Positions 1-64,000 of a DNA stretch of 64,000 bases are shown here, in pieces. Position 1 is the stretch's first letter. Every line of letters begins with the position of its first letter. A program made the translations under genes and the position numbers. Origin of the DNA: Flavobacteriales bacterium (GTDB taxonomy: Bacteria; Bacteroidota; Bacteroidia; Flavobacteriales_G; Salibacteraceae); NCBI GenBank assembly GCA_013204105.1, contig JABMOM010000040.1, positions 62,001 to 126,000 of the forward strand. The letters run 5' to 3'. The notes below the pieces were generated by a model. That model was not told the DNA's origin, searched no databases, and saw only the letters and a list, made by a program, of their open reading frames with translations.

Positions 1-1
1 G

Positions 2-1942
2 AAGCGTGTTTCCAGTGAATCCGTTTCGCCAGATGGGACCAAAATGTTGTACAACGTGCGCAGTTATGAGCTTGAGGCCGACAAGGGCAGTACAACGATT
101 TACGTGATGAACGTAAACGGATCTGATCGCGAGCGCATCGTGCGAGAATCCATTTTCGACGTGCAGTGGCGCCCTGACGGAAAAAAGATCGGCTACCTCA
201 GCGGGCAAAGCGGAAGCGTTCAATTGTGGGAAATGAATCCAGACGGAAGCGAAGACAGCCAAGTGACTGACTTCGCTTTTGATATTTCTAACTGGCATTA
301 CGCACCCAACATGCAGCACATCAGCTTCACCATGGAGGTGCAAGTAGAGCAGACATTGGCTCAAAAACATTCAGACCTGCCCTTGGCTACCGGAAAGTCC
401 TATGACAACTTGATGTTTCGGCATTGGACCCAGTGGCACGACCATGCCTACTCGCATGTATGCATAGCCGATTATACAGGCGGAAAGGCCGGCAAGACGC
501 ATACAGACATCATGGAAGGCGAGGCTTTCGACTCTCCCCTACCTCCTTTCGGCGGTGGAGAACAAATCGCCTGGGCACCCGATGGGAAGTCTTTGGTCTA
601 TGTATCAAAGAAAAAGCCGGGGACTGAATGGGCAGTCAGTACCAATTCCGACATCTACCAGTATGACCTAAGCACCAAGTCCACTAAGAACCTAAGCGCG
701 GATAATGCAGGGTACGACAACGACCCTTCCTATTCCCCAGACGGCTCTAAGCTGGCTTGGTTAAGCATGAAGAAGGATGGTTTCGAGGCAGACAAGAACA
801 TCATCCACATCCTGGACCTGAAGACGGGAAAGCACGTATACACCACTGAGTCAGTGGACCAGACATTCGGCCATGCCGTATGGACGGCAACAGGAGATAA
901 AATCTACAGCCTCAGCCCCGTCGATGCGACCTATCAAGTCTATGAGATCTCGCTGAACAAGGACAATACAATGAAGTCGATCCGCGCGGTCACTTCGGGC
1001 ATTCACAACATCAACTCGGTAGCCATTGCAGGTAAGAATCTGATTGGGTCAAAGAGCACGATGAGCATGCCAAACGAGCTTTTCATTTGGGACATCAAGA
1101 CCGGTAAGGAGGCGCCTCTGACAACGGAAAATAATGGAATGCTCGGTCAAATGAAAATGGGCAAGGTGGAAAAGCGCATGATTGCCACCACGGACGGAAA
1201 GGAAATGCTGACTTGGGTAATTTACCCTCCAGACTTCGATCCTTCTAAGAAGTACCCTACCCTACTCTATTGTCAAGGCGGACCGCAAAGTGCCGTGAGT
1301 CAATTCTTCAGTTACCGTTGGAACTTCCAATTGATGGCAGCCAATGGTTACATCATTGTTGCCCCGAACCGCCGGGGTCTTCCTTCATTCGGACAGAAAT
1401 GGAACGATGACATTTCCGAAGATTGGGGTGGGCAGGCCATGAAGGACTACCTAAGCGCTATTGATGAAGTGGCCAAGGAGCCATTTGTGGACAATGATAA
1501 CCTCGGAGCCGTTGGTGCGAGTTATGGTGGATACAGTGTCTATTACCTCGCCGGTATTCATGAAGGCAGGTTTAAGACCTTCATCAGCCATTGCGGCTTG
1601 TACAACTTGGAGAGCTGGTATGCCAGCACCGAGGAATTGTTTTTTGCCAATTGGGATATTGGAGGCCCGTATTGGGAACAACCTACGCCGAAGAGCTACA
1701 ACTTATTCAGTCCGCACAAGCTCGTGCAGAATTGGGACACGCCGATCCTGGTTATCCACAACGAACTCGATTTTCGGGTCCCGTTGAACCAAGGCTTAGA
1801 GGCTTTCACCGCTGCTCAGCTCAAGGGGATTCCTAGCAAACTGCTGTACTACCCTGATGAAGGTCACTGGGTACTCAAGCCACAGAACGGCGTCATGTGG
1901 CACCGAGAGTTCTACGGCTGGTTGGAAGAGTGGTTGAAATAA
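2..1942 (+). CDS. S9 family prolyl oligopeptidase-like peptidase (5' partial)
   Basis: The frame is open from base 2, so the N-terminus lies outside the window; the first ATG at 44 is internal to a propeller blade. The N-terminal two thirds carry PD40/WD40-like beta-propeller motifs (repeated SPDG, RPDG and APDG turns). The C-terminal part is an alpha/beta-hydrolase peptidase S9 domain. The nucleophile is the Ser of GASYGG (codon 1520-1522), the Asp is in NELDFRVP (1769-1771) and the His is in DEGHW (1865-1867), so the triad is intact. Such enzymes cleave short peptides, often from exported substrates; the signal peptide, if any, is not visible. It converges on the next gene with only three bases between the stops. 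The family is certain, the substrate unknown. Confidence 0.93.
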   Translation, partial: KRVSSESVSPDGTKMLYNVRSYELEADKGSTTIYVMNVNGSDRERIVRESIFDVQWRPDGKKIGYLSGQSGSVQLWEMNPDGSEDSQVTDFAFDISNWHYAPNMQHISFTMEVQVEQTLAQKHSDLPLATGKSYDNLMFRHWTQWHDHAYSHVCIADYTGGKAGKTHTDIMEGEAFDSPLPPFGGGEQIAWAPDGKSLVYVSKKKPGTEWAVSTNSDIYQYDLSTKSTKNLSADNAGYDNDPSYSPDGSKLAWLSMKKDGFEADKNIIHILDLKTGKHVYTTESVDQTFGHAVWTATGDKIYSLSPVDATYQVYEISLNKDNTMKSIRAVTSGIHNINSVAIAGKNLIGSKSTMSMPNELFIWDIKTGKEAPLTTENNGMLGQMKMGKVEKRMIATTDGKEMLTWVIYPPDFDPSKKYPTLLYCQGGPQSAVSQFFSYRWNFQLMAANGYIIVAPNRRGLPSFGQKWNDDISEDWGGQAMKDYLSAIDEVAKEPFVDNDNLGAVGASYGGYSVYYLAGIHEGRFKTFISHCGLYNLESWYASTEELFFANWDIGGPYWEQPTPKSYNLFSPHKLVQNWDTPILVIHNELDFRVPLNQGLEAFTAAQLKGIPSKLLYYPDEGHWVLKPQNGVMWHREFYGWLEEWLK

Positions 1943-1945
1943 GTC

Positions 1946-2497
1946 CTATTTCACTTCCTGCACTGGAATGACGAAGCGGACGTCGTCCCATTCACAAATG
2001 ATACGCACGCCATTGTCGGTCTCGCCTAGATGAATGGTGAATTGTTCGACGTGTTCATGTCCCTCAATCGGCACCATGAATGACGCTGCATCTTGACTGT
2101 AATCAGGTTCTTCGTATCCCCAACGATCCCACGTGGTATTGAACCCAATCTGAAATGAATCCGGGCCCGGCACGGCATAAACACCATAGGTTCCCGCTTT
2201 CAGGTCGTAGCCGGCTACCCTTACCGGCGCGCTGAATTCCATGACGGTAGCCTCATTCGCTCCCAGGCGCCAATACTTGCCAAAAGCTTGCAAGGCTTCT
2301 TGCTCTTCAGGACCGAAAATCAGGCGATCACGAACCGAAGGTCTGCTGTAGTTGATGCGAACATCCAACCCTGAAGTAGTCGTGATTCGTTGTTCATCTG
2401 GTGGGCTCATGCTCCGGTTTCGGTAGGTCAAATACAGCAACCCTATAACTGCGATTAACACCAATAAACCCACTGTGATGAGGACCTTCTTTAACAT
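1946..2497 (-). CDS. DUF2911 family membrane-anchored protein
   Basis: This 183-residue protein has one N-terminal hydrophobic helix (about residues 5-23), then a soluble domain with features I associate with DUF2911: an INYSRPSVRDR start, a WRLGANEAT motif and an AGTYGVYAVPG turn. Function is unknown for the family; it is common in Bacteroidota and probably faces the periplasm. I chose the ATG at 2497 because the hydrophobic segment starts right after it. The upstream in-frame ATG (2548) would add 17 residues with no signal-like character. A TACATTTA box lies about 20 bases upstream on the minus strand and fits the local promoter type. No operon partner. Confidence 0.8.
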   Translation of the reverse strand: MLKKVLITVGLLVLIAVIGLLYLTYRNRSMSPPDEQRITTTSGLDVRINYSRPSVRDRLIFGPEEQEALQAFGKYWRLGANEATVMEFSAPVRVAGYDLKAGTYGVYAVPGPDSFQIGFNTTWDRWGYEEPDYSQDAASFMVPIEGHEHVEQFTIHLGETDNGVRIICEWDDVRFVIPVQEVK

Positions 2498-2594
2498 TTT
2501 ATATATATTCAGCCGTAAATGTAAGGAGTTCGAGGTCAATTCGTCCACCTGAAAACCAACGGTGCAAACCGATTAATAACCAAACTTTTAGCCT

Positions 2595-3146
2595 ATGAAA
2601 AAAGTCAAACATTTCTTTTATGGAACTGCTATGGTGACGCTCGCCCTAGCTACTACTTCTTGCGGCAAGAAAGGCTGCATCGATGAAGATGCCGTCAATT
2701 TCGATTCCGAAGCAAAACGCGATGACGGAAGCTGCATTCTAGAATTTATTGCTGATGATGCGACCTTCAGCAATTGGTCTAGCTGGGAGCAAACCGCCCA
2801 ACTGATGGGTGCAGACCCAAGTTTGGGAGGAGCCCACGCAGGAAACGATAGCAATTCAGTACGTACCATCTATTTTAAAGAAAGCCAGGATGCAGTAAAT
2901 GGCGTGTACCCATTGGGTACTGTTATTCTTAAGCAATCAGTGCTGGGTGATGGATCCGTCGAGATTACCGGACTAGTAAAGCGCGGCAATGGATTTGATG
3001 CGTCGGGAAACGATTGGGAGTATTTCATGCTTAATTCAGACGGCACGATTGCCGAGAATGGAGCGATGAGAGGTGCTGATTTATTTAACGGAATGTGTCA
3101 AGGCTGTCATGCAGCTGCGAGCACAGATTACGTCTTCACCAAGTAG
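2595..3146 (+). CDS. cytochrome P460-like haem lipoprotein
   Basis: The 183-residue protein begins with a lipoprotein signal peptide; the lipobox ends TTSC, with Cys23 as lipid anchor. It continues with a cysteine-flanked segment (CIDEDAVNF ... DDGSC) like the short calcium-type repeats of many Bacteroidota surface proteins. The remainder fits the cytochrome P460 fold: a conserved WEYFML strand and a near C-terminal CQGCH haem-attachment motif, followed by a DYVF end. Known P460 proteins oxidise hydroxylamine or detoxify nitrogen oxides; many homologues are uncharacterised. Followed by its own strong terminator, so it looks monocistronic. Haem binding is inferred from CxxCH; the P460-type lysine cross-link cannot be judged here. 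Confidence 0.75.
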   Translation: MKKVKHFFYGTAMVTLALATTSCGKKGCIDEDAVNFDSEAKRDDGSCILEFIADDATFSNWSSWEQTAQLMGADPSLGGAHAGNDSNSVRTIYFKESQDAVNGVYPLGTVILKQSVLGDGSVEITGLVKRGNGFDASGNDWEYFMLNSDGTIAENGAMRGADLFNGMCQGCHAAASTDYVFTK

Positions 3147-3173
3147 ATTATTCCAACATATCACTTGATAGAA

Positions 3174-3199
3174 AGCCGTTGATGTTCAACGGCTTTTTT
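3174..3199 (+). terminator. rho-independent terminator after the P460-like gene
   Basis: A perfect 9-bp stem (AGCCGTTGA / TCAACGGCT) with a three-base loop is followed by a run of T ending at 3199. It lies 27 bases after the P460-like stop codon. The T run abuts an ATG at 3200, so the next gene needs its own start signals. Confidence 0.85.
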
Positions 3200-3214
3200 A
3201 TGTTTACACCGCTT

Positions 3215-3802
3215 ATGAATACGACCGCAAGCGTGAATGCTTTCTTAGAAGCCAGTCCTAGAAAGGACGAACTGGAAATACTTCGCTCTATTTTGCTTGA
3301 AACTGAGCTGAGTGAAACTATAAAATGGGGTGCCCCGCACTACACCTTGGATGGGAAGATCGTATTGGGCATCGCTGGATTTAAATCCTATGCTGGACTT
3401 TGGTTTCATCAAGGAGTCTTTTTAAAAGATCCCGCTAAAGTCTTGGTCAGCGCACAAAGAGGTGCCACCAAGGCCTTGCGCCAATGGCGCTTCGTATCTA
3501 TAAAGGATATCGACACCGCCTTGGTCAAGACCTACGTGCTAGAGGCCATCCAAAATCAAAAGGATGGGAAAGAAATCAAGCCCCAACCCAAGCGAGTAAC
3601 CCTTCCGGACGAACTCAAAGAAGCACTCGCCGGCGATGTTGTATTGAGCGAAGCATTCGGCAAGCTAACACCGGGCAGGAGAAATGAATACGCCGAATAC
3701 ATCGGTGGCGCTAAACAAGAGAAGACGCGTATCTCGCGACTCGAAAAGTGCATTCCTATGGTGATTCATGGAGTCGGCTTGAACGACCGGTACAAGTCTT
3801 GA
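3215..3802 (+). CDS. YdeI/DUF1801 family protein
   Basis: About 195 residues. The N-terminal half matches the DUF1801 fold (IKWGAPHYTLDGKIVLGI, GLWFHQGVF); the C-terminal helix region (AFGKLTPGRRNEYAEYI, KQEKTRISRLEK) is typical of YdeI/OmdA-type proteins. The C-terminal helices are thought to contribute to stress or peptide resistance in other bacteria; the molecular role is not known. In-frame ATGs exist at 3182, 3200 and 3215. The first is inside the preceding terminator stem and the second touches its T run. I chose 3215 because homologues start close to the first helix (MNTTASVNAFLE). No Shine-Dalgarno sequence is visible at any of them. Confidence 0.8.
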   Translation: MNTTASVNAFLEASPRKDELEILRSILLETELSETIKWGAPHYTLDGKIVLGIAGFKSYAGLWFHQGVFLKDPAKVLVSAQRGATKALRQWRFVSIKDIDTALVKTYVLEAIQNQKDGKEIKPQPKRVTLPDELKEALAGDVVLSEAFGKLTPGRRNEYAEYIGGAKQEKTRISRLEKCIPMVIHGVGLNDRYKS

Positions 3803-3904
3803 TTTTTTCTTCACAATACCTTTAATTGGGTATTGCGGATGCACGCACGAGGCCTTCCTTTGCCCTCTATTTGAATTTAATCTAAATAAGAATAAGCAGT
3901 AGGG

Positions 3905-5803
3905 ATGATGGGTAGACTCAGGAAGCTTTTTTCGATCATTTTTCTCGCATTTCTTTCCTCATCACTGCTTGGGGCCGACCTTGGTCCGCAGCAGCAGACC
4001 GAGGTACGGATGCTGATTAACCTTATGGATTACATCGCCAAGGACTACCGCATGGCGGTGAGCGATGGTGAAGTAATCAACGACTTTGAATTCGCCGAAA
4101 TGCAGGAATTTTCGGGCAATGCGCTTATGTATTTTCTTGCCTTGGAAGAGGCTGGTATCTTGACCGACGTTTCTGCTGAGCATGACGCGTTGACCGCGCT
4201 GAATGCATTGATCGCTTCGAAGGCATCGCCCGCAGAAGTCAGCGCTCAAGCTGCTTTCATACGAGCGGCGATCGTTGAACGAAAACTGGTGCCCCTCGCG
4301 CCGTTGAAGTGGCCGAATCACGCCAACGGCAAGGCGCTATTTAACGATTTGTGTGCGACTTGTCATGGGGCGGAAGGAAAGGGCGATGGCCCAGCGGGTA
4401 CTGGCTTGACCCCCTCCCCGACTAAGCTTTCAGACCGTTCGATCATGGACGGCGTATCCCCCTTGCAAGCATTCAATACGATTACCTTAGGAATTGAAGG
4501 TACATCCATGCGTTCATTTAAAGAACTGAGCGAAGAAGAGATTTGGGACGTCGCATTCTACATCATGGAGCTTCCATATACGCAAGAAAAGGCGGCTGAA
4601 AGCAATCCGATCATCACCTTAACCGAGGTGGCTACCATGAACAACGAAGCGCTGCGTGAAGCTTATCCGGGTTTGGACATCCCTTCTATCCGAAAGCGAG
4701 AAAATCTGATCATCAGCGGCCCTATGGAGATAGCTCGAATGTTGCTAAACCAGGCGGAGTCCGCATCTGTGGCAGGAGCAAAAGATGAGGCAGTCGTATT
4801 TGCGCTAAAAGCATACCTGCAAGGTGTAGAGCCGTCGGAGCCGAAGATCAAGGCCTCAGACAATGCATTGTTCGAACGCTTAGAATCCTCCATGATGGGA
4901 CTGCGTGAATCGATCAAGAGCGGAAACGCACAAGAAATCCAGACAAACTTTGAAGTTGCCTACTCGACGATCGATGAAGCGGAAGCACTCTTAGGGTCCA
5001 CCGAACGCAGCATGTGGATGACGGCAGTCATCACCCTCTCCATTTTGATTCGAGAAGGGCTTGAGGCATTCTTTGTCATCCTCGCGATCCTCGGCATTCT
5101 ACAGTCGATGGGTGCGAAGACAGCATTGCGCTGGGTGCACGGTGGTTGGATAGCCGCCGTCTTCTTCGGTGTTGTGGGCTGGTTCTTTGCCGGATCTCTG
5201 ATGCAGTGGGATGCCCAAAGTCGAGAATTGATGGAAGGCCTGATTGCGCTCTTCGCGGTAGTGGTCCTTCTCTACCTCGGTTTCTGGATGCACGGCAAGA
5301 CCAACGCCGATAAATGGAAGGTGTTCGTCGAGACCAAGGTAAAGGGATTGATCTCGAAGAACAACATGATCGGACTTGCTTCTTTTTCCTTCATCGTCGT
5401 GTTTCGCGAGGCATTTGAGTCCGTGTTGTTTCTTTCGTCCTTAACCGTGGATGGTCGAGAGAGTAGCAACATTGGCGTTTTGGTTGGCACCTTATCTTCC
5501 GCGGTTCTGCTCTTCTTCATCGCTTGGGCGATGCTGAGGTGGTTCAAGCGCCTGCCCATCTCAAAGGTCTTCCTTTACTCCTCCATTGTCGTGCTCGCTT
5601 TGGCGTTTATCCTGGCAGGCGGAGGGGTCCACGCCATCCAGGAAGGAGGGTACCTCGACATCCATTCGTTTCCGATTAACATAAGACTAAGCTTGATAGG
5701 GCTCTATCCGACCTACGAGACCATCGCGACCCAAGTACTGGTCTTTGGTTTAATCCTAGCCTTATGGAAGTACAGCGCAGCCAAAGTGGTGAAGGCACAA
5801 TAA
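3905..5803 (+). CDS. cytochrome c-FTR1 iron permease fusion
   Basis: A 632-residue fusion. After a signal peptide (1-23) comes a helical region, then a class I cytochrome c domain with CATCH at residues 150-154. A second helical linker leads to a C-terminal FTR1/Fip1-type permease of about seven membrane helices. The two diagnostic glutamate motifs of FTR1 permeases are present: REGLEAFF in the first permease helix and FREAFESV in the fourth. FTR1 moves ferric iron across the membrane; the attached cytochrome may oxidise ferrous iron or accept its electrons. Followed 63 bases later by a His-rich DUF2231-like membrane protein that may work with it. A second ATG at 3908 is an equally possible start. 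Confidence 0.9.
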   Translation: MMGRLRKLFSIIFLAFLSSSLLGADLGPQQQTEVRMLINLMDYIAKDYRMAVSDGEVINDFEFAEMQEFSGNALMYFLALEEAGILTDVSAEHDALTALNALIASKASPAEVSAQAAFIRAAIVERKLVPLAPLKWPNHANGKALFNDLCATCHGAEGKGDGPAGTGLTPSPTKLSDRSIMDGVSPLQAFNTITLGIEGTSMRSFKELSEEEIWDVAFYIMELPYTQEKAAESNPIITLTEVATMNNEALREAYPGLDIPSIRKRENLIISGPMEIARMLLNQAESASVAGAKDEAVVFALKAYLQGVEPSEPKIKASDNALFERLESSMMGLRESIKSGNAQEIQTNFEVAYSTIDEAEALLGSTERSMWMTAVITLSILIREGLEAFFVILAILGILQSMGAKTALRWVHGGWIAAVFFGVVGWFFAGSLMQWDAQSRELMEGLIALFAVVVLLYLGFWMHGKTNADKWKVFVETKVKGLISKNNMIGLASFSFIVVFREAFESVLFLSSLTVDGRESSNIGVLVGTLSSAVLLFFIAWAMLRWFKRLPISKVFLYSSIVVLALAFILAGGGVHAIQEGGYLDIHSFPINIRLSLIGLYPTYETIATQVLVFGLILALWKYSAAKVVKAQ

Positions 5804-5865
5804 GCGCGAATTTTCTTGTTCGGCAGCGGACTTTGGTGGAAATTCGTTAGCAATAATATTACACC

Positions 5866-6357
5866 ATGGACGCTACACACCTTCACCTGCTCACCAATCA
5901 CATTCCCATCTTGGGTTCGCTTTTTGGATTCCTTCTATTGCTGACCGGCATGCTCATGAAAAATCGGACGGTTGAGATCGTTGCTCTAGCCACCATCCTA
6001 TTGTCCGCGGTTTTCACATTGCCGACCTATTTCTCAGGAGAGGAGGCGGAGCATGTCATTGAAAAGATCCAAGGTATTTCTGAGTTTCAATTGGAAGAGC
6101 ACGAAGAACACGCCGAGCTATCGCTTTGGATGATGATGGTAAGTGGAATCTTGGCACTGATGGCATTGGTCTCCTACTTCTATGCAAAGCACCTGACGCG
6201 CATAACACGTATCGCGACACTGATCGTAACGGCCATTGCTTTTGCCACCCTGGTCCCCTTGGCCTTGCACGGTGGCAAGATTGTGCACAGCGAGCTTCGA
6301 TCTGGTGATGCTCCGTCTGTGGAAGCACAGGCTGATCACGAGGATCACGACGACTAG
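5866..6357 (+). CDS. DUF2231-like four-helix membrane protein
   Basis: 163 residues with four predicted membrane helices and an N-terminal motif HLHLLTNHIPILGS that resembles the conserved His/Asn start of DUF2231 proteins. The loop between helices 2 and 3 is rich in Glu and His (EEAEHVIEK, LEEHEEHAE), and the tail ends in DHEDHDD. Those residues could bind metal or haem, but this is inference. Its position just downstream of the cytochrome c-FTR1 gene on the same strand suggests a linked role in iron or electron handling. The start at 5866 lies directly after an AT-rich stretch (TAATATTA then CACC then ATG), so a very short leader is possible. Confidence 0.72.
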   Translation: MDATHLHLLTNHIPILGSLFGFLLLLTGMLMKNRTVEIVALATILLSAVFTLPTYFSGEEAEHVIEKIQGISEFQLEEHEEHAELSLWMMMVSGILALMALVSYFYAKHLTRITRIATLIVTAIAFATLVPLALHGGKIVHSELRSGDAPSVEAQADHEDHDD

Positions 6358-6380
6358 GCCTCTGCAATTTTTAGGGCATA

Positions 6381-6406
6381 AAAAAAGGGCACCAATGGTG
6401 CCCTTT
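6381..6406. terminator. bidirectional-looking hairpin terminator
   Basis: A 10-bp perfect stem (AAAGGGCACC / GGTGCCCTTT) with a 3-base loop, 27 bases after the DUF2231-like stop. Read on the minus strand it is followed by a seven-T run, so it is a stronger terminator for transcripts arriving from the 6.6 kb side than for the plus-strand gene. Confidence 0.8.
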
Positions 6407-6672
6407 CCGACTAAAGGTTGATTGAACCCGAATTAATCACAAAATGCAATTGCGATTAGCCTATCCACTTCCTCGAAAGGAGTGCTTAAAATCTTTCGAT
6501 GCGGCCTTCATTCAGTGTCCAATTACAACTAACCCTAAAAGTGTAAAGAACTATACCTAATCCTCAGTCCGAAGACTTATAATAAAACCCAATACAAGCT
6601 TAGACTAATAGAATCACTACCCAAAACACCGTCTTCCTAACGTGTGGATACCTCTTCCTAACGTCTGATGCA
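6407..6672 (-). other. 266-bp gap, candidate small RNA region
   Basis: No convincing protein gene. On the minus strand the gap holds, in order, a tandem LytTR-like repeat (6636-6665), a TAAGCTTG box (6595-6602) one base from the local promoter consensus, an internal 7-bp inverted repeat (TCGAAAG / CTTTCGA near 6470-6500), and the T-run terminator at 6381-6406. This is the layout of a transcript of about 200 nt. The only short frame noticed (about 16 codons, starting ATG AAG GCC) has no support. Confidence 0.3.
6636..6665 (-). promoter_or_regulatory. tandem LytTR-type binding site
   Basis: Two 9-mers read on the minus strand, GACGTTAGG (6657-6665) and CACGTTAGG (6636-6644), sit 21 bases apart with a 12-base spacer. 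Each matches eight of nine positions of the known LytTR pattern [TA][AC][CA]GTTN[AG][TG], and the spacing is that of two LytTR monomers on one DNA face. It lies eight bases beyond the stop of a LytS-like kinase whose operon encodes a LytTR regulator. Confidence 0.5.
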
Positions 6673-7800
6673 TTAGGACAATACAGAAATGGGAATGATC
6701 AGGTCGACCCTCGTACCCGATGCCTCACCATCCTTCGTGAGATCGGTGACCTCTACCTTGAAAAGATCCGTATGGTAAACATCATTGAGCAGAGAAACGC
6801 GTTGTTCATTGATGTGCATGGCGCGCGAGACATGTTCAGAGCCGACGCGCAGACTCCTGAGCTCGATCGCTTTCGGCCTGCCTACACCATTGTCGATGAT
6901 GGTCACCACGACATGTTCATCCTCGTGTCGCAAAGAGATCTCGATCTCCCCTTGACGACCTTTAAGGTTGCCGATTCCATGAACAACGGTATTTTCCAAA
7001 TAAGGTTGGATCATCATGGGTGGAATCTGCAAGGACTCATCATCGAGCCCATCCTCTATCTCAAAACGGTAATCAAAGGAATTCTCAAAGCGGAAGCGCT
7101 CGATGTCAAGGTAAGTGGTCAAAAAGAGTTCCTCGTCGCTCCAAGTGATCAACTCTTTCCTTGAGTTTTCAAGGACCTGTCGCATCAAACTTGAAAACTT
7201 ACTGATAAATGCCAGGGTATCTTCAACATTGTTGAGCAGCACGGAATGCTGAATGGAAGACATCGCATTAAAGATAAAGTGCGGGTTCAGTTGCGAGCTC
7301 AATAATTGCAGCTGAAAGCGTTTTCCGCGCATGGCCTCTTCCTCGAGGTTATGCTCCGCCGCCCTGGTCTTTCGCTCTTGGTAGTAGAGATTTTGCAGCA
7401 GCTTGGTCCTTTCGTGGGCAAACACCAACGTCTTTCTTAAAAACGCCTTGCTGAACGAACCCTTGATCAAGTAGTCTTGTACCCCAAGGTGAATGGCCTC
7501 TTGGGCTATGCCTTCATCGTCTTCTCCGGTAAATGCAATTACGGACGTACCGAGCTTTGGAACAATCTTCATTACCCCCTGAAGCGTGGTAATGCCTTGG
7601 GAATCCTCCACATTTAAATCACAGAGCACGAAAGCTTCTTGTTTGTAGCTGAGCTCGGCAATGCTCCTCACCCATCGGATGTTCTTGGCCTTGAAACCAT
7701 TCTCGATCAACATTTGCTTGAGGATTAAGAAGTCACCTTCGCTATCCTCAAGAATCAGTACGCTTAATCCTTCGATCTCATCCACGGTGTGTACGATCAA
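6673..7800 (-). CDS. receiver-domain LytS-type sensor histidine kinase
   Basis: 375 residues with an N-terminal receiver domain (acidic pocket at ILEDSEGD, phospho-acceptor Asp61 in VLCDLN, Lys in YLIKGS), a coiled linker (about 125-165) and a LytS/YehU His_kinase domain with the phospho-accepting His174 in QLNPHFIFN. A degenerate ATPase domain follows (PPMMIQPYLENTVVHG, DNGVGRP). There is no membrane helix, so it is a cytosolic kinase probably controlled by phosphorylation of its receiver by another kinase. It is encoded behind the LytTR regulator with an ATGA overlap (7797-7800), which argues for translational coupling and a cognate pair. Confidence 0.9.
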   Translation of the reverse strand: MIVHTVDEIEGLSVLILEDSEGDFLILKQMLIENGFKAKNIRWVRSIAELSYKQEAFVLCDLNVEDSQGITTLQGVMKIVPKLGTSVIAFTGEDDEGIAQEAIHLGVQDYLIKGSFSKAFLRKTLVFAHERTKLLQNLYYQERKTRAAEHNLEEEAMRGKRFQLQLLSSQLNPHFIFNAMSSIQHSVLLNNVEDTLAFISKFSSLMRQVLENSRKELITWSDEELFLTTYLDIERFRFENSFDYRFEIEDGLDDESLQIPPMMIQPYLENTVVHGIGNLKGRQGEIEISLRHEDEHVVVTIIDNGVGRPKAIELRSLRVGSEHVSRAMHINEQRVSLLNDVYHTDLFKVEVTDLTKDGEASGTRVDLIIPISVLS

Positions 7801-8546
7801 TTAATTCCAAGGGCTTTCATCACTTCATCCTTGCGCCGAACGGAGACATCTACATGACTTCCGTCTGTTAACACCACGTATCCTCCGCGTCCTTTCACGT
7901 ACTTTCTGACGTGACCCATATTCACCATGTTGGATTTATGAATCCGCATGAAGTTGCACTCCTGCAGCATGTCTTCGAAGTCTGACAAGGGTTTGGAAAC
8001 AATAACCGCTTGTTTATTGGACATGTGAAAACGACAGTAGGCTCGATCCGCTTCGCAACGGAGAATGTCTGAAATCGTATAGAATTCAACACCTTCAGAG
8101 GTCGGCAAGGCGATGCGTTGAAATTTGAAATCCCCCTGACCGCGGCTTTCTTTCAAGATCGAAAGCCGCTCATCTTGATCGTTGTTCGCGGCTTCCTGGA
8201 TGGCTTTCTCCACTGCTACCTTCAATTCGTTCAGGTTGACAGGCTTTAGAAGGTAGTCGAGAGCGGCCAATTTGATCGCTTTGATCGCGTACTCGGCATG
8301 GGCAGTAGTGAAAATCACTTGAAACTTAGGTTCATCGTAGTGCTCGAGCAAAGCGAATCCGTTCTTCTCCGGCATTTCGATGTCGAGAAATACCAATTGA
8401 GGATCGTGTTCATCGATCAATTCAATGGCAGCGTCTACGCTTTCTGCTTCTCCTACCACATCTACGTCATGGCAAAATTGACTGATCATTTTCGACAAAC
8501 CTTCACGGTTCTTCACCTCATCATCTACTACGATCGCTTTGATCAT
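7797..8546 (-). CDS. LytTR family response regulator
   Basis: 249 residues: a receiver domain (Asp9, Asp10, phospho-acceptor Asp55 in LVFLDIEMP, Lys in YLLKPVN) and a C-terminal LytTR DNA-binding domain (about 145-245; typical FMRIHKSNMVNMGHVRKY and GSHVDVSVRRK segments). It is a cytosolic transcription factor that binds direct repeats as a dimer. First gene of a two-gene operon with the LytS-like kinase. A clear TAAGTTTG box stands about 28 bases upstream. A tandem repeat of LytTR type lies just behind the operon at 6636-6665. Confidence 0.92.
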   Translation of the reverse strand: MIKAIVVDDEVKNREGLSKMISQFCHDVDVVGEAESVDAAIELIDEHDPQLVFLDIEMPEKNGFALLEHYDEPKFQVIFTTAHAEYAIKAIKLAALDYLLKPVNLNELKVAVEKAIQEAANNDQDERLSILKESRGQGDFKFQRIALPTSEGVEFYTISDILRCEADRAYCRFHMSNKQAVIVSKPLSDFEDMLQECNFMRIHKSNMVNMGHVRKYVKGRGGYVVLTDGSHVDVSVRRKDEVMKALGIN

Positions 8547-8574
8547 GCCTTAGGTTGTTTGGTTTCCTTTCGAC

Positions 8575-8582
8575 CAAACTTA
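8575..8582 (-). promoter_or_regulatory. -7 promoter box of the LytTR/LytS operon
   Basis: TAAGTTTG on the minus strand is an exact match to the Bacteroidota -7 consensus TAnnTTTG, 28 bases before the ATG at 8546. No convincing -33 TTG was found at the usual distance. Confidence 0.6.
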
Positions 8583-8630
8583 TCATTTGTATCGGTACGA
8601 AGGGGTATCAATTTCCAAGCGCTTGGCAAG

Positions 8631-8672
8631 CAGAACAGTAAAAGGGCGCTTTGGCGCCCTTTTACTGTTCTG
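8631..8672 (-). terminator. long hairpin terminator after clpB
   Basis: A 19-bp perfect stem with a four-base loop (inner core GGGCGC / GCGCCC, then AAAA/TTTT, then CAGAACAGT / ACTGTTCTG), 13 bases beyond the clpB stop. The A/T block inside the arms gives a U-tract in either direction. Confidence 0.85.
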
Positions 8673-8685
8673 TATGTGCTGCTGA

Positions 8686-11304
<2,619 letters not shown>

Positions 11305-11725
11305 CTTAATCCTTTTTAAAGTTGTTAAGTCAGCAATCGGCCTTCGACCGCCAGGAACACCTATCAATCGAGAGTCGATCGCTGACGTGGAGCATAGAAC
11401 AAAGTACGAACCAAGGAGGCTACACCCTTGATTTCAAGACATTTTGACGTAGTCAGCTCAATGTCAAGGTCAAATTGTCCTTCGCATCTGAAAATGCCTG
11501 ACCAAAATACAGGGCGCAGCGAAAATTCAAGGGGTCAATCCGTGCGTTTCACCTCTTCCTCCGATCGCATTCACTTGCCGGCATTGGTGTGTTCACCGCT
11601 TCGATGAATTCAGAATCGACCAGGTCGGTTCCGTCCACCGCATGTCCCAGGCCAGCATTTGAATGACTTAGATCATTGTTATTACCAAGTAGCAACAACA
11701 CCTTTGCCGCCACAATCAATTCACC
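11305..11725. other. 421-bp divergent gap between clpB and kynA
   Basis: No supported gene. Near the kynA start there is CACCTTTG at 11698-11705, one mismatch from the -7 consensus and 20 bases before the ATG. A 54-codon minus-strand frame (11549-11713, GTG start) has no recognisable content. No inverted repeat typical of heat-shock control was found on the clpB side. Confidence 0.4.
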
Positions 11726-12670
11726 ATGACCGAAAAACGCGCCGAACTTCTGAAACTACTCGAATCCAAATTCGAAGGGATCGGACAAAACCTCGACACC
11801 CATTTAAGCGGACTGCTTCAAGCCACGCCTATCACATACTGGGATTACATTCAGACGGACGCGCTATTGAATTTACAGATCAAGCGGACCAATCAGCCAG
11901 ACGAAATGGTGTTCATCATGTACCACCAAGTGAATGAGCTCCTCTTCAAAATGATCCTTTGGGAAATCGATCAGGTTGCCGAAAACAAAGACCTCACCCC
12001 TGCCTTCTTTGCAGAACGCCTGGGACGGATCAGTCGCTACTTCGATATGCTCAGTTCTTCCTTCGACGTTATGGGCGACGGTATGGAAGTGGCTCAATAC
12101 ATGAAGTTCAGGGACACGCTCACGCCGGCAAGCGGATTCCAAAGTGCCCAGTATCGCATGATTGAATTCGCATCCACCGAATTAATCAACCTGATCGACA
12201 TCCGCTTCCGAGCCACCATCGATCGAGACACTCCCTTTAAACACGCATATGACCATCTGTATTGGCAAGCAGCTGGCAAGGACCACAAAACTGGAAAGAA
12301 GTCGACCCTGATCCAGCTCTTCGAAGAACGCTACCTGGACGACTTCATCGTCTTCATGCAGAAGTACAATACGCGCAATCTTTGGACGCGCTTCCAAGAA
12401 CTTCCTGCATCCGCGCAACAAGACGCGTCATTGATTAAAGCCATGCGGCATTATGATCATACGGTGAATGTAAAGTGGGTCATGGCACATTACAACGCGG
12501 CTGCCAAGTACCTCAACAGCGGAGAGACAAAGGCAGAGGCCACTGGGGGCAGTGAATGGCAGAAGTACATGCACCCGAAGTACCAGAAGCGCATTTTCTT
12601 CCCTGGACTATGGAGCGCACAAGAGATAGAACTCTGGGGTGTGAATAATTTAGAGGGGATTCCTGTGTAG
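11726..12670 (+). CDS. kynA: tryptophan 2,3-dioxygenase
   Basis: 314 residues, typical of bacterial TDO. Hallmarks: an N-terminal YWDYIQTDALLNLQ, FIMYHQVNELLFKMILWEI with the catalytic-site His, and a GFQSAQYRMIEF substrate-loop segment. The haem protein opens the indole ring of tryptophan to N-formylkynurenine, the first step of the kynurenine pathway, in the cytosol. No other kynurenine-pathway gene is beside it, so it may act alone or with distant genes. Starts at the ATG that opens MTEKRAELLKLLESK. Downstream is a CAACTT-type repeat tract, then an unrelated transporter. Confidence 0.95.
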   Translation: MTEKRAELLKLLESKFEGIGQNLDTHLSGLLQATPITYWDYIQTDALLNLQIKRTNQPDEMVFIMYHQVNELLFKMILWEIDQVAENKDLTPAFFAERLGRISRYFDMLSSSFDVMGDGMEVAQYMKFRDTLTPASGFQSAQYRMIEFASTELINLIDIRFRATIDRDTPFKHAYDHLYWQAAGKDHKTGKKSTLIQLFEERYLDDFIVFMQKYNTRNLWTRFQELPASAQQDASLIKAMRHYDHTVNVKWVMAHYNAAAKYLNSGETKAEATGGSEWQKYMHPKYQKRIFFPGLWSAQEIELWGVNNLEGIPV

Positions 12671-12728
12671 GCAAGAGGTGCCTAGGATTCGTTCATTTGG
12701 CTCATCAGTCCACTGGCATATGAGCTCA

Positions 12729-12761
12729 TTGAAGTTGAGGTTGCAGTTGTAGTTGAACTTG
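12729..12761. repeat. degenerate CAACTT-type hexamer tract
   Basis: A run of GTTGAA/GTTGCA-like hexamers (read on plus as TTGAAGTTGAGGTTGCAG...), one of about nine such tracts in gaps of this window. It is followed by GTCATCCCTGACAG, which echoes the TGTCAG end of the REP-like element. Confidence 0.7.
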
Positions 12762-12805
12762 TCATCCCTGACAGCTAATCAACTATTCCCTAATATTGCG
12801 GCCCT

Positions 12806-14194
12806 ATGCACATTCACGAGCCGCTTATTACAAACGACGCCACTGTCCTCGGGATTCTCCTTGGGTTGTTGGGGGTCATTTTTTACACCAATTCGATCAA
12901 GGAAGGGATTTTGGGGAAATTCTACACCTACGTTCCCGCCTTGCTGCTTTGCTATTTTTTACCGAGCGTTTTCACTTCCTTAGGGATTATTGCTCCAAGT
13001 TGGTACGACCTATCCTCCCTGGCTGATCACCTGATCGCTTTGGGTCATGTTCTTCCTGCTGAGTGGAATGCCAAGGACCTCGAAGCCGGGGTTGCCGCAT
13101 TAGGATTGACCATAGACGACCTGGGTTCATTCAAACGCGAATCGATGCTCTATTTCGCGGCGTCTCGTTACTTCCTGCCTGCCAGTTTAGTGCTCCTTAC
13201 CTTGAGCATCAGCATACCCGAATTGATCAAGTTGGGTCCAAAGGCGCTGGTCATGTTCATCACGGGAACGCTCGGCGTGATCATCGGTGGTCCGCTTGCG
13301 ATCCTTGCCTTTTCCTTTTTCGCCCCTGATGTAGTAGGCGGTGCCGGTCCCGAAGCGGTGTGGCGTGGAATGACCACCATCGCAGGTAGCTGGATTGGCG
13401 GCGGTGCAAATCAGGCTGCGATGTTCGAAGTCTTTCAACCTTCGTCCAAGCTCTACTCCGTCATGATCACGGTCGACGTCATTGTAGCGGAAATCTGGAT
13501 GGCGTTCTTGTTGTTTGGCGTTGGTAAATCGGCTGCCATTGACCGCTTCTTCAAAGCAGATGCCTCTAGCGTCGAAAACCTTAAAAACAAGATGCACGAG
13601 TTCAGTCAGCGCATCACACGCGTTCCGAGCATGACGGATCTGTTCATTGTCTTAGGGATTGCGTTTCTGGCCACTGGAGCTTCCCATTTGATCGCCGATT
13701 TTATCGCCCCTTATATTGCCGAGCACCTGCCCAGCCTCAAAAAATTCAGTTTAGACTCCAAATTCTTTTGGCTCATAGTACTGGCTACGACCTTTGGATT
13801 GGCGGCTAGTTTCACCAAGCTTAAAAACTTTGAGGGAGCGGGCGCTTCGAAGATCGGTGGCGTCTTCATCTACTTCTTGGTGACGACCATCGGCATGAAG
13901 ATGAACGTTATGGAAATTTTCTCTAACCCTGCGATCTTCCTGGTTGGCCTGCTCTGGATGGCAATCCACGTAGTCTTGCTGGTGATCGTTGCGAAAATGA
14001 TTCGCGCGCCCTTCTTCTTTCTGGCCGTTGGCTCCAAAGCCAACATCGGCGGGGCAGCCTCAGCTCCTGTGGTCGCTGCTGCTTTTCATCCAAGTCTGGC
14101 GCCGGTTTGGGTATTGCTGGCCGTGTTGGGATATGCCTTGGGAACTTACGGAGCCTACATATGCGGACTGCTTATGCAGATTGTTGCTCCCTAA
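12806..14194 (+). CDS. DUF819 family membrane protein
   Basis: 462 residues with about 10-12 membrane helices and two similar halves. Diagnostic stretches include GIIAPSWYDL, AGSWIGGGANQAAM and VGSKANIGGAASAPVVAAAF, the glycine-rich loops conserved in DUF819 proteins. The family is related to sodium/solute and 2-hydroxycarboxylate-type carriers but no substrate is established. Inner membrane. It converges with the J-protein gene, sharing four bases at the stops (14191-14194). A TAATATTG box (12790-12797) seven bases before the ATG implies a very short leader. Confidence 0.88.
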   Translation: MHIHEPLITNDATVLGILLGLLGVIFYTNSIKEGILGKFYTYVPALLLCYFLPSVFTSLGIIAPSWYDLSSLADHLIALGHVLPAEWNAKDLEAGVAALGLTIDDLGSFKRESMLYFAASRYFLPASLVLLTLSISIPELIKLGPKALVMFITGTLGVIIGGPLAILAFSFFAPDVVGGAGPEAVWRGMTTIAGSWIGGGANQAAMFEVFQPSSKLYSVMITVDVIVAEIWMAFLLFGVGKSAAIDRFFKADASSVENLKNKMHEFSQRITRVPSMTDLFIVLGIAFLATGASHLIADFIAPYIAEHLPSLKKFSLDSKFFWLIVLATTFGLAASFTKLKNFEGAGASKIGGVFIYFLVTTIGMKMNVMEIFSNPAIFLVGLLWMAIHVVLLVIVAKMIRAPFFFLAVGSKANIGGAASAPVVAAAFHPSLAPVWVLLAVLGYALGTYGAYICGLLMQIVAP

Positions 14195-15030
14195 AAGATC
14201 AGAAATCCGAGGATAAAGATGAGTACAGCATAGCGTGCATAGGCGCCGGCTGAATAGAAGACGGCGCTCGGTTGGTCTGCCCAAAGTATGAAGAGTGGCA
14301 CTCCGATCAACAACAAGAAAAACAGGTACGGCGGTTTGTTGAATCCATTCACTTCGAATGCCTTAAAATCTGAATTGACCACGTGGATGGTGGGGATGTC
14401 TCGAAAGATCATCGTTTCGGCAAGGCTGATGTGGGTGTTCCTCGAGATCTGCCGCGCAGGGCCTACCCCCATGGTCACCGCATCTCCATTGGCCAGTATT
14501 ACAGTATAGCCAAGGGTGATTTCCAAGCCGAGGGCGTCAATTTCAATGGCTTCCTTTTCCACTACATAGCCAGCATGCAATTGATTAGCGCTGAAGGCAT
14601 CTACGAGGATCAATACGAAAATCACCAGGGACAAATAGCTCATGGCCATGGTCCATGGATAGTAGATCGAAGCCTTGAAACGAGCGAATTGACGTGCATC
14701 CCGTTGCATTCGAATGGCGTCAAACCTGCGGGCGGTTTCTCGACCCCTCTTGATCGCTTCTTCCCGCGACAGCCGATTGCGGTCACGCTCATTCGCAGAC
14801 ATCTTCGTCTTCTTTTCCACGACCAGGTCTTCATCGTTCCACGTGCTATCCGCTGTGAGGATGATCTCGTAGGCCTTTTGCACGTGCAAGAATTGGTCAT
14901 GGGCGTCTGCGGCAGAATTCAGATCAGGATGATAGCGCAACGCCAATCGACGGTAGGCCTTCTTCACCTGTTCCATGGAAGCGTCGGGCGTCAGCTCCAA
15001 GATCTCATATGCCTTTGCAAAGCGATGCAT
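14191..15030 (-). CDS. membrane-anchored J-domain protein
   Basis: 279 residues. An N-terminal J domain (residues 6-60, HPD at 34-36) is followed by a basic helix (about 85-125) and two to three hydrophobic segments (about 130-150, 225-245, 255-278). It lacks the zinc-finger and C-terminal substrate domains of DnaJ, so it is a type III J-protein that would recruit DnaK to the inner membrane. The region between the helices (about 155-215) may be periplasmic; its role is unknown. TATTTTCG at 15043-15050 on the minus strand is a likely -7 box. Confidence 0.85.
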   Translation of the reverse strand: MHRFAKAYEILELTPDASMEQVKKAYRRLALRYHPDLNSAADAHDQFLHVQKAYEIILTADSTWNDEDLVVEKKTKMSANERDRNRLSREEAIKRGRETARRFDAIRMQRDARQFARFKASIYYPWTMAMSYLSLVIFVLILVDAFSANQLHAGYVVEKEAIEIDALGLEITLGYTVILANGDAVTMGVGPARQISRNTHISLAETMIFRDIPTIHVVNSDFKAFEVNGFNKPPYLFFLLLIGVPLFILWADQPSAVFYSAGAYARYAVLIFILGFLIF

Positions 15031-15108
15031 CTACTCAGTAAACGAAAATAGCGCTAGAATGGTTGTTCTTTGATTGGAAGCGCTTTCGCTTTCGTAATTT
15101 CGGCAGCA

Positions 15109-15645
15109 ATGGAATTAAAGGTTGGAGATACCGTACGCTTGATCGACGACCAAGGCCAGGGCATTGTTTGCTCTTTGTCAGGAAACGAGGCCATGGTAGA
15201 GATCGATGGCATGGAATTGCCCTTTACGACGAACCAACTGGTAAAGGTGGAGCACGACGACCTGATCGCGGACCTGGAGGATCACGTCGAGCTCTCTGCA
15301 AAAGACAAGCTCCACCGGGTGCATGGTCGCGACAAACTCAGAGAGTTGGAACCCGTGTCACAAGCGGTATACGAACTCGACCTGCACATCCATGAACTGC
15401 TCGACCATTACGCCAACATGAGCAATGGAGAGATCCTCCAATACCAAATGGGCCGATGCCGGAGTTTCGTGCGTGAAGCCATGGACAAGCGCTTCGGGAA
15501 AATCGTGTTGATACACGGTGTGGGTGAAGGCGTATTGAAACATGAGATCCACAAATACCTCGACCAACTCACGCACATTGAGTACCACGATGCACCTTAC
15601 CGCACCTATGGTTATGGGGCTACGGAAGTCATCATTCACCGCTGA
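15109..15645 (+). CDS. Smr-domain protein (DUF2027-like)
   Basis: 178 residues: an N-terminal KOW/SH3-like segment (MELKVGDTVRLIDDQGQGIV) and a C-terminal Smr domain with ELDLHIHEL and the HGVGEGVLK loop. Smr domains act on nucleic acids as nickases or RNA endonucleases; this short stand-alone form has no settled function. The ATG at 15109 matches the conserved family start; an in-frame start at 15070 would place the promoter box inside the gene. TAATTTCG at 15095-15102 leaves only six bases before the ATG, so the transcript may be nearly leaderless. Ends 20 bases before the rnpB transcript. Confidence 0.85.
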   Translation: MELKVGDTVRLIDDQGQGIVCSLSGNEAMVEIDGMELPFTTNQLVKVEHDDLIADLEDHVELSAKDKLHRVHGRDKLRELEPVSQAVYELDLHIHELLDHYANMSNGEILQYQMGRCRSFVREAMDKRFGKIVLIHGVGEGVLKHEIHKYLDQLTHIEYHDAPYRTYGYGATEVIIHR

Positions 15646-15652
15646 TTAGCAG

Positions 15653-15660
15653 TACCTTTG
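15653..15660 (+). promoter_or_regulatory. -7 promoter box of rnpB
   Basis: TACCTTTG exactly fits TAnnTTTG and stands five bases before the first base of the P1 helix of RNase P RNA, fixing the likely box-to-start spacing in this genome at four intervening bases. Confidence 0.8.
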
Positions 15661-15664
15661 CACT

Positions 15665-16037
15665 CCAGATCGTTCTGTCGCTGTCTCGCTTCGGCGGGAT
15701 GGAGGAAAGTCCGGACAGCTCAGAGCACCGCACCCTGTGAAAGCGGGGGTGGCTTAAGCGAAAGCGATGGTCATCAGAAAGTGCCACAGAGAACAATACG
15801 CCTATGTTCTCACTTCGGTGAGAGCAGGTAAGTGTGAAAACGTGAGGTAAGAGCTCACGCGCTGTGTCGGTAACGGCACATTGGGTAAACCTTGCGGGCT
15901 GCAAGACCATGTAAACCTGGGTTTGAGGGCTGCTCGTCCGATTCGTCTGACGAAGCCCAGGAGGGTAGGTCGCGTAGATAAATGGCAGGAGCCCTTCGTT
16001 TCTGACGGAGGATACAGAATCCGGCTTACAGATCTGG
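15665..16037 (+). ncRNA. rnpB: RNase P RNA (bacterial class A)
   Basis: About 373 nt. The 5' CCAGATC (15665-15671) pairs with the 3' GATCTGG (16031-16037) as helix P1. The universally conserved GAGGAAAGTCCGGAC block is at 15702-15716, AGTGCCACAGAGA near 15780-15793, GTAAACCTTGCGGGCTGCAA near 15883-15903, and the closing ATACAGAATCCGGCTTACAG (conserved region V, P4 partner) ends at 16030. It forms the catalytic part of RNase P that trims tRNA 5' ends. It has its own -7 box upstream and a terminator downstream. Confidence 0.97.
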
Positions 16038-16044
16038 GACATAT

Positions 16045-16083
16045 GGCCCCGGCTTCGGTTTCGATCGAAGTTCGGGGCCTTCT
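16045..16083 (+). terminator. terminator of rnpB
   Basis: GGCCCCG (16045-16051) pairs with CGGGGCC (16073-16079), with a further CTTCG / CGAAG stem inside, followed by TTCTTCC. It begins eight bases after the rnpB P1 helix. Confidence 0.75.
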
Positions 16084-16191
16084 TCCTAGGTAGTAGGCAG
16101 TTGAAGGAGTGCGCAGTCGGCAGTGGTATATGGTGCGAAAGGACAACACTCGATGCTTGTAGTTCCATTTTTCTTATAGAGAACGTGATCT

Positions 16192-16283
16192 GGGCGCCTC
16201 CCTCGCCATGGCGAGGGACCGCGCTATTCGCTCTATCTCTGCGTCGCGTCGCTCCTTAGAGGATGCCGCTGCTATCGCTGGCG
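16192..16283 (+). repeat. structured intergenic element, copy 1
   Basis: Skeleton in order: GGGCG; a hairpin whose arms TCCCTCGCC / GGCGAGGGA meet at a central AT; CC; GCGCTATTCGC; a second weaker hairpin region; GCTGCTATCGCTGGCGC. Copy 2 (52972-53040) keeps the single-stranded words but has different, still complementary hairpin arms. It lies between rnpB and the convergent HD phosphodiesterase gene. Confidence 0.7.
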
Positions 16284-16334
16284 CAGTTCGCAGCGCGCAA
16301 GAGCAATCACACTGCGCACCGCCGACTGCCTACT

Positions 16335-18377
16335 CTAGTCGTAGCTGATGCGTTGATGAAAGATGCCTTTCAACGCTGCTTTGAGCACAGCCTTGGCTTC
16401 CGTAATGTCGCGGAAAGTAATCGGTGCTTCTTCAAATTGCCCTTCCGAACGCTGGTAGTCGACGATGCGGTCTACCAATCCATCCAAGGTCTCCCTATCG
16501 TATTGTTTCAAGCTTCTAGAAGCGGCTTCGACCGAATCCGCCATCATGAGGATGGCCTGTTCCTTTGTGTTGGGTCGCGGGCCTGGATAAGTGAAACGCA
16601 GTGGATCGATTTCTGGATCTTTATCGAGCGCTTTCTTCAAGAAGAAACGTACTGTACTTGTGCCGTGGTGCGTACGAATGAATTGGATAACGTCTATCGG
16701 GAGGTCGTGCTCTCGTGCCTTTTCTATCCCTAGCGTCACGTGACCAATGATGATCGAAGCACTCTCCTCCGGTTCTAGGTCGTCGTGCGGATTGTTATCG
16801 GGCAATTGATTCTCGATGAAGAATTGCGGTTCGTTCATCTTGCCAATGTCATGGTACATCGCCGCCGTGCGGAGCAGCACTGCGTTGCCACCAATCTTGG
16901 ACGCTACCTTCTCTGCCAAGTTTGCGACTTGCATGGAGTGCTGGAACGTACCCGGAGCCTTTACGGCTAGCTCTTTCAAGAGCGGTTGATTGCTGTCTGA
17001 TAATTCGAGTAGGGTCGTCTCGGAAATGAAGCCGAAGACCTTTTCCACCACATAAATCAATGGAAAAACCATGGTACACAACAAACCATTGATGGCAAAC
17101 CACCCAAAGTTCTCGGTCTGAATTCCGCTGAGGGAACCGTTTTGGGCAAGACTGATCGCCATGTAGATGACCGAATAGCCCATGAAGACCAAGGCTGCCG
17201 TACCGAGCATGCGTGAACGCTTGGTGGAGGAAGATTGGTAAAGCGTGGCAAAGGAGATCGCACTGAGTTGTACCAAGATGAACTCCAAGGGGTTCGAAGC
17301 GAATAGGGCCACCATCAGCACCAAAATGATGAAGCTGAACAGGGAAACACGGAAATCAAAAAACATCCGTAAAAGCAAGGGCGCTATACCGATGGGAATG
17401 ATGTAGACGCTCGCGGCATTGCTCGTCTGAGCAAGCGAAGTCACCGCAAAGGCAATTGCCACCAGTGACAAGGCCAAGGTGATCGGACGCGGATCGTTGA
17501 ACAGTTTCTCTTGGTTGAGGTAGATGAACAGTACCAATAATCCAAGGAGCAAGGCTACAATGGCCATCTCCCCTACCAGCGACCAACGAAAACCGGTTTT
17601 TGAAATCGTGCGTTCAGCGTATTCTTTTTTGAGACTTTCCAAGGCTTTGTAGCGTTGGTCATTGATGATTTCCCCTCGATCGATGATTTCCTGTCCCCGA
17701 TTGATCTTTCCTTCGATGGTCAGGATTCCTTCGTAGCTGCCTTTGATCAGCTTCTGGGTCAGGCTATCGTTGTAAATGGCATTCGATGCGATGTTGCTTC
17801 GAATGATATTGGCAAATGCGGTCTTGCAGGGCCCTTCGGACAATGAGTCGATCAACACCTGCATCGAGTCCATGACTTCAGAAAGCAAGAAGGCATCTCC
17901 GTAGTCCATTTGCTGCACCGTTCCACCCCGATCGATCATGATCGCGTCGTGTGGTGTAAGGTCCTTGGTGGTAGGTCCCTGCTGTATTACACCCCGTTTC
18001 AAGACATCAGCCACAAACTGCATACTTCCAGCACGAAGCGAATCACACGTCAATGCGCTGTCGGTGCTCACCTCCCAAGCATCGTCCATGTGTGTTAGGA
18101 TCGACTGCTCTGAAGTAAGGGAAATGGAAAATACCGGTGGCTGCGCCTTGGCTAGATCAGCTTGTTCCTCGGTGATTTGCTCGTCGGTTTTCCGAATGCC
18201 CAAATCAAATGGCGCGATCAACTTTTCGTGCTTCCACGGACGGTTGAGTTGGTATTCAAACTTGAACAGATCTTCTTTCGGAAAGAAGAGAAACACCACA
18301 AACAACGTCAGCAGGTACGCCAATGAGCGCTGAACCAGAGCGTAATTTCGTATGCGGTCTTTCCAAGAGTATTTCAC
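16335..18377 (-). CDS. PgpH/7TMR-HD family HD-domain phosphodiesterase
   Basis: 680 residues. Order: one N-terminal membrane helix (about 17-33), a large extracytoplasmic 7TMR-HDED-type domain (about 35-270), a seven-helix membrane block (about 275-455) and a cytosolic HD domain with YHDIGKM near residue 510 and the partner HH/THHG motifs. PgpH proteins of this architecture hydrolyse cyclic di-AMP to pApA. Start is a GTG at 18377 (VKYSWKDRIRN); no better ATG precedes the first helix. TACATTCG at 18384-18391 on the minus strand would place the transcript start almost at the codon. No diadenylate cyclase gene is in the window. Confidence 0.92.
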   Translation of the reverse strand: MKYSWKDRIRNYALVQRSLAYLLTLFVVFLFFPKEDLFKFEYQLNRPWKHEKLIAPFDLGIRKTDEQITEEQADLAKAQPPVFSISLTSEQSILTHMDDAWEVSTDSALTCDSLRAGSMQFVADVLKRGVIQQGPTTKDLTPHDAIMIDRGGTVQQMDYGDAFLLSEVMDSMQVLIDSLSEGPCKTAFANIIRSNIASNAIYNDSLTQKLIKGSYEGILTIEGKINRGQEIIDRGEIINDQRYKALESLKKEYAERTISKTGFRWSLVGEMAIVALLLGLLVLFIYLNQEKLFNDPRPITLALSLVAIAFAVTSLAQTSNAASVYIIPIGIAPLLLRMFFDFRVSLFSFIILVLMVALFASNPLEFILVQLSAISFATLYQSSSTKRSRMLGTAALVFMGYSVIYMAISLAQNGSLSGIQTENFGWFAINGLLCTMVFPLIYVVEKVFGFISETTLLELSDSNQPLLKELAVKAPGTFQHSMQVANLAEKVASKIGGNAVLLRTAAMYHDIGKMNEPQFFIENQLPDNNPHDDLEPEESASIIIGHVTLGIEKAREHDLPIDVIQFIRTHHGTSTVRFFLKKALDKDPEIDPLRFTYPGPRPNTKEQAILMMADSVEAASRSLKQYDRETLDGLVDRIVDYQRSEGQFEEAPITFRDITEAKAVLKAALKGIFHQRISYD

Positions 18378-18429
18378 AGGAAACGAATGTAAGATTCTGT
18401 CGTTTCATCGAAGGGGTTGGGGAGGGTGT

Positions 18430-18515
18430 TGTTTTAACTACCGTTTCAACTGCAACTTCAATTTCAACTTGATGTCGATACGATTGCGGCTTGGGCATGA
18501 TCACTCGAACTGACA
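18430..18515. repeat. CAACTT tract plus REP-like hairpin
   Basis: Tract 18430-18471 (TTTCAACTGCAACTTCAATT and similar) is followed by a REP-like unit 18475-18515 with TCGATACGAT at one end and CACTCGAACTGACA at the other. The inner hairpin of this copy is imperfect. Located in the divergent gap between the HD phosphodiesterase and the thiolase. Confidence 0.75.
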
Positions 18516-18600
18516 ATCAAAGAAGTTTTGCTAACCTCTACTCCTCCATTGTGACAGCTGATAGCTGACGGCTGATAGCCATTACCCTAGACCTATTCCC

Positions 18601-18608
18601 TACATTTG
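18601..18608 (+). promoter_or_regulatory. -7 promoter box of the thiolase gene
   Basis: TACATTTG, an exact TAnnTTTG match, 42 bases before the ATG. Using the rnpB spacing, the leader would be about 38 nt. The stretch 18516-18600 shows nothing else except short GACAGCTGATAGCTGACGG-like direct repeats. Confidence 0.65.
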
Positions 18609-18650
18609 CAGCCACAAATGAACCTATCACAAACCACAACATAGAAGAAG

Positions 18651-19826
18651 ATGAAAGAGGTAGTAATCGTAAGCGCTGTGCGCACTCCAATGGGAAGTTT
18701 CATGGGAAGCCTATCCGGTGTTCCTGCGACACAACTTGGGGCTATAGCCATCAAGGGTGCAGTATCACGTGCGGGCATTGATCCTGCTAGCGTTCAAGAG
18801 GTATTCATGGGCAACGTACTTCAGGCGGGGGTGGGTCAAGCTCCTGCTCGTCAGGCCGCCATGGGCGCCGGACTGAGCGTTGAAGTTCCTTGTACAACGA
18901 TCAATAAAGTATGCGCTTCAGGCATGAAGGCAATCATGTTGGGGGCCCAATCGATCATGGCGGGCATGAACGACATCGTAGTAGCAGGCGGTATGGAAAA
19001 TATGTCGCAAACTCCGCATTACGTAAGCATGCGCAACGGACATAAGTACGGCAACGGGAAAATGGTAGACGGCATTATCAACGACGGCTTGATGGACGTG
19101 TACACAAATCAGTTGATGGGAAACTGTGCCGAGCTCTGCGCGAAGGAGCACAACTTCTCCCGTGAGGACCAAGACAAATTTGCCATTGATTCCTACAAGC
19201 GTTCTGCGAAAGCGTGGGAGAATGGATGGTTCAATGACGAGATCGTACCCGTGGAGATTCCGCAACGTAAAGGCGATCCCATCATCTTTGCGGAAGACGA
19301 GGAATACAAGAATGTGAAGTTCGAGAAGATCCCACAATTACGTACCGTATTTGAAAAGGAAGGTACCATCACTGCGGCCAACGCTTCTACGATCAACGAC
19401 GGCGCTTCTGCGCTCGTGATCATGAGCGCTGAAAAGGCAGCCGAACTTGGACTCAAACCAATTGCAAAGATCCGCTCCTTTGGAGACGCAGCGCAGAGTA
19501 GTGAGTGGTTCACAACCGCTCCTTCTAAGGCAGTTCCTATAGCGCTAAAGCGTGCCGGGCTCGAGGTAAGTGATGTAGACTTCTGGGAATTGAACGAAGC
19601 GTTCTCTGTGGTCAGCTTGGCCAACATGAAGATCCTCGGTCTAGATCCTGAGAAAGTAGACGTACACGGCGGAGCCGTATCCATGGGTCACCCACTGGGA
19701 AACTCTGGTAGCCGCATCATTGTAACACTGATCAACGTACTCCGTCAACACGGAGGGAAAATCGGTGGTGCAGGCATCTGCAACGGAGGTGGCGGCGCAA
19801 GCGCCATGATCGTTGAGTTGATGTAA
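18651..19826 (+). CDS. acetyl-CoA C-acyltransferase (thiolase)
   Basis: 391 residues, standard thiolase length. The acyl-accepting Cys88 lies in KVCASGMK, the catalytic His in the conserved GGAVSMGHPLGNSG and the second Cys in GICNGGGGASA. It either condenses two acetyl-CoA to acetoacetyl-CoA or cleaves 3-ketoacyl-CoA; the sequence resembles biosynthetic/acetoacetyl-CoA types but the direction cannot be fixed. No beta-oxidation partner gene is adjacent. Has its own promoter box and a strong terminator, so it is probably monocistronic. Cytosolic. Confidence 0.95.
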   Translation: MKEVVIVSAVRTPMGSFMGSLSGVPATQLGAIAIKGAVSRAGIDPASVQEVFMGNVLQAGVGQAPARQAAMGAGLSVEVPCTTINKVCASGMKAIMLGAQSIMAGMNDIVVAGGMENMSQTPHYVSMRNGHKYGNGKMVDGIINDGLMDVYTNQLMGNCAELCAKEHNFSREDQDKFAIDSYKRSAKAWENGWFNDEIVPVEIPQRKGDPIIFAEDEEYKNVKFEKIPQLRTVFEKEGTITAANASTINDGASALVIMSAEKAAELGLKPIAKIRSFGDAAQSSEWFTTAPSKAVPIALKRAGLEVSDVDFWELNEAFSVVSLANMKILGLDPEKVDVHGGAVSMGHPLGNSGSRIIVTLINVLRQHGGKIGGAGICNGGGGASAMIVELM

Positions 19827-19848
19827 TAGCAAGTCATAAACACAAGGA

Positions 19849-19875
19849 AAGACGTCTCAGGACGTCTTTTTTTTT
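19849..19875 (+). terminator. terminator of the thiolase gene
   Basis: An 8-bp stem AAGACGTC / GACGTCTT with loop TCAG runs into nine T residues, 22 bases after the stop codon. Confidence 0.9.
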
Positions 19876-19894
19876 ACCCAAAAGCCAAGCCTAA

Positions 19895-19929
19895 AATTGA
19901 AGTTGCAGTTGGGTTGAAATTAAACTTGA
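19895..19929. repeat. degenerate CAACTT-type hexamer tract
   Basis: AATTGAAGTTGCAGTTGGG... read on plus, the same GTTGAA/GTTGCA word set as the 12.7 kb tract, between the thiolase terminator and the ECF sigma promoter. Confidence 0.65.
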
Positions 19930-19954
19930 CATTCCCCCCATTGTGTCAGTCTTT

Positions 19955-19962
19955 TACATTTG
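19955..19962 (+). promoter_or_regulatory. -7 promoter box of the ECF sigma operon
   Basis: TACATTTG, exact TAnnTTTG match, 19 bases before the TTG start at 19982. The sigma gene therefore appears driven by the housekeeping sigma rather than by the GGGGTA/TTGTC promoter found at its presumed targets. Confidence 0.6.
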
Positions 19963-19981
19963 TACACCAACCTAGACCACC

Positions 19982-20563
19982 TTGTCCTTCATCGACTCCA
20001 GATCTGAATTTGAACGCGCCTTCCGAAGCCACTACAAAGGCTTGGTAATTTACGCTACACGTATGTTGCGCGATCAGGACAAAGCAGAGGATGCCGTGCA
20101 GCAGGTCTTTGTCTCTCTGTGGGAGAAACGTGATCAGATCGAAGTGCAGGGCAATGAAATGAGCTACCTCATGCGCAGCGTGCACAACGGCTGCCTCAAC
20201 CAGATCAAGCACGAAAAAGTAAAGTTAGACCATGCCGCGCACGAAATGCACACAGGTGAAGAGGCACACGTAGAAGATGCCTTAGAACAAGAGGAATTTC
20301 GACAGAAAGTGACAGAAACGGTGAAGGGCTTGCCTAGCCAATGCCGCAAAATCTTCTTGATGAGTCGCATTCAAGGAAAAAAATACCACGAGATCGCAGA
20401 AGAATTGGAATTGAGCGTAAAGACCGTTGAGAATCAGATGGGCAAGGCTTTGCGGATCATGCGTACGTCATTGCACGAAGAAGTGAGGGCCACGATGCGG
20501 GTCATTAAAACAATTTTATGGTTGACCATAGGGGTAAAGACTGCCTCAGTTGTCATTCAATAG
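19982..20563 (+). CDS. ECF RNA polymerase sigma factor
   Basis: 193 residues with sigma-70 region 2 (HYKGLVIYATRMLRDQDKAEDAVQQVFVSLW) and region 4 (LPSQCRKIFLMSRIQGKKYHEIAEELELSVKTVENQMGKAL), of the type that pairs with FecR anti-sigma factors in Bacteroidota. A short C-terminal hydrophobic tail (IKTILWLTIGVKTASVVIQ) is unusual for a cytosolic sigma. The start is TTG: the first internal ATG would delete part of region 2, and the TTG follows a TAnnTTTG box at proper distance. Followed three bases later by fecR. Probable targets are the twin promoters at 23614-23664 and 25687-25737. Confidence 0.92.
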   Translation: MSFIDSRSEFERAFRSHYKGLVIYATRMLRDQDKAEDAVQQVFVSLWEKRDQIEVQGNEMSYLMRSVHNGCLNQIKHEKVKLDHAAHEMHTGEEAHVEDALEQEEFRQKVTETVKGLPSQCRKIFLMSRIQGKKYHEIAEELELSVKTVENQMGKALRIMRTSLHEEVRATMRVIKTILWLTIGVKTASVVIQ

Positions 20564-20566
20564 GAA

Positions 20567-21559
20567 ATGTCTACGCAAAACGACCATATCGACTTCGACC
20601 TCATCGCCAAATATTTGGCCGGAGAAGCTGCTGCGTCTGAGGTTCAAGACCTCGAAAAACGCATGGAGGCGGACGCTGACTTCCAAAAGGAAGTGCATGC
20701 CATGCGCTCACTTTGGGACGCCGCCGGAGATGCTGTCATCGAAGTGGACGCAGAGGCAGGCTGGGAGAAGGTTTCTTCTTCTATAGGTGCAGAGGTCCTT
20801 TCCATCGACCGTCCAAGCCGAGCCAATCGCTCTTGGCTCTTGGCCGTTGCCGCTGCTGTAGTGTTGGCGGTTGCCATTCCATCTGTGCTCTGGTTGACCC
20901 AGAACAGCATCGAGATGATGACCCTCGAAAGCGGGGGGGCAATGGCGAGCCTCGACCTGAGTGATGGTTCACACGTTTCGCTTCAAGAAGGATCCAGCAT
21001 CCACTACCCCGATAGATTCGAAAGCGATCAGCGCGAGGTTTGGCTGGATGGTGTTGGTTTTTTTGAAATTTCTGCCGACAAAGAGCACCCCTTTATTGTG
21101 CACACCTCTCACGGCGATGTGCGCGTTGTTGGAACGGCCTTCGAGGTCGACACCCGCATGGTTGAAGAAGGAATCCTCGTAGAGGTGCAGGAAGGCATCG
21201 TGGAGGTAAGCGACTCAAAAACAAACCTCAACCAGCGGGTTGAGGCTGGCGAAGCGGTCAAGCTCTCGACCAAAACCCAAACGATTGAGTTCACAGAGCA
21301 TTTAGAGCCAGATGCCTTCTTTTGGAAAGACCGTACCATTCGCTTCAAGAAGACGGAATTGGAGCAGGTGATCAAAACATTAGAAGACGCCTATGGTGTT
21401 CAAATAGCGTTAGGATCCGAAAACATTGCTGGGTGTGAACTCACCGCTACGTTTAAAGACGAGACCATCGAATCCATCCTAGACATCATTTCTACCACGC
21501 TCCGACTAGAATTAACCGAAATCGATGGCGACTACACCCTCTCGGGTGAAGGCTGCTAA
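20567..21559 (+). CDS. FecR-type anti-sigma factor with DUF4974
   Basis: 330 residues. A short cytosolic N-terminal domain (DHIDFDLIAKYLAGEAAASEV), one membrane helix (about 86-108, SWLLAVAAAVVLAVAIPSV), a periplasmic FecR domain (about 125-220; DGSHVSLQEGSSIHYP, VWLDGVGFFEI, VRVVGTAFEV) and a C-terminal DUF4974 domain (about 250-325). It should hold the sigma factor at the membrane until a periplasmic signal arrives, classically through the signalling domain of an outer-membrane receptor. The protein encoded next carries an STN domain, the natural partner fold for this signalling, though it is not a standard receptor. Confidence 0.93.
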   Translation: MSTQNDHIDFDLIAKYLAGEAAASEVQDLEKRMEADADFQKEVHAMRSLWDAAGDAVIEVDAEAGWEKVSSSIGAEVLSIDRPSRANRSWLLAVAAAVVLAVAIPSVLWLTQNSIEMMTLESGGAMASLDLSDGSHVSLQEGSSIHYPDRFESDQREVWLDGVGFFEISADKEHPFIVHTSHGDVRVVGTAFEVDTRMVEEGILVEVQEGIVEVSDSKTNLNQRVEAGEAVKLSTKTQTIEFTEHLEPDAFFWKDRTIRFKKTELEQVIKTLEDAYGVQIALGSENIAGCELTATFKDETIESILDIISTTLRLELTEIDGDYTLSGEGC

Positions 21560-21564
21560 ATGCC

Positions 21565-23604
21565 ATGAAACGGATCGTCTTCATCACCGCGATTTGGCTC
21601 CCCTCACTCCTCACCTTTGGGCAATGCTTAGAAGAACGCGTTAGCCTTTTTTGCACGCAATGCTCCATTGACGAGGCCTTGGATCGCTTAGAGGCACAAG
21701 TGTCCTGCTCCTTCAGCTACAACGCGCGCAATTTTGATGCTGCGGAATTCGTAGACCTGCAATTGGATGACGTAAAACTCCGTGAGGCCGTCAAAAAGGC
21801 CACCGCTGACCGGTACCAGATCAAAGAACGCGGGCGGCATGTCATCCTCATTGAAAAGCGAAACCTTCAGGAGCAAAAAAGCAAGAAGCAGGAATACATC
21901 ATCGAAGGTTACATCCGCAATTCGACTACGGGACAAGTGGTTCAAAATGCGACTGTCTACGCCGTAGAGAACAAGTATTCTGCCCTTAGTGATGCCGCGG
22001 GTTACTATCGCATCCAACTCGTGACCGACGAGGAGCAATTTGGCCTCAGCTACAGTCGTCAGTCGTTCTTTGATACCATTATTGTGGTGAGTCCAGCCAT
22101 TCAAGAGGTGCGACAAGACATTCAGCTCATGCCCCATTCCGTGGCCCCTCCCACCATTCCAACCATGCACGCAGAATTACCTCAACGCGTACGCGAAGTT
22201 GAGCAATTGCCCATGGTAAAACTCCTCGTTCCCGACGTGCAGGCCCAGCGTGCCATGAACCTTGAGTTTTTAGAGGATATTCCGGTACAGTTCTCGTTGA
22301 CACCTAGCATGGGAACGAACAAGCTCACTAGTGGTATGAGCAACAACCTGTTTTCGGTCAACCTTCTCGGAGGCTATAACGCAGGGGTCAGAGGCCTAGA
22401 GGCCGGCGTTGGCGTGAACATCATCCGCCAAAACGTAACGGGCATTCAAGGAGCAGGCATTGGAAACATTGTAGGAGGTGAGGTACGAGGTATACAAGCA
22501 GCTGGCATCTTTAACAACGTACGTGGGTCCGTTAAAGGACTTCAAGCGGGCGGGATCTACAACATCGTACTCGATACCATCATTGGCTGTCAAGCTGGGG
22601 GCGTGTTCAATATTCTCAACGGAAGCATCACAGGAGCTCAGATAGGTGGCGTCTTCAACATTGCAACCGAAAGCATGTCCGGCCTGCAAGCATCCGGCGT
22701 GTTTAACATCACGCAACAGAATGTGAAATTTGCCCAAATCGCCGGGGTCTTCAACCTCGCTGGAACGGTTACAGGGTTTCAAGCTGCAGGCCTGTTCAAC
22801 CACGCCAATGACAGCGTCACCGGAACGCAGCTCGCTGGATTTTCCAACACCGCCATGAACGATGTGGAAGGGGTTCAAATCGCAGGTTTTGGAAATCTAT
22901 CAGGTGGAGAGCTGTCTGGAGTCCAATTGGCTGGCTTCGGGAACTATGCGCGCGACGTAAAAGGGGACCAATATGCTGGAGCCATAAATATCAGTCGTGA
23001 TGTAAACCGTCAGGTCTCGGGCTTGATCAATATCGGCCGAACCGTAGATAAATTGCAATTGGGCTTTATAAACTTTTCAGATTCAGCTGCCCGCTCATTC
23101 GGCTTCCTCTCATTCTCGCGCAAGGGCGTTAACTCAATCGATCTTTTTGCAGACGAGGTCAGTATGGTCAACGTTTCTTACCATACCGGTAGTAAATTCT
23201 TTTACAACATCCTGCAGGTTGGATTTGGCTCGTACACGGGTCTTTCGATTTTCAGTTATGGCTACGGCTTTGGTACAGACATAGGAGATCCCGAAAATCG
23301 TATGCACCTGCACCTAGAGTTCCTTGTGCGACAACTCGACCATTTGGCCAAACCGAAGCATGTATTAAACCTCAACCTCAAGTTCGACCCGAGCATTTCC
23401 ATCCGATTGGGTAAAAAACGACCCACGTTGGTATTTGGACCATCCTTCAACCTTCTCTTCAGAAATGGCCTGCTCCAAAATACAGATACGGACAACGGAG
23501 CTGTACTGGTTGACATCCCAAGTCAGCCCCCTATTTTCAAGCCGATGGAGGGTGTATTTGACGGTCGGGCATGGCTCGGAGGCCGCTTGGGACTTCGGTT
23601 CTAA
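21565..23604 (+). CDS. STN-domain protein with 16-residue GxQxAGxxN repeats
   Basis: 679 residues. A signal peptide (1-19), an STN (secretin/TonB short N-terminal) domain (about 25-95), a carboxypeptidase-regulatory-like beta domain (about 108-180), a linker, then about fifteen tandem repeats of a 16-residue unit (consensus G-[IV]-Q-x-A-G-[FV]-x-N, then seven variable positions; about 268-520). A C-terminal beta-rich part (about 520-679) probably forms outer-membrane strands and ends in LGLRF. The repeats resemble those called LA_2272-type surface repeats. No TonB plug is visible, so an STN domain here is odd. It directly follows fecR by five bases, so it is probably the signal input or output of the sigma switch. 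Confidence 0.75.
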   Translation: MKRIVFITAIWLPSLLTFGQCLEERVSLFCTQCSIDEALDRLEAQVSCSFSYNARNFDAAEFVDLQLDDVKLREAVKKATADRYQIKERGRHVILIEKRNLQEQKSKKQEYIIEGYIRNSTTGQVVQNATVYAVENKYSALSDAAGYYRIQLVTDEEQFGLSYSRQSFFDTIIVVSPAIQEVRQDIQLMPHSVAPPTIPTMHAELPQRVREVEQLPMVKLLVPDVQAQRAMNLEFLEDIPVQFSLTPSMGTNKLTSGMSNNLFSVNLLGGYNAGVRGLEAGVGVNIIRQNVTGIQGAGIGNIVGGEVRGIQAAGIFNNVRGSVKGLQAGGIYNIVLDTIIGCQAGGVFNILNGSITGAQIGGVFNIATESMSGLQASGVFNITQQNVKFAQIAGVFNLAGTVTGFQAAGLFNHANDSVTGTQLAGFSNTAMNDVEGVQIAGFGNLSGGELSGVQLAGFGNYARDVKGDQYAGAINISRDVNRQVSGLINIGRTVDKLQLGFINFSDSAARSFGFLSFSRKGVNSIDLFADEVSMVNVSYHTGSKFFYNILQVGFGSYTGLSIFSYGYGFGTDIGDPENRMHLHLEFLVRQLDHLAKPKHVLNLNLKFDPSISIRLGKKRPTLVFGPSFNLLFRNGLLQNTDTDNGAVLVDIPSQPPIFKPMEGVFDGRAWLGGRLGLRF

Positions 23605-23664
23605 TTTTTTTTTCATCCCGCATAGGGGTATTTTATTTCATGGTTGTCATTCTAGTGTAAGACA
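23605..23664 (+). promoter_or_regulatory. two-block ECF-type promoter, copy 1
   Basis: A T run, then CATCCCGCATAGGGGTA (23614-23630), a 13-base spacer, TTGTCATTCTAG (23644-23655) and GTAAGACA. GGGGTA and GTC are 15 bases apart, as for -35/-10 elements of ECF promoters. TTGTC and GACAA at the ends form an inverted repeat. It lies 31 bases before the GIN-domain lipoprotein gene. Copy 2 is at 25687-25737 with the same blocks and an unrelated spacer. Confidence 0.7.
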
Positions 23665-23694
23665 AAAACAATAACACATTAAACACTAGAACAC

Positions 23695-24420
23695 ATGAAA
23701 ACTAATCTCATCATCGCTACAGCTTTCGCAGGACTCTCTCTTATCTCTTGTAACAAAGACAAATTCCCTTATTGCATCCGAGCTAACGGGAACATCATCG
23801 AAGAGACACGCACCTTGACCGAATTTGAAGACGTAGACTTCAACATGCCCGGTAAGCTTTACATAAAGCAAGACACCACGATCAAGAACGCAACACTCAC
23901 CATTAAGACAAGTGAAAACATCATGGACCGGATTGAAACGGATGTAAAGAGCAACACGCTTAAAATCACCGACAACCAATGCATCCGCAAGCTGAAGACC
24001 TTTGAAGTGTACCTCACCGTCAAAGACCTGGAGGATGTTCGCCTCAACGGCTCTGGAGACGTGATTACCGAAAACACCATCGTAGCCGACGCCCTTTCCT
24101 TCAGCATCAACGGCTCAGGAAGCGTGGATGCTTCAGTGAAATCTAAGGAACTTTTACTCGACATCAACGGAAGTGGCGACATGGACGTGGAAGGTCAGAC
24201 CAATGACATCGACATCGACATCAATGGCAGCGGCAATGTGCACGCATACGATGTGGACGCGATCAATGGCTATGTGGACATCTCTGGAAGCGGAAACTGT
24301 GAGATCAACGCATCCGACGCACTCGACGTGGGCATCTCTGGAAGCGGCAATGTATACTACCTAGGATCACCTCGCGTCACTGTGAACACATCCGGTTCTG
24401 GTAGCATCCAGGCTAAGTAA
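23695..24420 (+). CDS. GIN-domain (DUF2807) lipoprotein
   Basis: 241 residues with a lipoprotein signal peptide (lipobox LISC, Cys19) and a DUF2807 beta-helix domain. The domain shows the characteristic NGSGD/SGSGN turns, repeated seven or eight times (NGSGDV, NGSGSV, NGSGDM, NGSGNV, SGSGNC, SGSGNV, SGSGSI), and an early LTEFEDVDFNMPGKLYI strand. Such domains are called putative auto-transporter adhesin heads; function is not established. It is the first gene behind copy 1 of the ECF-type promoter and is followed after 21 bases by a repeat protein, forming a probable two-gene transcript. Confidence 0.9.
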   Translation: MKTNLIIATAFAGLSLISCNKDKFPYCIRANGNIIEETRTLTEFEDVDFNMPGKLYIKQDTTIKNATLTIKTSENIMDRIETDVKSNTLKITDNQCIRKLKTFEVYLTVKDLEDVRLNGSGDVITENTIVADALSFSINGSGSVDASVKSKELLLDINGSGDMDVEGQTNDIDIDINGSGNVHAYDVDAINGYVDISGSGNCEINASDALDVGISGSGNVYYLGSPRVTVNTSGSGSIQAK

Positions 24421-24441
24421 TCACCCCTTACAAACACCACC

Positions 24442-25677
24442 ATGAAAACAAGGAAGATCATCTTGACTGGGATACTTATGTCCATAGTTTTCCAGTCGAT
24501 CGCCAACGAACCGGACAGTGCCAACGCTACAGCGGCAGATAGTGTACGACCATTTCAAGTCACGTTCATCACGCCGTTCGGAACCAACGGATACCTGAGT
24601 ACCACCTCCGTCAACAACATCAGCCTGAACATCATTGCAGGCTACAACGGAGGACTGCAAGGAATCGAAGTCGGTGGAGTAGCAAATGTGCTCCAGCACG
24701 ACATGGAAGGCATCCAATGCGCAGGCTTCGCCAACCTCGTTGCCGGTAACATGCAAGGAATCCAGACAGCTGGATTTGCCAACCTGGTCGGAGGATCTTC
24801 AGATGGATTCATGGTCAGTGGCTTCACCAATCATGCTGCAAAAGGTGGACAGCTCGTGCAGATCGCAGGATTCTCGAACCAGGCCATGGGCACCTTCACG
24901 GGTGCTCAGGTGGCCGGGTTCGGAAACCTCGTCACCGACAGCGCAGAAGGCGTGCAGGTAGCAGGATTCGCCAACTTTGCCGGAGCAGGATCTGACGTCA
25001 CACAAGTTGCTGGATTCATGAACTCAGCACGCGGAAGCGTCACCGGCGGACAAGCCGCCGGGTTCTTGAACCAGGCCTACGACATCGATGGAATCCAAGC
25101 CAGTGGCTTTCTGAATATCGCCCGCAACGTACACGGAGTGCAAATCGGCTTCATCAACGTAGCCGATTCATTCAGCGCTGGAGTGCCCATCGGATTTCTA
25201 AGCCTCGTAAAGAACGGACATCGGCAATTGCTCCTGCAAGCGAACGAATTGCAGTGGGGCGAAGTACAACTCCATACAGGTGTGGCAAAGTTGTACAACG
25301 TCTTTGCAGCATCCTTGAAACCAATGGGCGATCAGCCGGGATGGGCCTTTGGCTACGGACTGGGGACTACCTTGCTCAACCGTGATGTGTCTGACATCCG
25401 CATGGAAGCGGTGGTCTACCACATCAATGAAGGCGAGTTTTGGACAAGCGCGCTAAACAACCTTGTTCGGATCACTGCTCGCTATGAGTTCCATCCTAAA
25501 GGAAATGGCTTCGGAATCAGCGCAGGTCCTTCTTTGAATTTTCACACCAGCAGCAAGTCAGACTTCTACGGTGATCCCTTTCATTCTAAAACACCTCCCT
25601 ACTCCATCCTTTCAGACGAAGGGCTGGCCTTGACCCGCAATTTCTGGGTCGGCGGACAGCTCGGAGTAACCTTCTGA
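24442..25677 (+). CDS. 16-residue GxQxAGxxN repeat surface protein
   Basis: 411 residues; signal peptide (1-22, ending SIANEP). About eleven to twelve 16-residue units (GIQCAGFANL, GAQVAGFGNL, GVQVAGFANF and similar) span about 70-245, then a beta-rich C-terminal part ends LGVTF, consistent with an outer-membrane strand end. It is a paralogue of the STN-bearing protein at 21565 but lacks the STN and carboxypeptidase-like domains; both share the GFINVADS/GFINFSDS transition and the GFLSL segment. It probably shares the transcript of the GIN lipoprotein. Function unknown; cell-surface or outer-membrane location inferred. Confidence 0.75.
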   Translation: MKTRKIILTGILMSIVFQSIANEPDSANATAADSVRPFQVTFITPFGTNGYLSTTSVNNISLNIIAGYNGGLQGIEVGGVANVLQHDMEGIQCAGFANLVAGNMQGIQTAGFANLVGGSSDGFMVSGFTNHAAKGGQLVQIAGFSNQAMGTFTGAQVAGFGNLVTDSAEGVQVAGFANFAGAGSDVTQVAGFMNSARGSVTGGQAAGFLNQAYDIDGIQASGFLNIARNVHGVQIGFINVADSFSAGVPIGFLSLVKNGHRQLLLQANELQWGEVQLHTGVAKLYNVFAASLKPMGDQPGWAFGYGLGTTLLNRDVSDIRMEAVVYHINEGEFWTSALNNLVRITARYEFHPKGNGFGISAGPSLNFHTSSKSDFYGDPFHSKTPPYSILSDEGLALTRNFWVGGQLGVTF

Positions 25678-25686
25678 TCTTTTTTT

Positions 25687-25737
25687 CATCCCGCATAGGG
25701 GTAATTAAAATCAGAGTTGTCATTCTAGGGTAAGACA
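25687..25737 (+). promoter_or_regulatory. two-block ECF-type promoter, copy 2
   Basis: The 17-base block CATCCCGCATAGGGGTA (25687-25703) is identical to copy 1. A 13-base spacer with different sequence, TTGTCATTCTAG (25717-25728) identical to copy 1, and TAAGACA follow. It stands 44 bases before the TonB receptor gene. Confidence 0.7.
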
Positions 25738-25780
25738 CAAAAAAATACAACGGTCAAACACTACTATAAAACAAGAACTC

Positions 25781-28114
25781 ATGAAAACCTCCCTATTCTT
25801 CCTTTCGATCCTTCTTTGCTTTACGCAATCACTCTTTGCTCAATCGCCTACCCAGACCATTCGTGGAAAGGTGATCGATGAGCAGAGCAACGCTCCCCTG
25901 ATCGGCGCTAACGTGGTCGTCATCGGCAGCCAGCCCTTCATAGGCGCAAGCACAGACCTAGACGGCAACTTCCGAATGGACAATGTGCCCGTAGGACGCC
26001 AAACCCTTCGCATCTCTTACCTCGGATACGAGCAGCGAGAAATGCCCAACGTACTCGTCAATTCCGGAAAGGAAATGGTCCTGGAGATCCAACTCATCGA
26101 GTCCATCGAGACCCTGAGAGAAGTGGTCGTTGAAGGCACGACTGAGCGCGGCGAGCACCTCAACCAAATGGCCACCGTTAGTGCACGCACCTTTACAGTA
26201 GAAGAGACCAAGCGTTATGCAGGTGCCATTGATGATCCTGCCCGTATGGCCTCTAGTTATGCAGGAGTAGGTGTAGTCGACGGAGACAACGACCTCGTAA
26301 TCCGTGGCAACTCTTCTCGTGGAATGCTTTGGAAAATGGAAGGCATTGAAATTCCTAACCCGAACCATTTTAGTGAGCAAGGAACCAGCGGCGGACCGAT
26401 CAGCATGTTAAACTCTAACATGATGGGAACATCCGAATTCTATACTGGCGCCTTCCCCGCAGAGTATGGCAATGGCTTTTCAGGCGTCTTTGATATCAAC
26501 CTCCGAAAAGGAAACAATGAAAAACGCGAGTACAGTCTGGGCGTTGGTATCCTAGGAACGGATCTTTCCGTGGAAGGCCCTTTCAAGAAAGGATATGCGG
26601 GATCTTATTTGGTAAACTACCGCTACTCTACCCTCGCCGCCTTCAGCTTCATTGGATTGGACATCGTGGGAGACATCATCCCTCAGTTTCAAGATTTGAG
26701 CTATAACATTTACCTGCCCTCCAAAAAGTTCGGCACCTTCAGTCTCTTTGGCCTGGGCGGATCGGGCAATGTAGACGATCAATGGCGCACCGCTGACTAC
26801 GATTTTGATGAATACGTCCAAACCGACATGGGCGTAACCGGACTGACCCATTCCTACCTCATTGGAGACAAGACACTGATCAAGACGGTCGGCGCTGTAA
26901 TGGGAACCAAGCGTTTGTACAGCCAATTCCAAAGCGATACAGTAACCGGTAATCAAATACGCCAGAGCTTCGGAACCACAAATAAAGACATGGCCTTGCG
27001 CATCAATACCAGCGTAAAGCACAAATTCAATGCAAAGCACACCTTGAAGACAGGGCTCATCTATAACCACATCTTGTTTGACTATGATGAATTCTCGAAC
27101 TTCAGTGGCGACGGCAAGGAAACCCTTCTCGACGCAAAAGGTGACGGTGATCGCTGGCAAGCTTATTCACAGTGGCAGTATCGTGCTTCTTCACGATTGA
27201 CGTTCAACTCTGGTTTGCACTATACACACTTCGTCATCACCGATGAGCATCGTGTAGACCCACGTTTCGGTGCACGCCTCCAACTCAATGATGGATCTGC
27301 GTTGACTGCTGGCTTCGGTACCCACACCAAGTCATGGGACATGAGTGTATACTACGCGACTGGTATGGATCCAAACGGAGAAGAATACCGTCCGAACGAA
27401 AACCTGAAGATGCTCCAGAGCGCGCACTATGTATTGGGCTATGAGCGTCAGCTTACGCCAAACATCCACGCCAAGGTGGAGGCATACTACCAACAATTAG
27501 GCGGTGTACCAATCGAAGAGAACGACAGTTCTTATGTTTCTGCACTGAATTCTTACGGTGGCTACAGCAATGTGCCCATGGTAAACAAAGGAACCGGCAG
27601 CAACTACGGGATCGAGCTCACGGTTGAGCGTTACTTCCAAGATCAGTTCTTCTTCATGTTGACTTCTTCCCTCTTCAACTCCACCTACGTTGGAGGCGAC
27701 GGTGTAGAGCGCAACACGGCACACAACAACAACTACATCCACAACTTGCAATTCGGTAAGGAATGGAACATGGGCAGTCCTAAGCATGTCTTCGGAATCA
27801 GCGCAAAAGGCGTCTGGGCTGGCGGCAGACGAACGACTCCGATCTTATTAGCCGCTTCCAGAGATGCAGGTTACACCATCCGAGACAACACCCGTGGGTA
27901 CGAAGGACGATTGGCTGCGTACATCCGTCCCGACGTGCAATTGACATACCGCATCAATGGAAAGAAGGCTTCACACCTCATCAAGCTGGACGTACAGAAT
28001 TGCATCAACCGCGAGAATCCTTGGTACGACTACTACAACCCATATACAGACCAAATAGAATCAAGCTATCAGGTTGGCATCCTTCCCGTACTCGCTTATA
28101 AGATTCAATTCTAG
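25781..28114 (+). CDS. TonB-dependent receptor with carboxypeptidase-like N-domain
   Basis: 777 residues: signal peptide (1-20), carboxypeptidase-regulatory-like domain (about 24-110; IRGKVIDEQSNAPLIGANVVV), a TonB plug (about 125-235; DPARMASSYAGV, LVIRGNSSRGMLWKMEGI, AEYGNGFSGVFDI) and a large beta-barrel to the C-terminal phenylalanine. There is no SusD partner, so glycan uptake is not indicated. There is no STN domain on this receptor; the only STN of the locus is on the 21565 protein. Placed behind ECF-type promoter copy 2, and followed by a terminator. The transported ligand is unknown. Confidence 0.92.
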   Translation: MKTSLFFLSILLCFTQSLFAQSPTQTIRGKVIDEQSNAPLIGANVVVIGSQPFIGASTDLDGNFRMDNVPVGRQTLRISYLGYEQREMPNVLVNSGKEMVLEIQLIESIETLREVVVEGTTERGEHLNQMATVSARTFTVEETKRYAGAIDDPARMASSYAGVGVVDGDNDLVIRGNSSRGMLWKMEGIEIPNPNHFSEQGTSGGPISMLNSNMMGTSEFYTGAFPAEYGNGFSGVFDINLRKGNNEKREYSLGVGILGTDLSVEGPFKKGYAGSYLVNYRYSTLAAFSFIGLDIVGDIIPQFQDLSYNIYLPSKKFGTFSLFGLGGSGNVDDQWRTADYDFDEYVQTDMGVTGLTHSYLIGDKTLIKTVGAVMGTKRLYSQFQSDTVTGNQIRQSFGTTNKDMALRINTSVKHKFNAKHTLKTGLIYNHILFDYDEFSNFSGDGKETLLDAKGDGDRWQAYSQWQYRASSRLTFNSGLHYTHFVITDEHRVDPRFGARLQLNDGSALTAGFGTHTKSWDMSVYYATGMDPNGEEYRPNENLKMLQSAHYVLGYERQLTPNIHAKVEAYYQQLGGVPIEENDSSYVSALNSYGGYSNVPMVNKGTGSNYGIELTVERYFQDQFFFMLTSSLFNSTYVGGDGVERNTAHNNNYIHNLQFGKEWNMGSPKHVFGISAKGVWAGGRRTTPILLAASRDAGYTIRDNTRGYEGRLAAYIRPDVQLTYRINGKKASHLIKLDVQNCINRENPWYDYYNPYTDQIESSYQVGILPVLAYKIQF

Positions 28115-28150
28115 AGGACTGTACCTCACATACATGCTATCAACCATTGC

Positions 28151-28179
28151 AAACAGGCGCCTCAAGCGTCTGTTTTGCT
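28151..28179 (+). terminator. terminator of the TonB receptor gene
   Basis: AAACAGGCGC (28151-28160) pairs with GCGTCTGTTT (28166-28175) with one G-T pair and a five-base loop, running into TTTTGCTTT. Confidence 0.8.
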
Positions 28180-28344
28180 TTCTAACCGTTGGGCAATTAA
28201 GGCTTGAATCGTGTTGAATAAATCCATAACCTTGTCTTTGCAGCGAACCCTTTTCATCTTATTACGTTCTAGGTAAGGATCGTAAGAACATTTGTCAAGG
28301 CTCAATGCGCTTACTTCACTGAATAATCTATTAATCGACAAACC

Positions 28345-28716
28345 ATGGTCAACATCCATTACGATGAAGAGACCGGAATCCTAAAGATGACGTACAGTGG
28401 TCTTGTCGAAGTTGCGGATATTCATCGTTTCATCGATCACATTCGCCTCGATGATCGGCTGCCGGAAAAGTTGATCGTATTGCACCACGCCGAAGGTGTG
28501 GGAAGTTCATTGAAAATGAAAGACCTTCTCTTCTTCTCCAAAGAGATGAAAAAAGGCACTGCACGGTTTGATTCTGTAAGGGCTGCGGTATTCACCAAAA
28601 ATTCACTCTCATTGACGTTGTCCAAGCTCTACGAGCGGCTGAACATGGACAAGAACACGAAGTTCAAGACCTTCAACAGCGAGCGCGCTGCAGTGGCGTG
28701 GTTAGTGGAGATTTAG
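28345..28716 (+). CDS. SpoIIAA/STAS-like small protein
   Basis: 123 residues, no signal peptide or membrane helix. The pattern of alternating strands and helices (ILKMTYSGLVEVADIHRFID, KLIVLHHAEGVG, SVRAAVFTKNSLSLTLSKLYERL) looks like SpoIIAA-like/STAS proteins that are widespread and mostly uncharacterised. Probably cytosolic. It stands alone between the TonB receptor terminator and an inverted repeat. Overall fold is a moderate-confidence reading; function unknown. Confidence 0.65.
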   Translation: MVNIHYDEETGILKMTYSGLVEVADIHRFIDHIRLDDRLPEKLIVLHHAEGVGSSLKMKDLLFFSKEMKKGTARFDSVRAAVFTKNSLSLTLSKLYERLNMDKNTKFKTFNSERAAVAWLVEI

Positions 28717-28718
28717 GG

Positions 28719-28742
28719 ATTCAGGTTGCTCGCAACCTGAAT
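28719..28742. terminator. stem-loop after the SpoIIAA-like gene
   Basis: A perfect 11-bp stem ATTCAGGTTGC / GCAACCTGAAT with a TC loop starts two bases after the stop codon. It is followed by only TTTC, so it may be a processing or attenuation hairpin rather than a strong terminator. It merges into the hexamer tract at its 3' end. Confidence 0.5.
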
Positions 28743-28848
28743 TTCAACTGCAACTACAACTTCAACTTCAATTTCAATCTCAACTTCAACTTCAACTTTG
28801 GGTGTGTTCTCGATACGTCACGCCTGCGGCGTGACACTCGAACTGACA
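28734..28848. repeat. hexamer tract plus REP-like hairpin
   Basis: Tract 28734-28799 is among the longest (about eleven CAACTT-type words). The REP-like unit 28808-28848 has TCTCGATAC, a perfect 8-bp hairpin GTCACGCC-TGC-GGCGTGAC (28817-28835) and ACTCGAACTGACA. Located between the convergent SpoIIAA-like gene and rseP. Confidence 0.8.
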
Positions 28849-28883
28849 CCATAGAAGGAATCTCCCTAGCTCCTCCCTAAAAA

Positions 28884-30203
28884 CTATCGAAAAGCCCGAA
28901 GGATATCGTTTCCATTCGCAAACAGAAGCAATCCTAACAGCAAAATCATCCCTACGGTCTGCGCGTACTCGAGGAACTTATCCCCTGGCTTGCGACCGGT
29001 TATGATTTCGTAGAGCAGGAACATCACGTGTCCTCCGTCCAAGGCCGGGATGGGTAGGATGTTCATGAAGGCCAGGATCAACGATAGGAAGGCGGTCATG
29101 CTCCAGAAGGTATGCCAATCCCATGTGGCTGGGAAAAGGCCTCCGATGGCACCAAAGCCTCCTATTTGGGAAGCTCCTTCTTTGGTGAAGACCAGCTTCA
29201 TGCTGGTGATGTAGCTTCCTAGGATGCTGAATGTTTCGTTTACTCCTGCTGGAATGGCTTGCCAGAAGCCGTACTTGTAGGTCTCCGTCTCGATGAATTC
29301 CGTTGCTGGCGCCATGGCAATGCCAATTTTTCCTCCGTCGGAAATGGCTACGTTGAGTTCGACTTCTTGCTCGTCGCGCATTACGACTACGCTTACTTCC
29401 TGACCCTTGCGAGAGCGGATGGCTTTTACGCCTTCCAAGATGCCGAAGACGGATTCATCTTGAATTTTCACAACACGGTCTCCTTTCTTAAAGCCAGCGT
29501 CGAAGGCTGCATTGCCCGGGATGACGCTGTCAATGACGAAGGGATAGCGCACCGAAAAGAGCGACCTTACTTCGTTGGCCAAAAGCATTTGGTCTACGTC
29601 TTCGGGGAGTTCAATGACCTGGCGTTGTCCTTCGCGTTCGATCTCAATCTTGCGCGCTCCATTGATGAGGACTTCTTTGCCGAGCTGCTCGTAGTACTTG
29701 ACGTCCCCGTCGAGGATGTCAGTGATCTTATCGCCGTCTTGGAAACCGTATTGGTTGAGCGTGGAATCTACGTATACACCGTAGGTCAAATTTTGCAGGG
29801 GAAGGTGCTCTTTTCCATAAGTGAAAAGTATCATGCTGTAGATCAAGAATCCGAGGACCAGGTTTACGGTAACGCCGCCCACCATAATGATGAGGCGTTG
29901 CCAAGCGGGCTTGCTTCTGAATTCCCACGACTTAGGTTCTTCGGCCATTTGTTCCTTGTCCATCGACTCATCGATCATGCCGGAAATCTTGACATAACCC
30001 CCGAGTGGTAGCCAGCCGATGCCATATTCGGTATCCCCTTTCTTCACCTTGAAGAGTGAGAACCATGGATCGAAGAAGAGGTAGAATTTCTCCACTCTTG
30101 TCTTGAAGAGCTTTGCGGGAATGAAATGTCCCAGCTCGTGCAAGACGATCAGAATGGAGAGGCTCAAAATAAGTTGAGCTGCTTTGATCAGAAATACGTC
30201 CAT
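28884..30203 (-). CDS. rseP: RseP-type site-2 intramembrane zinc protease
   Basis: 439 residues. The zinc motif HELGH is at residues 22-26 in the first membrane helix and the partner LDGGH is in the C-terminal helix. One or two PDZ-like segments lie between (about 130-290; FQDGDKITDI, AGFKKGDRVVKI). Site-2 proteases cut membrane-bound anti-sigma factors or signal-peptide remnants after a first periplasmic cut. A FecR-type anti-sigma is encoded 8 kb away, but no direct link is shown by the sequence. It starts one base after the dxr stop, so the two form an operon with dxr first. Confidence 0.94.
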   Translation of the reverse strand: MDVFLIKAAQLILSLSILIVLHELGHFIPAKLFKTRVEKFYLFFDPWFSLFKVKKGDTEYGIGWLPLGGYVKISGMIDESMDKEQMAEEPKSWEFRSKPAWQRLIIMVGGVTVNLVLGFLIYSMILFTYGKEHLPLQNLTYGVYVDSTLNQYGFQDGDKITDILDGDVKYYEQLGKEVLINGARKIEIEREGQRQVIELPEDVDQMLLANEVRSLFSVRYPFVIDSVIPGNAAFDAGFKKGDRVVKIQDESVFGILEGVKAIRSRKGQEVSVVVMRDEQEVELNVAISDGGKIGIAMAPATEFIETETYKYGFWQAIPAGVNETFSILGSYITSMKLVFTKEGASQIGGFGAIGGLFPATWDWHTFWSMTAFLSLILAFMNILPIPALDGGHVMFLLYEIITGRKPGDKFLEYAQTVGMILLLGLLLFANGNDILRAFR

Positions 30204-30204
30204 A

Positions 30205-31371
30205 TCAGTGTATCAATTGTCGCGTAAAGGCCCTTGCCTTCTCGTCGATCTCTATGTATTGTTCTAAAGTCGGATGCGCCACGTGCTCCACTCCCTTCAT
30301 CGTCTCTTCGATCACCCGTTGGATGTCTAGGAATCCGATCTTGTCTTCTAGGAACGCCGCAACGGCAATTTCGTTGGCTGCATTCAGCACACAAGGAAGG
30401 CTCCCCCCCTTTTGCATTGCTTCGAACGCAAGTGCAAGGTTACCAAAGGTATCTCTATCTGGCTGCTCAAAAGTGAGGGATGGATAGTCCATGAAGTTAA
30501 AGCGCGGAAAATCGCTGGATAAACGGTCTGGGTAACCTAAGGCGTATTGGATAGGAAGCTTCATATCGGGCAATCCCATTTGGGCCTTCATGCTGCCGTC
30601 TTCGAATTGCACGATGCTGTGGATGATGCTTTGTGGATGCACGATTACGTCAATCTGCTCGGGCTTTAGCGAAAACAACCACTTGGCTTCAATGACTTCG
30701 AGGCCTTTGTTCATCAGCGTGGCCGAATCAATGGTAATCTTAGCGCCCATCTCCCAGTTGGGATGCTTGAGGGCTTGTGCCTTAGTGACCTGAGCGAGCT
30801 CCTCGCGCTTCTTTCCGCGGAACGGCCCTCCGGAAGCCGTGAGGTAAATCTTCTCAATGGGGTTATGGAATTCACCTACGAGGCATTGGAAAATGGCGCT
30901 GTGTTCTGAATCTACCGGGTAGATGTTGACCCCAGCCTCTCGGGCCGCCTTGGTCACTAGTTCACCCGCAACCACAAGCGTCTCCTTATTGGCCAGCGCA
31001 ATGTGTTTCCCCGCAGCGATCGCTTTCATGGTAGGACGCAAACCAGCAAATCCGACAAGGGCAGTGAGTACGATGTCGACGTTCTCCATTTCCACCACCT
31101 GCTCCAGCGCCGCAGCGCCGGCGTAAACCTTGATGCCAAGGTCCCATAGCGCGTCGCTAACAGCTTGGTATTGGTCTTCGTCGCCGATGACCACGCAATT
31201 TGGTTTGTATAGCTTGGCTTGCTCGATGAGCAAGCCAGCATTCCGGCCGGCAGTCAACACTTCGGCCGTAAACTTCTCTGGGTGCGCCGCGATCACATCC
31301 AAGGCTTGGGTGCCGATGCTACCCGTGGAACCTAAAATGGCAATACCGCGTGTTGTTTTCTCCTCACTCAT
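30205..31371 (-). CDS. dxr: 1-deoxy-D-xylulose 5-phosphate reductoisomerase
   Basis: 388 residues, normal for DXR. The NADPH-binding GSTGSIG lies near residues 14-20, and further landmarks are NKETLVVAGELV, PVDSEHSAIFQ, LTASGGPFRG, MNKGLEVIEAKWLF and the substrate-loop IVHPQSIIHS. The enzyme commits carbon to the MEP route of isoprenoid synthesis in the cytosol. The ATG at 31371 (MSEEKTTRGIAILG) is chosen; a TTG at 31383 overlaps the likely -7 box CACATTTG (minus strand, 31381-31388). The leader would then be very short. Upstream lies a repeat region. Confidence 0.96.
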   Translation of the reverse strand: MSEEKTTRGIAILGSTGSIGTQALDVIAAHPEKFTAEVLTAGRNAGLLIEQAKLYKPNCVVIGDEDQYQAVSDALWDLGIKVYAGAAALEQVVEMENVDIVLTALVGFAGLRPTMKAIAAGKHIALANKETLVVAGELVTKAAREAGVNIYPVDSEHSAIFQCLVGEFHNPIEKIYLTASGGPFRGKKREELAQVTKAQALKHPNWEMGAKITIDSATLMNKGLEVIEAKWLFSLKPEQIDVIVHPQSIIHSIVQFEDGSMKAQMGLPDMKLPIQYALGYPDRLSSDFPRFNFMDYPSLTFEQPDRDTFGNLALAFEAMQKGGSLPCVLNAANEIAVAAFLEDKIGFLDIQRVIEETMKGVEHVAHPTLEQYIEIDEKARAFTRQLIH

Positions 31372-31501
31372 TTGGGGGTGCAAATGTGGGGATTTGGCGC
31401 GGGTTTTTGGTGATTTGCATCGGGGGAATTATAATCTCGAGGATAAGCGAACTTATGAGATGGAGGAAGGCAGTTCTTTGGTAGGATCTCAAATGCCATT
31501 G

Positions 31502-31558
31502 TAACTTCAACTTCAAACTGACAGTTAATGCTGGAGGCTTGATCGTTCGAACTGACAT
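31502..31558. repeat. short hexamer tract plus REP-like half
   Basis: TAACTTCAACTTCAAAC (31502-31518) is followed by TGACAG and by GTTCGAACTGACA ending at 31557. The hairpin portion is degenerate. This unit abuts the 5' end of the cyclase remnant. Confidence 0.6.
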
Positions 31559-31570
31559 CAAGAGAGGCTT

Positions 31571-31881
31571 CCCCTCTTTGAGATGAGCCTTGGTATTCAC
31601 ACCGATCCATAATAGCGAGCGTTATTGGTGACAAAATCCATTACGACATGTAGGGCGATACCGTAAACACTGCTAGCCGCATGGAGAATTCTGGTGAGTT
31701 TGGACTAGTGAATATTAGCCAGGATACTTATTATTTGCTGAAGGGGAATCCAGTGCTAGCATTCGAGTTCAGAGGGAATATTGAAGCCAAGGGTAAGAGT
31801 GAGATGCAGATGTATTATGTCAACTATCCTAACTTTATTCACAAGCTCCTTGAGCTAATCCATCTGCAGCCCGCATCTTGA
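31571..31881 (+). pseudogene. decayed tail of a class III adenylate/guanylate cyclase
   Basis: Translation from 31571 reads PLFEMSLGIHTDP, then after a one-base deletion near 31607 IIASVIGDKIHYDM, a TAG (31651-31653) exactly where cyclases have Trp, then GDTVNTASRMENSGE (catalytic-site region) and VNISQDTYYLL ... GNIEAKGKSEMQMYYV to a stop at 31881. The order and spacing match the last third of a class III cyclase catalytic domain. The 5' part is missing, replaced by a repeat unit. The 66-codon frame from 31681 is the surviving tail, not an independent gene. Confidence 0.8.
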
Positions 31882-32044
31882 AATCAAATACCCCATCTCG
31901 GCTTCAGCTTGGAACGAAAGAAGAGAGCCCCCTACTTTCTCAATCTTTAGTAGTTTAGTGTCCATTCCGCGTCGGCACTTCAGCAATATCCAGAGACGTT
32001 GATTCCAAGTGAATCATACTAATATTGAAACAGAACGAGATAAT

Positions 32045-33730
32045 ATGGGGCAACCAAACACGAACGACTCACTTAAAAAAGAAATAGAAGAACTAGCCAA
32101 GTTCCCAGAAATGAACCCTGGACCTGTGATCAGGTTGAATAGTCGCGCGGAGATTCTGTTGGCGAATTCCGCAGCTCGAAAAATCTTCAATCAAAAAAGT
32201 CTCATTGGTCAAAGTTGGCTTGACTTGTGCCCCGGATTAAAAGAAGAGAATTGGCAAGAAATTAGTGCTGGTGGTGCCGAAATGGGTTTTGAAGCCGATG
32301 TCGCTGAACGTTGTTATTTGTTTACCCATGTATGTCCTAAAGACAGTGAGAATTTCTTTGTTTTTGGATCAGATGTCACACAAATTAAATTGATCGAGCG
32401 AGAGCTCAAGGAACAGCGTGAGTCTCTTTCCAATATGGCCAGGTTCCCAGACATGAATCCTGGTCCGGTGCTCAGAATGCAAGATGATGGAAAGATTCTT
32501 TTATCGAATAAAGCTGCCAAGGAAATTTTTGGGTCAGACATCAAAGGAGACGATTGGAAATCACTGTGCCCAGGAATGAATCAAAAAAAGTGGGATCAAA
32601 TCACCACAATGAACGACATCTCATATCACGAGGTGGAAATGAACGGAAAAATCTACATGTTCACGCATACCAAAGATTTTCAATCCAATTTCACCTTTGT
32701 TTATGGCGCAGACATTTCGGAGCAAAAGAAAACCGAAAAATCATTGCAACAAGCGGAAAAAATGGCCACGCTAGGAACTTTAGCCGCTGGCGTTGCACAC
32801 GAACTAAATAATCCAGCCGCTGCCACAAAAAGAGCTTCTCAAATTCTCAAAGAAAAGCTCTCTGCATTGGAGAAAGTGCACATTGAGCTGAACCAGCGAG
32901 AATTATCGGCCGAGGATCTAGCCTTGATTCATGTATTTGAAGAACGTGCGCTAGATCGAAGTTCGGCCTTGAATGAACTGGATGCTATGACGCGGTCTGA
33001 TTTGGAAGCGGACATCGAAGATTGGCTGGACGATAAAGGATTTGATAACGATTTGGACATGGCGCCGCAATTCGTAGATCTAAACTTCACCCTTGATGAG
33101 TTGGACGATCTTTTGGCGCAATACAACAAAGACAATTTTGAAGCCATCCTGAATTGGCTCGCTACTATCTTTCCCGTTTATTCATTGCTTACAGAAGTGA
33201 GTGAAGGTACGAGTCGAATTTCTGAGATTGTTGTAGCACTCAAGAACTACTCCTTTCTAGGTCAAGCCGAGGTGCTCAAAATAAATTTACACGATAGCTT
33301 GGACAATACACTCGTCATTCTGAGAAACAAAATGAAGGTGGGAATCAAAATCATTCGACAGTATGACAAAAGCATTCCTGAAATCATGGCCTATGGCAGT
33401 GAACTAAATCAAGTTTGGACTAACCTCCTTGACAACGCCATTGACGCCATGAACGGAGAAGGTGAAATTAAAATTAGGACGTTGCTGAAGGGTGATTTGG
33501 TTTGTGTTGAAATCGAAGACAGCGGCAAGGGTATTCCAGCAGACGTTATACCTAAGATTTTTGACCCATTTTTCACCACTAAACCCATTGGAAAAGGCAC
33601 AGGACTGGGTCTCTCGACTAGCTACGGAATAATTGTAGAAAAACACAAAGGACAAATGAAAGTAACTTCAGAACCGGGTAAAACAGTTTTCGAGACACTG
33701 CTATCCGTTAATATAAAAGACCATGACTAA
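32045..33730 (+). CDS. soluble sensor histidine kinase with two PAS domains
   Basis: 561 residues, no membrane helix. Two PAS units open with nearly the same words ([12 protein letters not shown] at about 20, [12 protein letters not shown] at about 135). A HisKA helix follows with the phospho-accepting His in GVAHELNNP near residue 252, then a long all-helical insert rich in Asp/Glu (about 270-380) and an ATPase domain with [16 protein letters not shown] and GTGLGLS boxes. I chose ATG 32045; a GTG at 32009 would add twelve polar residues. It overlaps the next gene by eight bases, so kinase and the regulator-reductase fusion are coupled. The signal sensed by the PAS domains is unknown. Confidence 0.88.
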
Positions 33731-35387
33731 GCCGATCATTCTTTGTGTCGACGACGATCCAGAAGTGCTCGCTTCTGTTGAAAGAGACTTAAGATCCCAA
33801 TACAGAAAGGAGTTTAGAATAGTAAAAGCACTCGGATCTGACAATGGTCTTGAAGCTGCAGAAACCATTAAAAAGCGCGGCACCCCAATCGCATTGTTCT
33901 TAGTAGACCAACGAATGCCTGGAATGACAGGAACAGATTTCTTGGCTAAAATGACCATACTGCACCCCGACAGCGCAAAGGTGCTATTAACCGCTTATTC
34001 AGATACGGAAGCGGCGATCGTCAGTATCAACAGCATTGGCCTTGACCACTATCTTCTGAAGCCATGGGATCCACCCGAGCAAAAATTGTATCCGGTTCTG
34101 GATGACTTGTTGAGCTTATGGCGAAGCAGAGCGGAAATACCTTTTGAAGGCATCCAGCTAGCCGGTGCTCAATGGTCTTCGAATTGCTACGAAATCAAAG
34201 AGTTCATGTCCCGCAATCAAATTCCTTATAAATGGGTGGATATTGACCAGGACGAAGCAATGCTGGAACTGGTGAAGAGCCTAACAAAAGATACCACCAA
34301 GCTACCTATCGTCTTTTTTCCCGATGGCACGCATATTATACAGCCTACGCATAAGGAAATTGCGGATAAGGTGGGATTAAAAACTACAGCCGATAATCCA
34401 TTCTACGATGTAGTGGTCATCGGAAGTGGCCCTGCTGGTTTAGCCAACGCCGTTTATGCAACTTCGGAGGGGCTTAAGACCTTGATTGTGGAACGAAGTG
34501 CACCGGGTGGACAAGCTGGAACCAGTTCACGGATTGAAAACTACCTAGGATTTCCTGCAGGATTGTCAGGAGCTGACTTGGCCCAACGCGCAGTTGCTCA
34601 GGCCAAAAAGTTTGGCGCTGAGTTACTTACCGCACAAGAAGTCGTAACTATTGAGGAGAATGCACCATATAAAATTGTAAAATTTAAAGATGGTCGTCAG
34701 GTTTCGGCATACACAGTCGTCTTAGCAACTGGAATGAAGGTTCGTAAACTAGAAGTAAAGGGCATTGACAAGCTACATGGCGTTGGCGTATACTATGGTG
34801 CGGCTATGACTGAAGCATCCACGTATAAGGGTCAAGATGTATGCATTATTGGTGGAGCAAACTCCGCAGGACAAGGAGCTTTGTTTTTTAGTCGATATGC
34901 CAAATCAATTACGATGATGATCAGACGAAATTCCTTTGCGGAAACGATGTCTTCGTATCTGATCGAACGAATTGAAGCCACACCGAACATTACGGTTCTT
35001 CCTAATTCTGAAACAGTCGAAGTAGAAGGCGAGACTTCATTGCGAAAAATTATCTACAAGAACATTAAAACGGGGGAACTCAGCGAACTTGATTCTGCGG
35101 CGATGTTTATTTTTATTGGCTCCTTTCCGCAGTCAGACTTTGTAGCAGATTTGGTGGCCCGGGACGACAAAGGCTTCATTTTAACCGGATCAGACTTGCC
35201 ACGATTATCTAACAATCGCCCTGCTAATTGGAACTTAAAACGTGAACCATTTTTATTTGAAACAAGCGTGCCCGGAATTTTTAGTGTGGGTGATATACGC
35301 CATGGCTCTAATCATCGTGTGGCTGCGGCAGTAGGAGAAGGGTCTGCATGCATACATCTGGTTCACAAATACATCGAAGCCATATAA
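33723..35387 (+). CDS. response regulator-thioredoxin reductase-like fusion
   Basis: 554 residues: a receiver domain (about 1-125, phospho-Asp62 in LVDQRMPG), a glutaredoxin-like domain (about 140-225; SSNCYEIKEFMSRNQIPYKWVDID, one Cys only) and an FAD/NAD(P)H thioredoxin-reductase-like module (about 230-554; VIGSGPAGLANAVYA for FAD, IIGGANSAGQGA for NAD(P)H). The redox CxxC of true thioredoxin reductases is absent: the corresponding stretch reads GVYYGAAMTEA. It is therefore a flavoprotein oxidoreductase whose electron acceptor is not a CxxC disulfide, or a sensor. Encoded with the PAS kinase that presumably phosphorylates Asp62. Confidence 0.9.
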   Translation: MTKPIILCVDDDPEVLASVERDLRSQYRKEFRIVKALGSDNGLEAAETIKKRGTPIALFLVDQRMPGMTGTDFLAKMTILHPDSAKVLLTAYSDTEAAIVSINSIGLDHYLLKPWDPPEQKLYPVLDDLLSLWRSRAEIPFEGIQLAGAQWSSNCYEIKEFMSRNQIPYKWVDIDQDEAMLELVKSLTKDTTKLPIVFFPDGTHIIQPTHKEIADKVGLKTTADNPFYDVVVIGSGPAGLANAVYATSEGLKTLIVERSAPGGQAGTSSRIENYLGFPAGLSGADLAQRAVAQAKKFGAELLTAQEVVTIEENAPYKIVKFKDGRQVSAYTVVLATGMKVRKLEVKGIDKLHGVGVYYGAAMTEASTYKGQDVCIIGGANSAGQGALFFSRYAKSITMMIRRNSFAETMSSYLIERIEATPNITVLPNSETVEVEGETSLRKIIYKNIKTGELSELDSAAMFIFIGSFPQSDFVADLVARDDKGFILTGSDLPRLSNNRPANWNLKREPFLFETSVPGIFSVGDIRHGSNHRVAAAVGEGSACIHLVHKYIEAI

Positions 35388-35398
35388 ATTAAACCACG

Positions 35399-35641
35399 TT
35401 GAAAATCAAATATTTATATAAGTCAGATTGGGTCTTATCAGCTCTCAAAGTTGCCTTGATAGTCGGCTCGATTTTATTTGCAATCAATCACGGTAAAGCC
35501 GTTTACGAGAACACGATGAATACAGGCAGATGGGTTTCTGTGCTTCTAAGCTATGTGGTGCCCTATTGTGTTTACATCATTGGAAAGGCTTCTAATATGA
35601 AGGTGATTTCAAAAGAGGAAGATCAACTTAACAAGCTATGA
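35399..35641 (+). CDS. NrtS-like small membrane protein
   Basis: 80 residues with two membrane helices. The pattern SALKVALIVGSILFAINHG and WVSVLLSYVVPYCVYIIG resembles NrtS, a small nitrate/nitrite transporter reported in cyanobacteria and elsewhere. The start codon is a TTG at 35399, eleven bases after the reductase stop, so it belongs to the same transcript. If the transport role holds, the kinase-flavoprotein pair may respond to nitrate, nitrite or a related redox signal; that is inference. Confidence 0.68.
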   Translation: MKIKYLYKSDWVLSALKVALIVGSILFAINHGKAVYENTMNTGRWVSVLLSYVVPYCVYIIGKASNMKVISKEEDQLNKL

Positions 35642-35678
35642 ATTGTTGAAAGGTGGCCCTCCATTCTCTTGAAAAGAG

Positions 35679-35744
35679 CCTGGTAAAATTGAAGCAAAGG
35701 CTAAGGGAGAGATCGAGATGTGGTTTGTTCCGGTGAAAATTTAA
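35679..35744 (+). pseudogene. C-terminal remnant of a second nucleotide cyclase
   Basis: The frame ending with TAA at 35742-35744 reads GKIEAKAKGEIEMWFVPVKI, matching the last strands of class III cyclases and the 31571 remnant (GNIEAKGKSEMQMYYV) but clearly different in DNA. No start or upstream catalytic portion exists; an in-frame TGA lies at 35670-35672. Only about 20 codons survive, so the match is suggestive, strengthened by the partner remnant on the other side of the cassette. Confidence 0.6.
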
Positions 35745-35772
35745 TAACCAGCGCGTTGGTTCAACTGCTGGC

Positions 35773-35820
35773 TGTTCTCGATTCAATCACGCCAATGGCG
35801 CGATCTTTCGCACTGACAGT
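35773..35820. repeat. REP-like hairpin unit
   Basis: TGTTCTCGATTC, inner hairpin ATCACGCC-AAT-GGCGCGAT (one mismatch) and TTTCGCACTGACAG. It stands without an adjacent hexamer tract, between the NrtS-like gene and the convergent merR gene. Confidence 0.7.
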
Positions 35821-35915
35821 TGAAGAGAGCACCCACTTATGTTCCATTTTTCTGCACTCGACCCCTTAGCCACTGGCTCATGGCGCTTCACCAAAAAAAA
35901 GCTTCAGCCCTAAGC

Positions 35916-36314
35916 CTAATCCCCAAACTCACCCTTCAGCCTCGCAATCATCGAATCACTATTATAAGCGCAGTCGTTGTCTAAGTGTTCCTGCAGAAAG
36001 GACTGAATTTGATTCAAGGAGGCTATCCTCTGTCGTACTTCATCAATTTTATCCCGAATGAATTGCTTTCTACTCTCCGCATCCAATTCATCGTTCACCA
36101 AGGCATCCATCACGCCTTTGCATTCTCTTAGTTTCAAGCCAATGCGCTGCATTTCCTTGATCATGTTGATCCGGGCTACGCTCTCTTTGCCGTACTCTTT
36201 GTAATTGTTGTACGGATTCGGCCGGGTAACCTCATTCAGCAATCCCAATTTTTCATATAGACGAATTGCATCTCTTGAAACCCCCGTCTTTTCTGACACT
36301 TCACCAATTCGCAT
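35916..36314 (-). CDS. MerR family transcriptional regulator
   Basis: 132 residues: a MerR winged-helix DNA-binding domain (MRIGEVSEKTGVSRDAIRLYEKLGLL, then YNNYKEYGKESVARINMIKEMQRIG) and a coiled-coil dimerisation helix (about 75-115), ending in a short tail with one Cys (DNDCAY). No metal-binding Cys pair is evident, so the ligand is uncertain. The ATG at 36314 is chosen because it opens the conserved helix; an upstream in-frame start at 36356 would lie inside the operator. It is transcribed divergently from a 73-residue gene, with a near-perfect dyad between them. Confidence 0.9.
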   Translation of the reverse strand: MRIGEVSEKTGVSRDAIRLYEKLGLLNEVTRPNPYNNYKEYGKESVARINMIKEMQRIGLKLRECKGVMDALVNDELDAESRKQFIRDKIDEVRQRIASLNQIQSFLQEHLDNDCAYNSDSMIARLKGEFGD

Positions 36315-36334
36315 AAAAATAATTGACTTTTCGC

Positions 36335-36364
36335 TTGACCGTTGACTATAGTCCACGGTATAGC
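36335..36364 (+). promoter_or_regulatory. MerR-type operator-promoter
   Basis: A 22-bp dyad (36338-36359, arms ACCGT.GACTA / TAGTC.ACGGT, a single mismatched pair) lies between TTGACC (36335-36340) and TATAGC (36359-36364). The 18-base gap between the hexamers is near the long spacers of MerR-activated promoters. It faces the 73-residue gene at 36399. Confidence 0.75.
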
Positions 36365-36398
36365 TTTACTGGAAATAAACAACTAAAGATAAAAGATC

Positions 36399-36620
36399 AT
36401 GAAAATCACAGCAAACACCATGGTGTCAGACATCCTCAAAGAGCACGGAGACATCGCAGAAATCATGGAGTTATTTGGAGTAAAGCGAGTCGGAAACTAC
36501 AGATTTCGAACATTCCTAACGCGCTTCATCAGCGTCCGAACAGCAGCTTTCGTTCACCGGGTTCCACTGAAGGGTTTCATACGCATGGTTGAAAGAGCGA
36601 TCACGAAGAAGGACCAGTAA
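36399..36620 (+). CDS. DUF1858-like small protein
   Basis: 73 residues, cytosolic. ITANTMVSDILKEHGDIAEIMELFG resembles the start of DUF1858/ScdA-N-type domains. The second part (RFRTFLTRFISVRTAAFVHRVPLKGFIRMVERA) is a second helical pair common in such proteins. The Cys residues that often follow the first helix in this group are absent (VKRVGNY). It is the evident target of the adjacent MerR operator. Its cellular role is unknown; ScdA-related domains are linked to di-iron or nitric-oxide metabolism, which is only a hint. Confidence 0.65.
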   Translation: MKITANTMVSDILKEHGDIAEIMELFGVKRVGNYRFRTFLTRFISVRTAAFVHRVPLKGFIRMVERAITKKDQ

Positions 36621-36651
36621 CGATGACGGTATTGCTCTCTGTAGTGTAAGG

Positions 36652-37542
36652 CTATCCCTCTGACAACACCAACTTGTACCCAATCCCTCGGATGTTGACG
36701 ATCCGAACATTGGCATCCGCCTCGAGCTTTTTTCTCAGTTTGGAAATGAAAACGTCCAAGGTTCTTCCTACGTAATCGCCCTCGTCACCCCAAACAGCAT
36801 TTAGAATTTGCTCTCGCTCCACGGTATCGTTGGCCGACTCAGAAAGGAGTTGCAGTAAATCTGACTCTTTGCCCGTCAATTCTATGCGATTGTTATCGAT
36901 CGACAACTCCATTTTCTTTTTGTTGAACACAAAGGCACCGATCCGGATTTCATTCGGGTCGACCTTCGATTTTGAGTTGCGCATCAGGAGGTATACAGCA
37001 ATCGCCGTCGCACCAGCAACAAGCGACATCATCCAGAGCATGGAGGTATTACTTTCTTGATTCGGCTCAGTAGGACCCGACAGGAACAACGCGGCGGAAT
37101 CATCAGTGCCCTTATCGATCAGGGTGATCCATAGCTCGTAGCATGCCTCGGGTTGTGCTCTTCCCTTGCAGGCCATCACATCGTTCTCCTCGCCGATCTC
37201 ATAGCTGTGCACCACCTTCTGAGAATCACAGGACACGAACTCCACGATGTAGTTGGATGCAATGTTTGTTGCTCGGATAACGCTATCGATCTTATTGCTT
37301 GCCCGTTCTGGATCAAAACCAAAGGCCGCTCCAAACCGAATGCGGTAACGGCCACCTTCTTTCTCAACTGGCAATACGATGGAGGTACTATCTCCCGCAC
37401 TGAGCAAGACTTGATGTCCGACCATGCGCAAGGACACTTCAACGTGGCTTTGCTCGCTCGGCGACAGCTCGCCGCCATCGGCCAAGCATGAACTGCTAAA
37501 CAGCAGCACAGTAATGTACACGAGCAAGATTCGAAAAAGCAT
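36652..37542 (-). CDS. membrane-bound winged-helix transcription regulator
   Basis: 296 residues. Signal peptide/first helix (1-21), periplasmic beta-rich sensor domain (about 25-165, three Cys), one membrane helix (about 170-188, MLWMMSLVAGATAIAVYLL), and a cytosolic OmpR-type winged-helix domain (about 205-295; LTGKESDLLQLL, VWGDEGDYVGRTLDVFISKLRKKL, IRGIGYKLV). It is a ToxR/CadC-like one-component regulator with the polarity reversed: sensor first, DNA-binding domain at the C-terminus. TAGCTTTG (37547-37554) followed by CACC and the ATG predicts a leaderless message. Two tandem TTTACATTC sites lie in the divergent gap. Confidence 0.88.
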   Translation of the reverse strand: MLFRILLVYITVLLFSSSCLADGGELSPSEQSHVEVSLRMVGHQVLLSAGDSTSIVLPVEKEGGRYRIRFGAAFGFDPERASNKIDSVIRATNIASNYIVEFVSCDSQKVVHSYEIGEENDVMACKGRAQPEACYELWITLIDKGTDDSAALFLSGPTEPNQESNTSMLWMMSLVAGATAIAVYLLMRNSKSKVDPNEIRIGAFVFNKKKMELSIDNNRIELTGKESDLLQLLSESANDTVEREQILNAVWGDEGDYVGRTLDVFISKLRKKLEADANVRIVNIRGIGYKLVLSEG

Positions 37543-37546
37543 GGTG

Positions 37547-37554
37547 CAAAGCTA
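37547..37554 (-). promoter_or_regulatory. -7 box giving a leaderless start
   Basis: TAGCTTTG on the minus strand matches TAnnTTTG and is separated from the ATG at 37542 by exactly four bases, the same gap as between the rnpB box and its first base. Confidence 0.6.
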
Positions 37555-37591
37555 TTTGGTAAACCGCATGCAATCGAAGCATTAAACTCAT

Positions 37592-37610
37592 TTTACATTC
37601 ATTTACATTC
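37592..37610. promoter_or_regulatory. tandem TTTACATTC operator
   Basis: TTTACATTC occurs at 37592-37600 and 37602-37610, a 10-base period that would place both sites on one DNA face, as OmpR-family dimers use. It sits between the winged-helix regulator gene and the secreted-protein gene at 37704. Confidence 0.55.
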
Positions 37611-37703
37611 GGTTAACTCAAGGAATGTGGGCATGAGCATACTTTCAACCTCGAAACGTCCTCAAAGAAGGACTCCATTTATTTCATTTAAAACACATAC
37701 GAT

Positions 37704-38255
37704 ATGCTCCTTTCAAAAGCCCTTTGTTTCCTCTTCTTACCCTTGGTCTACGTGCCCATGGCAGGCGTTGTTCTTGTTGACGGAACCGGCAATGCTGGAA
37801 ATGGAAAGGTCTGCGCTTTGCCGAACGCATTCACGGTAACCGACGATCTATACGCACTCGAACTACGCGTAGAGCAGACAGATGCTCATGTGTCCTACCT
37901 CGTGGCCACCATCGATTTCCACAACGATAGCTACGCTGCATCTCCATTGTCCAATAACGACTTCACAGGCTTGTTTACCCTAGATGTCGCGGACTTTCCT
38001 TACATCAGACTGGACGATGCCATTGAAGAAACGCCTCGCTCTGTGGAAACGAATGAACGGGGGGGCAACGCACCTGTCAACTGGCTCCGCGAAAAAACTA
38101 CCTACAGACGCATCTTGCACATCAACACCAATGAAGACTTTGACGCAGGCGGCAAGGCCACCTTTACCATTGAGCCGAGGTGCACGTTCGAAAATATTCC
38201 CTTTATAATCAAGAATCGAGGCGGTGTTTTGAGCATTGAGAAGTGGGAATGCTAG
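37704..38255 (+). CDS. secreted protein of unknown function
   Basis: 183 residues with a signal peptide (about 1-22, FLFLPLVYVPMAG). The mature part is beta-rich with alternating hydrophobic residues (LYALELRVEQTDAHVSYLVATIDF, FTGLFTLDVADFPYIRL), two Cys at the ends and no domain I recognise. It is transcribed divergently from the membrane winged-helix regulator, and the tandem TTTACATTC sites lie 94 bases upstream, so it may be the regulator's target or ligand-binding partner. Confidence 0.7.
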   Translation: MLLSKALCFLFLPLVYVPMAGVVLVDGTGNAGNGKVCALPNAFTVTDDLYALELRVEQTDAHVSYLVATIDFHNDSYAASPLSNNDFTGLFTLDVADFPYIRLDDAIEETPRSVETNERGGNAPVNWLREKTTYRRILHINTNEDFDAGGKATFTIEPRCTFENIPFIIKNRGGVLSIEKWEC

Positions 38256-38258
38256 AGC

Positions 38259-38358
38259 AAGTTCAACTGCAATTTCAACTTCAACTTCAACTTCAATTGT
38301 AAGTGCAACCGTGTGTTCCTTTGAGTGATCACGCTACGGCGTGATTGTATCGAGAAGC
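38259..38358. repeat. hexamer tract plus REP-like hairpin
   Basis: Tract 38259-38310 begins just behind the stop of the secreted protein gene. The REP-like unit (38314-38358) has TTTGAGTG, hairpin ATCACGC-TACG-GCGTGAT and TGTATCGAGAAG. Confidence 0.75.
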
Positions 38359-38403
38359 GACACATCCTGCTTACTTTAGTGCCACACTCACACAAGGAAC
38401 ACC

Positions 38404-38943
38404 ATGGATTTACAAAGCCTCCAATATCCCGTCGGAAAGTACATTCCGAATAAGCATCCGGATCAAGCATTGCTCCATCAATGGATCAAGGACATTGAGG
38501 CTTTCCCATTGCAACTTGAAGCACTCGTCAACGACGCGTCTGTGGAGGCGCTGAACTGGAGGTACCGTCCGGATGGCTGGAGGGTCAAGCAAGTGGTTCA
38601 CCACTGTGCCGACAGTCACTTGAACAGCATCACGCGCTTTAAACTAGCGATGACGGAAGACGTTCCCACGATCCGCCCGTATTACGAAGATCGATGGGCT
38701 GAGCTTGTAGATTCACAGGATGATGACCTGACTGCATCCTTGGCATTTCTAAAAGCCTTGCACCACAAATGGGTGGGGCTATTGCGCGGCCTGAGCAATG
38801 AACAGCTTCAATTAGAATACGTCCATCCGGAGCACGGAAAACAATTCAACCTAGCCGAGACCATCGGAAGCTATGCCTGGCATTGCCGCCATCATTTAGA
38901 GCATGTGAGGAACGGGATCGCTTCTGGTGGGAAGTATGGATAA
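38404..38943 (+). CDS. DinB/YfiT family metal-dependent hydrolase-like protein
   Basis: 179 residues, a four-helix DinB fold. The likely metal ligands are a His in VVHHCADSH (about residues 62-70) and two in the C-terminal WHCRHHLEH (about 160-168). The N-terminal MDLQSLQYPVGKYIP and WRVKQVVHHCADSH are typical of the YfiT group, whose characterised members include bacillithiol S-transferases (BstA). A thiol-transferase role is possible but unproven. Cytosolic. TACTTTAG (38373-38380) is one base from the promoter consensus. It has repeat regions on both sides. Confidence 0.85.
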   Translation: MDLQSLQYPVGKYIPNKHPDQALLHQWIKDIEAFPLQLEALVNDASVEALNWRYRPDGWRVKQVVHHCADSHLNSITRFKLAMTEDVPTIRPYYEDRWAELVDSQDDDLTASLAFLKALHHKWVGLLRGLSNEQLQLEYVHPEHGKQFNLAETIGSYAWHCRHHLEHVRNGIASGGKYG

Positions 38944-38956
38944 GGGGAGGGGGGGA

Positions 38957-39056
38957 CAATTGCAACTTCAACTTCAATTGCAACTTCAACTTCAACTTCA
39001 ACTTCAAGCTATGTCTCTTCGAATGATCCCCAGCCGAGCTCAGTGAGCGAAGCGAA
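38957..39056. repeat. hexamer tract with partial REP-like unit
   Basis: The tract 38957-39008 is nearly regular (AACTTC repeated, with two TTGCAA interruptions). It is followed by ATGTCTCTTCGAATGATC and a CCGAGCTCAGTGAGCGAAGCGA word that recurs at about 51998-52021. Confidence 0.75.
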
Positions 39057-39077
39057 CTACTCCCTACTCCCTAGCAC

Positions 39078-39320
39078 CTCGGCCATACTTCGATCGTTAC
39101 TCAAGCGCGGCAATTTGTTCTGCCCCCCAGCCCGCCGATGCTCGCCATGTGGGCATTCAATGCTCCGGATTTGAGCCGCTTGATGATCAGTGGTTGAAGG
39201 ACTTTTCCTTCAATCAGGTCTTTGAAATAGCTGTTCAAGGAGCGCATCCGAGCATTTTGGTTAGCAACCATTTCAGCAGGAAATACGTCTTCGGACTCTA
39301 CGAACCACTTGTGGTAAGGA
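39078..39320 (-). pseudogene. decayed partial copy of the GH3 gene (C-terminal end)
   Basis: Read on the minus strand it gives PYHKWFVESED ... MRSLNSYFKDLIEGKVLQPL ... LKSGALNAHMASIGGLGG, then a one-base shift in a G run, then QNKLPRLSNDR. It aligns without gaps to the last 80 or so residues of the intact GH3 at 41420-42916; by eye 41 of 66 compared positions are identical. No upstream part is present and stops occur just before the homology. It is a relic of a second GH3 gene. Confidence 0.85.
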
Positions 39321-39386
39321 AGCCGCTAACTAGCTTCATAGAGCTTGAAGGCATTTTTTGTACTTTGTTCGCTGCTGGATTGTGAT

Positions 39387-41378
39387 ATGAGGAATACGGT
39401 TTTGATTTTTATTGCAACATGGTTGTGCGGAGGGAACCTGCACGCCCAGTGCGATGGGCAACTTGATAGTTTATTGGTTGGCTATTACCCTTTCACCGTT
39501 GACGCTTCTGACAGCGCTGGGGCTGCCAATGATGGAAGCATTGCGGGTGGCGCATTCTTGGCATCAAGCCCTATGAATGGCGGTATCCATTTCGATGGCG
39601 TAAATGATTACGTGATTCTCGATGACAATTTCGATTTAGGTGACGATTATACCGTCAGTCTATGGGTGAAACCAAACTCGTATGAAGTGCAGGATCTCTT
39701 TTCGATGCGCAATCAGTGCACCATTTCACCTCGAGGCTGGAATCAAGCACTCATCGGACTCTCAGGAACAGCAGGCAACACAAACGCCGAACCGCCTTAC
39801 TATGTGAATTCAGCCAGTTTTACGGTGGACAACCAAGTAGTAATTGCACTTGGTCACGCTCATGCCAATTGCGGTGGATGGAGCAATGCTTTTGTATATA
39901 CCGTTCCTGGCGTGACGGTTGACACGAGTTGCTGGAACCATATTGCGGTCAGTTGCGAGAACAACTCCAATCATCAAACGCGTACTTATAAAGTCTACAT
40001 CAATAGCGACGAGTACGATGCAGTGTTGAGCAACCAACCTTCATCCAATTCGGTCAACAGCGCTACCAACCCTTTTGATCCAATCCTTGTAGATTACAAA
40101 ACCTACTTTGGAATCAATCACAACAACTTCAATCAGCCCAACCACCTTCATCCATATGATGGCAAGATGGATGACATATACGTCTATGAACGAGCACTCG
40201 ATTCGTGTGAGGCAATAGCGCTTCACAATAGAGGATTCGACCCATTAGATGAAATTCTTCGCCATCGAGAATTCAACTGTTCCGGTGGTTTGGATACGTT
40301 CTATACCGTCAGTGGAGCGCCGATTTCAATCATCTCATGGATCATTAATGGCACCTTTGTTGGCGGAAGCGACACCGTCATTTTCGATACGTCCAATGAC
40401 AGCATTTGTGAAGTTCAGCTTTCTTACCAAAGGCCTGCCTTTTGTACGATTGACACACTCACCACAACATTCACGGTCTCTGGGACTTTCACGGAGCCCC
40501 CTGATACACTGATCAAGTGTCCGTGGGATTCTGTATGGATCAACGAAACATGGGTCATCGAACCGGGTGTGTATTTGACTCTGTCTGGTGATAGCTGTGA
40601 TACCGTGATTACTACAGTTCTGATGAATGACTCAGGTACTGTGGACACCATCGTGGTCGAAGCCTGTGACAGCCTAGTTCTCCTTGGCAATACCTTTTTC
40701 GAATCAACTTGGGTCACGGAAAGATTTCCAAACCAAAATGGATGCGACAGCATGTTGATTTACGACGTCAAAATAGCCAAGTCCTCGCTGGACACCGTCG
40801 AGATTTCGGGTTGTAGCCAAATCAATGTAATGGACACCACTTTGTTCGAAAATGACACTCTCTTTGTCTCCTATCTCTCTGTTCAAGGTTGTGACAGCGA
40901 CTTAGTTTATTTCGTCATGGTTTCCGAACCTGGTATCGACACCTTCAACTTTGCTGGAAGTGGAGAGGTCACCGTGATGGACACCACCTTGTTCGTGAGC
41001 GACAGCTTCTACGTTTCCTTTCAAACGCTTGATAGTTGTGACAGTCTTATTTGGGTTCAGGTGAGCCTTGTGTCACCGGATTCTGAACCCTTTGTTGACA
41101 CAGCTTTGATCGACTGTTTCCGCTTCTTTCCCAACGTCATCACCCCCAATGGTGATGGATTGAATGACGCTTTCGTAGATGGCGGCAACTGCCAAAAAAA
41201 TGTAGATCAGTTTTACGTCTACAATCGATGGGGAAAGTTGATTCATTTTTCCTCTCAAACTCGGCCACATTGGGATGGACAAATAAATAATTCGACCGCA
41301 ACGGAGGGAATCTATTACTACCTAATTGAAGACAATGGCGAGCGCTATCGTGGTAGCTTCAGCCTTTTGGAGAAATAG
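39387..41378 (+). CDS. LamG-domain surface protein with T9SS type B sorting end
   Basis: 663 residues: signal peptide (1-20, ending GGNLHAQ), a LamG/concanavalin-like domain (about 25-225; GGIHFDGVNDYVILDD, DDYTVSLWVKP, HLHPYDGKMDDIYVYERAL), three or more degenerate DTx-rich beta repeats (about 330-560; CDSLVLLGNTFFES, INVMDTTLFENDTLF), and a gliding-motility-type C-terminal domain (FFPNVITPNGDGLNDAF ... YNRWGKLI ... WDG ... TEGIYYYLIE). That end directs type IX secretion of type B. ATG 39387 is chosen because it opens the signal peptide; TACTTTG (39360-39366) lies 20 bases upstream. Probably a cell-surface or released binding protein. Confidence 0.9.
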   Translation: MRNTVLIFIATWLCGGNLHAQCDGQLDSLLVGYYPFTVDASDSAGAANDGSIAGGAFLASSPMNGGIHFDGVNDYVILDDNFDLGDDYTVSLWVKPNSYEVQDLFSMRNQCTISPRGWNQALIGLSGTAGNTNAEPPYYVNSASFTVDNQVVIALGHAHANCGGWSNAFVYTVPGVTVDTSCWNHIAVSCENNSNHQTRTYKVYINSDEYDAVLSNQPSSNSVNSATNPFDPILVDYKTYFGINHNNFNQPNHLHPYDGKMDDIYVYERALDSCEAIALHNRGFDPLDEILRHREFNCSGGLDTFYTVSGAPISIISWIINGTFVGGSDTVIFDTSNDSICEVQLSYQRPAFCTIDTLTTTFTVSGTFTEPPDTLIKCPWDSVWINETWVIEPGVYLTLSGDSCDTVITTVLMNDSGTVDTIVVEACDSLVLLGNTFFESTWVTERFPNQNGCDSMLIYDVKIAKSSLDTVEISGCSQINVMDTTLFENDTLFVSYLSVQGCDSDLVYFVMVSEPGIDTFNFAGSGEVTVMDTTLFVSDSFYVSFQTLDSCDSLIWVQVSLVSPDSEPFVDTALIDCFRFFPNVITPNGDGLNDAFVDGGNCQKNVDQFYVYNRWGKLIHFSSQTRPHWDGQINNSTATEGIYYYLIEDNGERYRGSFSLLEK

Positions 41379-41419
41379 CTTGATTCTCCCGCCTAGACCT
41401 AAGAATTCGGTGCTTCTCC

Positions 41420-42916
41420 TTAAGTCGTTCGCTTATCCCTTTCTAACACTTCTGCCACAATCCTATCGTTACTCAATCGCGGCAACTTATTCTGCCCTCC
41501 CAGCCTGCCAACACTGGCCATGTAAGCATTGAATGAACCCGATTTCAATGGGGTTACCTTGAGGGGCTGGAGTACTTTCCCGTGGATGAGGTCTTTGTAG
41601 TAGCTGTTGAGGGCGCACATCCTCTTGTCTAGATCGGCGGCGATTTCATTGGGTAGAGAGGCTTCGCTTTCGATGAACCATTCGTGGTAGGGTAAGCCTT
41701 CGGTAGGATTTACTTGGGGGGCAACGTGAAATTCGTTGATCTTCAGCCCTAGTGCCGCACTTACTTCTGTCATCGCCTTTTCTACCTCTTCTGCGATCAC
41801 GTGTTCTCCGAAGGCGGAGATGAAGTGCTTGATGCGACCAGTAACTGCAATGCGATAAGGCTTGGTGGAGGTGAACTTTACCGTATCACCGATGATGTAG
41901 CCCCAGAGTCCAGAACTGGTGTTGAGGACGATCGCGTAGTTCACTCCCTTTACTACCTCATTCAGGTTAAGTCGACGCGGCGAAGGATCATGGATCTCAG
42001 TAAGGGGCACAAATTCGTAGTAAATACCGCCATCCAGGTTGAGCAGCAAGCCTTCTTCCTTTTGACTGTCTTGAAAGGCGATGAATCCTTCCGAAGCGGG
42101 ATAGGTCTCGATGCTGTCTACTCTTCTACCGATGAGCTTCTCCATGGTGGCTTTGTAGGGTTGGTAATTCACCCCTCCGTGCACGAACACTGAGAAATTC
42201 GGGAAGAGTTGTTGGATGTTTTGTTTTCCCGAGCGCTTGAGCAAGCGTTCGAAGTACATCTGCACCCACGGTGGGATGCCCGATATCAAGCGCATGTCAG
42301 CATCTACGGTTTCCTCCACGATGGCGTCTACCTTTTTTTCCCAGTCTTCGATGGAATTGGTCTTCCAGCTGGGCATGCGATTCTTCTGCAAATATGATGG
42401 CACATGGTGCGCTACAATGCCCGAAAGTCGACCTACGCTGATGCCTTGGACGTTGGTCATTTTGGGACTTCCCTGCAAGAAGATCATCTTTCCCTCGGTG
42501 AAGGCGCCTTTTCCCGTTTCCGCGATGTAGGCGAGTAATGCTTGGCGCGCGGCCCGGGTCTGGGCCTTGATGCCTTCCTCGCTCATCGGAATGTACTTGG
42601 TGCCGGAGGTGGTTCCTGAGGTCTTACAGAAATAGGCTGGCTTGCCCTTCCAGAGCACGTTGATCTCTCCTTCCTTGATCCGTTCGATGTAGGGCTTCAG
42701 CCCTTCGTAGTCGCGCAGCGGAACCTTCTGGGTCCACTCTTCCTGCGTTGTAAGCGCCGTGATACCATGGTCATGGCCGAAATCAGTAGCAGCAAGGGTC
42801 ACACACAAGTAGCGAAAGGTGCGTTCTTGCGCTCGATCCGGATGGTCAGACCACGCCCTGACCGCCTTCATTTCACGCTTGGCTAACCACTTTGCTGCAA
42901 TGCTTTTCAAGCCCAT
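41420..42916 (-). CDS. GH3 auxin-responsive promoter family protein
   Basis: 498 residues, full length for bacterial GH3. Motifs include FCKTSGTTSGTKYIPMS (ATP-binding loop of the ANL-like fold), SGIPPWVQMYFERLL, YPASEGFIAFQ and NTSSGLWGYIIGDTVKF. Plant GH3 enzymes adenylate acyl acids and join them to amino acids; in Bacteroidota the substrate is unknown. TACCTTCG (42922-42929) plus AACC precedes the ATG, so the transcript is probably leaderless. A decayed second copy of its C-terminal end lies 2 kb away at 39078-39320. Stops of this gene and the LamG gene converge 41 bases apart. Confidence 0.92.
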   Translation of the reverse strand: MGLKSIAAKWLAKREMKAVRAWSDHPDRAQERTFRYLCVTLAATDFGHDHGITALTTQEEWTQKVPLRDYEGLKPYIERIKEGEINVLWKGKPAYFCKTSGTTSGTKYIPMSEEGIKAQTRAARQALLAYIAETGKGAFTEGKMIFLQGSPKMTNVQGISVGRLSGIVAHHVPSYLQKNRMPSWKTNSIEDWEKKVDAIVEETVDADMRLISGIPPWVQMYFERLLKRSGKQNIQQLFPNFSVFVHGGVNYQPYKATMEKLIGRRVDSIETYPASEGFIAFQDSQKEEGLLLNLDGGIYYEFVPLTEIHDPSPRRLNLNEVVKGVNYAIVLNTSSGLWGYIIGDTVKFTSTKPYRIAVTGRIKHFISAFGEHVIAEEVEKAMTEVSAALGLKINEFHVAPQVNPTEGLPYHEWFIESEASLPNEIAADLDKRMCALNSYYKDLIHGKVLQPLKVTPLKSGSFNAYMASVGRLGGQNKLPRLSNDRIVAEVLERDKRTT

Positions 42917-42921
42917 GGTTC

Positions 42922-42929
42922 GAAGGTAA
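42922..42929 (-). promoter_or_regulatory. -7 box giving a leaderless GH3 start
   Basis: TACCTTCG on the minus strand (TAnnTTCG variant) followed by AACC and the ATG at 42916; four bases separate box and codon. Confidence 0.55.
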
Positions 42930-42981
42930 GGTTCGCCTTTTAGATGATATTAGATGAGGAGAGAATGGACTATTCTCTCTT

Positions 42982-43563
42982 TTACATCAAGCCAAGGTTT
43001 GTCCGGAACAGCTTCACCGCGATGGCGAGTAGGATGATGCCAAACACCTTCCGCAAAATGGCGATTCCGATGGGACCAATGATGCGCTCGATGCGCACGG
43101 TGTTTTTCAGCACGAAGTACACCAAGGCAATGTTGAGCACGATGGCGACGATGATGTTTTGAATGGCGTATTCCGCACGAAGTGAAACGAGGGTCGTCAT
43201 GCTTCCTGCTCCCGCGATGAGGGGAAATGCCAAAGGCACAATGGAACTGCTGCTCGCGTTAGTTTCTTGATTCTCATCGTCCTTATACAACTTGATGCCT
43301 AAGATCAATTCTAGGGACAAGAAGAAGAGGATGAACGAACCCGCGATCGCAAAAGAGTTGATGTCGATACCGATCAATTGCAGGATCTCATCTCCCAAGT
43401 ATAGGAAGGCGATCATGATGATCAGTGATACCGCACTCGCCTTCTCGGATTGAATGTGTCCGGTCTTTTGGCGCAACTGGATGATGATGGGGATCGAACC
43501 AATGATGTCGATCACCGCAAAAAGGACCATTGACGCCGTGCTAATTTCCTTAAAATCAAACAT
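42982..43563 (-). CDS. MarC family membrane protein
   Basis: 193 residues with six membrane helices. MFDFKEISTASMVLFAVIDIIGSIPIII and PLAFPLIAGAGSMTTLVSL are the two conserved MarC blocks. Despite the name, MarC proteins do not confer multiple antibiotic resistance; the substrate is unknown. Inner membrane. TACTTTCG at 43598-43605 on the minus strand is the likely -7 box, leaving a leader of about 30 nt. Transcribed toward GH3 on the same strand with a 65-base gap, so GH3 could be read through as well as from its own promoter. Confidence 0.92.
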   Translation of the reverse strand: MFDFKEISTASMVLFAVIDIIGSIPIIIQLRQKTGHIQSEKASAVSLIIMIAFLYLGDEILQLIGIDINSFAIAGSFILFFLSLELILGIKLYKDDENQETNASSSSIVPLAFPLIAGAGSMTTLVSLRAEYAIQNIIVAIVLNIALVYFVLKNTVRIERIIGPIGIAILRKVFGIILLAIAVKLFRTNLGLM

Positions 43564-43738
43564 TTACTTCTTTGTTTTTGGCTATTTATTTCGAGCCGCG
43601 AAAGTACATGTATTTATTGATCTTTTACGCCTACCAAACGTCTATTTATAGGATGCGTATACTATTAAGACGAACACCAAATAAATCGATATGTGGCGCG
43701 TAATTTCGCCCATGAGAACTTAAAAAATTATTCAGCAA

Positions 43739-46171
43739 ATGCCCTTACTCTTCATCCATAGACTTCAGATGTATCGCTTGCTACTGGCATTCATTTGTCT
43801 GCTGATTGGATCAACCGGAGTATTCGCAGCTGCGCCCAATGAGGATTCTACGATCATCGCTCCGACGATACTATCGGTCAACGCTCAGCTTGTAGACTCG
43901 GTTTCGTGCAATGGTCTCGCAGATGGCGCTGCGCATGCCGAGGGCGCAGGAGGAAGTGGTCCGTACTCCTATCTATGGAGCAATGGCAACACGACCGACT
44001 CAATCATCAACGTTGCTTCTGGGGTGTATTTCATCACACTCACAGATTCCATCGGCAACGTCGCTGTCGATTCGATTTGGGTTCCTGAACCCGATTCCTT
44101 ACTCCTCCTCCTGAATACCCTCACAAACGTGAGTTGCACAGGCGGATCTGATGGGTCCGTCGAGGTGGGATTCTCTGGAGGCAACGATACGGTTGGCTAT
44201 GCTTGGTCGACAGCTTCGATCAATTACATCGTGGTAAGCTTAGTCGCCGGAGATTATTCGGTCACCATCACCGACTTGAAAGGGTGTCAAGACTCAATGA
44301 CCTACACGGTCACCCAGCCCAGTACAGCACCCTTTATCAGCGGGTCTTCGGTCGCCAATTCATACTGCTATGGCGGTGAGGTGGGTGAAGTCAGCGTAGT
44401 TGGCAATGGTGGGACGGCCCCGTATACTTACGCATGGAACAGTGGAAATACAGGACCTATCGCCTCCAATTTGGGAGCGGGCACCTACGTTGTGACCCTT
44501 ACCGATTCTTTGGGCTGTCAACACGATTCTAGTTTCACAATCACTGAGCCTGTGGCGCCTGGCAGCGCCTTGATCACCGGCAACAATGCGGCTTGCTTTG
44601 GAGATTCTACGGGAAGCTTAACAGCGAGTTTTGTGGGCGGCATTGCACCTTTCAGCTATGTTTGGTCTAACAATGTCTACACGGCTACCAACGCAGGTAT
44701 ACCTTTCGGAGCCTACAGTGTAACGGTATCGGACAGCGTTGGATGTGCACAAGTGGCTAGTGATACTATCCTTGAACCTTCCGAACTCATCGCTACTGCC
44801 TTCATACTGGACTCCCTACTTTGCTATGGAGACAGCACTGGATCCGTATATGCGCAAGCAACAGGCGGCATTGCGCCTTACACACTTCTTTGGCAAGGAT
44901 ATGCGAACGATACCGTTTTCAATTTAGTGGCTGGCTCCTACACTGCGATTCTCACAGACAGCAGCGGTTGCGTTGATTCCGCGGTAATCAATCTTCCCCA
45001 ACCCGACTTGTTGATGGTAGACTCTGCCTACGCGATGGCTACCCAATGCCACGGGTCTAACACTGGAGCCATCCAGCAATGGACCTCAGGTGGTACATCC
45101 CCCTACGGCTATCTATGGTCTACGGGAGAAACAACAGCCCACATCGATTCGCTTTCAGCAGGCAGTTATGGACTCACCCTCACCGACGCGAATGGCTGCT
45201 TACAAGACACGGTCTTAACAGTGCTACAACCTGACTCATTAGAGGTAGGTGTGAGTGTTTGGATCGCAGCTTTATGCTCGAACAGCGAAGATGGCGCCCT
45301 GTTAGTTTCTGGTACTGGCGGTACAAATCCTTACAGCTATTTGTGGAATACGGGTGCGACCCAGGACAGCCTACAAGGAATTGGAACTGGAACATATACC
45401 GTCACGCTCACCGACACAAATGGTTGCGTCGAAAGCGCTTCGGTGCTTCTGCCCTATCTCTATGAAGCGCCCGTTTCCGGACTAGCAAGCACAGCATTGT
45501 TCTGCGATCAAGATTCAGCAATCCTCTCCGCCATTCCGGGTGAGGCATCGTATGCTTGGACAAACGGAAGCACGATGGCTCAAACCTTTGTATTACAGTC
45601 AGGGGTATATACCGTCACTATCCTTTCCGCTGAAGGCTGTCAGACCATAGACAGCACCGAAGTAACCATGGCCGCATCCACGCCCATGAGCCTTGGAAAC
45701 GATACGATCGTCTGTACCGAAGGTGGCGCTGCTTCCTTAGTGTTAGCACTAGCACCCAATCTATTTGAAAGCTATATATGGAGCACAGGAGACACCTTGC
45801 AATCCATTACCGTAACTACGTCTGGGACCTTCAGCCTAACCGCTACCAATGCGGCCCAATGCCCTTCGGTTGATACCGTATTGGTCGAGTTCGATGATTG
45901 CCAGAACACAGGGCTTGGAGGTGGCTTTGCATATGGCAGTTTAAAGCTCTATCCAAACCCAACTTCCACCCATGCGGCCTTGGAGTGGCCAATGAATCCT
46001 GGCCAAATCATCCATTATACCCTGACCTCGACGCACGGGGAGTTGATTCAAGAAGTGTGGAGCTCGACACGATCCGTTCGCTTCGACCTGACCGCAGCAT
46101 CGGCGGGCGTCTATTTCATCCGCGCGGAAGTAAATGGGGCCATGCAGCACTTTCGACTGATCAGGCAATAG
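43739..46171 (+). CDS. SprB-repeat surface protein with T9SS type A sorting end
   Basis: 810 residues: signal peptide (to about 31, LIGSTGVFA), then seven SprB-like repeats of about 68-75 residues (about 45-560). Each has a C-x-G-x-x-x-G start, a YxWSxG strand, a AGxYxVTLTDSxGC core and ends near PD or PS. Two further degenerate Ig-like repeats follow (about 565-695), and a C-terminal T9SS type A domain with LKLYPNPTS and VYFIRAEVNG ends it. SprB of gliding flavobacteria is a motile adhesin with such repeats; this short relative is probably a surface adhesin. An alternative ATG at 43769 (MYRLLLAF) gives a more typical signal peptide. TAATTTCG (43701-43708) is the likely -7 box. Confidence 0.9.
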   Translation: MPLLFIHRLQMYRLLLAFICLLIGSTGVFAAAPNEDSTIIAPTILSVNAQLVDSVSCNGLADGAAHAEGAGGSGPYSYLWSNGNTTDSIINVASGVYFITLTDSIGNVAVDSIWVPEPDSLLLLLNTLTNVSCTGGSDGSVEVGFSGGNDTVGYAWSTASINYIVVSLVAGDYSVTITDLKGCQDSMTYTVTQPSTAPFISGSSVANSYCYGGEVGEVSVVGNGGTAPYTYAWNSGNTGPIASNLGAGTYVVTLTDSLGCQHDSSFTITEPVAPGSALITGNNAACFGDSTGSLTASFVGGIAPFSYVWSNNVYTATNAGIPFGAYSVTVSDSVGCAQVASDTILEPSELIATAFILDSLLCYGDSTGSVYAQATGGIAPYTLLWQGYANDTVFNLVAGSYTAILTDSSGCVDSAVINLPQPDLLMVDSAYAMATQCHGSNTGAIQQWTSGGTSPYGYLWSTGETTAHIDSLSAGSYGLTLTDANGCLQDTVLTVLQPDSLEVGVSVWIAALCSNSEDGALLVSGTGGTNPYSYLWNTGATQDSLQGIGTGTYTVTLTDTNGCVESASVLLPYLYEAPVSGLASTALFCDQDSAILSAIPGEASYAWTNGSTMAQTFVLQSGVYTVTILSAEGCQTIDSTEVTMAASTPMSLGNDTIVCTEGGAASLVLALAPNLFESYIWSTGDTLQSITVTTSGTFSLTATNAAQCPSVDTVLVEFDDCQNTGLGGGFAYGSLKLYPNPTSTHAALEWPMNPGQIIHYTLTSTHGELIQEVWSSTRSVRFDLTAASAGVYFIRAEVNGAMQHFRLIRQ

Positions 46172-46227
46172 CGGCCATTCTCTCATTTTACTTGCATGAA
46201 GCCGGGTTGAAATGCTTCTTTTGAAAG

Positions 46228-46650
46228 GTGAACCTTCGATTCTACTTCCTTTTACTGCTCTGCGCGCTGGGAAGCGGGGTATTGGCTCAGGTCCTTCCTG
46301 ACGAGATTTCCATCCGCGAACGGAAACTCGGATACGACCTTTTCCAAGGATCGATGATGATTGGAAACAACCGCATAAGGGGTTTGATGGCGGATTGTCC
46401 GGAAGCCTTGGGACACTACGACCAAGGAAAACGGATTGAGAACTTGGGCGTACTCATTACGGCCATCGGCGCGGTGGCCACCGGTGCAGCTTTCGGCAAT
46501 TATCACTACAACGGTAAGACTGACGCACAAAGAGGTATGATCATTCCAGGGATATTACTCCTCGGTGCGGGCATTCCAATTTACTTCTCTGGAGAGAAAA
46601 AAGTCAAGTTAGGCGTAGGCCTTTACAACCAACACTGCGTCAAAGACTAG
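46228..46650 (+). CDS. small secreted or membrane protein, unknown
   Basis: 140 residues starting with GTG. Signal peptide about 1-20 (YFLLLLCALGSGVLAQ), a polar segment, then two hydrophobic stretches (about 70-90, ENLGVLITAIGAVATGAAFG; about 105-122, MIIPGILLLGAGIPIYF) and a polar end (KVKLGVGLYNQHC). This resembles small Bacteroidota envelope proteins with paired glycine-rich helices; no family assigned. It follows the SprB-type gene by 56 bases on the same strand and could be cotranscribed. It converges with the aminopeptidase gene, sharing four bases. Confidence 0.6.
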   Translation: MNLRFYFLLLLCALGSGVLAQVLPDEISIRERKLGYDLFQGSMMIGNNRIRGLMADCPEALGHYDQGKRIENLGVLITAIGAVATGAAFGNYHYNGKTDAQRGMIIPGILLLGAGIPIYFSGEKKVKLGVGLYNQHCVKD

Positions 46651-48083
46651 TCGGCCGAGGCGCTCCCACCCCCCATGAATGCCTCAATCTCTTGGATCGT
46701 GCGCGGCGCAGCTTCAGACAAGACCTTTGCCGGTCCATCCGTAATCAGGATGTCGTCCTCAATACGCACATAGATCCCCCACCACTTCGTATCACAGCGC
46801 GACCCAGGTGGAATGTAAATTCCCGGTTCTACGGTAATCACCTCACCGGGCTGCAGTGAACTGTAAATACCCGCATCGTGTACATCCAATCCGAGGTAAT
46901 GCGATGTGCCGTGCATGAAGTAATCTGCAATCTCACCCCATTCCTTGATGATGCCCAGCTTGATCAAGCCTTTGCCAATCGTGCGATAGGCTTCTTCGTG
47001 GGGCGTCCAGAACTTGTATCCTTTCGTGGCATAGCGAATGGCAACGGTCTGTGCGTCGAGTACCAATTGATAAACGGCCGCTTGTTCCTCCGTAAACTTT
47101 CCGCTGATGGGGATGGTACGCGTAATGTCAGCGGCATAGCCCTGGTATTGCGCGCCGATGTCCATTACGACCAGATCATCGGGAATGAGGAGGTCGTCGT
47201 TGTCCGTATAGTGGATGATGGCACCGTTATCTCCAGAAGCAACGATGGAAGGAAAGGCGATTCCGTCAGCGCCTGCATAGCGAAAGGTATACTCTATGAT
47301 GGCCTCGAGTTGGAATTCCGTCATACCTGGTTCTATCAATCGCATTACGTTGGTATGCGCCATGCACGTAATGTCAATGGCGGTCTGCATCATTCGGATT
47401 TCATCCTTTGACTTATGCTGGCGTAGGTAGCCAAACAGATCTTCCCCCTCATCCACCTGTACAGGAACCGACGCGCGGGCTGCTTTGTTGAACAGGTGCT
47501 TCACCATGCTCGCCAAGTCGCCGGGGTGGGTCTTGTTGTCTCGTTCAATAAACAGGCTGCGGTTGGCCAGGATGCGATTGATGGGCTCCCAATCGATGTC
47601 CAAGGTCTTGAACGCTGTATTGGGCATCACGGCCGCGATGCCACTTACCTCTTTGGCTTCCTCTTCGTTCATCATCGTTCCCGTCCACATTTCCTTCTTC
47701 TCTTGCTTCTCTTCGATGAAGAGGATTTCTCGGTACCACTTTCCTTCGATCTGGACCGGGCCGTCGAAGAGGATGAGCATGGCATTCTCCGCATTGATGC
47801 CCGTGAAATAGAAAAAGTCAGGATCCTGATGATAACGGTATTCAATGTCGTTGCTCCGGTATCGAATCGGCGCAGAAAACAAGACAACCATAGAGCTGTC
47901 TTCCAAGGTGTCTCGGAGTCGCTCGCGGTTTTCTGCAAAGAATCCAGGACTCAATTCTTCCGTCAACTCGGGTAAAGGGGAAACCTTGAACATCGGAGCC
48001 TCCTTGACGTCAACGGCATCTTCTTGGGCAATCGATGAAAGCGTCAGAACAGCGGCAAGGAAAGTCAGGGTAAATCGCTTCAT
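46647..48083 (-). CDS. exported Xaa-Pro aminopeptidase (M24B)
   Basis: 478 residues from ATG 48083: signal peptide (1-20, FTLTFLAAVLTLSSIAQ), an aminopeptidase-P N-terminal domain (about 35-190) and an M24 pita-bread domain (about 215-460). The metal ligands are seen in VVMDIGAQYQGYAADITRT (two Asp), GTSHYLGLDVHD (His) and VEPGIYIP (Glu), plus a late RIEDDILIT Glu. It removes N-terminal residues before proline, here most likely in the periplasm because of the signal peptide. An upstream in-frame start (48113) would bury the signal peptide behind ten residues. Confidence 0.93.
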   Translation of the reverse strand: MKRFTLTFLAAVLTLSSIAQEDAVDVKEAPMFKVSPLPELTEELSPGFFAENRERLRDTLEDSSMVVLFSAPIRYRSNDIEYRYHQDPDFFYFTGINAENAMLILFDGPVQIEGKWYREILFIEEKQEKKEMWTGTMMNEEEAKEVSGIAAVMPNTAFKTLDIDWEPINRILANRSLFIERDNKTHPGDLASMVKHLFNKAARASVPVQVDEGEDLFGYLRQHKSKDEIRMMQTAIDITCMAHTNVMRLIEPGMTEFQLEAIIEYTFRYAGADGIAFPSIVASGDNGAIIHYTDNDDLLIPDDLVVMDIGAQYQGYAADITRTIPISGKFTEEQAAVYQLVLDAQTVAIRYATKGYKFWTPHEEAYRTIGKGLIKLGIIKEWGEIADYFMHGTSHYLGLDVHDAGIYSSLQPGEVITVEPGIYIPPGSRCDTKWWGIYVRIEDDILITDGPAKVLSEAAPRTIQEIEAFMGGGSASAD

Positions 48084-48163
48084 ATTGCAAAACAAGGGAG
48101 TCTCCATCTGCACAAGACCACCCCCTCCCTGCTTTTATAAACACGCCTGCGTGTGAATCGGAC

Positions 48164-48193
48164 ACAAAAAAACCCCGGCGCACTGCACCGAGG
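48164..48193 (-). terminator. terminator of rpmB
   Basis: On the minus strand CCTCGGTGC pairs with GCGCCGGGG (two G-T pairs, loop AGT) and is followed by a T run (A run at 48166-48172 on plus). It begins 24 bases after the rpmB stop. Confidence 0.85.
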
Positions 48194-48216
48194 TCTCTGT
48201 ATGTTGTATGAAAAGT

Positions 48217-48450
48217 CTACTTGACCAATCCCTTCTCACGGGCGTCCTTCAAGCATGCAGCCAGACCTCGCTTGTTGATGTTGCGGATGCCCGCAGCACT
48301 TACTTTCAAGGTGACCCACTCGTCAGTCTCTGCGTCAAAAAACTTCTTTGTTTGAAGGTTGACGTCAAATGTTCTCTTGCTCTTTCGGTTTGAGTGTGAA
48401 ACGTTGTTTCCTACTTGAGCGGTCTTTCCTGTTATCTGGCAGATCTTCAT
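48217..48450 (-). CDS. rpmB: 50S ribosomal protein L28
   Basis: 77 residues: [28 protein letters not shown] at the start and [18 protein letters not shown] at the end are the L28 signature. A large-subunit protein. The ATG at 48450 is chosen over an in-frame start at 48474 because it is the conserved N-terminus and a GAAGG sequence precedes it. A TATATTTG box lies 21 bases upstream, inside the end of cinA. It is followed at once by a terminator: the L33 gene that normally follows L28 in related bacteria is absent here. Confidence 0.97.
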
Positions 48451-48471
48451 GTTTCCTTCGAAAATTGGGTG

Positions 48472-48479
48472 CAAATATA
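48472..48479 (-). promoter_or_regulatory. -7 promoter box of rpmB
   Basis: TATATTTG on the minus strand, an exact TAnnTTTG match, 21 bases before the ATG. Confidence 0.65.
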
Positions 48480-48493
48480 TGTCTAATATTCTT

Positions 48494-49768
48494 TTAATGG
48501 AGTGCTTCTAAGAGAGAAATTCCTTTCTCTTTTAAAATCTCCTTTCGAACCATCTGCAAGCCTTGCATGGCGGACTTTCTGATGTTGCGTTCTCGGTGAT
48601 CTCCCATCCTAAATCGTTGGGCGAAAGATCCGGAAGGGCCTGAAATACCGATCCAAACCGTCCCGACCGGCTTCTCTTCCGTTCCACCATCCGGTCCTGC
48701 AATGCCTGTGGTCGCAATCGCGAAATCGGTATGAAATATCCGCCTTGCTCCTTCTGCCATCTGAATAGCTACCGTTTCGCTGACGGCTCCGTATGTCTCT
48801 AGGGACGCCTCGTCGACGCCGAGCACTTCCATTTTCGCTTGGTTAGAATACGTCACTGCACCTCCGTTGAAATAGGCACTGCTGCCCGGTATACTTGTCA
48901 GCATGTGCGATATGTATCCGCCGGTGCAGCTCTCTGCCGTGGACAAGGTCTTTCCTTGCGTCTTGAGCAACTTACCGATCACCGATTCCAAGGCTTCATC
49001 GTCAAAGCCAAAGGCATACTTGGAGATCAAGGGCAGCACATTTCCTACCTCTTGGTCGATCTGTCGTTGCAGTGCTGGTTCATCATTTCCGAAGCCGGAG
49101 ACGCGCAAACGCACTGAGCCTACGGAGGGCAAGTACGCCAACTTCAGTCCCGAATTGCGCAGGTTTTCTTCCCAATCGCCAATGATTTCCATCAGCGAGC
49201 TCTCGCCGATGCCTTGGGTCATGATCGTGCGATGGATGATGGGTAGTTTTTGAATGCGCGTGCGTATGCGGGGGATTGCGTGATCGGTGAAAATGGACTT
49301 CATCTCAAAGGGAACACCCGGCATCGAAATGAAGACTGAACCGTTTTTCTCAAACCACATACCTGGTGCCGAACCGTGCGCATTGAAGAGTACTTCGCAG
49401 TTGTCGGGAACCTCGGCTTGACCGCGATTCACCTCCGGCATCGGAAGACCGCGGATGGCGAAATGCTCAGCAACGCGCTCCAACACCATGGCATCCGTCC
49501 GCCAACCACTGTTGAACCAATCGCCCAAAGCGGCTTTGGTAATGTCGTCTTTCGTTGGACCGAGTCCACCGGTCAAGATCACCAATGCAATCGAATCATC
49601 CACCGCATTCAGCGCGTCGTGGATCGCCTCACGGGTGTCAGCGATGCTCACTATACGCTCGATGGCAATGCCGAGCTGATGCAGCTCGGTCGCTAACCAC
49701 GCGGAATTCGTGTCTACAATCTGTCCGATGAGTATCTCATCGCCTATGGTTATAATGCGTGCTTTCAC
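48494..49768 (-). CDS. cinA: CinA family protein
   Basis: 424 residues, full two-domain CinA. The N-terminal MoCF/COG1058 domain ([33 protein letters not shown]) acts as ADP-ribose or CoA pyrophosphatase in studied members. The C-terminal PncC domain (about 260-415; [35 protein letters not shown]) acts as nicotinamide-nucleotide amidase in NAD recycling. Cytosolic. Divergent from a nucleoside phosphorylase gene; upstream of rpmB as in many Bacteroidota. Confidence 0.95.
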
Positions 49769-49794
49769 GGGGGCATAAAACTATCTAAATGTCC

Positions 49795-49802
49795 TAGGTT
49801 TG
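49795..49802 (+). promoter_or_regulatory. -7 promoter box of the nucleoside phosphorylase gene
   Basis: TAGGTTTG, exact TAnnTTTG match, 19 bases before the ATG at 49822. Confidence 0.6.
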
Positions 49803-49821
49803 AAAATAGATTTTGTCAACG

Positions 49822-50694
49822 ATGCATCCACAAGAATCTGAACTGGTCCTAAATGCCGATGGCAGCGTCTATCACCTCTGCCTTAAACGCGAACATATCG
49901 CAAATCACGTGCTCTTGGTAGGCGATCCTGGTCGGGTGTCGATGATCAGTGCACGCTTTGACTCGATCGAACACAAGATCAGCAATCGGGAGTTTGTTAC
50001 CCATACCGGTATGTATAAAGGGACGCGCATCACCGCCTTGGCCACGGGCATTGGCACCGACAACATCGACATTGTGGTCAACGAACTCGACGCCGCGGTC
50101 AATTTCGACCTTGAACGTCGAACTCCGCTCAAGGACATTACTTCGCTCAACCTCATCCGCATTGGTACATGCGGCGCGATACAAGCAGACCTTCCCGTAA
50201 ACAGCACAGTGGTCTCCGAATGGGCCATCGGTTTGGACGGTGTTCGGCATTTCTATGACATCGTGGAGCATCGCGACGAAGAGCGCATACGCACAATGCT
50301 GGAGGCTTTTCTTGGAGAGGACTTATACATGAACCCACTCTACGTGGCGCGGGCGAGCCAGGAACTCCTTGCCAGGTTTCAACACCTCGGAAAACTCGGC
50401 ATGACCTTGACGGCCAATGGCTTTTTCGGACCTCAGGGTCGCTCCATCCGCCTTCCCCTTGCCTTTCCAAATTTCAATGAGGAGATCAGTAAATTCGAAA
50501 CGCACGGCGCCCGGATCGAGAACTACGAAATGGAAAGTTCGGCCCTGTTTGCACTGGGCGGAGCGCTGGGCCACGAGTGCCTCAGCCTTTGTGTGGTCGT
50601 AGCCAACCGCAAGGCAAAGGAATTCAGCAAAGACTATGCTCCGGCGATGCACGCATTGATCACGGGTGTACTGGATACCTTGGCCGAAGGCTGA
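49822..50694 (+). CDS. PNP/UDP-family nucleoside phosphorylase
   Basis: 290 residues. VLLVGDPGRVSMIS (phosphate-binding), THTGMYKGTRITALATGIG, IRIGTCGAIQADLPVNSTVVSEWAIG and NYEMESSALFALGGALGHECLSLCVVVANR (base and ribose pocket Met-Glu) place it in the PNP_UDP_1 superfamily, closest in layout to uridine phosphorylases. It splits a nucleoside with phosphate into base and ribose 1-phosphate in the cytosol; base specificity is not fixed by eye. The ATG at 49822 is preferred to a TTG three codons upstream. Substrate salvage has no other gene nearby. Confidence 0.9.
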   Translation: MHPQESELVLNADGSVYHLCLKREHIANHVLLVGDPGRVSMISARFDSIEHKISNREFVTHTGMYKGTRITALATGIGTDNIDIVVNELDAAVNFDLERRTPLKDITSLNLIRIGTCGAIQADLPVNSTVVSEWAIGLDGVRHFYDIVEHRDEERIRTMLEAFLGEDLYMNPLYVARASQELLARFQHLGKLGMTLTANGFFGPQGRSIRLPLAFPNFNEEISKFETHGARIENYEMESSALFALGGALGHECLSLCVVVANRKAKEFSKDYAPAMHALITGVLDTLAEG

Positions 50695-50761
50695 TCCGCT
50701 ATTCACAAAGGCAGTGTTGATAGCTCTCTGAAAGCCAAATCTTGCGGGGTCAATACCCCCG

Positions 50762-50769
50762 TAATTTTG
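50762..50769 (+). promoter_or_regulatory. -7 box close to the SirB1-like start
   Basis: TAATTTTG, exact TAnnTTTG match, only seven bases before the ATG at 50777. With the rnpB spacing the leader is about three nt. Confidence 0.55.
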
Positions 50770-50776
50770 AGCATCA

Positions 50777-51652
50777 ATGAAGAAAGGCCCTGATATTACA
50801 GCATTGATTCATCTCCTCGACGATCCAGACGAGTCCGTTTACAGTCATGTAAAGGTTCAACTGATGGCGATTGGAGCCGATGTCATCCCCAATCTAGAAG
50901 ACGCTTGGGAATCGAATCTCTTCGGCATGGTCTTTCAAGAACGCATCGAAGACTTGATCCACGAGATCCAGTTCGACGCGCTAAAGGCCAGCCTAGGCCA
51001 ATGGGCCAGCGACGAGGGCAATAGCCTCCTCGATGGCGTTATCATCATCAACCGCTACCAGTACCCTGACTTCGATGAGGAGAAACTGCTCAAGTCATTG
51101 GAGCAAATCCAGCAAGACATATGGATCGAACTGAACACCAACCTCACGGCATTCGAGCAAGTCAAGGTGATCAACCACATCCTTTTCGAACTCTACGGAT
51201 TTAGCGGCAATACCAGCGACTATCACTCCCCAAAGAATTCCTTTCTCAGCGTTGTACTCGAGACAAAGAAGGGGAATCCGCTGAGCCTGAGCTTGATCTA
51301 TTCGATCATTGCACAAAACTTAGACCTACCGATCTACGGCGTGAACCTCCCACACCATTTCATCCTCGCATATTTGGATCGGTTCAGCCTGTACCAGACC
51401 AACGACATCTACAAGACCGACGTACTCTTCTACATCAACCCCTTCAGCAAGGGAACGGTCTTCAGCAGAAATGAGATCGACCAGTTCTTGGAACAACTGA
51501 AATTGGATCCAATAGAGAGCTTCTTCCAACCCGCCACCAACGCCGCCATCATCCGAAGGGCGCTCAGCAACCTAGAGCACAGCTACACCAAGATGGGCAA
51601 CGAAAAGCGAGTGAATGAGATCAAAGCCTTGATCCAAGTGCTGGAAGGGTGA
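50777..51652 (+). CDS. SirB1/transglutaminase-like protein
   Basis: 291 residues, cytosolic. Central HILFELYGFSGNTSDYHSPKNSFL, then LETKKGNPLSLSLIYSIIAQNLDLPIYGVNLPHHFIL, is the SirB1/Transglut_core2 pattern. Here the position of the usual catalytic Cys appears to be occupied by another residue (GNPLSLSLIY), while the His of LPHHFIL is kept, so protease or transglutaminase activity is doubtful. The N-terminal third is helical with a possible HEAT-like unit (HVKVQLMAIGADVIPNLEDAW). A TPR-like tail ends it. Role unknown. Confidence 0.82.
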   Translation: MKKGPDITALIHLLDDPDESVYSHVKVQLMAIGADVIPNLEDAWESNLFGMVFQERIEDLIHEIQFDALKASLGQWASDEGNSLLDGVIIINRYQYPDFDEEKLLKSLEQIQQDIWIELNTNLTAFEQVKVINHILFELYGFSGNTSDYHSPKNSFLSVVLETKKGNPLSLSLIYSIIAQNLDLPIYGVNLPHHFILAYLDRFSLYQTNDIYKTDVLFYINPFSKGTVFSRNEIDQFLEQLKLDPIESFFQPATNAAIIRRALSNLEHSYTKMGNEKRVNEIKALIQVLEG

Positions 51653-51663
51653 CGCTTGGGCAT

Positions 51664-52030
51664 TTTCAACTTCAACTTCAATTTCAATTCTTGGTTCGAG
51701 CTTCGCGCCAACGGTTTCCTCCAACCTATGTCAGTTCGAGTGTCCACGCCACAGGCTAACCCCCGGCGATGTCAGTTCGAGTGATCACGACTGCGTCGTG
51801 ATCGTATCGAGAACACTCCCCGAACATGAGCGTAAGGCTTCTCGATACGATCGCATAAGCTTTGTATTAACGCGTTTATTTCGTGTGCGATCACTCGAAG
51901 TGACAGCCTTTGGGAACCTCAACTTCAACTGCAACTTCAATGAGCTAATGCACTAATGAGCTAATGATCTGATCCTCTAATTCTCTAACCGAGGCGAAGC
52001 CGAGCTCAGTGAGCGAAGCGAGCTAATCAA
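51664..52030. repeat. compound repeat region: hexamer tracts and three REP-like units
   Basis: This 546-bp gap is almost all repeat. Hexamer tract 51664-51690. A partial REP-like unit 51729-51757. A complete unit 51770-51814 with hairpin GATCACGAC-TGC-GTCGTGATC. An inverted unit 51839-51905 whose GATCGCA / TGCGATC stem encloses about 30 extra bases. A second tract 51910-51940. A GCTAATG/CTAATGAGC direct-repeat stretch 51942-51985. The word CCGAGCTCAGTGAGCGAAGCGA (51998-52019), also seen at about 39033-39054, follows. No protein gene was seen between 51653 and 52198. Confidence 0.8.
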
Positions 52031-52198
52031 CAACTCCCCAGTCCGCAACCAAACCCTTCCCGTCGAAAAAAATCACGCATTTAGCATAAAAGAACAAAGC
52101 CCTCGCTCCTCCTCAGAAGAAGGAGACGTATATTCGCGATTCAAGGAAGAAAACCATCATCCACCGCGTTCTCTTCAGTCGAAACCTTAACGCAATAC

Positions 52199-52945
52199 AT
52201 GGAAATCCTCATATTCTTTACCGCACACTGGTACCTTTCACTGTTCACTCAGACCTTCTTTCACCACCGCTATGCTGCGCATCAAATGTTCACCATGAGC
52301 AAGGGTTGGGAGAAAGTATTCCAATTGCTTTCCTTCGTGTTTCAAGGCTCTAGCTACCTCAGCGCCAATACCTACGGAATTTTACACAGAATGCATCACG
52401 CATACGCTGACACAGAACTGGACCCGCACTCTCCTAAATACGACAAGAACGTCTTCGCCATGATGTGGCGCACCAAGACCATCTATTCCGACATTCATCA
52501 TGGCCGAACTGAAGTGGAGGACAAATGGAAAAAAGACCTTCCTAACTGGCCAGCATTGGAGCGTGTCGCTGACAATTGGTTGGTTCGAGTGCTTTGGGGC
52601 TTATTCTACATTTGGTTCTATGTAGTTTTTGCTACGCATTGGTGGATGTTCCTTCTCTTGCCGATCCACTTCATCATGGGACCTTTTCACGGAGCGATCA
52701 TCAACTGGATGGCACACAAGTTTGGTTACCGCAACTTTGAGATGAAGGATACCTCTATGAACTTCCTTCCGTTCGACTTCCTGATGTTGGGTGAGAGTTA
52801 CCACAACAACCACCACAAGTACGGAGCACGAGCGAATTTTGGTGGAATACGCTGGCACGAGATCGATCCGGTTTACATCGCGATCAAGATCTTTGACAAG
52901 CTCGGTATCATCAAGTTGAAGCTACAGCCGGTCAACGAAGGCTGA
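52199..52945 (+). CDS. acyl-CoA/fatty acid desaturase
   Basis: 248 residues with four membrane helices. The three histidine boxes of membrane di-iron desaturases are present: HHRYAAH (22-28), HRMHH (63-67) and HNNHH (about 203-207). This is the stearoyl-CoA delta-9 type by spacing. It introduces a double bond into acyl chains and adjusts membrane fluidity. It is shorter than many relatives because it starts immediately before the first membrane helix; no upstream in-frame ATG was found. TATATTCG (52129-52136) is a plausible -7 box with a leader of about 58 nt. Confidence 0.92.
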   Translation: MEILIFFTAHWYLSLFTQTFFHHRYAAHQMFTMSKGWEKVFQLLSFVFQGSSYLSANTYGILHRMHHAYADTELDPHSPKYDKNVFAMMWRTKTIYSDIHHGRTEVEDKWKKDLPNWPALERVADNWLVRVLWGLFYIWFYVVFATHWWMFLLLPIHFIMGPFHGAIINWMAHKFGYRNFEMKDTSMNFLPFDFLMLGESYHNNHHKYGARANFGGIRWHEIDPVYIAIKIFDKLGIIKLKLQPVNEG

Positions 52946-52971
52946 TTCAAGTCGGATATTTCCATTTATTT

Positions 52972-53040
52972 GGGCGAGTCCCACGTAAAACGTGGGCCGC
53001 GCTATCCGCAGTACACGGTACTCGCTTCTATCGCTCACGC
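52972..53040 (+). repeat. structured intergenic element, copy 2
   Basis: GGGCG, AG, hairpin CCCACGT-AAA-ACGTGGG, CC, GCGCTATCCGC, hairpin AGTAC-ACG-GTACT, then CGCTTCTATCGCTCACGC. The unpaired words match copy 1 (16192-16283) while both hairpins differ in sequence and keep pairing. Lies between convergent genes, as copy 1 does. Confidence 0.7.
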
Positions 53041-53110
53041 GGCGATGTGTAATCCCCCTTCGGTTCAGAACATTTTAAGCACAATTCGTCCACCATTGGT
53101 TGCTCCAAAA

Positions 53111-53860
53111 TCATTGCCTTCCATCATCCATCTTACTCAGCTCCTGTTCCACAATCCGTTGAATGTCAGGAGTATCGTTCAACATCATCATGTGCGAACT
53201 TCCCTCTAGCACATAGTCTGCTTCAATATTCCGAATCGGCAAGGTGTGATCATTGGAGCCATGAATGTGCACGATTTGCTCGGGCACAGCGATACCATCC
53301 CACGTTACAATTAACCGAATTGCCCGCTTCAAGAAGCGCTTGTCCTTTGCTGAGAGCATCGACTTGAACACTTCCTTATGCTTGCGCCGATCAGGCTCAA
53401 ACAAAGGCTGAAGGATGAATGCGCTGGCTTTGACAACCCCAGCTGGGACAAGCTTATATATCGGTATCGCACGCTGCGTTCGATAACCAAAGGGGAGTTC
53501 TGAGCGCTGTTTCGCACTAGAAACGATGATCACCTTTCTAGGATCCAATAGTTCATTCAGTTCGCAGCTGAGCATCCCACCCAAAGAAACTCCTACAAGT
53601 GAATATGTCCCTTCGGAAGTATCAATTTGACCCGCGATTCGCTGCGCGTAAGATTGCATATTCTCCCTGCGGTTGGGTAAAGGATAGTGAACATGGACCG
53701 TATCATAGCGGTTTGAATCCAAGCTTAAGCGTTGAAAAATACGGGAATCCGACCCTTGTCCAGGAAGTAGGTAAACACGCTCCTTTCCTTGTGCATATAC
53801 TTCGGAATGCAAAAATGAGAAGAGATAAAACAGGCTGCTAAAAAACAAGATTCGTCGCAA
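53111..53860 (-). CDS. exported alpha/beta hydrolase
   Basis: 249 residues: signal peptide (about 1-23, FSFLHSEVYA), an alpha/beta-hydrolase core with VYLLPGQGSDSRIF (oxyanion loop), nucleophile Ser in LVGVSLGGM, acidic residue in IHGSNDHTLP and catalytic His in GSSHMMML. Probably periplasmic or lipid-anchored outside; substrate unknown. It ends toward the desaturase with structured element copy 2 between. It starts 86 bases after the cytochrome c stop on the same strand and may be read from that operon. Confidence 0.85.
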   Translation of the reverse strand: MRRILFFSSLFYLFSFLHSEVYAQGKERVYLLPGQGSDSRIFQRLSLDSNRYDTVHVHYPLPNRRENMQSYAQRIAGQIDTSEGTYSLVGVSLGGMLSCELNELLDPRKVIIVSSAKQRSELPFGYRTQRAIPIYKLVPAGVVKASAFILQPLFEPDRRKHKEVFKSMLSAKDKRFLKRAIRLIVTWDGIAVPEQIVHIHGSNDHTLPIRNIEADYVLEGSSHMMMLNDTPDIQRIVEQELSKMDDGRQ

Positions 53861-53946
53861 GCTTGATAATTTAGGCTTTTAACTCATCGTAAAATGAGGA
53901 TTTCAGATTGTCTCGTCGAAAGATGACTGCTAATGCAACACCTTCT

Positions 53947-54351
53947 CTATTTACCACCTTGCGAACACTTTACCAATTGTTCACGGACTTCCCCAATGAC
54001 GTAGTGTTCTTTTTGATCGTTGAGATCGACCAAAATGTAGTGCACAAGGTTATTGATCTCAACATCCGTGAGTTGCAGGTTACCCTCCATTTCTCCTTCG
54101 TAGGCCACGCCATTGACTTCGATGGGCCCGGAGATGCCGTGGCGAATAATGCACGCGAGTTCTGCCCGATTCTCTACCACATAATCCGCATTGGCCACAG
54201 GTGGGAGAAGCCTTCCTAAGCCCTGCCCGCTCTCCATATGACAGCTCTGACAATTTCGCTCGTACAACACCCTGCCTTGATTGCGTGGTTTGTAATCACA
54301 CGCTGCAAAAAGGAGCACAATCAGCAATAAGGATCCGAGCGATTTACTCAT
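53947..54351 (-). CDS. cytochrome c lipoprotein
   Basis: 134 residues: lipobox FAAC (Cys18), then a class I cytochrome c domain with CQSCH at residues 34-38 (GRVLYERNCQSCHMESGQGLGRLLPP) and a GISGPIEVNGVAYEGEMEGN loop that may provide the distal Met. It is last of a tightly packed run on the minus strand, overlapping the Sco gene by eight bases. It probably carries electrons at the periplasmic face of a membrane alongside the Sco-dependent oxidase. Confidence 0.9.
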   Translation of the reverse strand: MSKSLGSLLLIVLLFAACDYKPRNQGRVLYERNCQSCHMESGQGLGRLLPPVANADYVVENRAELACIIRHGISGPIEVNGVAYEGEMEGNLQLTDVEINNLVHYILVDLNDQKEHYVIGEVREQLVKCSQGGK

Positions 54352-54979
54352 TCAACAACCATTGGATGTCGTCCATCAGCGCATCCACCTCGTCCTCACT
54401 GGTTCCGTCATAGATGCCACGTATCTGCTTATTGCGGTCTATTAAGAGAAAGGCACCACTGTGGGCGTAACCGCCGGGAGCCAATTCATCCACTTGGGCT
54501 GCGATCATGTAGTGCTTGGCCATGCTGTAAATGCTATCGCGGTCGCCGGTGACCATGTGCCAACGATCCGAAGTGATGCCCAACTTATCTGCATATTCTT
54601 TCAACCTTCCTACGCTGTCGCGAATGGGATCAATGCTGTGCGAAAGCAACACCAATTGGGGCTCATCCTCATAGGCATCGTACACCCGAAGCATTTGTTG
54701 CTTCATTTTCGGGCAGATGGTAGGACAGGACGTAAAGAAGAAATCGGTGACATAGACCTTCCCATCCACCGTTGCGTGGGTGATTTCATTGCCATCCTGA
54801 TCGGTAAAGCTGAATGGGCGGATCGTGGTAAACATCGTATCGGTCACGAACACGCCGTCCACTACTTCATCCACTACTTTATAGGGTCCCAAAACGGGCA
54901 GCTCCTTCTTAAGCTCTTCTCCACACGAAACCAAGAGGAGTACTACTCCAATCGGCAATAACCACTTACTTCTGCTCAT
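54344..54979 (-). CDS. Sco1/SenC copper chaperone lipoprotein
   Basis: 211 residues from ATG 54979: lipobox VSCG (Cys19) and a thioredoxin-like Sco domain with the copper motif SCPTICP (CxxxC) and the late His ligand in GGYAHSGAFLLIDRNK. Sco proteins deliver copper to the CuA or other centre of haem-copper oxidases at the outer face of the inner membrane. The start overlaps the upstream lipoprotein stop by 14 bases; a start at 55003 would prepend an implausible MMMESSWW. Neighbouring cytochrome c and lipoprotein genes suggest a joint role in respiration. Confidence 0.93.
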   Translation of the reverse strand: MSRSKWLLPIGVVLLLVSCGEELKKELPVLGPYKVVDEVVDGVFVTDTMFTTIRPFSFTDQDGNEITHATVDGKVYVTDFFFTSCPTICPKMKQQMLRVYDAYEDEPQLVLLSHSIDPIRDSVGRLKEYADKLGITSDRWHMVTGDRDSIYSMAKHYMIAAQVDELAPGGYAHSGAFLLIDRNKQIRGIYDGTSEDEVDALMDDIQWLLNE

Positions 54980-55397
54980 CCACCAACTGCTTTCCATCAT
55001 CAATGCTCTTCTCTATTGCTTGTTTTACCTCGTCTATCATCCCGATCTGCGTTTCATAGTAAACGATGGCTGAGTCGATCGGATGATCCACTTCGTAGCT
55101 AGGGTCGTAGTCCGCCATCCAGGCCATCATCGCTTCGTGGGCAACTTCCAAATGTCCAATGCGCTCCGTAAAGACCCGTCGGGCAGCACCTGTTGAATCT
55201 AAACTGTCGATGACGACGGCCTCCCTATACTTTTTCAGTTGACCAGACACTTCCATGATCTCCCCCAGGCGCGGCATTACCTCATCGTGTACTTCGATGG
55301 CGCGTTTTCGCAGCTCCGTTACTTTTTCCTGCTTCGGATCGGTGCAAGCACCAAGAAACAGTGCAATTGCTGCGATCATGATCATTCCCTTCCTCAT
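54966..55397 (-). CDS. helical lipoprotein of unknown function
   Basis: 143 residues: lipobox LGAC (Cys18) followed by an all-helical mature part with heptad character (EKVTELRKRAIEVHDEVMPRLGEI, RIGHLEVAHEAMMAWMADYD). Homologous small lipoproteins often sit beside Sco genes in Bacteroidota, in my recollection, but no function is established. It overlaps the amidohydrolase stop by four bases and the Sco start by 14 bases, so it is translationally coupled on both sides. Confidence 0.72.
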   Translation of the reverse strand: MRKGMIMIAAIALFLGACTDPKQEKVTELRKRAIEVHDEVMPRLGEIMEVSGQLKKYREAVVIDSLDSTGAARRVFTERIGHLEVAHEAMMAWMADYDPSYEVDHPIDSAIVYYETQIGMIDEVKQAIEKSIDDGKQLVDEQK

Positions 55398-56572
55398 CCT
55401 TTCATTTCATTTACGGCCAACCAGGCCATCAGTCCAGCACCCACCCTCAAGCACGCTTCGTCCGCATCAAAAAGGGGCGAATGCACCGGGTGAACGATTC
55501 CTCGGGCTTCGTTTCGAACACCTAAGCGGTGGAACGATCCCGGCATCACCTGTGAGTAATAACTAAAGTCTTCTCCCGTAGCGCGCATTTCCAAGTCCAC
55601 GACATTCTCCGCTCCGAGGTAGGCTTCGGCGGCAGCTCTTGCGCGTTCGGTCAGTGCTTCATCGTTGTACACAAAGGGATAGCCTCGCTCGATGCGCACT
55701 TCGCATGTTCCTCCATGTGACTTTGCCGTTTCCTCAGCGATCTGCCGGATCCACTTATGCGCTTCTTGGCGCCAGTCTTCATCAAAGGTTCGGAAGGTGC
55801 CAGCAATCTCCACTGTGTCTGGGATCACGTTTGTCGCTCCCTTGCCTTCGATCTTTCCAAAGGACAATACCGTCGGCATCATCGGGTCGCTGCGTCGACT
55901 CACCACTTGCTGCATGGCCACGATGGTCTGGGCTGCGATGAGGATCGGGTCAATGTTTTTGTGGGGCAATGCGCCGTGACCACCTTTTCCCTTTACGGTG
56001 AGGTAGACCTCGTCACAACTCGCCATGTATTTTCCGGCTTTGAACCCGACCTTGCCAACCTCTAGTTCAGGATGAACGTGCTGTCCGAAGATGGATGCGG
56101 GACTTGGGTCTTCCAGCGCTCCCTCTTTGATCATGATGGAAGCACCTCCCGGCAGCTTTTCTTCTCCGGGTTGAAAAATGAGTTTGACCGATCCGCTCAG
56201 TTCGTCCTTGAATTCATTCAAAATCATCGCAGCACCCAAAAGGCAAGTAGTGTGAACATCATGACCGCAAGCGTGCATAACGCCTTCATTTGTAGAACAA
56301 TACGGGGCATCATTCTTCTCAAAAATGGGAAGGGCATCCAAATCACCGCGCAAGGCGATCACGGGTCCTGGCTTTCCTCCTTCTATCATTACAAGCAATC
56401 CGGTTGTGGCCATTCGGGTCACCTCTAGGCCTAGTCCTTTCAAGGCGTGTTCTACGTAATTGCTTGTTTCATACTCCTGGAAAGACAGCTCCGGATGGGC
56501 ATGCAAATGTCTTCTGATCGCCACCAGGCGCTCAAAATATTGATCCGCTGCTGCTTTGATCTTATTGATCAT
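55394..56572 (-). CDS. M20 family amidohydrolase
   Basis: 392 residues. Metal ligands include ACGHDVHTTCLLG, the PGEEKLPGGA Glu and the C-terminal EDFSYYSQ region. HLHAHPELSFQEYETS near the start is typical of the IAA-amino-acid hydrolase/hippurate hydrolase subgroup of M20D. It cleaves N-acylated amino acids or similar amides in the cytosol. It follows TSUP with a one-base TGATG overlap and precedes the lipoprotein with a four-base overlap, so it belongs to the same operon, although its metabolic link to Sco/cytochrome c is unclear. Confidence 0.93.
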   Translation of the reverse strand: MINKIKAAADQYFERLVAIRRHLHAHPELSFQEYETSNYVEHALKGLGLEVTRMATTGLLVMIEGGKPGPVIALRGDLDALPIFEKNDAPYCSTNEGVMHACGHDVHTTCLLGAAMILNEFKDELSGSVKLIFQPGEEKLPGGASIMIKEGALEDPSPASIFGQHVHPELEVGKVGFKAGKYMASCDEVYLTVKGKGGHGALPHKNIDPILIAAQTIVAMQQVVSRRSDPMMPTVLSFGKIEGKGATNVIPDTVEIAGTFRTFDEDWRQEAHKWIRQIAEETAKSHGGTCEVRIERGYPFVYNDEALTERARAAAEAYLGAENVVDLEMRATGEDFSYYSQVMPGSFHRLGVRNEARGIVHPVHSPLFDADEACLRVGAGLMAWLAVNEMKG

Positions 56573-56949
56573 CAGGCGGTGGTTCCTTTGGTGAAAAAGA
56601 TGAGTTTGATCGCCATGGCAAGCATAAGGATGCCAAAAACGCGCTTCAGCAGGACTTCACTCAATCCAAGGGAGAACTTCGAGCCGAAGTAGCCCCCAAT
56701 GACAAAGCTCAAGGCAATGATGACGGCGTATTTGACGTTGAGCTCTCCTTCTTTATAATAGTTCCAAGCCGCCACTGCAGCCACTGGAATCACAAGCACA
56801 CCCAGGCTCGTGCCTTGGGCAGAATGCTGACTCATGGCCAAAAAGAAAACCATGGCAGGAACCATGATCAACCCGCCACCGATTCCAAACATTCCGCTGA
56901 AGACCCCGGCTATAAGGCCAATGAGGATAAGAATAACGAATTCGTTCAT
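56572..56949 (-). CDS. half-size TSUP (TauE/SafE) family permease
   Basis: 125 residues, four membrane helices: GLIAGVFSGMFGIGGGLIMVPAM is the TSUP signature, and ALSFVIGGYFGSKFSLGL is a second conserved block. Normal TSUP proteins have two such halves; this one holds only one, so it probably forms dimers. Substrates of the family include sulfite, sulfonates and other anions. Starts four bases after the stop of the 1,100-residue gene. Confidence 0.88.
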   Translation of the reverse strand: MNEFVILILIGLIAGVFSGMFGIGGGLIMVPAMVFFLAMSQHSAQGTSLGVLVIPVAAVAAWNYYKEGELNVKYAVIIALSFVIGGYFGSKFSLGLSEVLLKRVFGILMLAMAIKLIFFTKGTTA

Positions 56950-56953
56950 GCGG

Positions 56954-59900
56954 TTAAAAATCTAAGCCTAGTGATAAGTGGACCATGGATTCCAAAAATA
57001 AGCCGTTTTCGATGCCCCAAGCATGGTCGAAGCGGACAAAGTAGCCCCAAATCTTCGCCCGAAGCCCCATTCCAACGCCGCCGATCAAGGGATCACTCTG
57101 GTTCTCGTAGATGACGGTAATGGATCCGTTGGACTCTTCGATGCGGTTGAATGTATTCTCCTCAGAATAAGGAGTAGCTCCCGTCCAAGCCGTCCCCACA
57201 TCTGCGAAGCCAATGATTTGTAAAGTAGACAAGAATTCGCTCTTCAGTGGCTTGTTCGTGAAGTATCGAACCACTGGCCAGCGGAGTTCACTGTTGAATA
57301 CGGCGAAGTTGTTTCCATTACGCGCGTTCTGCACGAAACCGCGCATGTTCGTGGCGATGGATTGAAAGCGATAGCCCTGGGTTTGTGAAATATTGGTGGA
57401 GTAATCGAATCGCTCTCGGTTGCCCAAAACAACCCAATTGTCTACACTTCCCATGTAGTAGACCAACTTCTGTGTGCCAAAGCTCGAGCTTCCTGCCAAT
57501 CGGTTGGCCCAGATCAAGTCGCGGTGAATGGGAAGGTAATTTCTCAGGTCCAATCCAGTAACGAACATGGACGCAGAGGGATCTTTCACGCTGCGGTAAT
57601 GCTCACCGAATACCTTCAGCCTTGTTCCATTGAGGATGTTCAAGCTCTTGTTCAGCGTATTGTCGAAGATGTATTCCAATTTCACTCCGGCGAAATACTC
57701 AGTGATATCCGACATGCCGAGGCTCTGTAGGTCAGCCCCCAGGGTGATTACGCGATCGTACCTTCCAGTGACCGTGGCTTGAAAGGCGTTCACCTCATCC
57801 AAAGGATAACGAAAGATGCCACGGCCCTGATAGAGCTGCGTGCGCTGGGTGATCTGTGTGGAAGTGAGCGTAGTAAGGGCCTGTCGCTGCACAATGTATT
57901 TCTTATCCAAGCGCTTCGAACGGTCTTCGAGCGAAATGAAGTACTCCGTTCCATTGTTGTTGAACGAGTAGCGGAATCCCCCTTCAATCTTGTAATCCTC
58001 GAACACGTCGAGCATCCCCACCTTGAGGAAGGTGCCCATTCCTGGCATAACATACGGACCACCCGTAAAGGGTTGATATAGATCCGTAGCGTAGTCAAAG
58101 TCGAACTGGGTAGTCAATGCTGTCGCCGCAAAAGCGATGTCGTAATTCCGCATTTCAGGAATTCGCATCGTGGGCTTTGCGGGAGCTTGTACACTGTCAA
58201 CTAGCTCGGGAGCTTGGACTTCTCCTTCCTTCTCTTTTACCACTGTCCCATCCTCAGCAATCAAGTCGTCTTCGAATTGGTAATTGAAAATGTCGATCAA
58301 TCCATCTTCTTCAAAATCGTGGGGCAGGTCATCTGGAAACACCTTGCGCTTCTCGACCTTTATACCGAGTGAATCAGAGCGACTCATCACTTCCTTCGAC
58401 AGGGTGTCATCTACAGAGCCCGCAGCTTCTACGAATCGATTTTGGGCATAGTTGGAACGCACCGGGTCATTCACCGAACGGATATCATTCCCCTCCAACT
58501 CCATGAAGTGATAACGGCCATCGTCAAAGAACATCTCCACGATCTTCTTTTCGCTGCGGTTGAGGTCAAATTCTTTGAGGTTGCGCTTGTACCCTGTCAA
58601 GGCCTCATTGCGCGAGAAATAGCGATAGGTGATCACCGTATCGATCGAGACGATGGAACTGTCGTACATTCCTAGGTAGCGGTTTTGAATCCCTGATGCA
58701 TCGCCCAGGAACATGTATTCGTCGTTGTCGAGCTTGGCCGGCATGATCTCATTGGCCATGGGCGTGTTGGTGAGGCGCATGGCTACTGCGTCACCGTCGA
58801 GATCCAACTTATACAAGTCCATGGTAAGTGCCGGCGCCGCGGTGAGGTAGTCTTTGGCTTCGTTGATGATATCGCTCTCGCGGTTGGAAGCGAAAAGGAT
58901 GGATCCATCCATCCAAAACACCGGATAGCGATCATCGTAAATATCATCCGTCAAGCGCTGCTGGCTGTTGGCAGCGATGCTGTAGAGATAGATATCGGTT
59001 TCCCCTCCATTGATTGCCGAAAATAGGATCTCCTTCCCGTTCGGAGCAAAGTCCATTTCCAAGACTTTTTCCAAGCGCAGCAGTTCGATGCGTGCGATCT
59101 TCTTGCCCTTCTCCGCATCAAAGCGATACATCCACAACTTGCCTCCTTTCTCCGTGATCACGAACAATTCACCCGTTGCTGGATTCCAATCCATCACCGG
59201 ATAGCCCAGGTCGTACATGTGATCCAAGCGGTGGCCTTGTCGCATCAGCTTCTGCCGCTGGTTCTTTTGGGTGTCGTAGAGCATCAACTTGGTCTTGCTG
59301 AGGTCATTGCTCACGTACGCCAGGTAGCGACCATCAGGACTCAGGCGCGGTTCGGTATAATCGACCGCCTTCTTCGTTTTGATCGGCAAAAACTCATTGA
59401 ATTCCTGGGTTCCTTCTTCGTCTTTGCTGTAGCGGTATTGGAAGTATCGGTCGGCATCGTTGAGCAAGGTGTTGAGGGATATTCCTAATACGAAGAGAAA
59501 TCCTGATTCCACATTGCGCGTCACGCGTGCCATGTATAGGATGTTGGGGATCACATTGGTGCCATAAGTCTCACCTATATAATACCACAAAGCCCTTCCC
59601 GCTAATTCCGAATCAGCACCCCGTAGGCGGTTGAACTTACCAAATTGATCGCGCGAAACGAGATCCCTAAGTTGATCATCCGCATCGACGTCCCATGGTT
59701 TTGCTGCGTAGTTGGTTAAACCAGAGGTAAACCATAATGGAAAGTTGATGAGGGCGCTGTTCTTAATCATTTCCCTCCAGTTATCCCCGAAGAGCATCTG
59801 ACCTACCAACACTTGGGAGAGTCCCAATCGGATCTGTTCGCGAAATGAGTTCAAGTCACCGTCGAAGTAGACGAAGATCTTAGAGCCTGCAATTTGGGTC

Positions 59901-60262
59901 GTTCCTCCGATGTTCGATTCGTCGGTTTCAGGAATGCCGACATTGCTCTGCCTGAAGTGTTCAAGTTTTTGGTAGACCACGATTTGCACGCGCTCCTTTC
60001 GGATGGAGTAATCGAAGAATTGCTCCACGTCGTCGATCATCTGGTTGGCATTCCGTGCCGTAAAGAGTGCGAGGTTCTTGCTTTCGCCGTAGAAAAAGAC
60101 CGTGAAATGATTGAATTCGTATTTGACCCATTCGAAGTGTTCGTGCTGGACGCGGTTCTTTCCGAAGGGATGATGCATGCCATGGTAGAATTGCGCCGTT
60201 GCCGTGTGCGCTAGCACCCAGAACAAAACAAGCATCGATATCCTTCTACATTTGTTGGCCAT
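56954..60262 (-). CDS. TolB-like propeller/surface-antigen outer-membrane protein
   Basis: 1,102 residues. Signal peptide (about 1-24, SMLVLFWVLAHTATA), an N-terminal peptidase-MA-like helical domain (about 30-290), PD40 beta-propeller blades (EPRLSPDGRYLAYVSND, DFAPNGKEILFSA; about 300-560), a linker, and a C-terminal Omp85/bacterial-surface-antigen barrel (about 740-1102; GGVGMGLRAKIWGYFVRFDHAW, ending LGLDF). It probably lies in the outer membrane with a periplasmic propeller. The family occurs widely in Bacteroidota without a defined function. TACCTTTA (60285-60292, minus strand) may be its -7 box; the first gene of the six-gene run. Confidence 0.88.
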   Translation of the reverse strand: MANKCRRISMLVLFWVLAHTATAQFYHGMHHPFGKNRVQHEHFEWVKYEFNHFTVFFYGESKNLALFTARNANQMIDDVEQFFDYSIRKERVQIVVYQKLEHFRQSNVGIPETDESNIGGTTQIAGSKIFVYFDGDLNSFREQIRLGLSQVLVGQMLFGDNWREMIKNSALINFPLWFTSGLTNYAAKPWDVDADDQLRDLVSRDQFGKFNRLRGADSELAGRALWYYIGETYGTNVIPNILYMARVTRNVESGFLFVLGISLNTLLNDADRYFQYRYSKDEEGTQEFNEFLPIKTKKAVDYTEPRLSPDGRYLAYVSNDLSKTKLMLYDTQKNQRQKLMRQGHRLDHMYDLGYPVMDWNPATGELFVITEKGGKLWMYRFDAEKGKKIARIELLRLEKVLEMDFAPNGKEILFSAINGGETDIYLYSIAANSQQRLTDDIYDDRYPVFWMDGSILFASNRESDIINEAKDYLTAAPALTMDLYKLDLDGDAVAMRLTNTPMANEIMPAKLDNDEYMFLGDASGIQNRYLGMYDSSIVSIDTVITYRYFSRNEALTGYKRNLKEFDLNRSEKKIVEMFFDDGRYHFMELEGNDIRSVNDPVRSNYAQNRFVEAAGSVDDTLSKEVMSRSDSLGIKVEKRKVFPDDLPHDFEEDGLIDIFNYQFEDDLIAEDGTVVKEKEGEVQAPELVDSVQAPAKPTMRIPEMRNYDIAFAATALTTQFDFDYATDLYQPFTGGPYVMPGMGTFLKVGMLDVFEDYKIEGGFRYSFNNNGTEYFISLEDRSKRLDKKYIVQRQALTTLTSTQITQRTQLYQGRGIFRYPLDEVNAFQATVTGRYDRVITLGADLQSLGMSDITEYFAGVKLEYIFDNTLNKSLNILNGTRLKVFGEHYRSVKDPSASMFVTGLDLRNYLPIHRDLIWANRLAGSSSFGTQKLVYYMGSVDNWVVLGNRERFDYSTNISQTQGYRFQSIATNMRGFVQNARNGNNFAVFNSELRWPVVRYFTNKPLKSEFLSTLQIIGFADVGTAWTGATPYSEENTFNRIEESNGSITVIYENQSDPLIGGVGMGLRAKIWGYFVRFDHAWGIENGLFLESMVHLSLGLDF

Positions 60263-60331
60263 GCGGGTATGGGGTCGAAGCGATAAAGGTAGCAACCTCA
60301 TTGCACAACCCTATAACAATTAAGACGAACA

Positions 60332-60982
60332 ATGTTGCACATCAGACAATTCGAATTCAGTCCATTTCAAGAGAATACCTACGTGTTGTATTCCGACCAA
60401 AAGCATTGCTGGATCATCGATCCGGGTTGTTACGACGCAGAAGAGAAACAAGCCTTGGCGGACTTTATTGCATCTGAAGGCTTGACCCCCACCCGATTGC
60501 TCAATACGCACTGCCACTTAGATCATGTGTTTGGAAACGCCTTTGTGCATGCCCAATGGGGATTGCGCCCTGAATACCACGAAAAGGATGAACCCACGAT
60601 GCGGATGGCTCCCATATCCGCTAATATGTACGGGGTTCCCGGTTTCGAAAACTCACCGAGTCCCAAAGGGTACCTGAAAGAAACTGACCTGCTTGAACTC
60701 GATGGTACGGAGGTCGAAATGCGCTTTTGTCCGGGGCATGCACCTGGACATTTGGTCTTCATTCTGCACGAACAAAAGGACGTCATCGGCGGCGATGTAC
60801 TCTTCAATGGGAGCATCGGAAGAACCGATTTACCCGGTGGAGATCACGAAACGCTTTTACGCTCGATCCGAGAACAGCTCTACGTTCTAGACGATGACTA
60901 CGTGGTACATTCCGGTCACGGCCCCACAACGACCATTGGACAGGAGAAAAAATCAAATCCATTTGTGCGCGCTGAGAACTAG
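60332..60982 (+). CDS. MBL-fold hydrolase (glyoxalase II-like)
   Basis: 216 residues. The metallo-beta-lactamase zinc motif is NTHCHLDH (THxHxDH), with further ligands in the FCPGHAPGHLVF, VIGGDVLF and SGHGPTTT segments. Enzymes of this group hydrolyse S-lactoylglutathione or other thioesters; with no glutathione in most Bacteroidota the thiol is likely different. Cytosolic. Divergent from the large surface-antigen gene; no clean promoter box was found. Confidence 0.9.
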   Translation: MLHIRQFEFSPFQENTYVLYSDQKHCWIIDPGCYDAEEKQALADFIASEGLTPTRLLNTHCHLDHVFGNAFVHAQWGLRPEYHEKDEPTMRMAPISANMYGVPGFENSPSPKGYLKETDLLELDGTEVEMRFCPGHAPGHLVFILHEQKDVIGGDVLFNGSIGRTDLPGGDHETLLRSIREQLYVLDDDYVVHSGHGPTTTIGQEKKSNPFVRAEN

Positions 60983-61019
60983 AATCATTTTATTTGCGCA
61001 AAATTTAAACTGAATAAAC

Positions 61020-61832
61020 ATGGTAGATATTGATGGATTAACCACGATGATTGGAAATTTTATTTTGACGTATGGATTGGAATTGATTGGCGCGATCGTC
61101 GCTCTTGTCATCGGTATGTGGATCATCAACATGATCGTTCGCCAGATGGCAAATGTGATGCAGAAACGCAATGTTGACCCAAGCCTAGTTCCTTTTCTAC
61201 GCAGCCTTTTAGGCATTACCTTGAAAATAGCCTTGTTCATCAGCGTCGCTGGCATGGTGGGCATTGAGATGACCTCGTTCGTCGCTATTTTAGGAGCCGC
61301 AGGACTCGCCGTCGGCTTGGCCATGCAAGGCACGCTTCAGAATTTCGCAGGTGGTGTCATGATCCTTTTGTTCAAGCCCTTCAAGGTGGGTGATGTATTG
61401 GAAGCCGCTGGTTACACAGGAGTTGTAAAGGAGATACAGATTTTCAATACGATCATGACTACTCCGGACAACAAAATCATCATCATTCCAAACGGTAGCT
61501 TGGCGAATTCAAGCATGACCAACTACAGTACCTTGCCTACGCGTCGAGTAGACTTTTCATTTGGCATTGACTACGGAGATGATTTCGAGAAGGCAAAATC
61601 ACTGATCAGAGGATTGATCGATGCCGATACGCGCATCTTGAAGGATCCGGAGCCTTTCGCTCGCGTTGGTTCATTGGGAGATAGTTCGGTGAATATTACG
61701 GTACGTGTTTGGGTAAACTCAGCGGATTACTGGGCGGTACACTTTGATATGATCGAGAACGTGAAGAAGACCTTCGACAAAGAAGGCGTCAACTTCCCCT
61801 TCCCTCAAATGGATGTGCATTTGGATAAGTAG
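61020..61832 (+). CDS. MscS-type mechanosensitive channel
   Basis: 270 residues: three membrane helices (about 15-38, 60-80, 88-112) with the pore-lining AAGLAVGLAMQGTLQNFAGGVMILLFKPFKVGD stretch, then the cytosolic beta and alpha/beta vestibule domains. Length equals the small E. coli MscS type. It opens under membrane tension to release solutes in hypo-osmotic shock. Starts 37 bases after the MBL gene and could be cotranscribed. Confidence 0.95.
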   Translation: MVDIDGLTTMIGNFILTYGLELIGAIVALVIGMWIINMIVRQMANVMQKRNVDPSLVPFLRSLLGITLKIALFISVAGMVGIEMTSFVAILGAAGLAVGLAMQGTLQNFAGGVMILLFKPFKVGDVLEAAGYTGVVKEIQIFNTIMTTPDNKIIIIPNGSLANSSMTNYSTLPTRRVDFSFGIDYGDDFEKAKSLIRGLIDADTRILKDPEPFARVGSLGDSSVNITVRVWVNSADYWAVHFDMIENVKKTFDKEGVNFPFPQMDVHLDK

Positions 61833-61978
61833 CAGAAAATCAAACATTCAAGGGTCCGTCTTTGACAAAACACCATGGGTCGAAAACTTGTGGAAGTAAT
61901 TGGCAAAGGCGGATTTTTATTGGGTGGAATTTGAAACATTTGCATTGCTCGTTGTTGTAGCAACACGAATCAATCGAA

Positions 61979-64000
61979 ATGCGGATCTCTCTTTTCATTT
62001 TAGCACTGCTCATCTCTTTCACGGAGCTTATGGCACAAGGCCGACCTGGTGGACGCCCAGGAGGTGGGCAACAAGGCGACCGCACGAAGATCATTGGAGG
62101 TAAGATAATCGGGGCAGCAGATGAAGCCGTGCCCTTTGCCAACGTGGGCCTATACTCCATCGACTCCAACCTGATCGCAGGCAGTACGACCAACGACCTA
62201 GGTTTCTTCCGGATCGAAGCCCAACCGGGCACCTATTATATGCAGATCACTTTCCTCTCTTTCGAGCCTAAGGTCATTTCGAATGTCGTCAAAGAAGACG
62301 GCGAATTCCTTTCCCTGGGTGAAATACACCTCATTGGAAATGCAGAAATGCTGGACGAGGTAGTCGTCGAAGCCGATCGCAGTACGATGGAATTCCAGCT
62401 GGACAAGCGCGTGTTCAACGTTGGGCAAGACCTGTCGAATGCCGGAGGCAATGCTGCGGACATCTTGGAGAATGTACCCTCCGTCGATGTTGACATCGAA
62501 GGAAACGTAAGTCTGCGCGGGAGTGAAAACGTACGCATCCTGATCGATGGCAAGCAATCAGGACTCGTCGGCGACGGCAATGCGGATGCCCTTCGCCTGA
62601 TCCAAGCCGACATGATCGACAAGATTGAAGTCATCACCAACCCTTCTTCGAAGTACGAGGCCGAAGGAGAAGTGGGTATCTTGAATATCGTGTTGAAAAA
62701 AGAGAAGCAAAAGGGCTTCAACGGATCCTTTGAAGTCCGGGCAGGTTATCCGTCAAATTATGGCGGTTCGTTTAACATCAACTACCGAAGGAAGTGGGTG
62801 AACATGTTTGCCAGTGCCGGACTCAACTATCGAGAGTCTCCAGGGCGCGGAAGTTCATCGCAGGTCTACGACGGTCCGGATACCGCCTACACGTTTGAAA
62901 GTGATCGCAAGCATGTGCGCGGCGGCATCAGTTCGGTGAACCGTGCGGGTGCGGATTTCTTCATCAACGACAAAAACACCATCACCACCGCTGTGCTCTA
63001 CAAGTATTCAGACGGAGCCAACACGGCCAACATTGAGTACCGCGACATCAACAACGAAGGGGTAATGACCGCCACGACTTTGCGGGAAGAAGAAGAGCGC
63101 GAATTGGAGCAGGACATTGAATTCTCCTTGACACATGTGAAGACCTTTTCCAACGACGACCACAAATGGACGACGGATTTCCGCGCCAACCAGAACGACG
63201 ATCGAGAAACCTCTGAATTGGTGCAAACCGTGAGCACTACATCAGATGCCATCAGCTTCCAGCGCAGCAGCAATACAGAGGATCAGCGTACCTACCTGAT
63301 CCAATCCGATTACACCCAACCCATCGGAAAAAAAGGAAAATTTGAAACGGGTGTGCGCGGTTCATTCCGTCGCATCGAGAATTTCTACAGCGTGGATTTG
63401 CGCAATTCGGATTCCGCCGCGTGGGTGCCGCTCAACGATTTCACCGACAACTTGATATACACTGAAAATATCTATGCTGCCTATGCCCTCTTCGGAAATG
63501 AATGGCAGCGATTCTCCTATCAATTTGGGATAAGGAGTGAGTACACCGACATTTCCACCGTATTGGAGTTAAGCGGCCTCAAGAATCCCAGGGAATACCT
63601 AAACTTCTTCCCAAGCGCGCATTTGAATTATGAGTTGGACGAAACCAACAGCCTACAAGTAAGCTACAGCCGTCGCCTCAGTCGCCCGAGGTTTCGCGAG
63701 CTGATTCCCTTCTTCAGCTATACGGATCCGCGTTTCTTTTACGGCGGAAATCCGGACCTCAATCCTGAGTTCACAGACAGCTATGAGATCGGTTATTTGA
63801 AAATGTTCACCAAGGGGAGCTTCTTGGGAAGCGTGTACTACCGTCATACCGACGCCGTGGTGCAGCGCATCACCCTTACCGACACGACGGGACTGCTTCG
63901 CACCTTTCCGATCAACCTGGGCACTCAAGACGCTTTCGGTGTGGAAGCCAATATCAACTTAGACCTATCCGAGTGGTGGCGGTTGAATGCCAGTGCTAAT
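61979..64000 (+). CDS. outer-membrane TonB-type receptor (3' partial)
   Basis: 674 codons with no stop before the window end. Signal peptide (1-20, ILALLISFTELMAQ), a glycine/arginine-rich linker (RPGGRPGGGQQGDR), a carboxypeptidase-regulatory-like domain (about 40-115), a TonB plug-like domain (about 120-225; VPSVDVDIEGNVSLRGSE, VRILIDGKQSG, IEVITNPSSKYEAEGEVGILNIVLKK) and the start of the beta-barrel. It resembles the outer-membrane beta-barrel family without SusD. The ATG at 61979 opens a proper signal peptide; ACATTTG (61935-61941) may be the -7 box. The gap 61833-61978 shows nothing else. Confidence 0.9.
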   Translation, partial: MRISLFILALLISFTELMAQGRPGGRPGGGQQGDRTKIIGGKIIGAADEAVPFANVGLYSIDSNLIAGSTTNDLGFFRIEAQPGTYYMQITFLSFEPKVISNVVKEDGEFLSLGEIHLIGNAEMLDEVVVEADRSTMEFQLDKRVFNVGQDLSNAGGNAADILENVPSVDVDIEGNVSLRGSENVRILIDGKQSGLVGDGNADALRLIQADMIDKIEVITNPSSKYEAEGEVGILNIVLKKEKQKGFNGSFEVRAGYPSNYGGSFNINYRRKWVNMFASAGLNYRESPGRGSSSQVYDGPDTAYTFESDRKHVRGGISSVNRAGADFFINDKNTITTAVLYKYSDGANTANIEYRDINNEGVMTATTLREEEERELEQDIEFSLTHVKTFSNDDHKWTTDFRANQNDDRETSELVQTVSTTSDAISFQRSSNTEDQRTYLIQSDYTQPIGKKGKFETGVRGSFRRIENFYSVDLRNSDSAAWVPLNDFTDNLIYTENIYAAYALFGNEWQRFSYQFGIRSEYTDISTVLELSGLKNPREYLNFFPSAHLNYELDETNSLQVSYSRRLSRPRFRELIPFFSYTDPRFFYGGNPDLNPEFTDSYEIGYLKMFTKGSFLGSVYYRHTDAVVQRITLTDTTGLLRTFPINLGTQDAFGVEANINLDLSEWWRLNASAN

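Follow-up and report, generated by a model that had tools for sequence, protein, structure and literature searches.

Two stretches of DNA carrying the same pair of sequence blocks stand beside the genes of an ECF sigma factor and a FecR-type anti-sigma factor in a Flavobacteriales genome, and the question is what reads them. It was suggested in an earlier note on this DNA that the blocks are ECF promoters of the regulon of the adjacent sigma factor. All comparative tests that could have spoken against this proposal supported it, and there is strong comparative evidence that the neighbouring sigma reads the repeated blocks as start signals. Taking all observations together, we consider it highly probable that their conserved core is the -35/-10 promoter of this sigma, in a surface-signalling circuit with negative feedback through fecR. 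Bacteroidota possess very large numbers of ECF/FecR pairs, few of whose promoters are known. With a -35/-10 consensus for one sigma family across the phylum, open to experimental test, the targets of that family could be read straight from genomes.

The locus and its two exact copies

In the window, by which we mean the whole stretch of 64,000 nucleotides that was analysed, the order is thiolase, sigma, fecR, STN-barrel gene, site, GIN, LA_2272, site, TonB receptor, with sigma and all that follows it on the + strand. The sigma gene (19982-20563, TTG start) encodes a member of the ECF family (TIGR02985, 165.8 bits against a curated cut-off of 126.4) with both sigma regions 2 and 4 detected (Pfam Sigma70_r2 and Sigma70_r4_2). 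It is preceded by TACATTTG at 19955-19962, the -7 box of a housekeeping (sigma-A type) Bacteroidota promoter, as the earlier note had claimed in giving this gene an ordinary box. A TAnnTTTG box was present in 7 of the 12 upstream regions of sigma examined in the window's family, and just 5' of sigma it is also found in G019, G021, G030, G004, G008 and the remnant locus of G013. The FecR-type anti-sigma gene follows at 20567-21559 (Pfam FecR 1.8e-14, FecR_C 1.9e-13). The third gene, at 21565-23604, encodes an outer-membrane protein whose AlphaFold model and structural matches indicate STN, CarboxypepD_reg, a beta-solenoid of LA_2272 repeats and an 8-strand barrel. Next come a head-GIN (DUF2807) lipoprotein gene (23695-24420; Pfam DUF2807 1.9e-42) and a gene for an LA_2272-type surface repeat protein (24442-25677), which matches NCBIfam NF047436 at 5.6e-4, under the curated cut-off, and resembles the repeat region of the third-gene protein. 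The TonB-dependent receptor gene occupies 25781-28114 (Pfam CarbopepD_reg_2 5.5e-19, TonB_dep_Rec_b-barrel 7.9e-18). Elsewhere in the window, a class A RNase P RNA (193.8 bits) lies at 15662-16044 on the + strand, and the long open frame at 15632-16168 on the opposite strand is for this reason probably spurious.

The paired blocks, CATCCCGCATAGGGGTA-N13-TTGTCATTCTAG, have two exact copies on the + strand, each 42 bases long, at 23614-23655 and 25687-25728. Shuffled sequences are expected to contain none, and these are the sole full matches in the 3.1-Mb genome. Gene order confirms that one copy precedes the GIN/repeat-protein pair and the other the TonB receptor, and the distance of 15 bases from GGGGTA to GTC was also correctly given. 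The spacers had been described as unrelated; in fact 7 of their 13 positions are identical (54%, P about 0.03 from composition). The likeness extends outside the blocks, to an upstream T-tract (12/14) and the downstream bases (15/20), and the second copy thus appears to have arisen from the first by duplication. Neither G019 nor G021 has a site immediately ahead of its TonB gene. The simplest reading of these alignments is that the GIN promoter was duplicated to the position ahead of the TonB gene in the lineage of the window. A smaller element, CATCCCGCA at 23614-23622 and 25687-25695, does not differ between the two copies, even though it is unconserved elsewhere and the spacer has diverged; recent duplication is the sole explanation we can offer for it.

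The same likeness raises the possibility that the identity of the copies is a functionless, neutral remnant, left by recent tandem duplication or gene conversion of paralogous gene ends. Each copy does lie directly 3' of a gene whose product has a related barrel domain at its end, and the matching T-tract, blocks and downstream bases, the partly identical spacers and the two relatives without a site directly before TonB would all fit such an event. A remnant would explain the shared CATCCC and TCTAG, but not why the core is conserved at a third site and in other genomes. Already disfavoured by this cross-genome conservation, it is in our opinion very improbable.

Conservation of the core and its link to the sigma family

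What is conserved among relatives is shorter than the 29 bases that match between the two copies: a core of TAGGGGTA-N13-TTGTCAT behind an A/T tract. In the window, the predicted promoter ahead of the GIN/LA_2272 pair spans 23623-23650 (-35 TAGGGGTA at 23623-23630, -10 TTGTCAT at 23644-23650), and that ahead of the TonB-receptor gene spans 25696-25723 (-35 at 25696-25703, -10 at 25717-25723). Across 31 aligned sites TAGGGG and TTGT are near invariant, the 13-base spacer carries little information, and an A/T tract lies 10-20 bases 5' of the core. Of 28 matches counted, 24 have a spacer of 13 bases. Conserved -35 and -10 blocks at fixed spacing with a free spacer, as in an ECF promoter, are therefore what the 31-site alignment contains. 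CATCCC, which the earlier note had included in a conserved first block, was rejected as part of the -35 element, being unconserved at the third site and in relatives.

The earlier note had proposed a scan of the complete genome. We ran a sequence-only profile of 21 sites, all from other genomes, on the whole genome of the window. It returned exactly three matches in 3.1 Mb (150 of 582 first-look candidates scored), with E-values of 6.2e-10 ahead of GIN, 1.2e-7 ahead of TonB and 2.7e-6 ahead of fecR, so that a profile trained on foreign sites finds only the sites of the sigma locus. The strict core likewise occurs three times in this genome, always in that locus.

In the 42 genomes of the order the strict core was found at 15 sites (reversed-pattern control, 0), and in 395 genomes of the class at 34 (control, 2). 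When a sigma relative is defined as a match at E 1e-22 or better, 7 genomes of the order have both sigma and core, 2 the core only, 6 the sigma only and 27 neither (Fisher P 0.0016). Most of the sigma-only genomes carry the -10 variants TTGTCTT, TTGTATT or TTGTTTT. The variant TTGTCTT occurs at both sites of G001 and at both sites of G008.

A set of 80 blind loci was retrieved by the sigma protein alone, with the motif disregarded, and scanned with a weight matrix that had itself been built from related loci. With a cut-off of 18 bits, 40 sites lay on the sigma strand and none on the opposite strand, with a single hit in the reversed control (1.35 Mb). Lowering the cut-off to 16 bits gave 44 sites, 40 of which precede a sigma, FecR, LA_2272-repeat, GIN or TonB-receptor gene; the next gene was sigma in 13 cases, LA_2272-type in 12, fecR in 7, GIN in 4 and TonB in 4. 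A site was present in 28 of the 40 blind loci with LA_2272-type genes and absent at the threshold used from the other 12, compared with 7 of 40 for the remainder (P 4e-6). Sites unlinked to the sigma gene also stand ahead of GIN, LA_2272 or TonB genes in G027, G034, G004, G008, G009 and G030. The core tracks the sigma family across Bacteroidota and is, at high score, always in sigma orientation.

These data bear on whether the blocks could instead be the operator of a separate DNA-binding regulator, with half-sites 13 bases apart, the gene of that regulator lying near these loci by chance. Good conservation and fixed spacing would suit an operator as well as a promoter, and an exact inverted repeat, TTGTC-N12-GACAA, overlaps the second block at 23644-23665. 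Yet the blocks are neither copies nor inverted copies of one another, and the 40 high-scoring blind sites all run along the sigma strand toward a gene, as a promoter requires. The sites are present in loci retrieved by sigma protein only, and GGGGTA, 15 bases, GTC and an upstream A/T tract form the arrangement of an ECF promoter. The inverted repeat was also the basis for the suggestion that a second regulator might act there. It is exact at the first copy, as had been described, but the second copy reads TTGTC...GACAC, and the repeat is missing from related sites. We therefore rejected it as a second operator, and regard an operator origin of the blocks as improbable.

It could also be argued that the promoters are served by another ECF sigma, the adjacent one standing there by coincidence. 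ECF sigmas are plentiful in Bacteroidota genomes, G000 has a second, distant one, and the strict core occurs without a close relative of the adjacent sigma in 2 of the 42 genomes of the order, G006 and G012. Against this, 13 blind loci have the core directly ahead of the sigma gene and others have it where sigma meets fecR, its presence tracks the family of the adjacent sigma, and in G006 it precedes the remnant of a TonB receptor. We give service by another sigma about the same small chance as an operator. Blocks in genomes lacking the sigma and away from related genes, the pattern that had been named as contrary to the adjacent sigma as reader, were not borne out among the 42 genomes of the order.

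Some individual loci deserve mention. In G006 (L119, 980-1374) a perfect core is followed by a signal peptide and then a TonB-like C-terminal end; this frame looks like a decayed receptor whose middle was apparently lost in frame. G012 (L118, 7580-7690) has a perfect core ahead of a 66-residue lipoprotein-like frame. Near-core sites precede a gene looking like a Crp-type regulator in G004 (L121, 6029-6676) and lie about 100 bases from an FKBP-like gene in G019 (L125, 6192-6721), and both genes are possible further targets. G013 (L090, 9148-9540) has lost the entire locus by a deletion that fuses about 65 N-terminal sigma residues to the last 60 codons of TonB, and the point of fusion carries a short shared sequence.

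The sigma/fecR junction and the sign of feedback

A third core, overlooked in the earlier note, lies at 20529-20556 (+ strand), within the 3' end of the sigma gene and ending 10 nt ahead of the fecR start codon. It came to light in a loose-pattern scan of relatives of the sigma gene, in which the blocks sit at the sigma ends, ahead of fecR, and it is conserved between sigma and fecR in relatives. Its phase relative to the sigma frame differs among them; it overlaps the stop codon in G008 and G034 and follows it in G004. It is thus the DNA that is conserved and not the protein, and protein-level conservation was rejected as the cause of this site.

This TAGGGGTA-N13-TTGTCAT copy is the predicted promoter of fecR. 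The core ends about 7-14 nt from the start codon at fecR genes and mostly 20 nt or more at other targets. With 10 nt between core and ATG, and assuming that transcription begins about 6-8 nt past the -10 element, the fecR mRNA of the window is probably leaderless or nearly so. Leaderless mRNAs make up just 5.5% in F. psychrophilum (PMC9723704).

The comparison supports the sites, their fixed geometry, their occurrence together with the sigma family and the conservation of the target genes; binding of sigma to the promoter, the start sites, contact between STN and FecR, the leaderless transcript and the sign of the feedback are what we infer in the circuit that follows. The ECF sigma of 19982-20563 would recognise TAGGGGTA-N13-TTGTCAT. 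Basal sigma(-fecR) mRNA would come from the housekeeping TAnnTTTG promoter, and FecR would keep the sigma inactive. The outer-membrane STN-barrel protein would sense a cue, and its STN domain would act on FecR as that of FecA does, releasing the sigma. Released sigma would then transcribe fecR and the STN-barrel gene from the promoter within its own 3' end, together with the GIN/LA_2272 pair and the TonB receptor. As the junction transcript would raise inhibitor and sensor but not sigma, a negative feedback loop is predicted.

Two layouts of this promoter exist. In the window's family the core lies behind sigma; in Chitinophagaceae, Cyclobacteriaceae and some others it lies ahead of it. The sigma gene of the window has only the TAnnTTTG box and the sigma-type core belongs to fecR, whereas the 13 blind loci mentioned above have the core before sigma. 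With the promoter behind sigma, feedback is expected on fecR alone. It is somewhat better than an even bet, in our estimation, that the shift of the promoter changes the sign of the feedback: an intragenic promoter would give a leaderless anti-sigma mRNA and purely negative feedback, and a promoter ahead of sigma positive plus negative feedback, with the STN sensor domain carried by a small outer-membrane protein of solenoid and barrel and not by a TonB transporter. A tree of the sigma proteins separates several clades for each layout, with support too weak to order the layouts in time. For the window and G021 its automatic labels overlook the junction sites, since in both the protein match runs on beyond the site. 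Two natural wirings of one circuit would be material for feedback experiments.

The sensor protein and comparison with known systems

The model of the third-gene protein (mean pLDDT 88) has an N-terminal STN domain, CarboxypepD_reg, the beta-solenoid of LA_2272 repeats and the barrel. STN was matched in 26 of 31 homologues, and in the window protein itself at 0.021, below the cut-off. Foldseek gave a weak match to the signalling domain of FecA (2d1u, E 0.57, probability 0.99), and FecA was not among the VIA-align matches for this model. The CarboxypepD_reg domain is like the SusC NTE (Z 12.3), and the barrel resembles those of OprF and OmpW (Z 11.7 to 13.1, OprF 13.1). On the evidence of the homologues, the operon thus encodes an outer-membrane protein with an STN domain, as in FecIRA systems. 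The TonB receptor (25781-28114) matched CarboxypepD_reg, plug and barrel, with no STN at E 0.01 in Pfam. An STN on a TonB-dependent receptor, as in FecA-type systems, was accordingly not found here, and the signalling domain would lie on a separate protein. The type of sensor so indicated has its signalling domain apart from any transporter.

With FecI/FecR/FecA of E. coli the locus shares an ECF sigma, a FecR-type regulator, an outer-membrane STN domain and a TonB-receptor gene as target. The fecIR genes of E. coli are Fur-regulated and lack autoregulation (PMC9249621), whereas fecR of the window has its own predicted sigma-dependent promoter; moreover, the STN domain that FecA carries is here on the small-barrel protein, off the TonB receptor. 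The LIC_12757/LIC_12756 pair of Leptospira interrogans also consists of an ECF sigma and a FecR-like regulator. This sigma is reported to be positively autoregulated, from a promoter with a CGT motif in the -10 region (PMC12155086). Autoregulation of sigma itself resembles the layout of Chitinophagaceae and Cyclobacteriaceae, while in the window the core is on fecR only. In Flavobacterium psychrophilum SM6, ECF-type promoters derived from mapped starts have a CGT box in the -10 region (PMC9723704), but there the targets are T9SS and Band-7 genes and the ECF/anti-sigma pair is a different one. B. thetaiotaomicron has many ECF/anti-sigma pairs, for some of which a TGTT element near -10 was proposed; in the parts of that study available to us there is no GGGGTA-N13-TTGTCAT consensus for -35/-10 (PMC12596196). 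A text search of the literature for GGGGTA and Bacteroidota ECFs did not find the motif, the main ECF re-classification lying outside its coverage and a prior in silico prediction being possible.

Regarding FecR, residues 290 and 330 are cysteines that are invariant in 14 of 14 aligned FecR proteins. The second lies in a Gly-x-(Gly/Ser)-Cys motif, at the C-terminus or a few residues short of it, and a disulfide between the two is possible, within the domain that would interact with STN.
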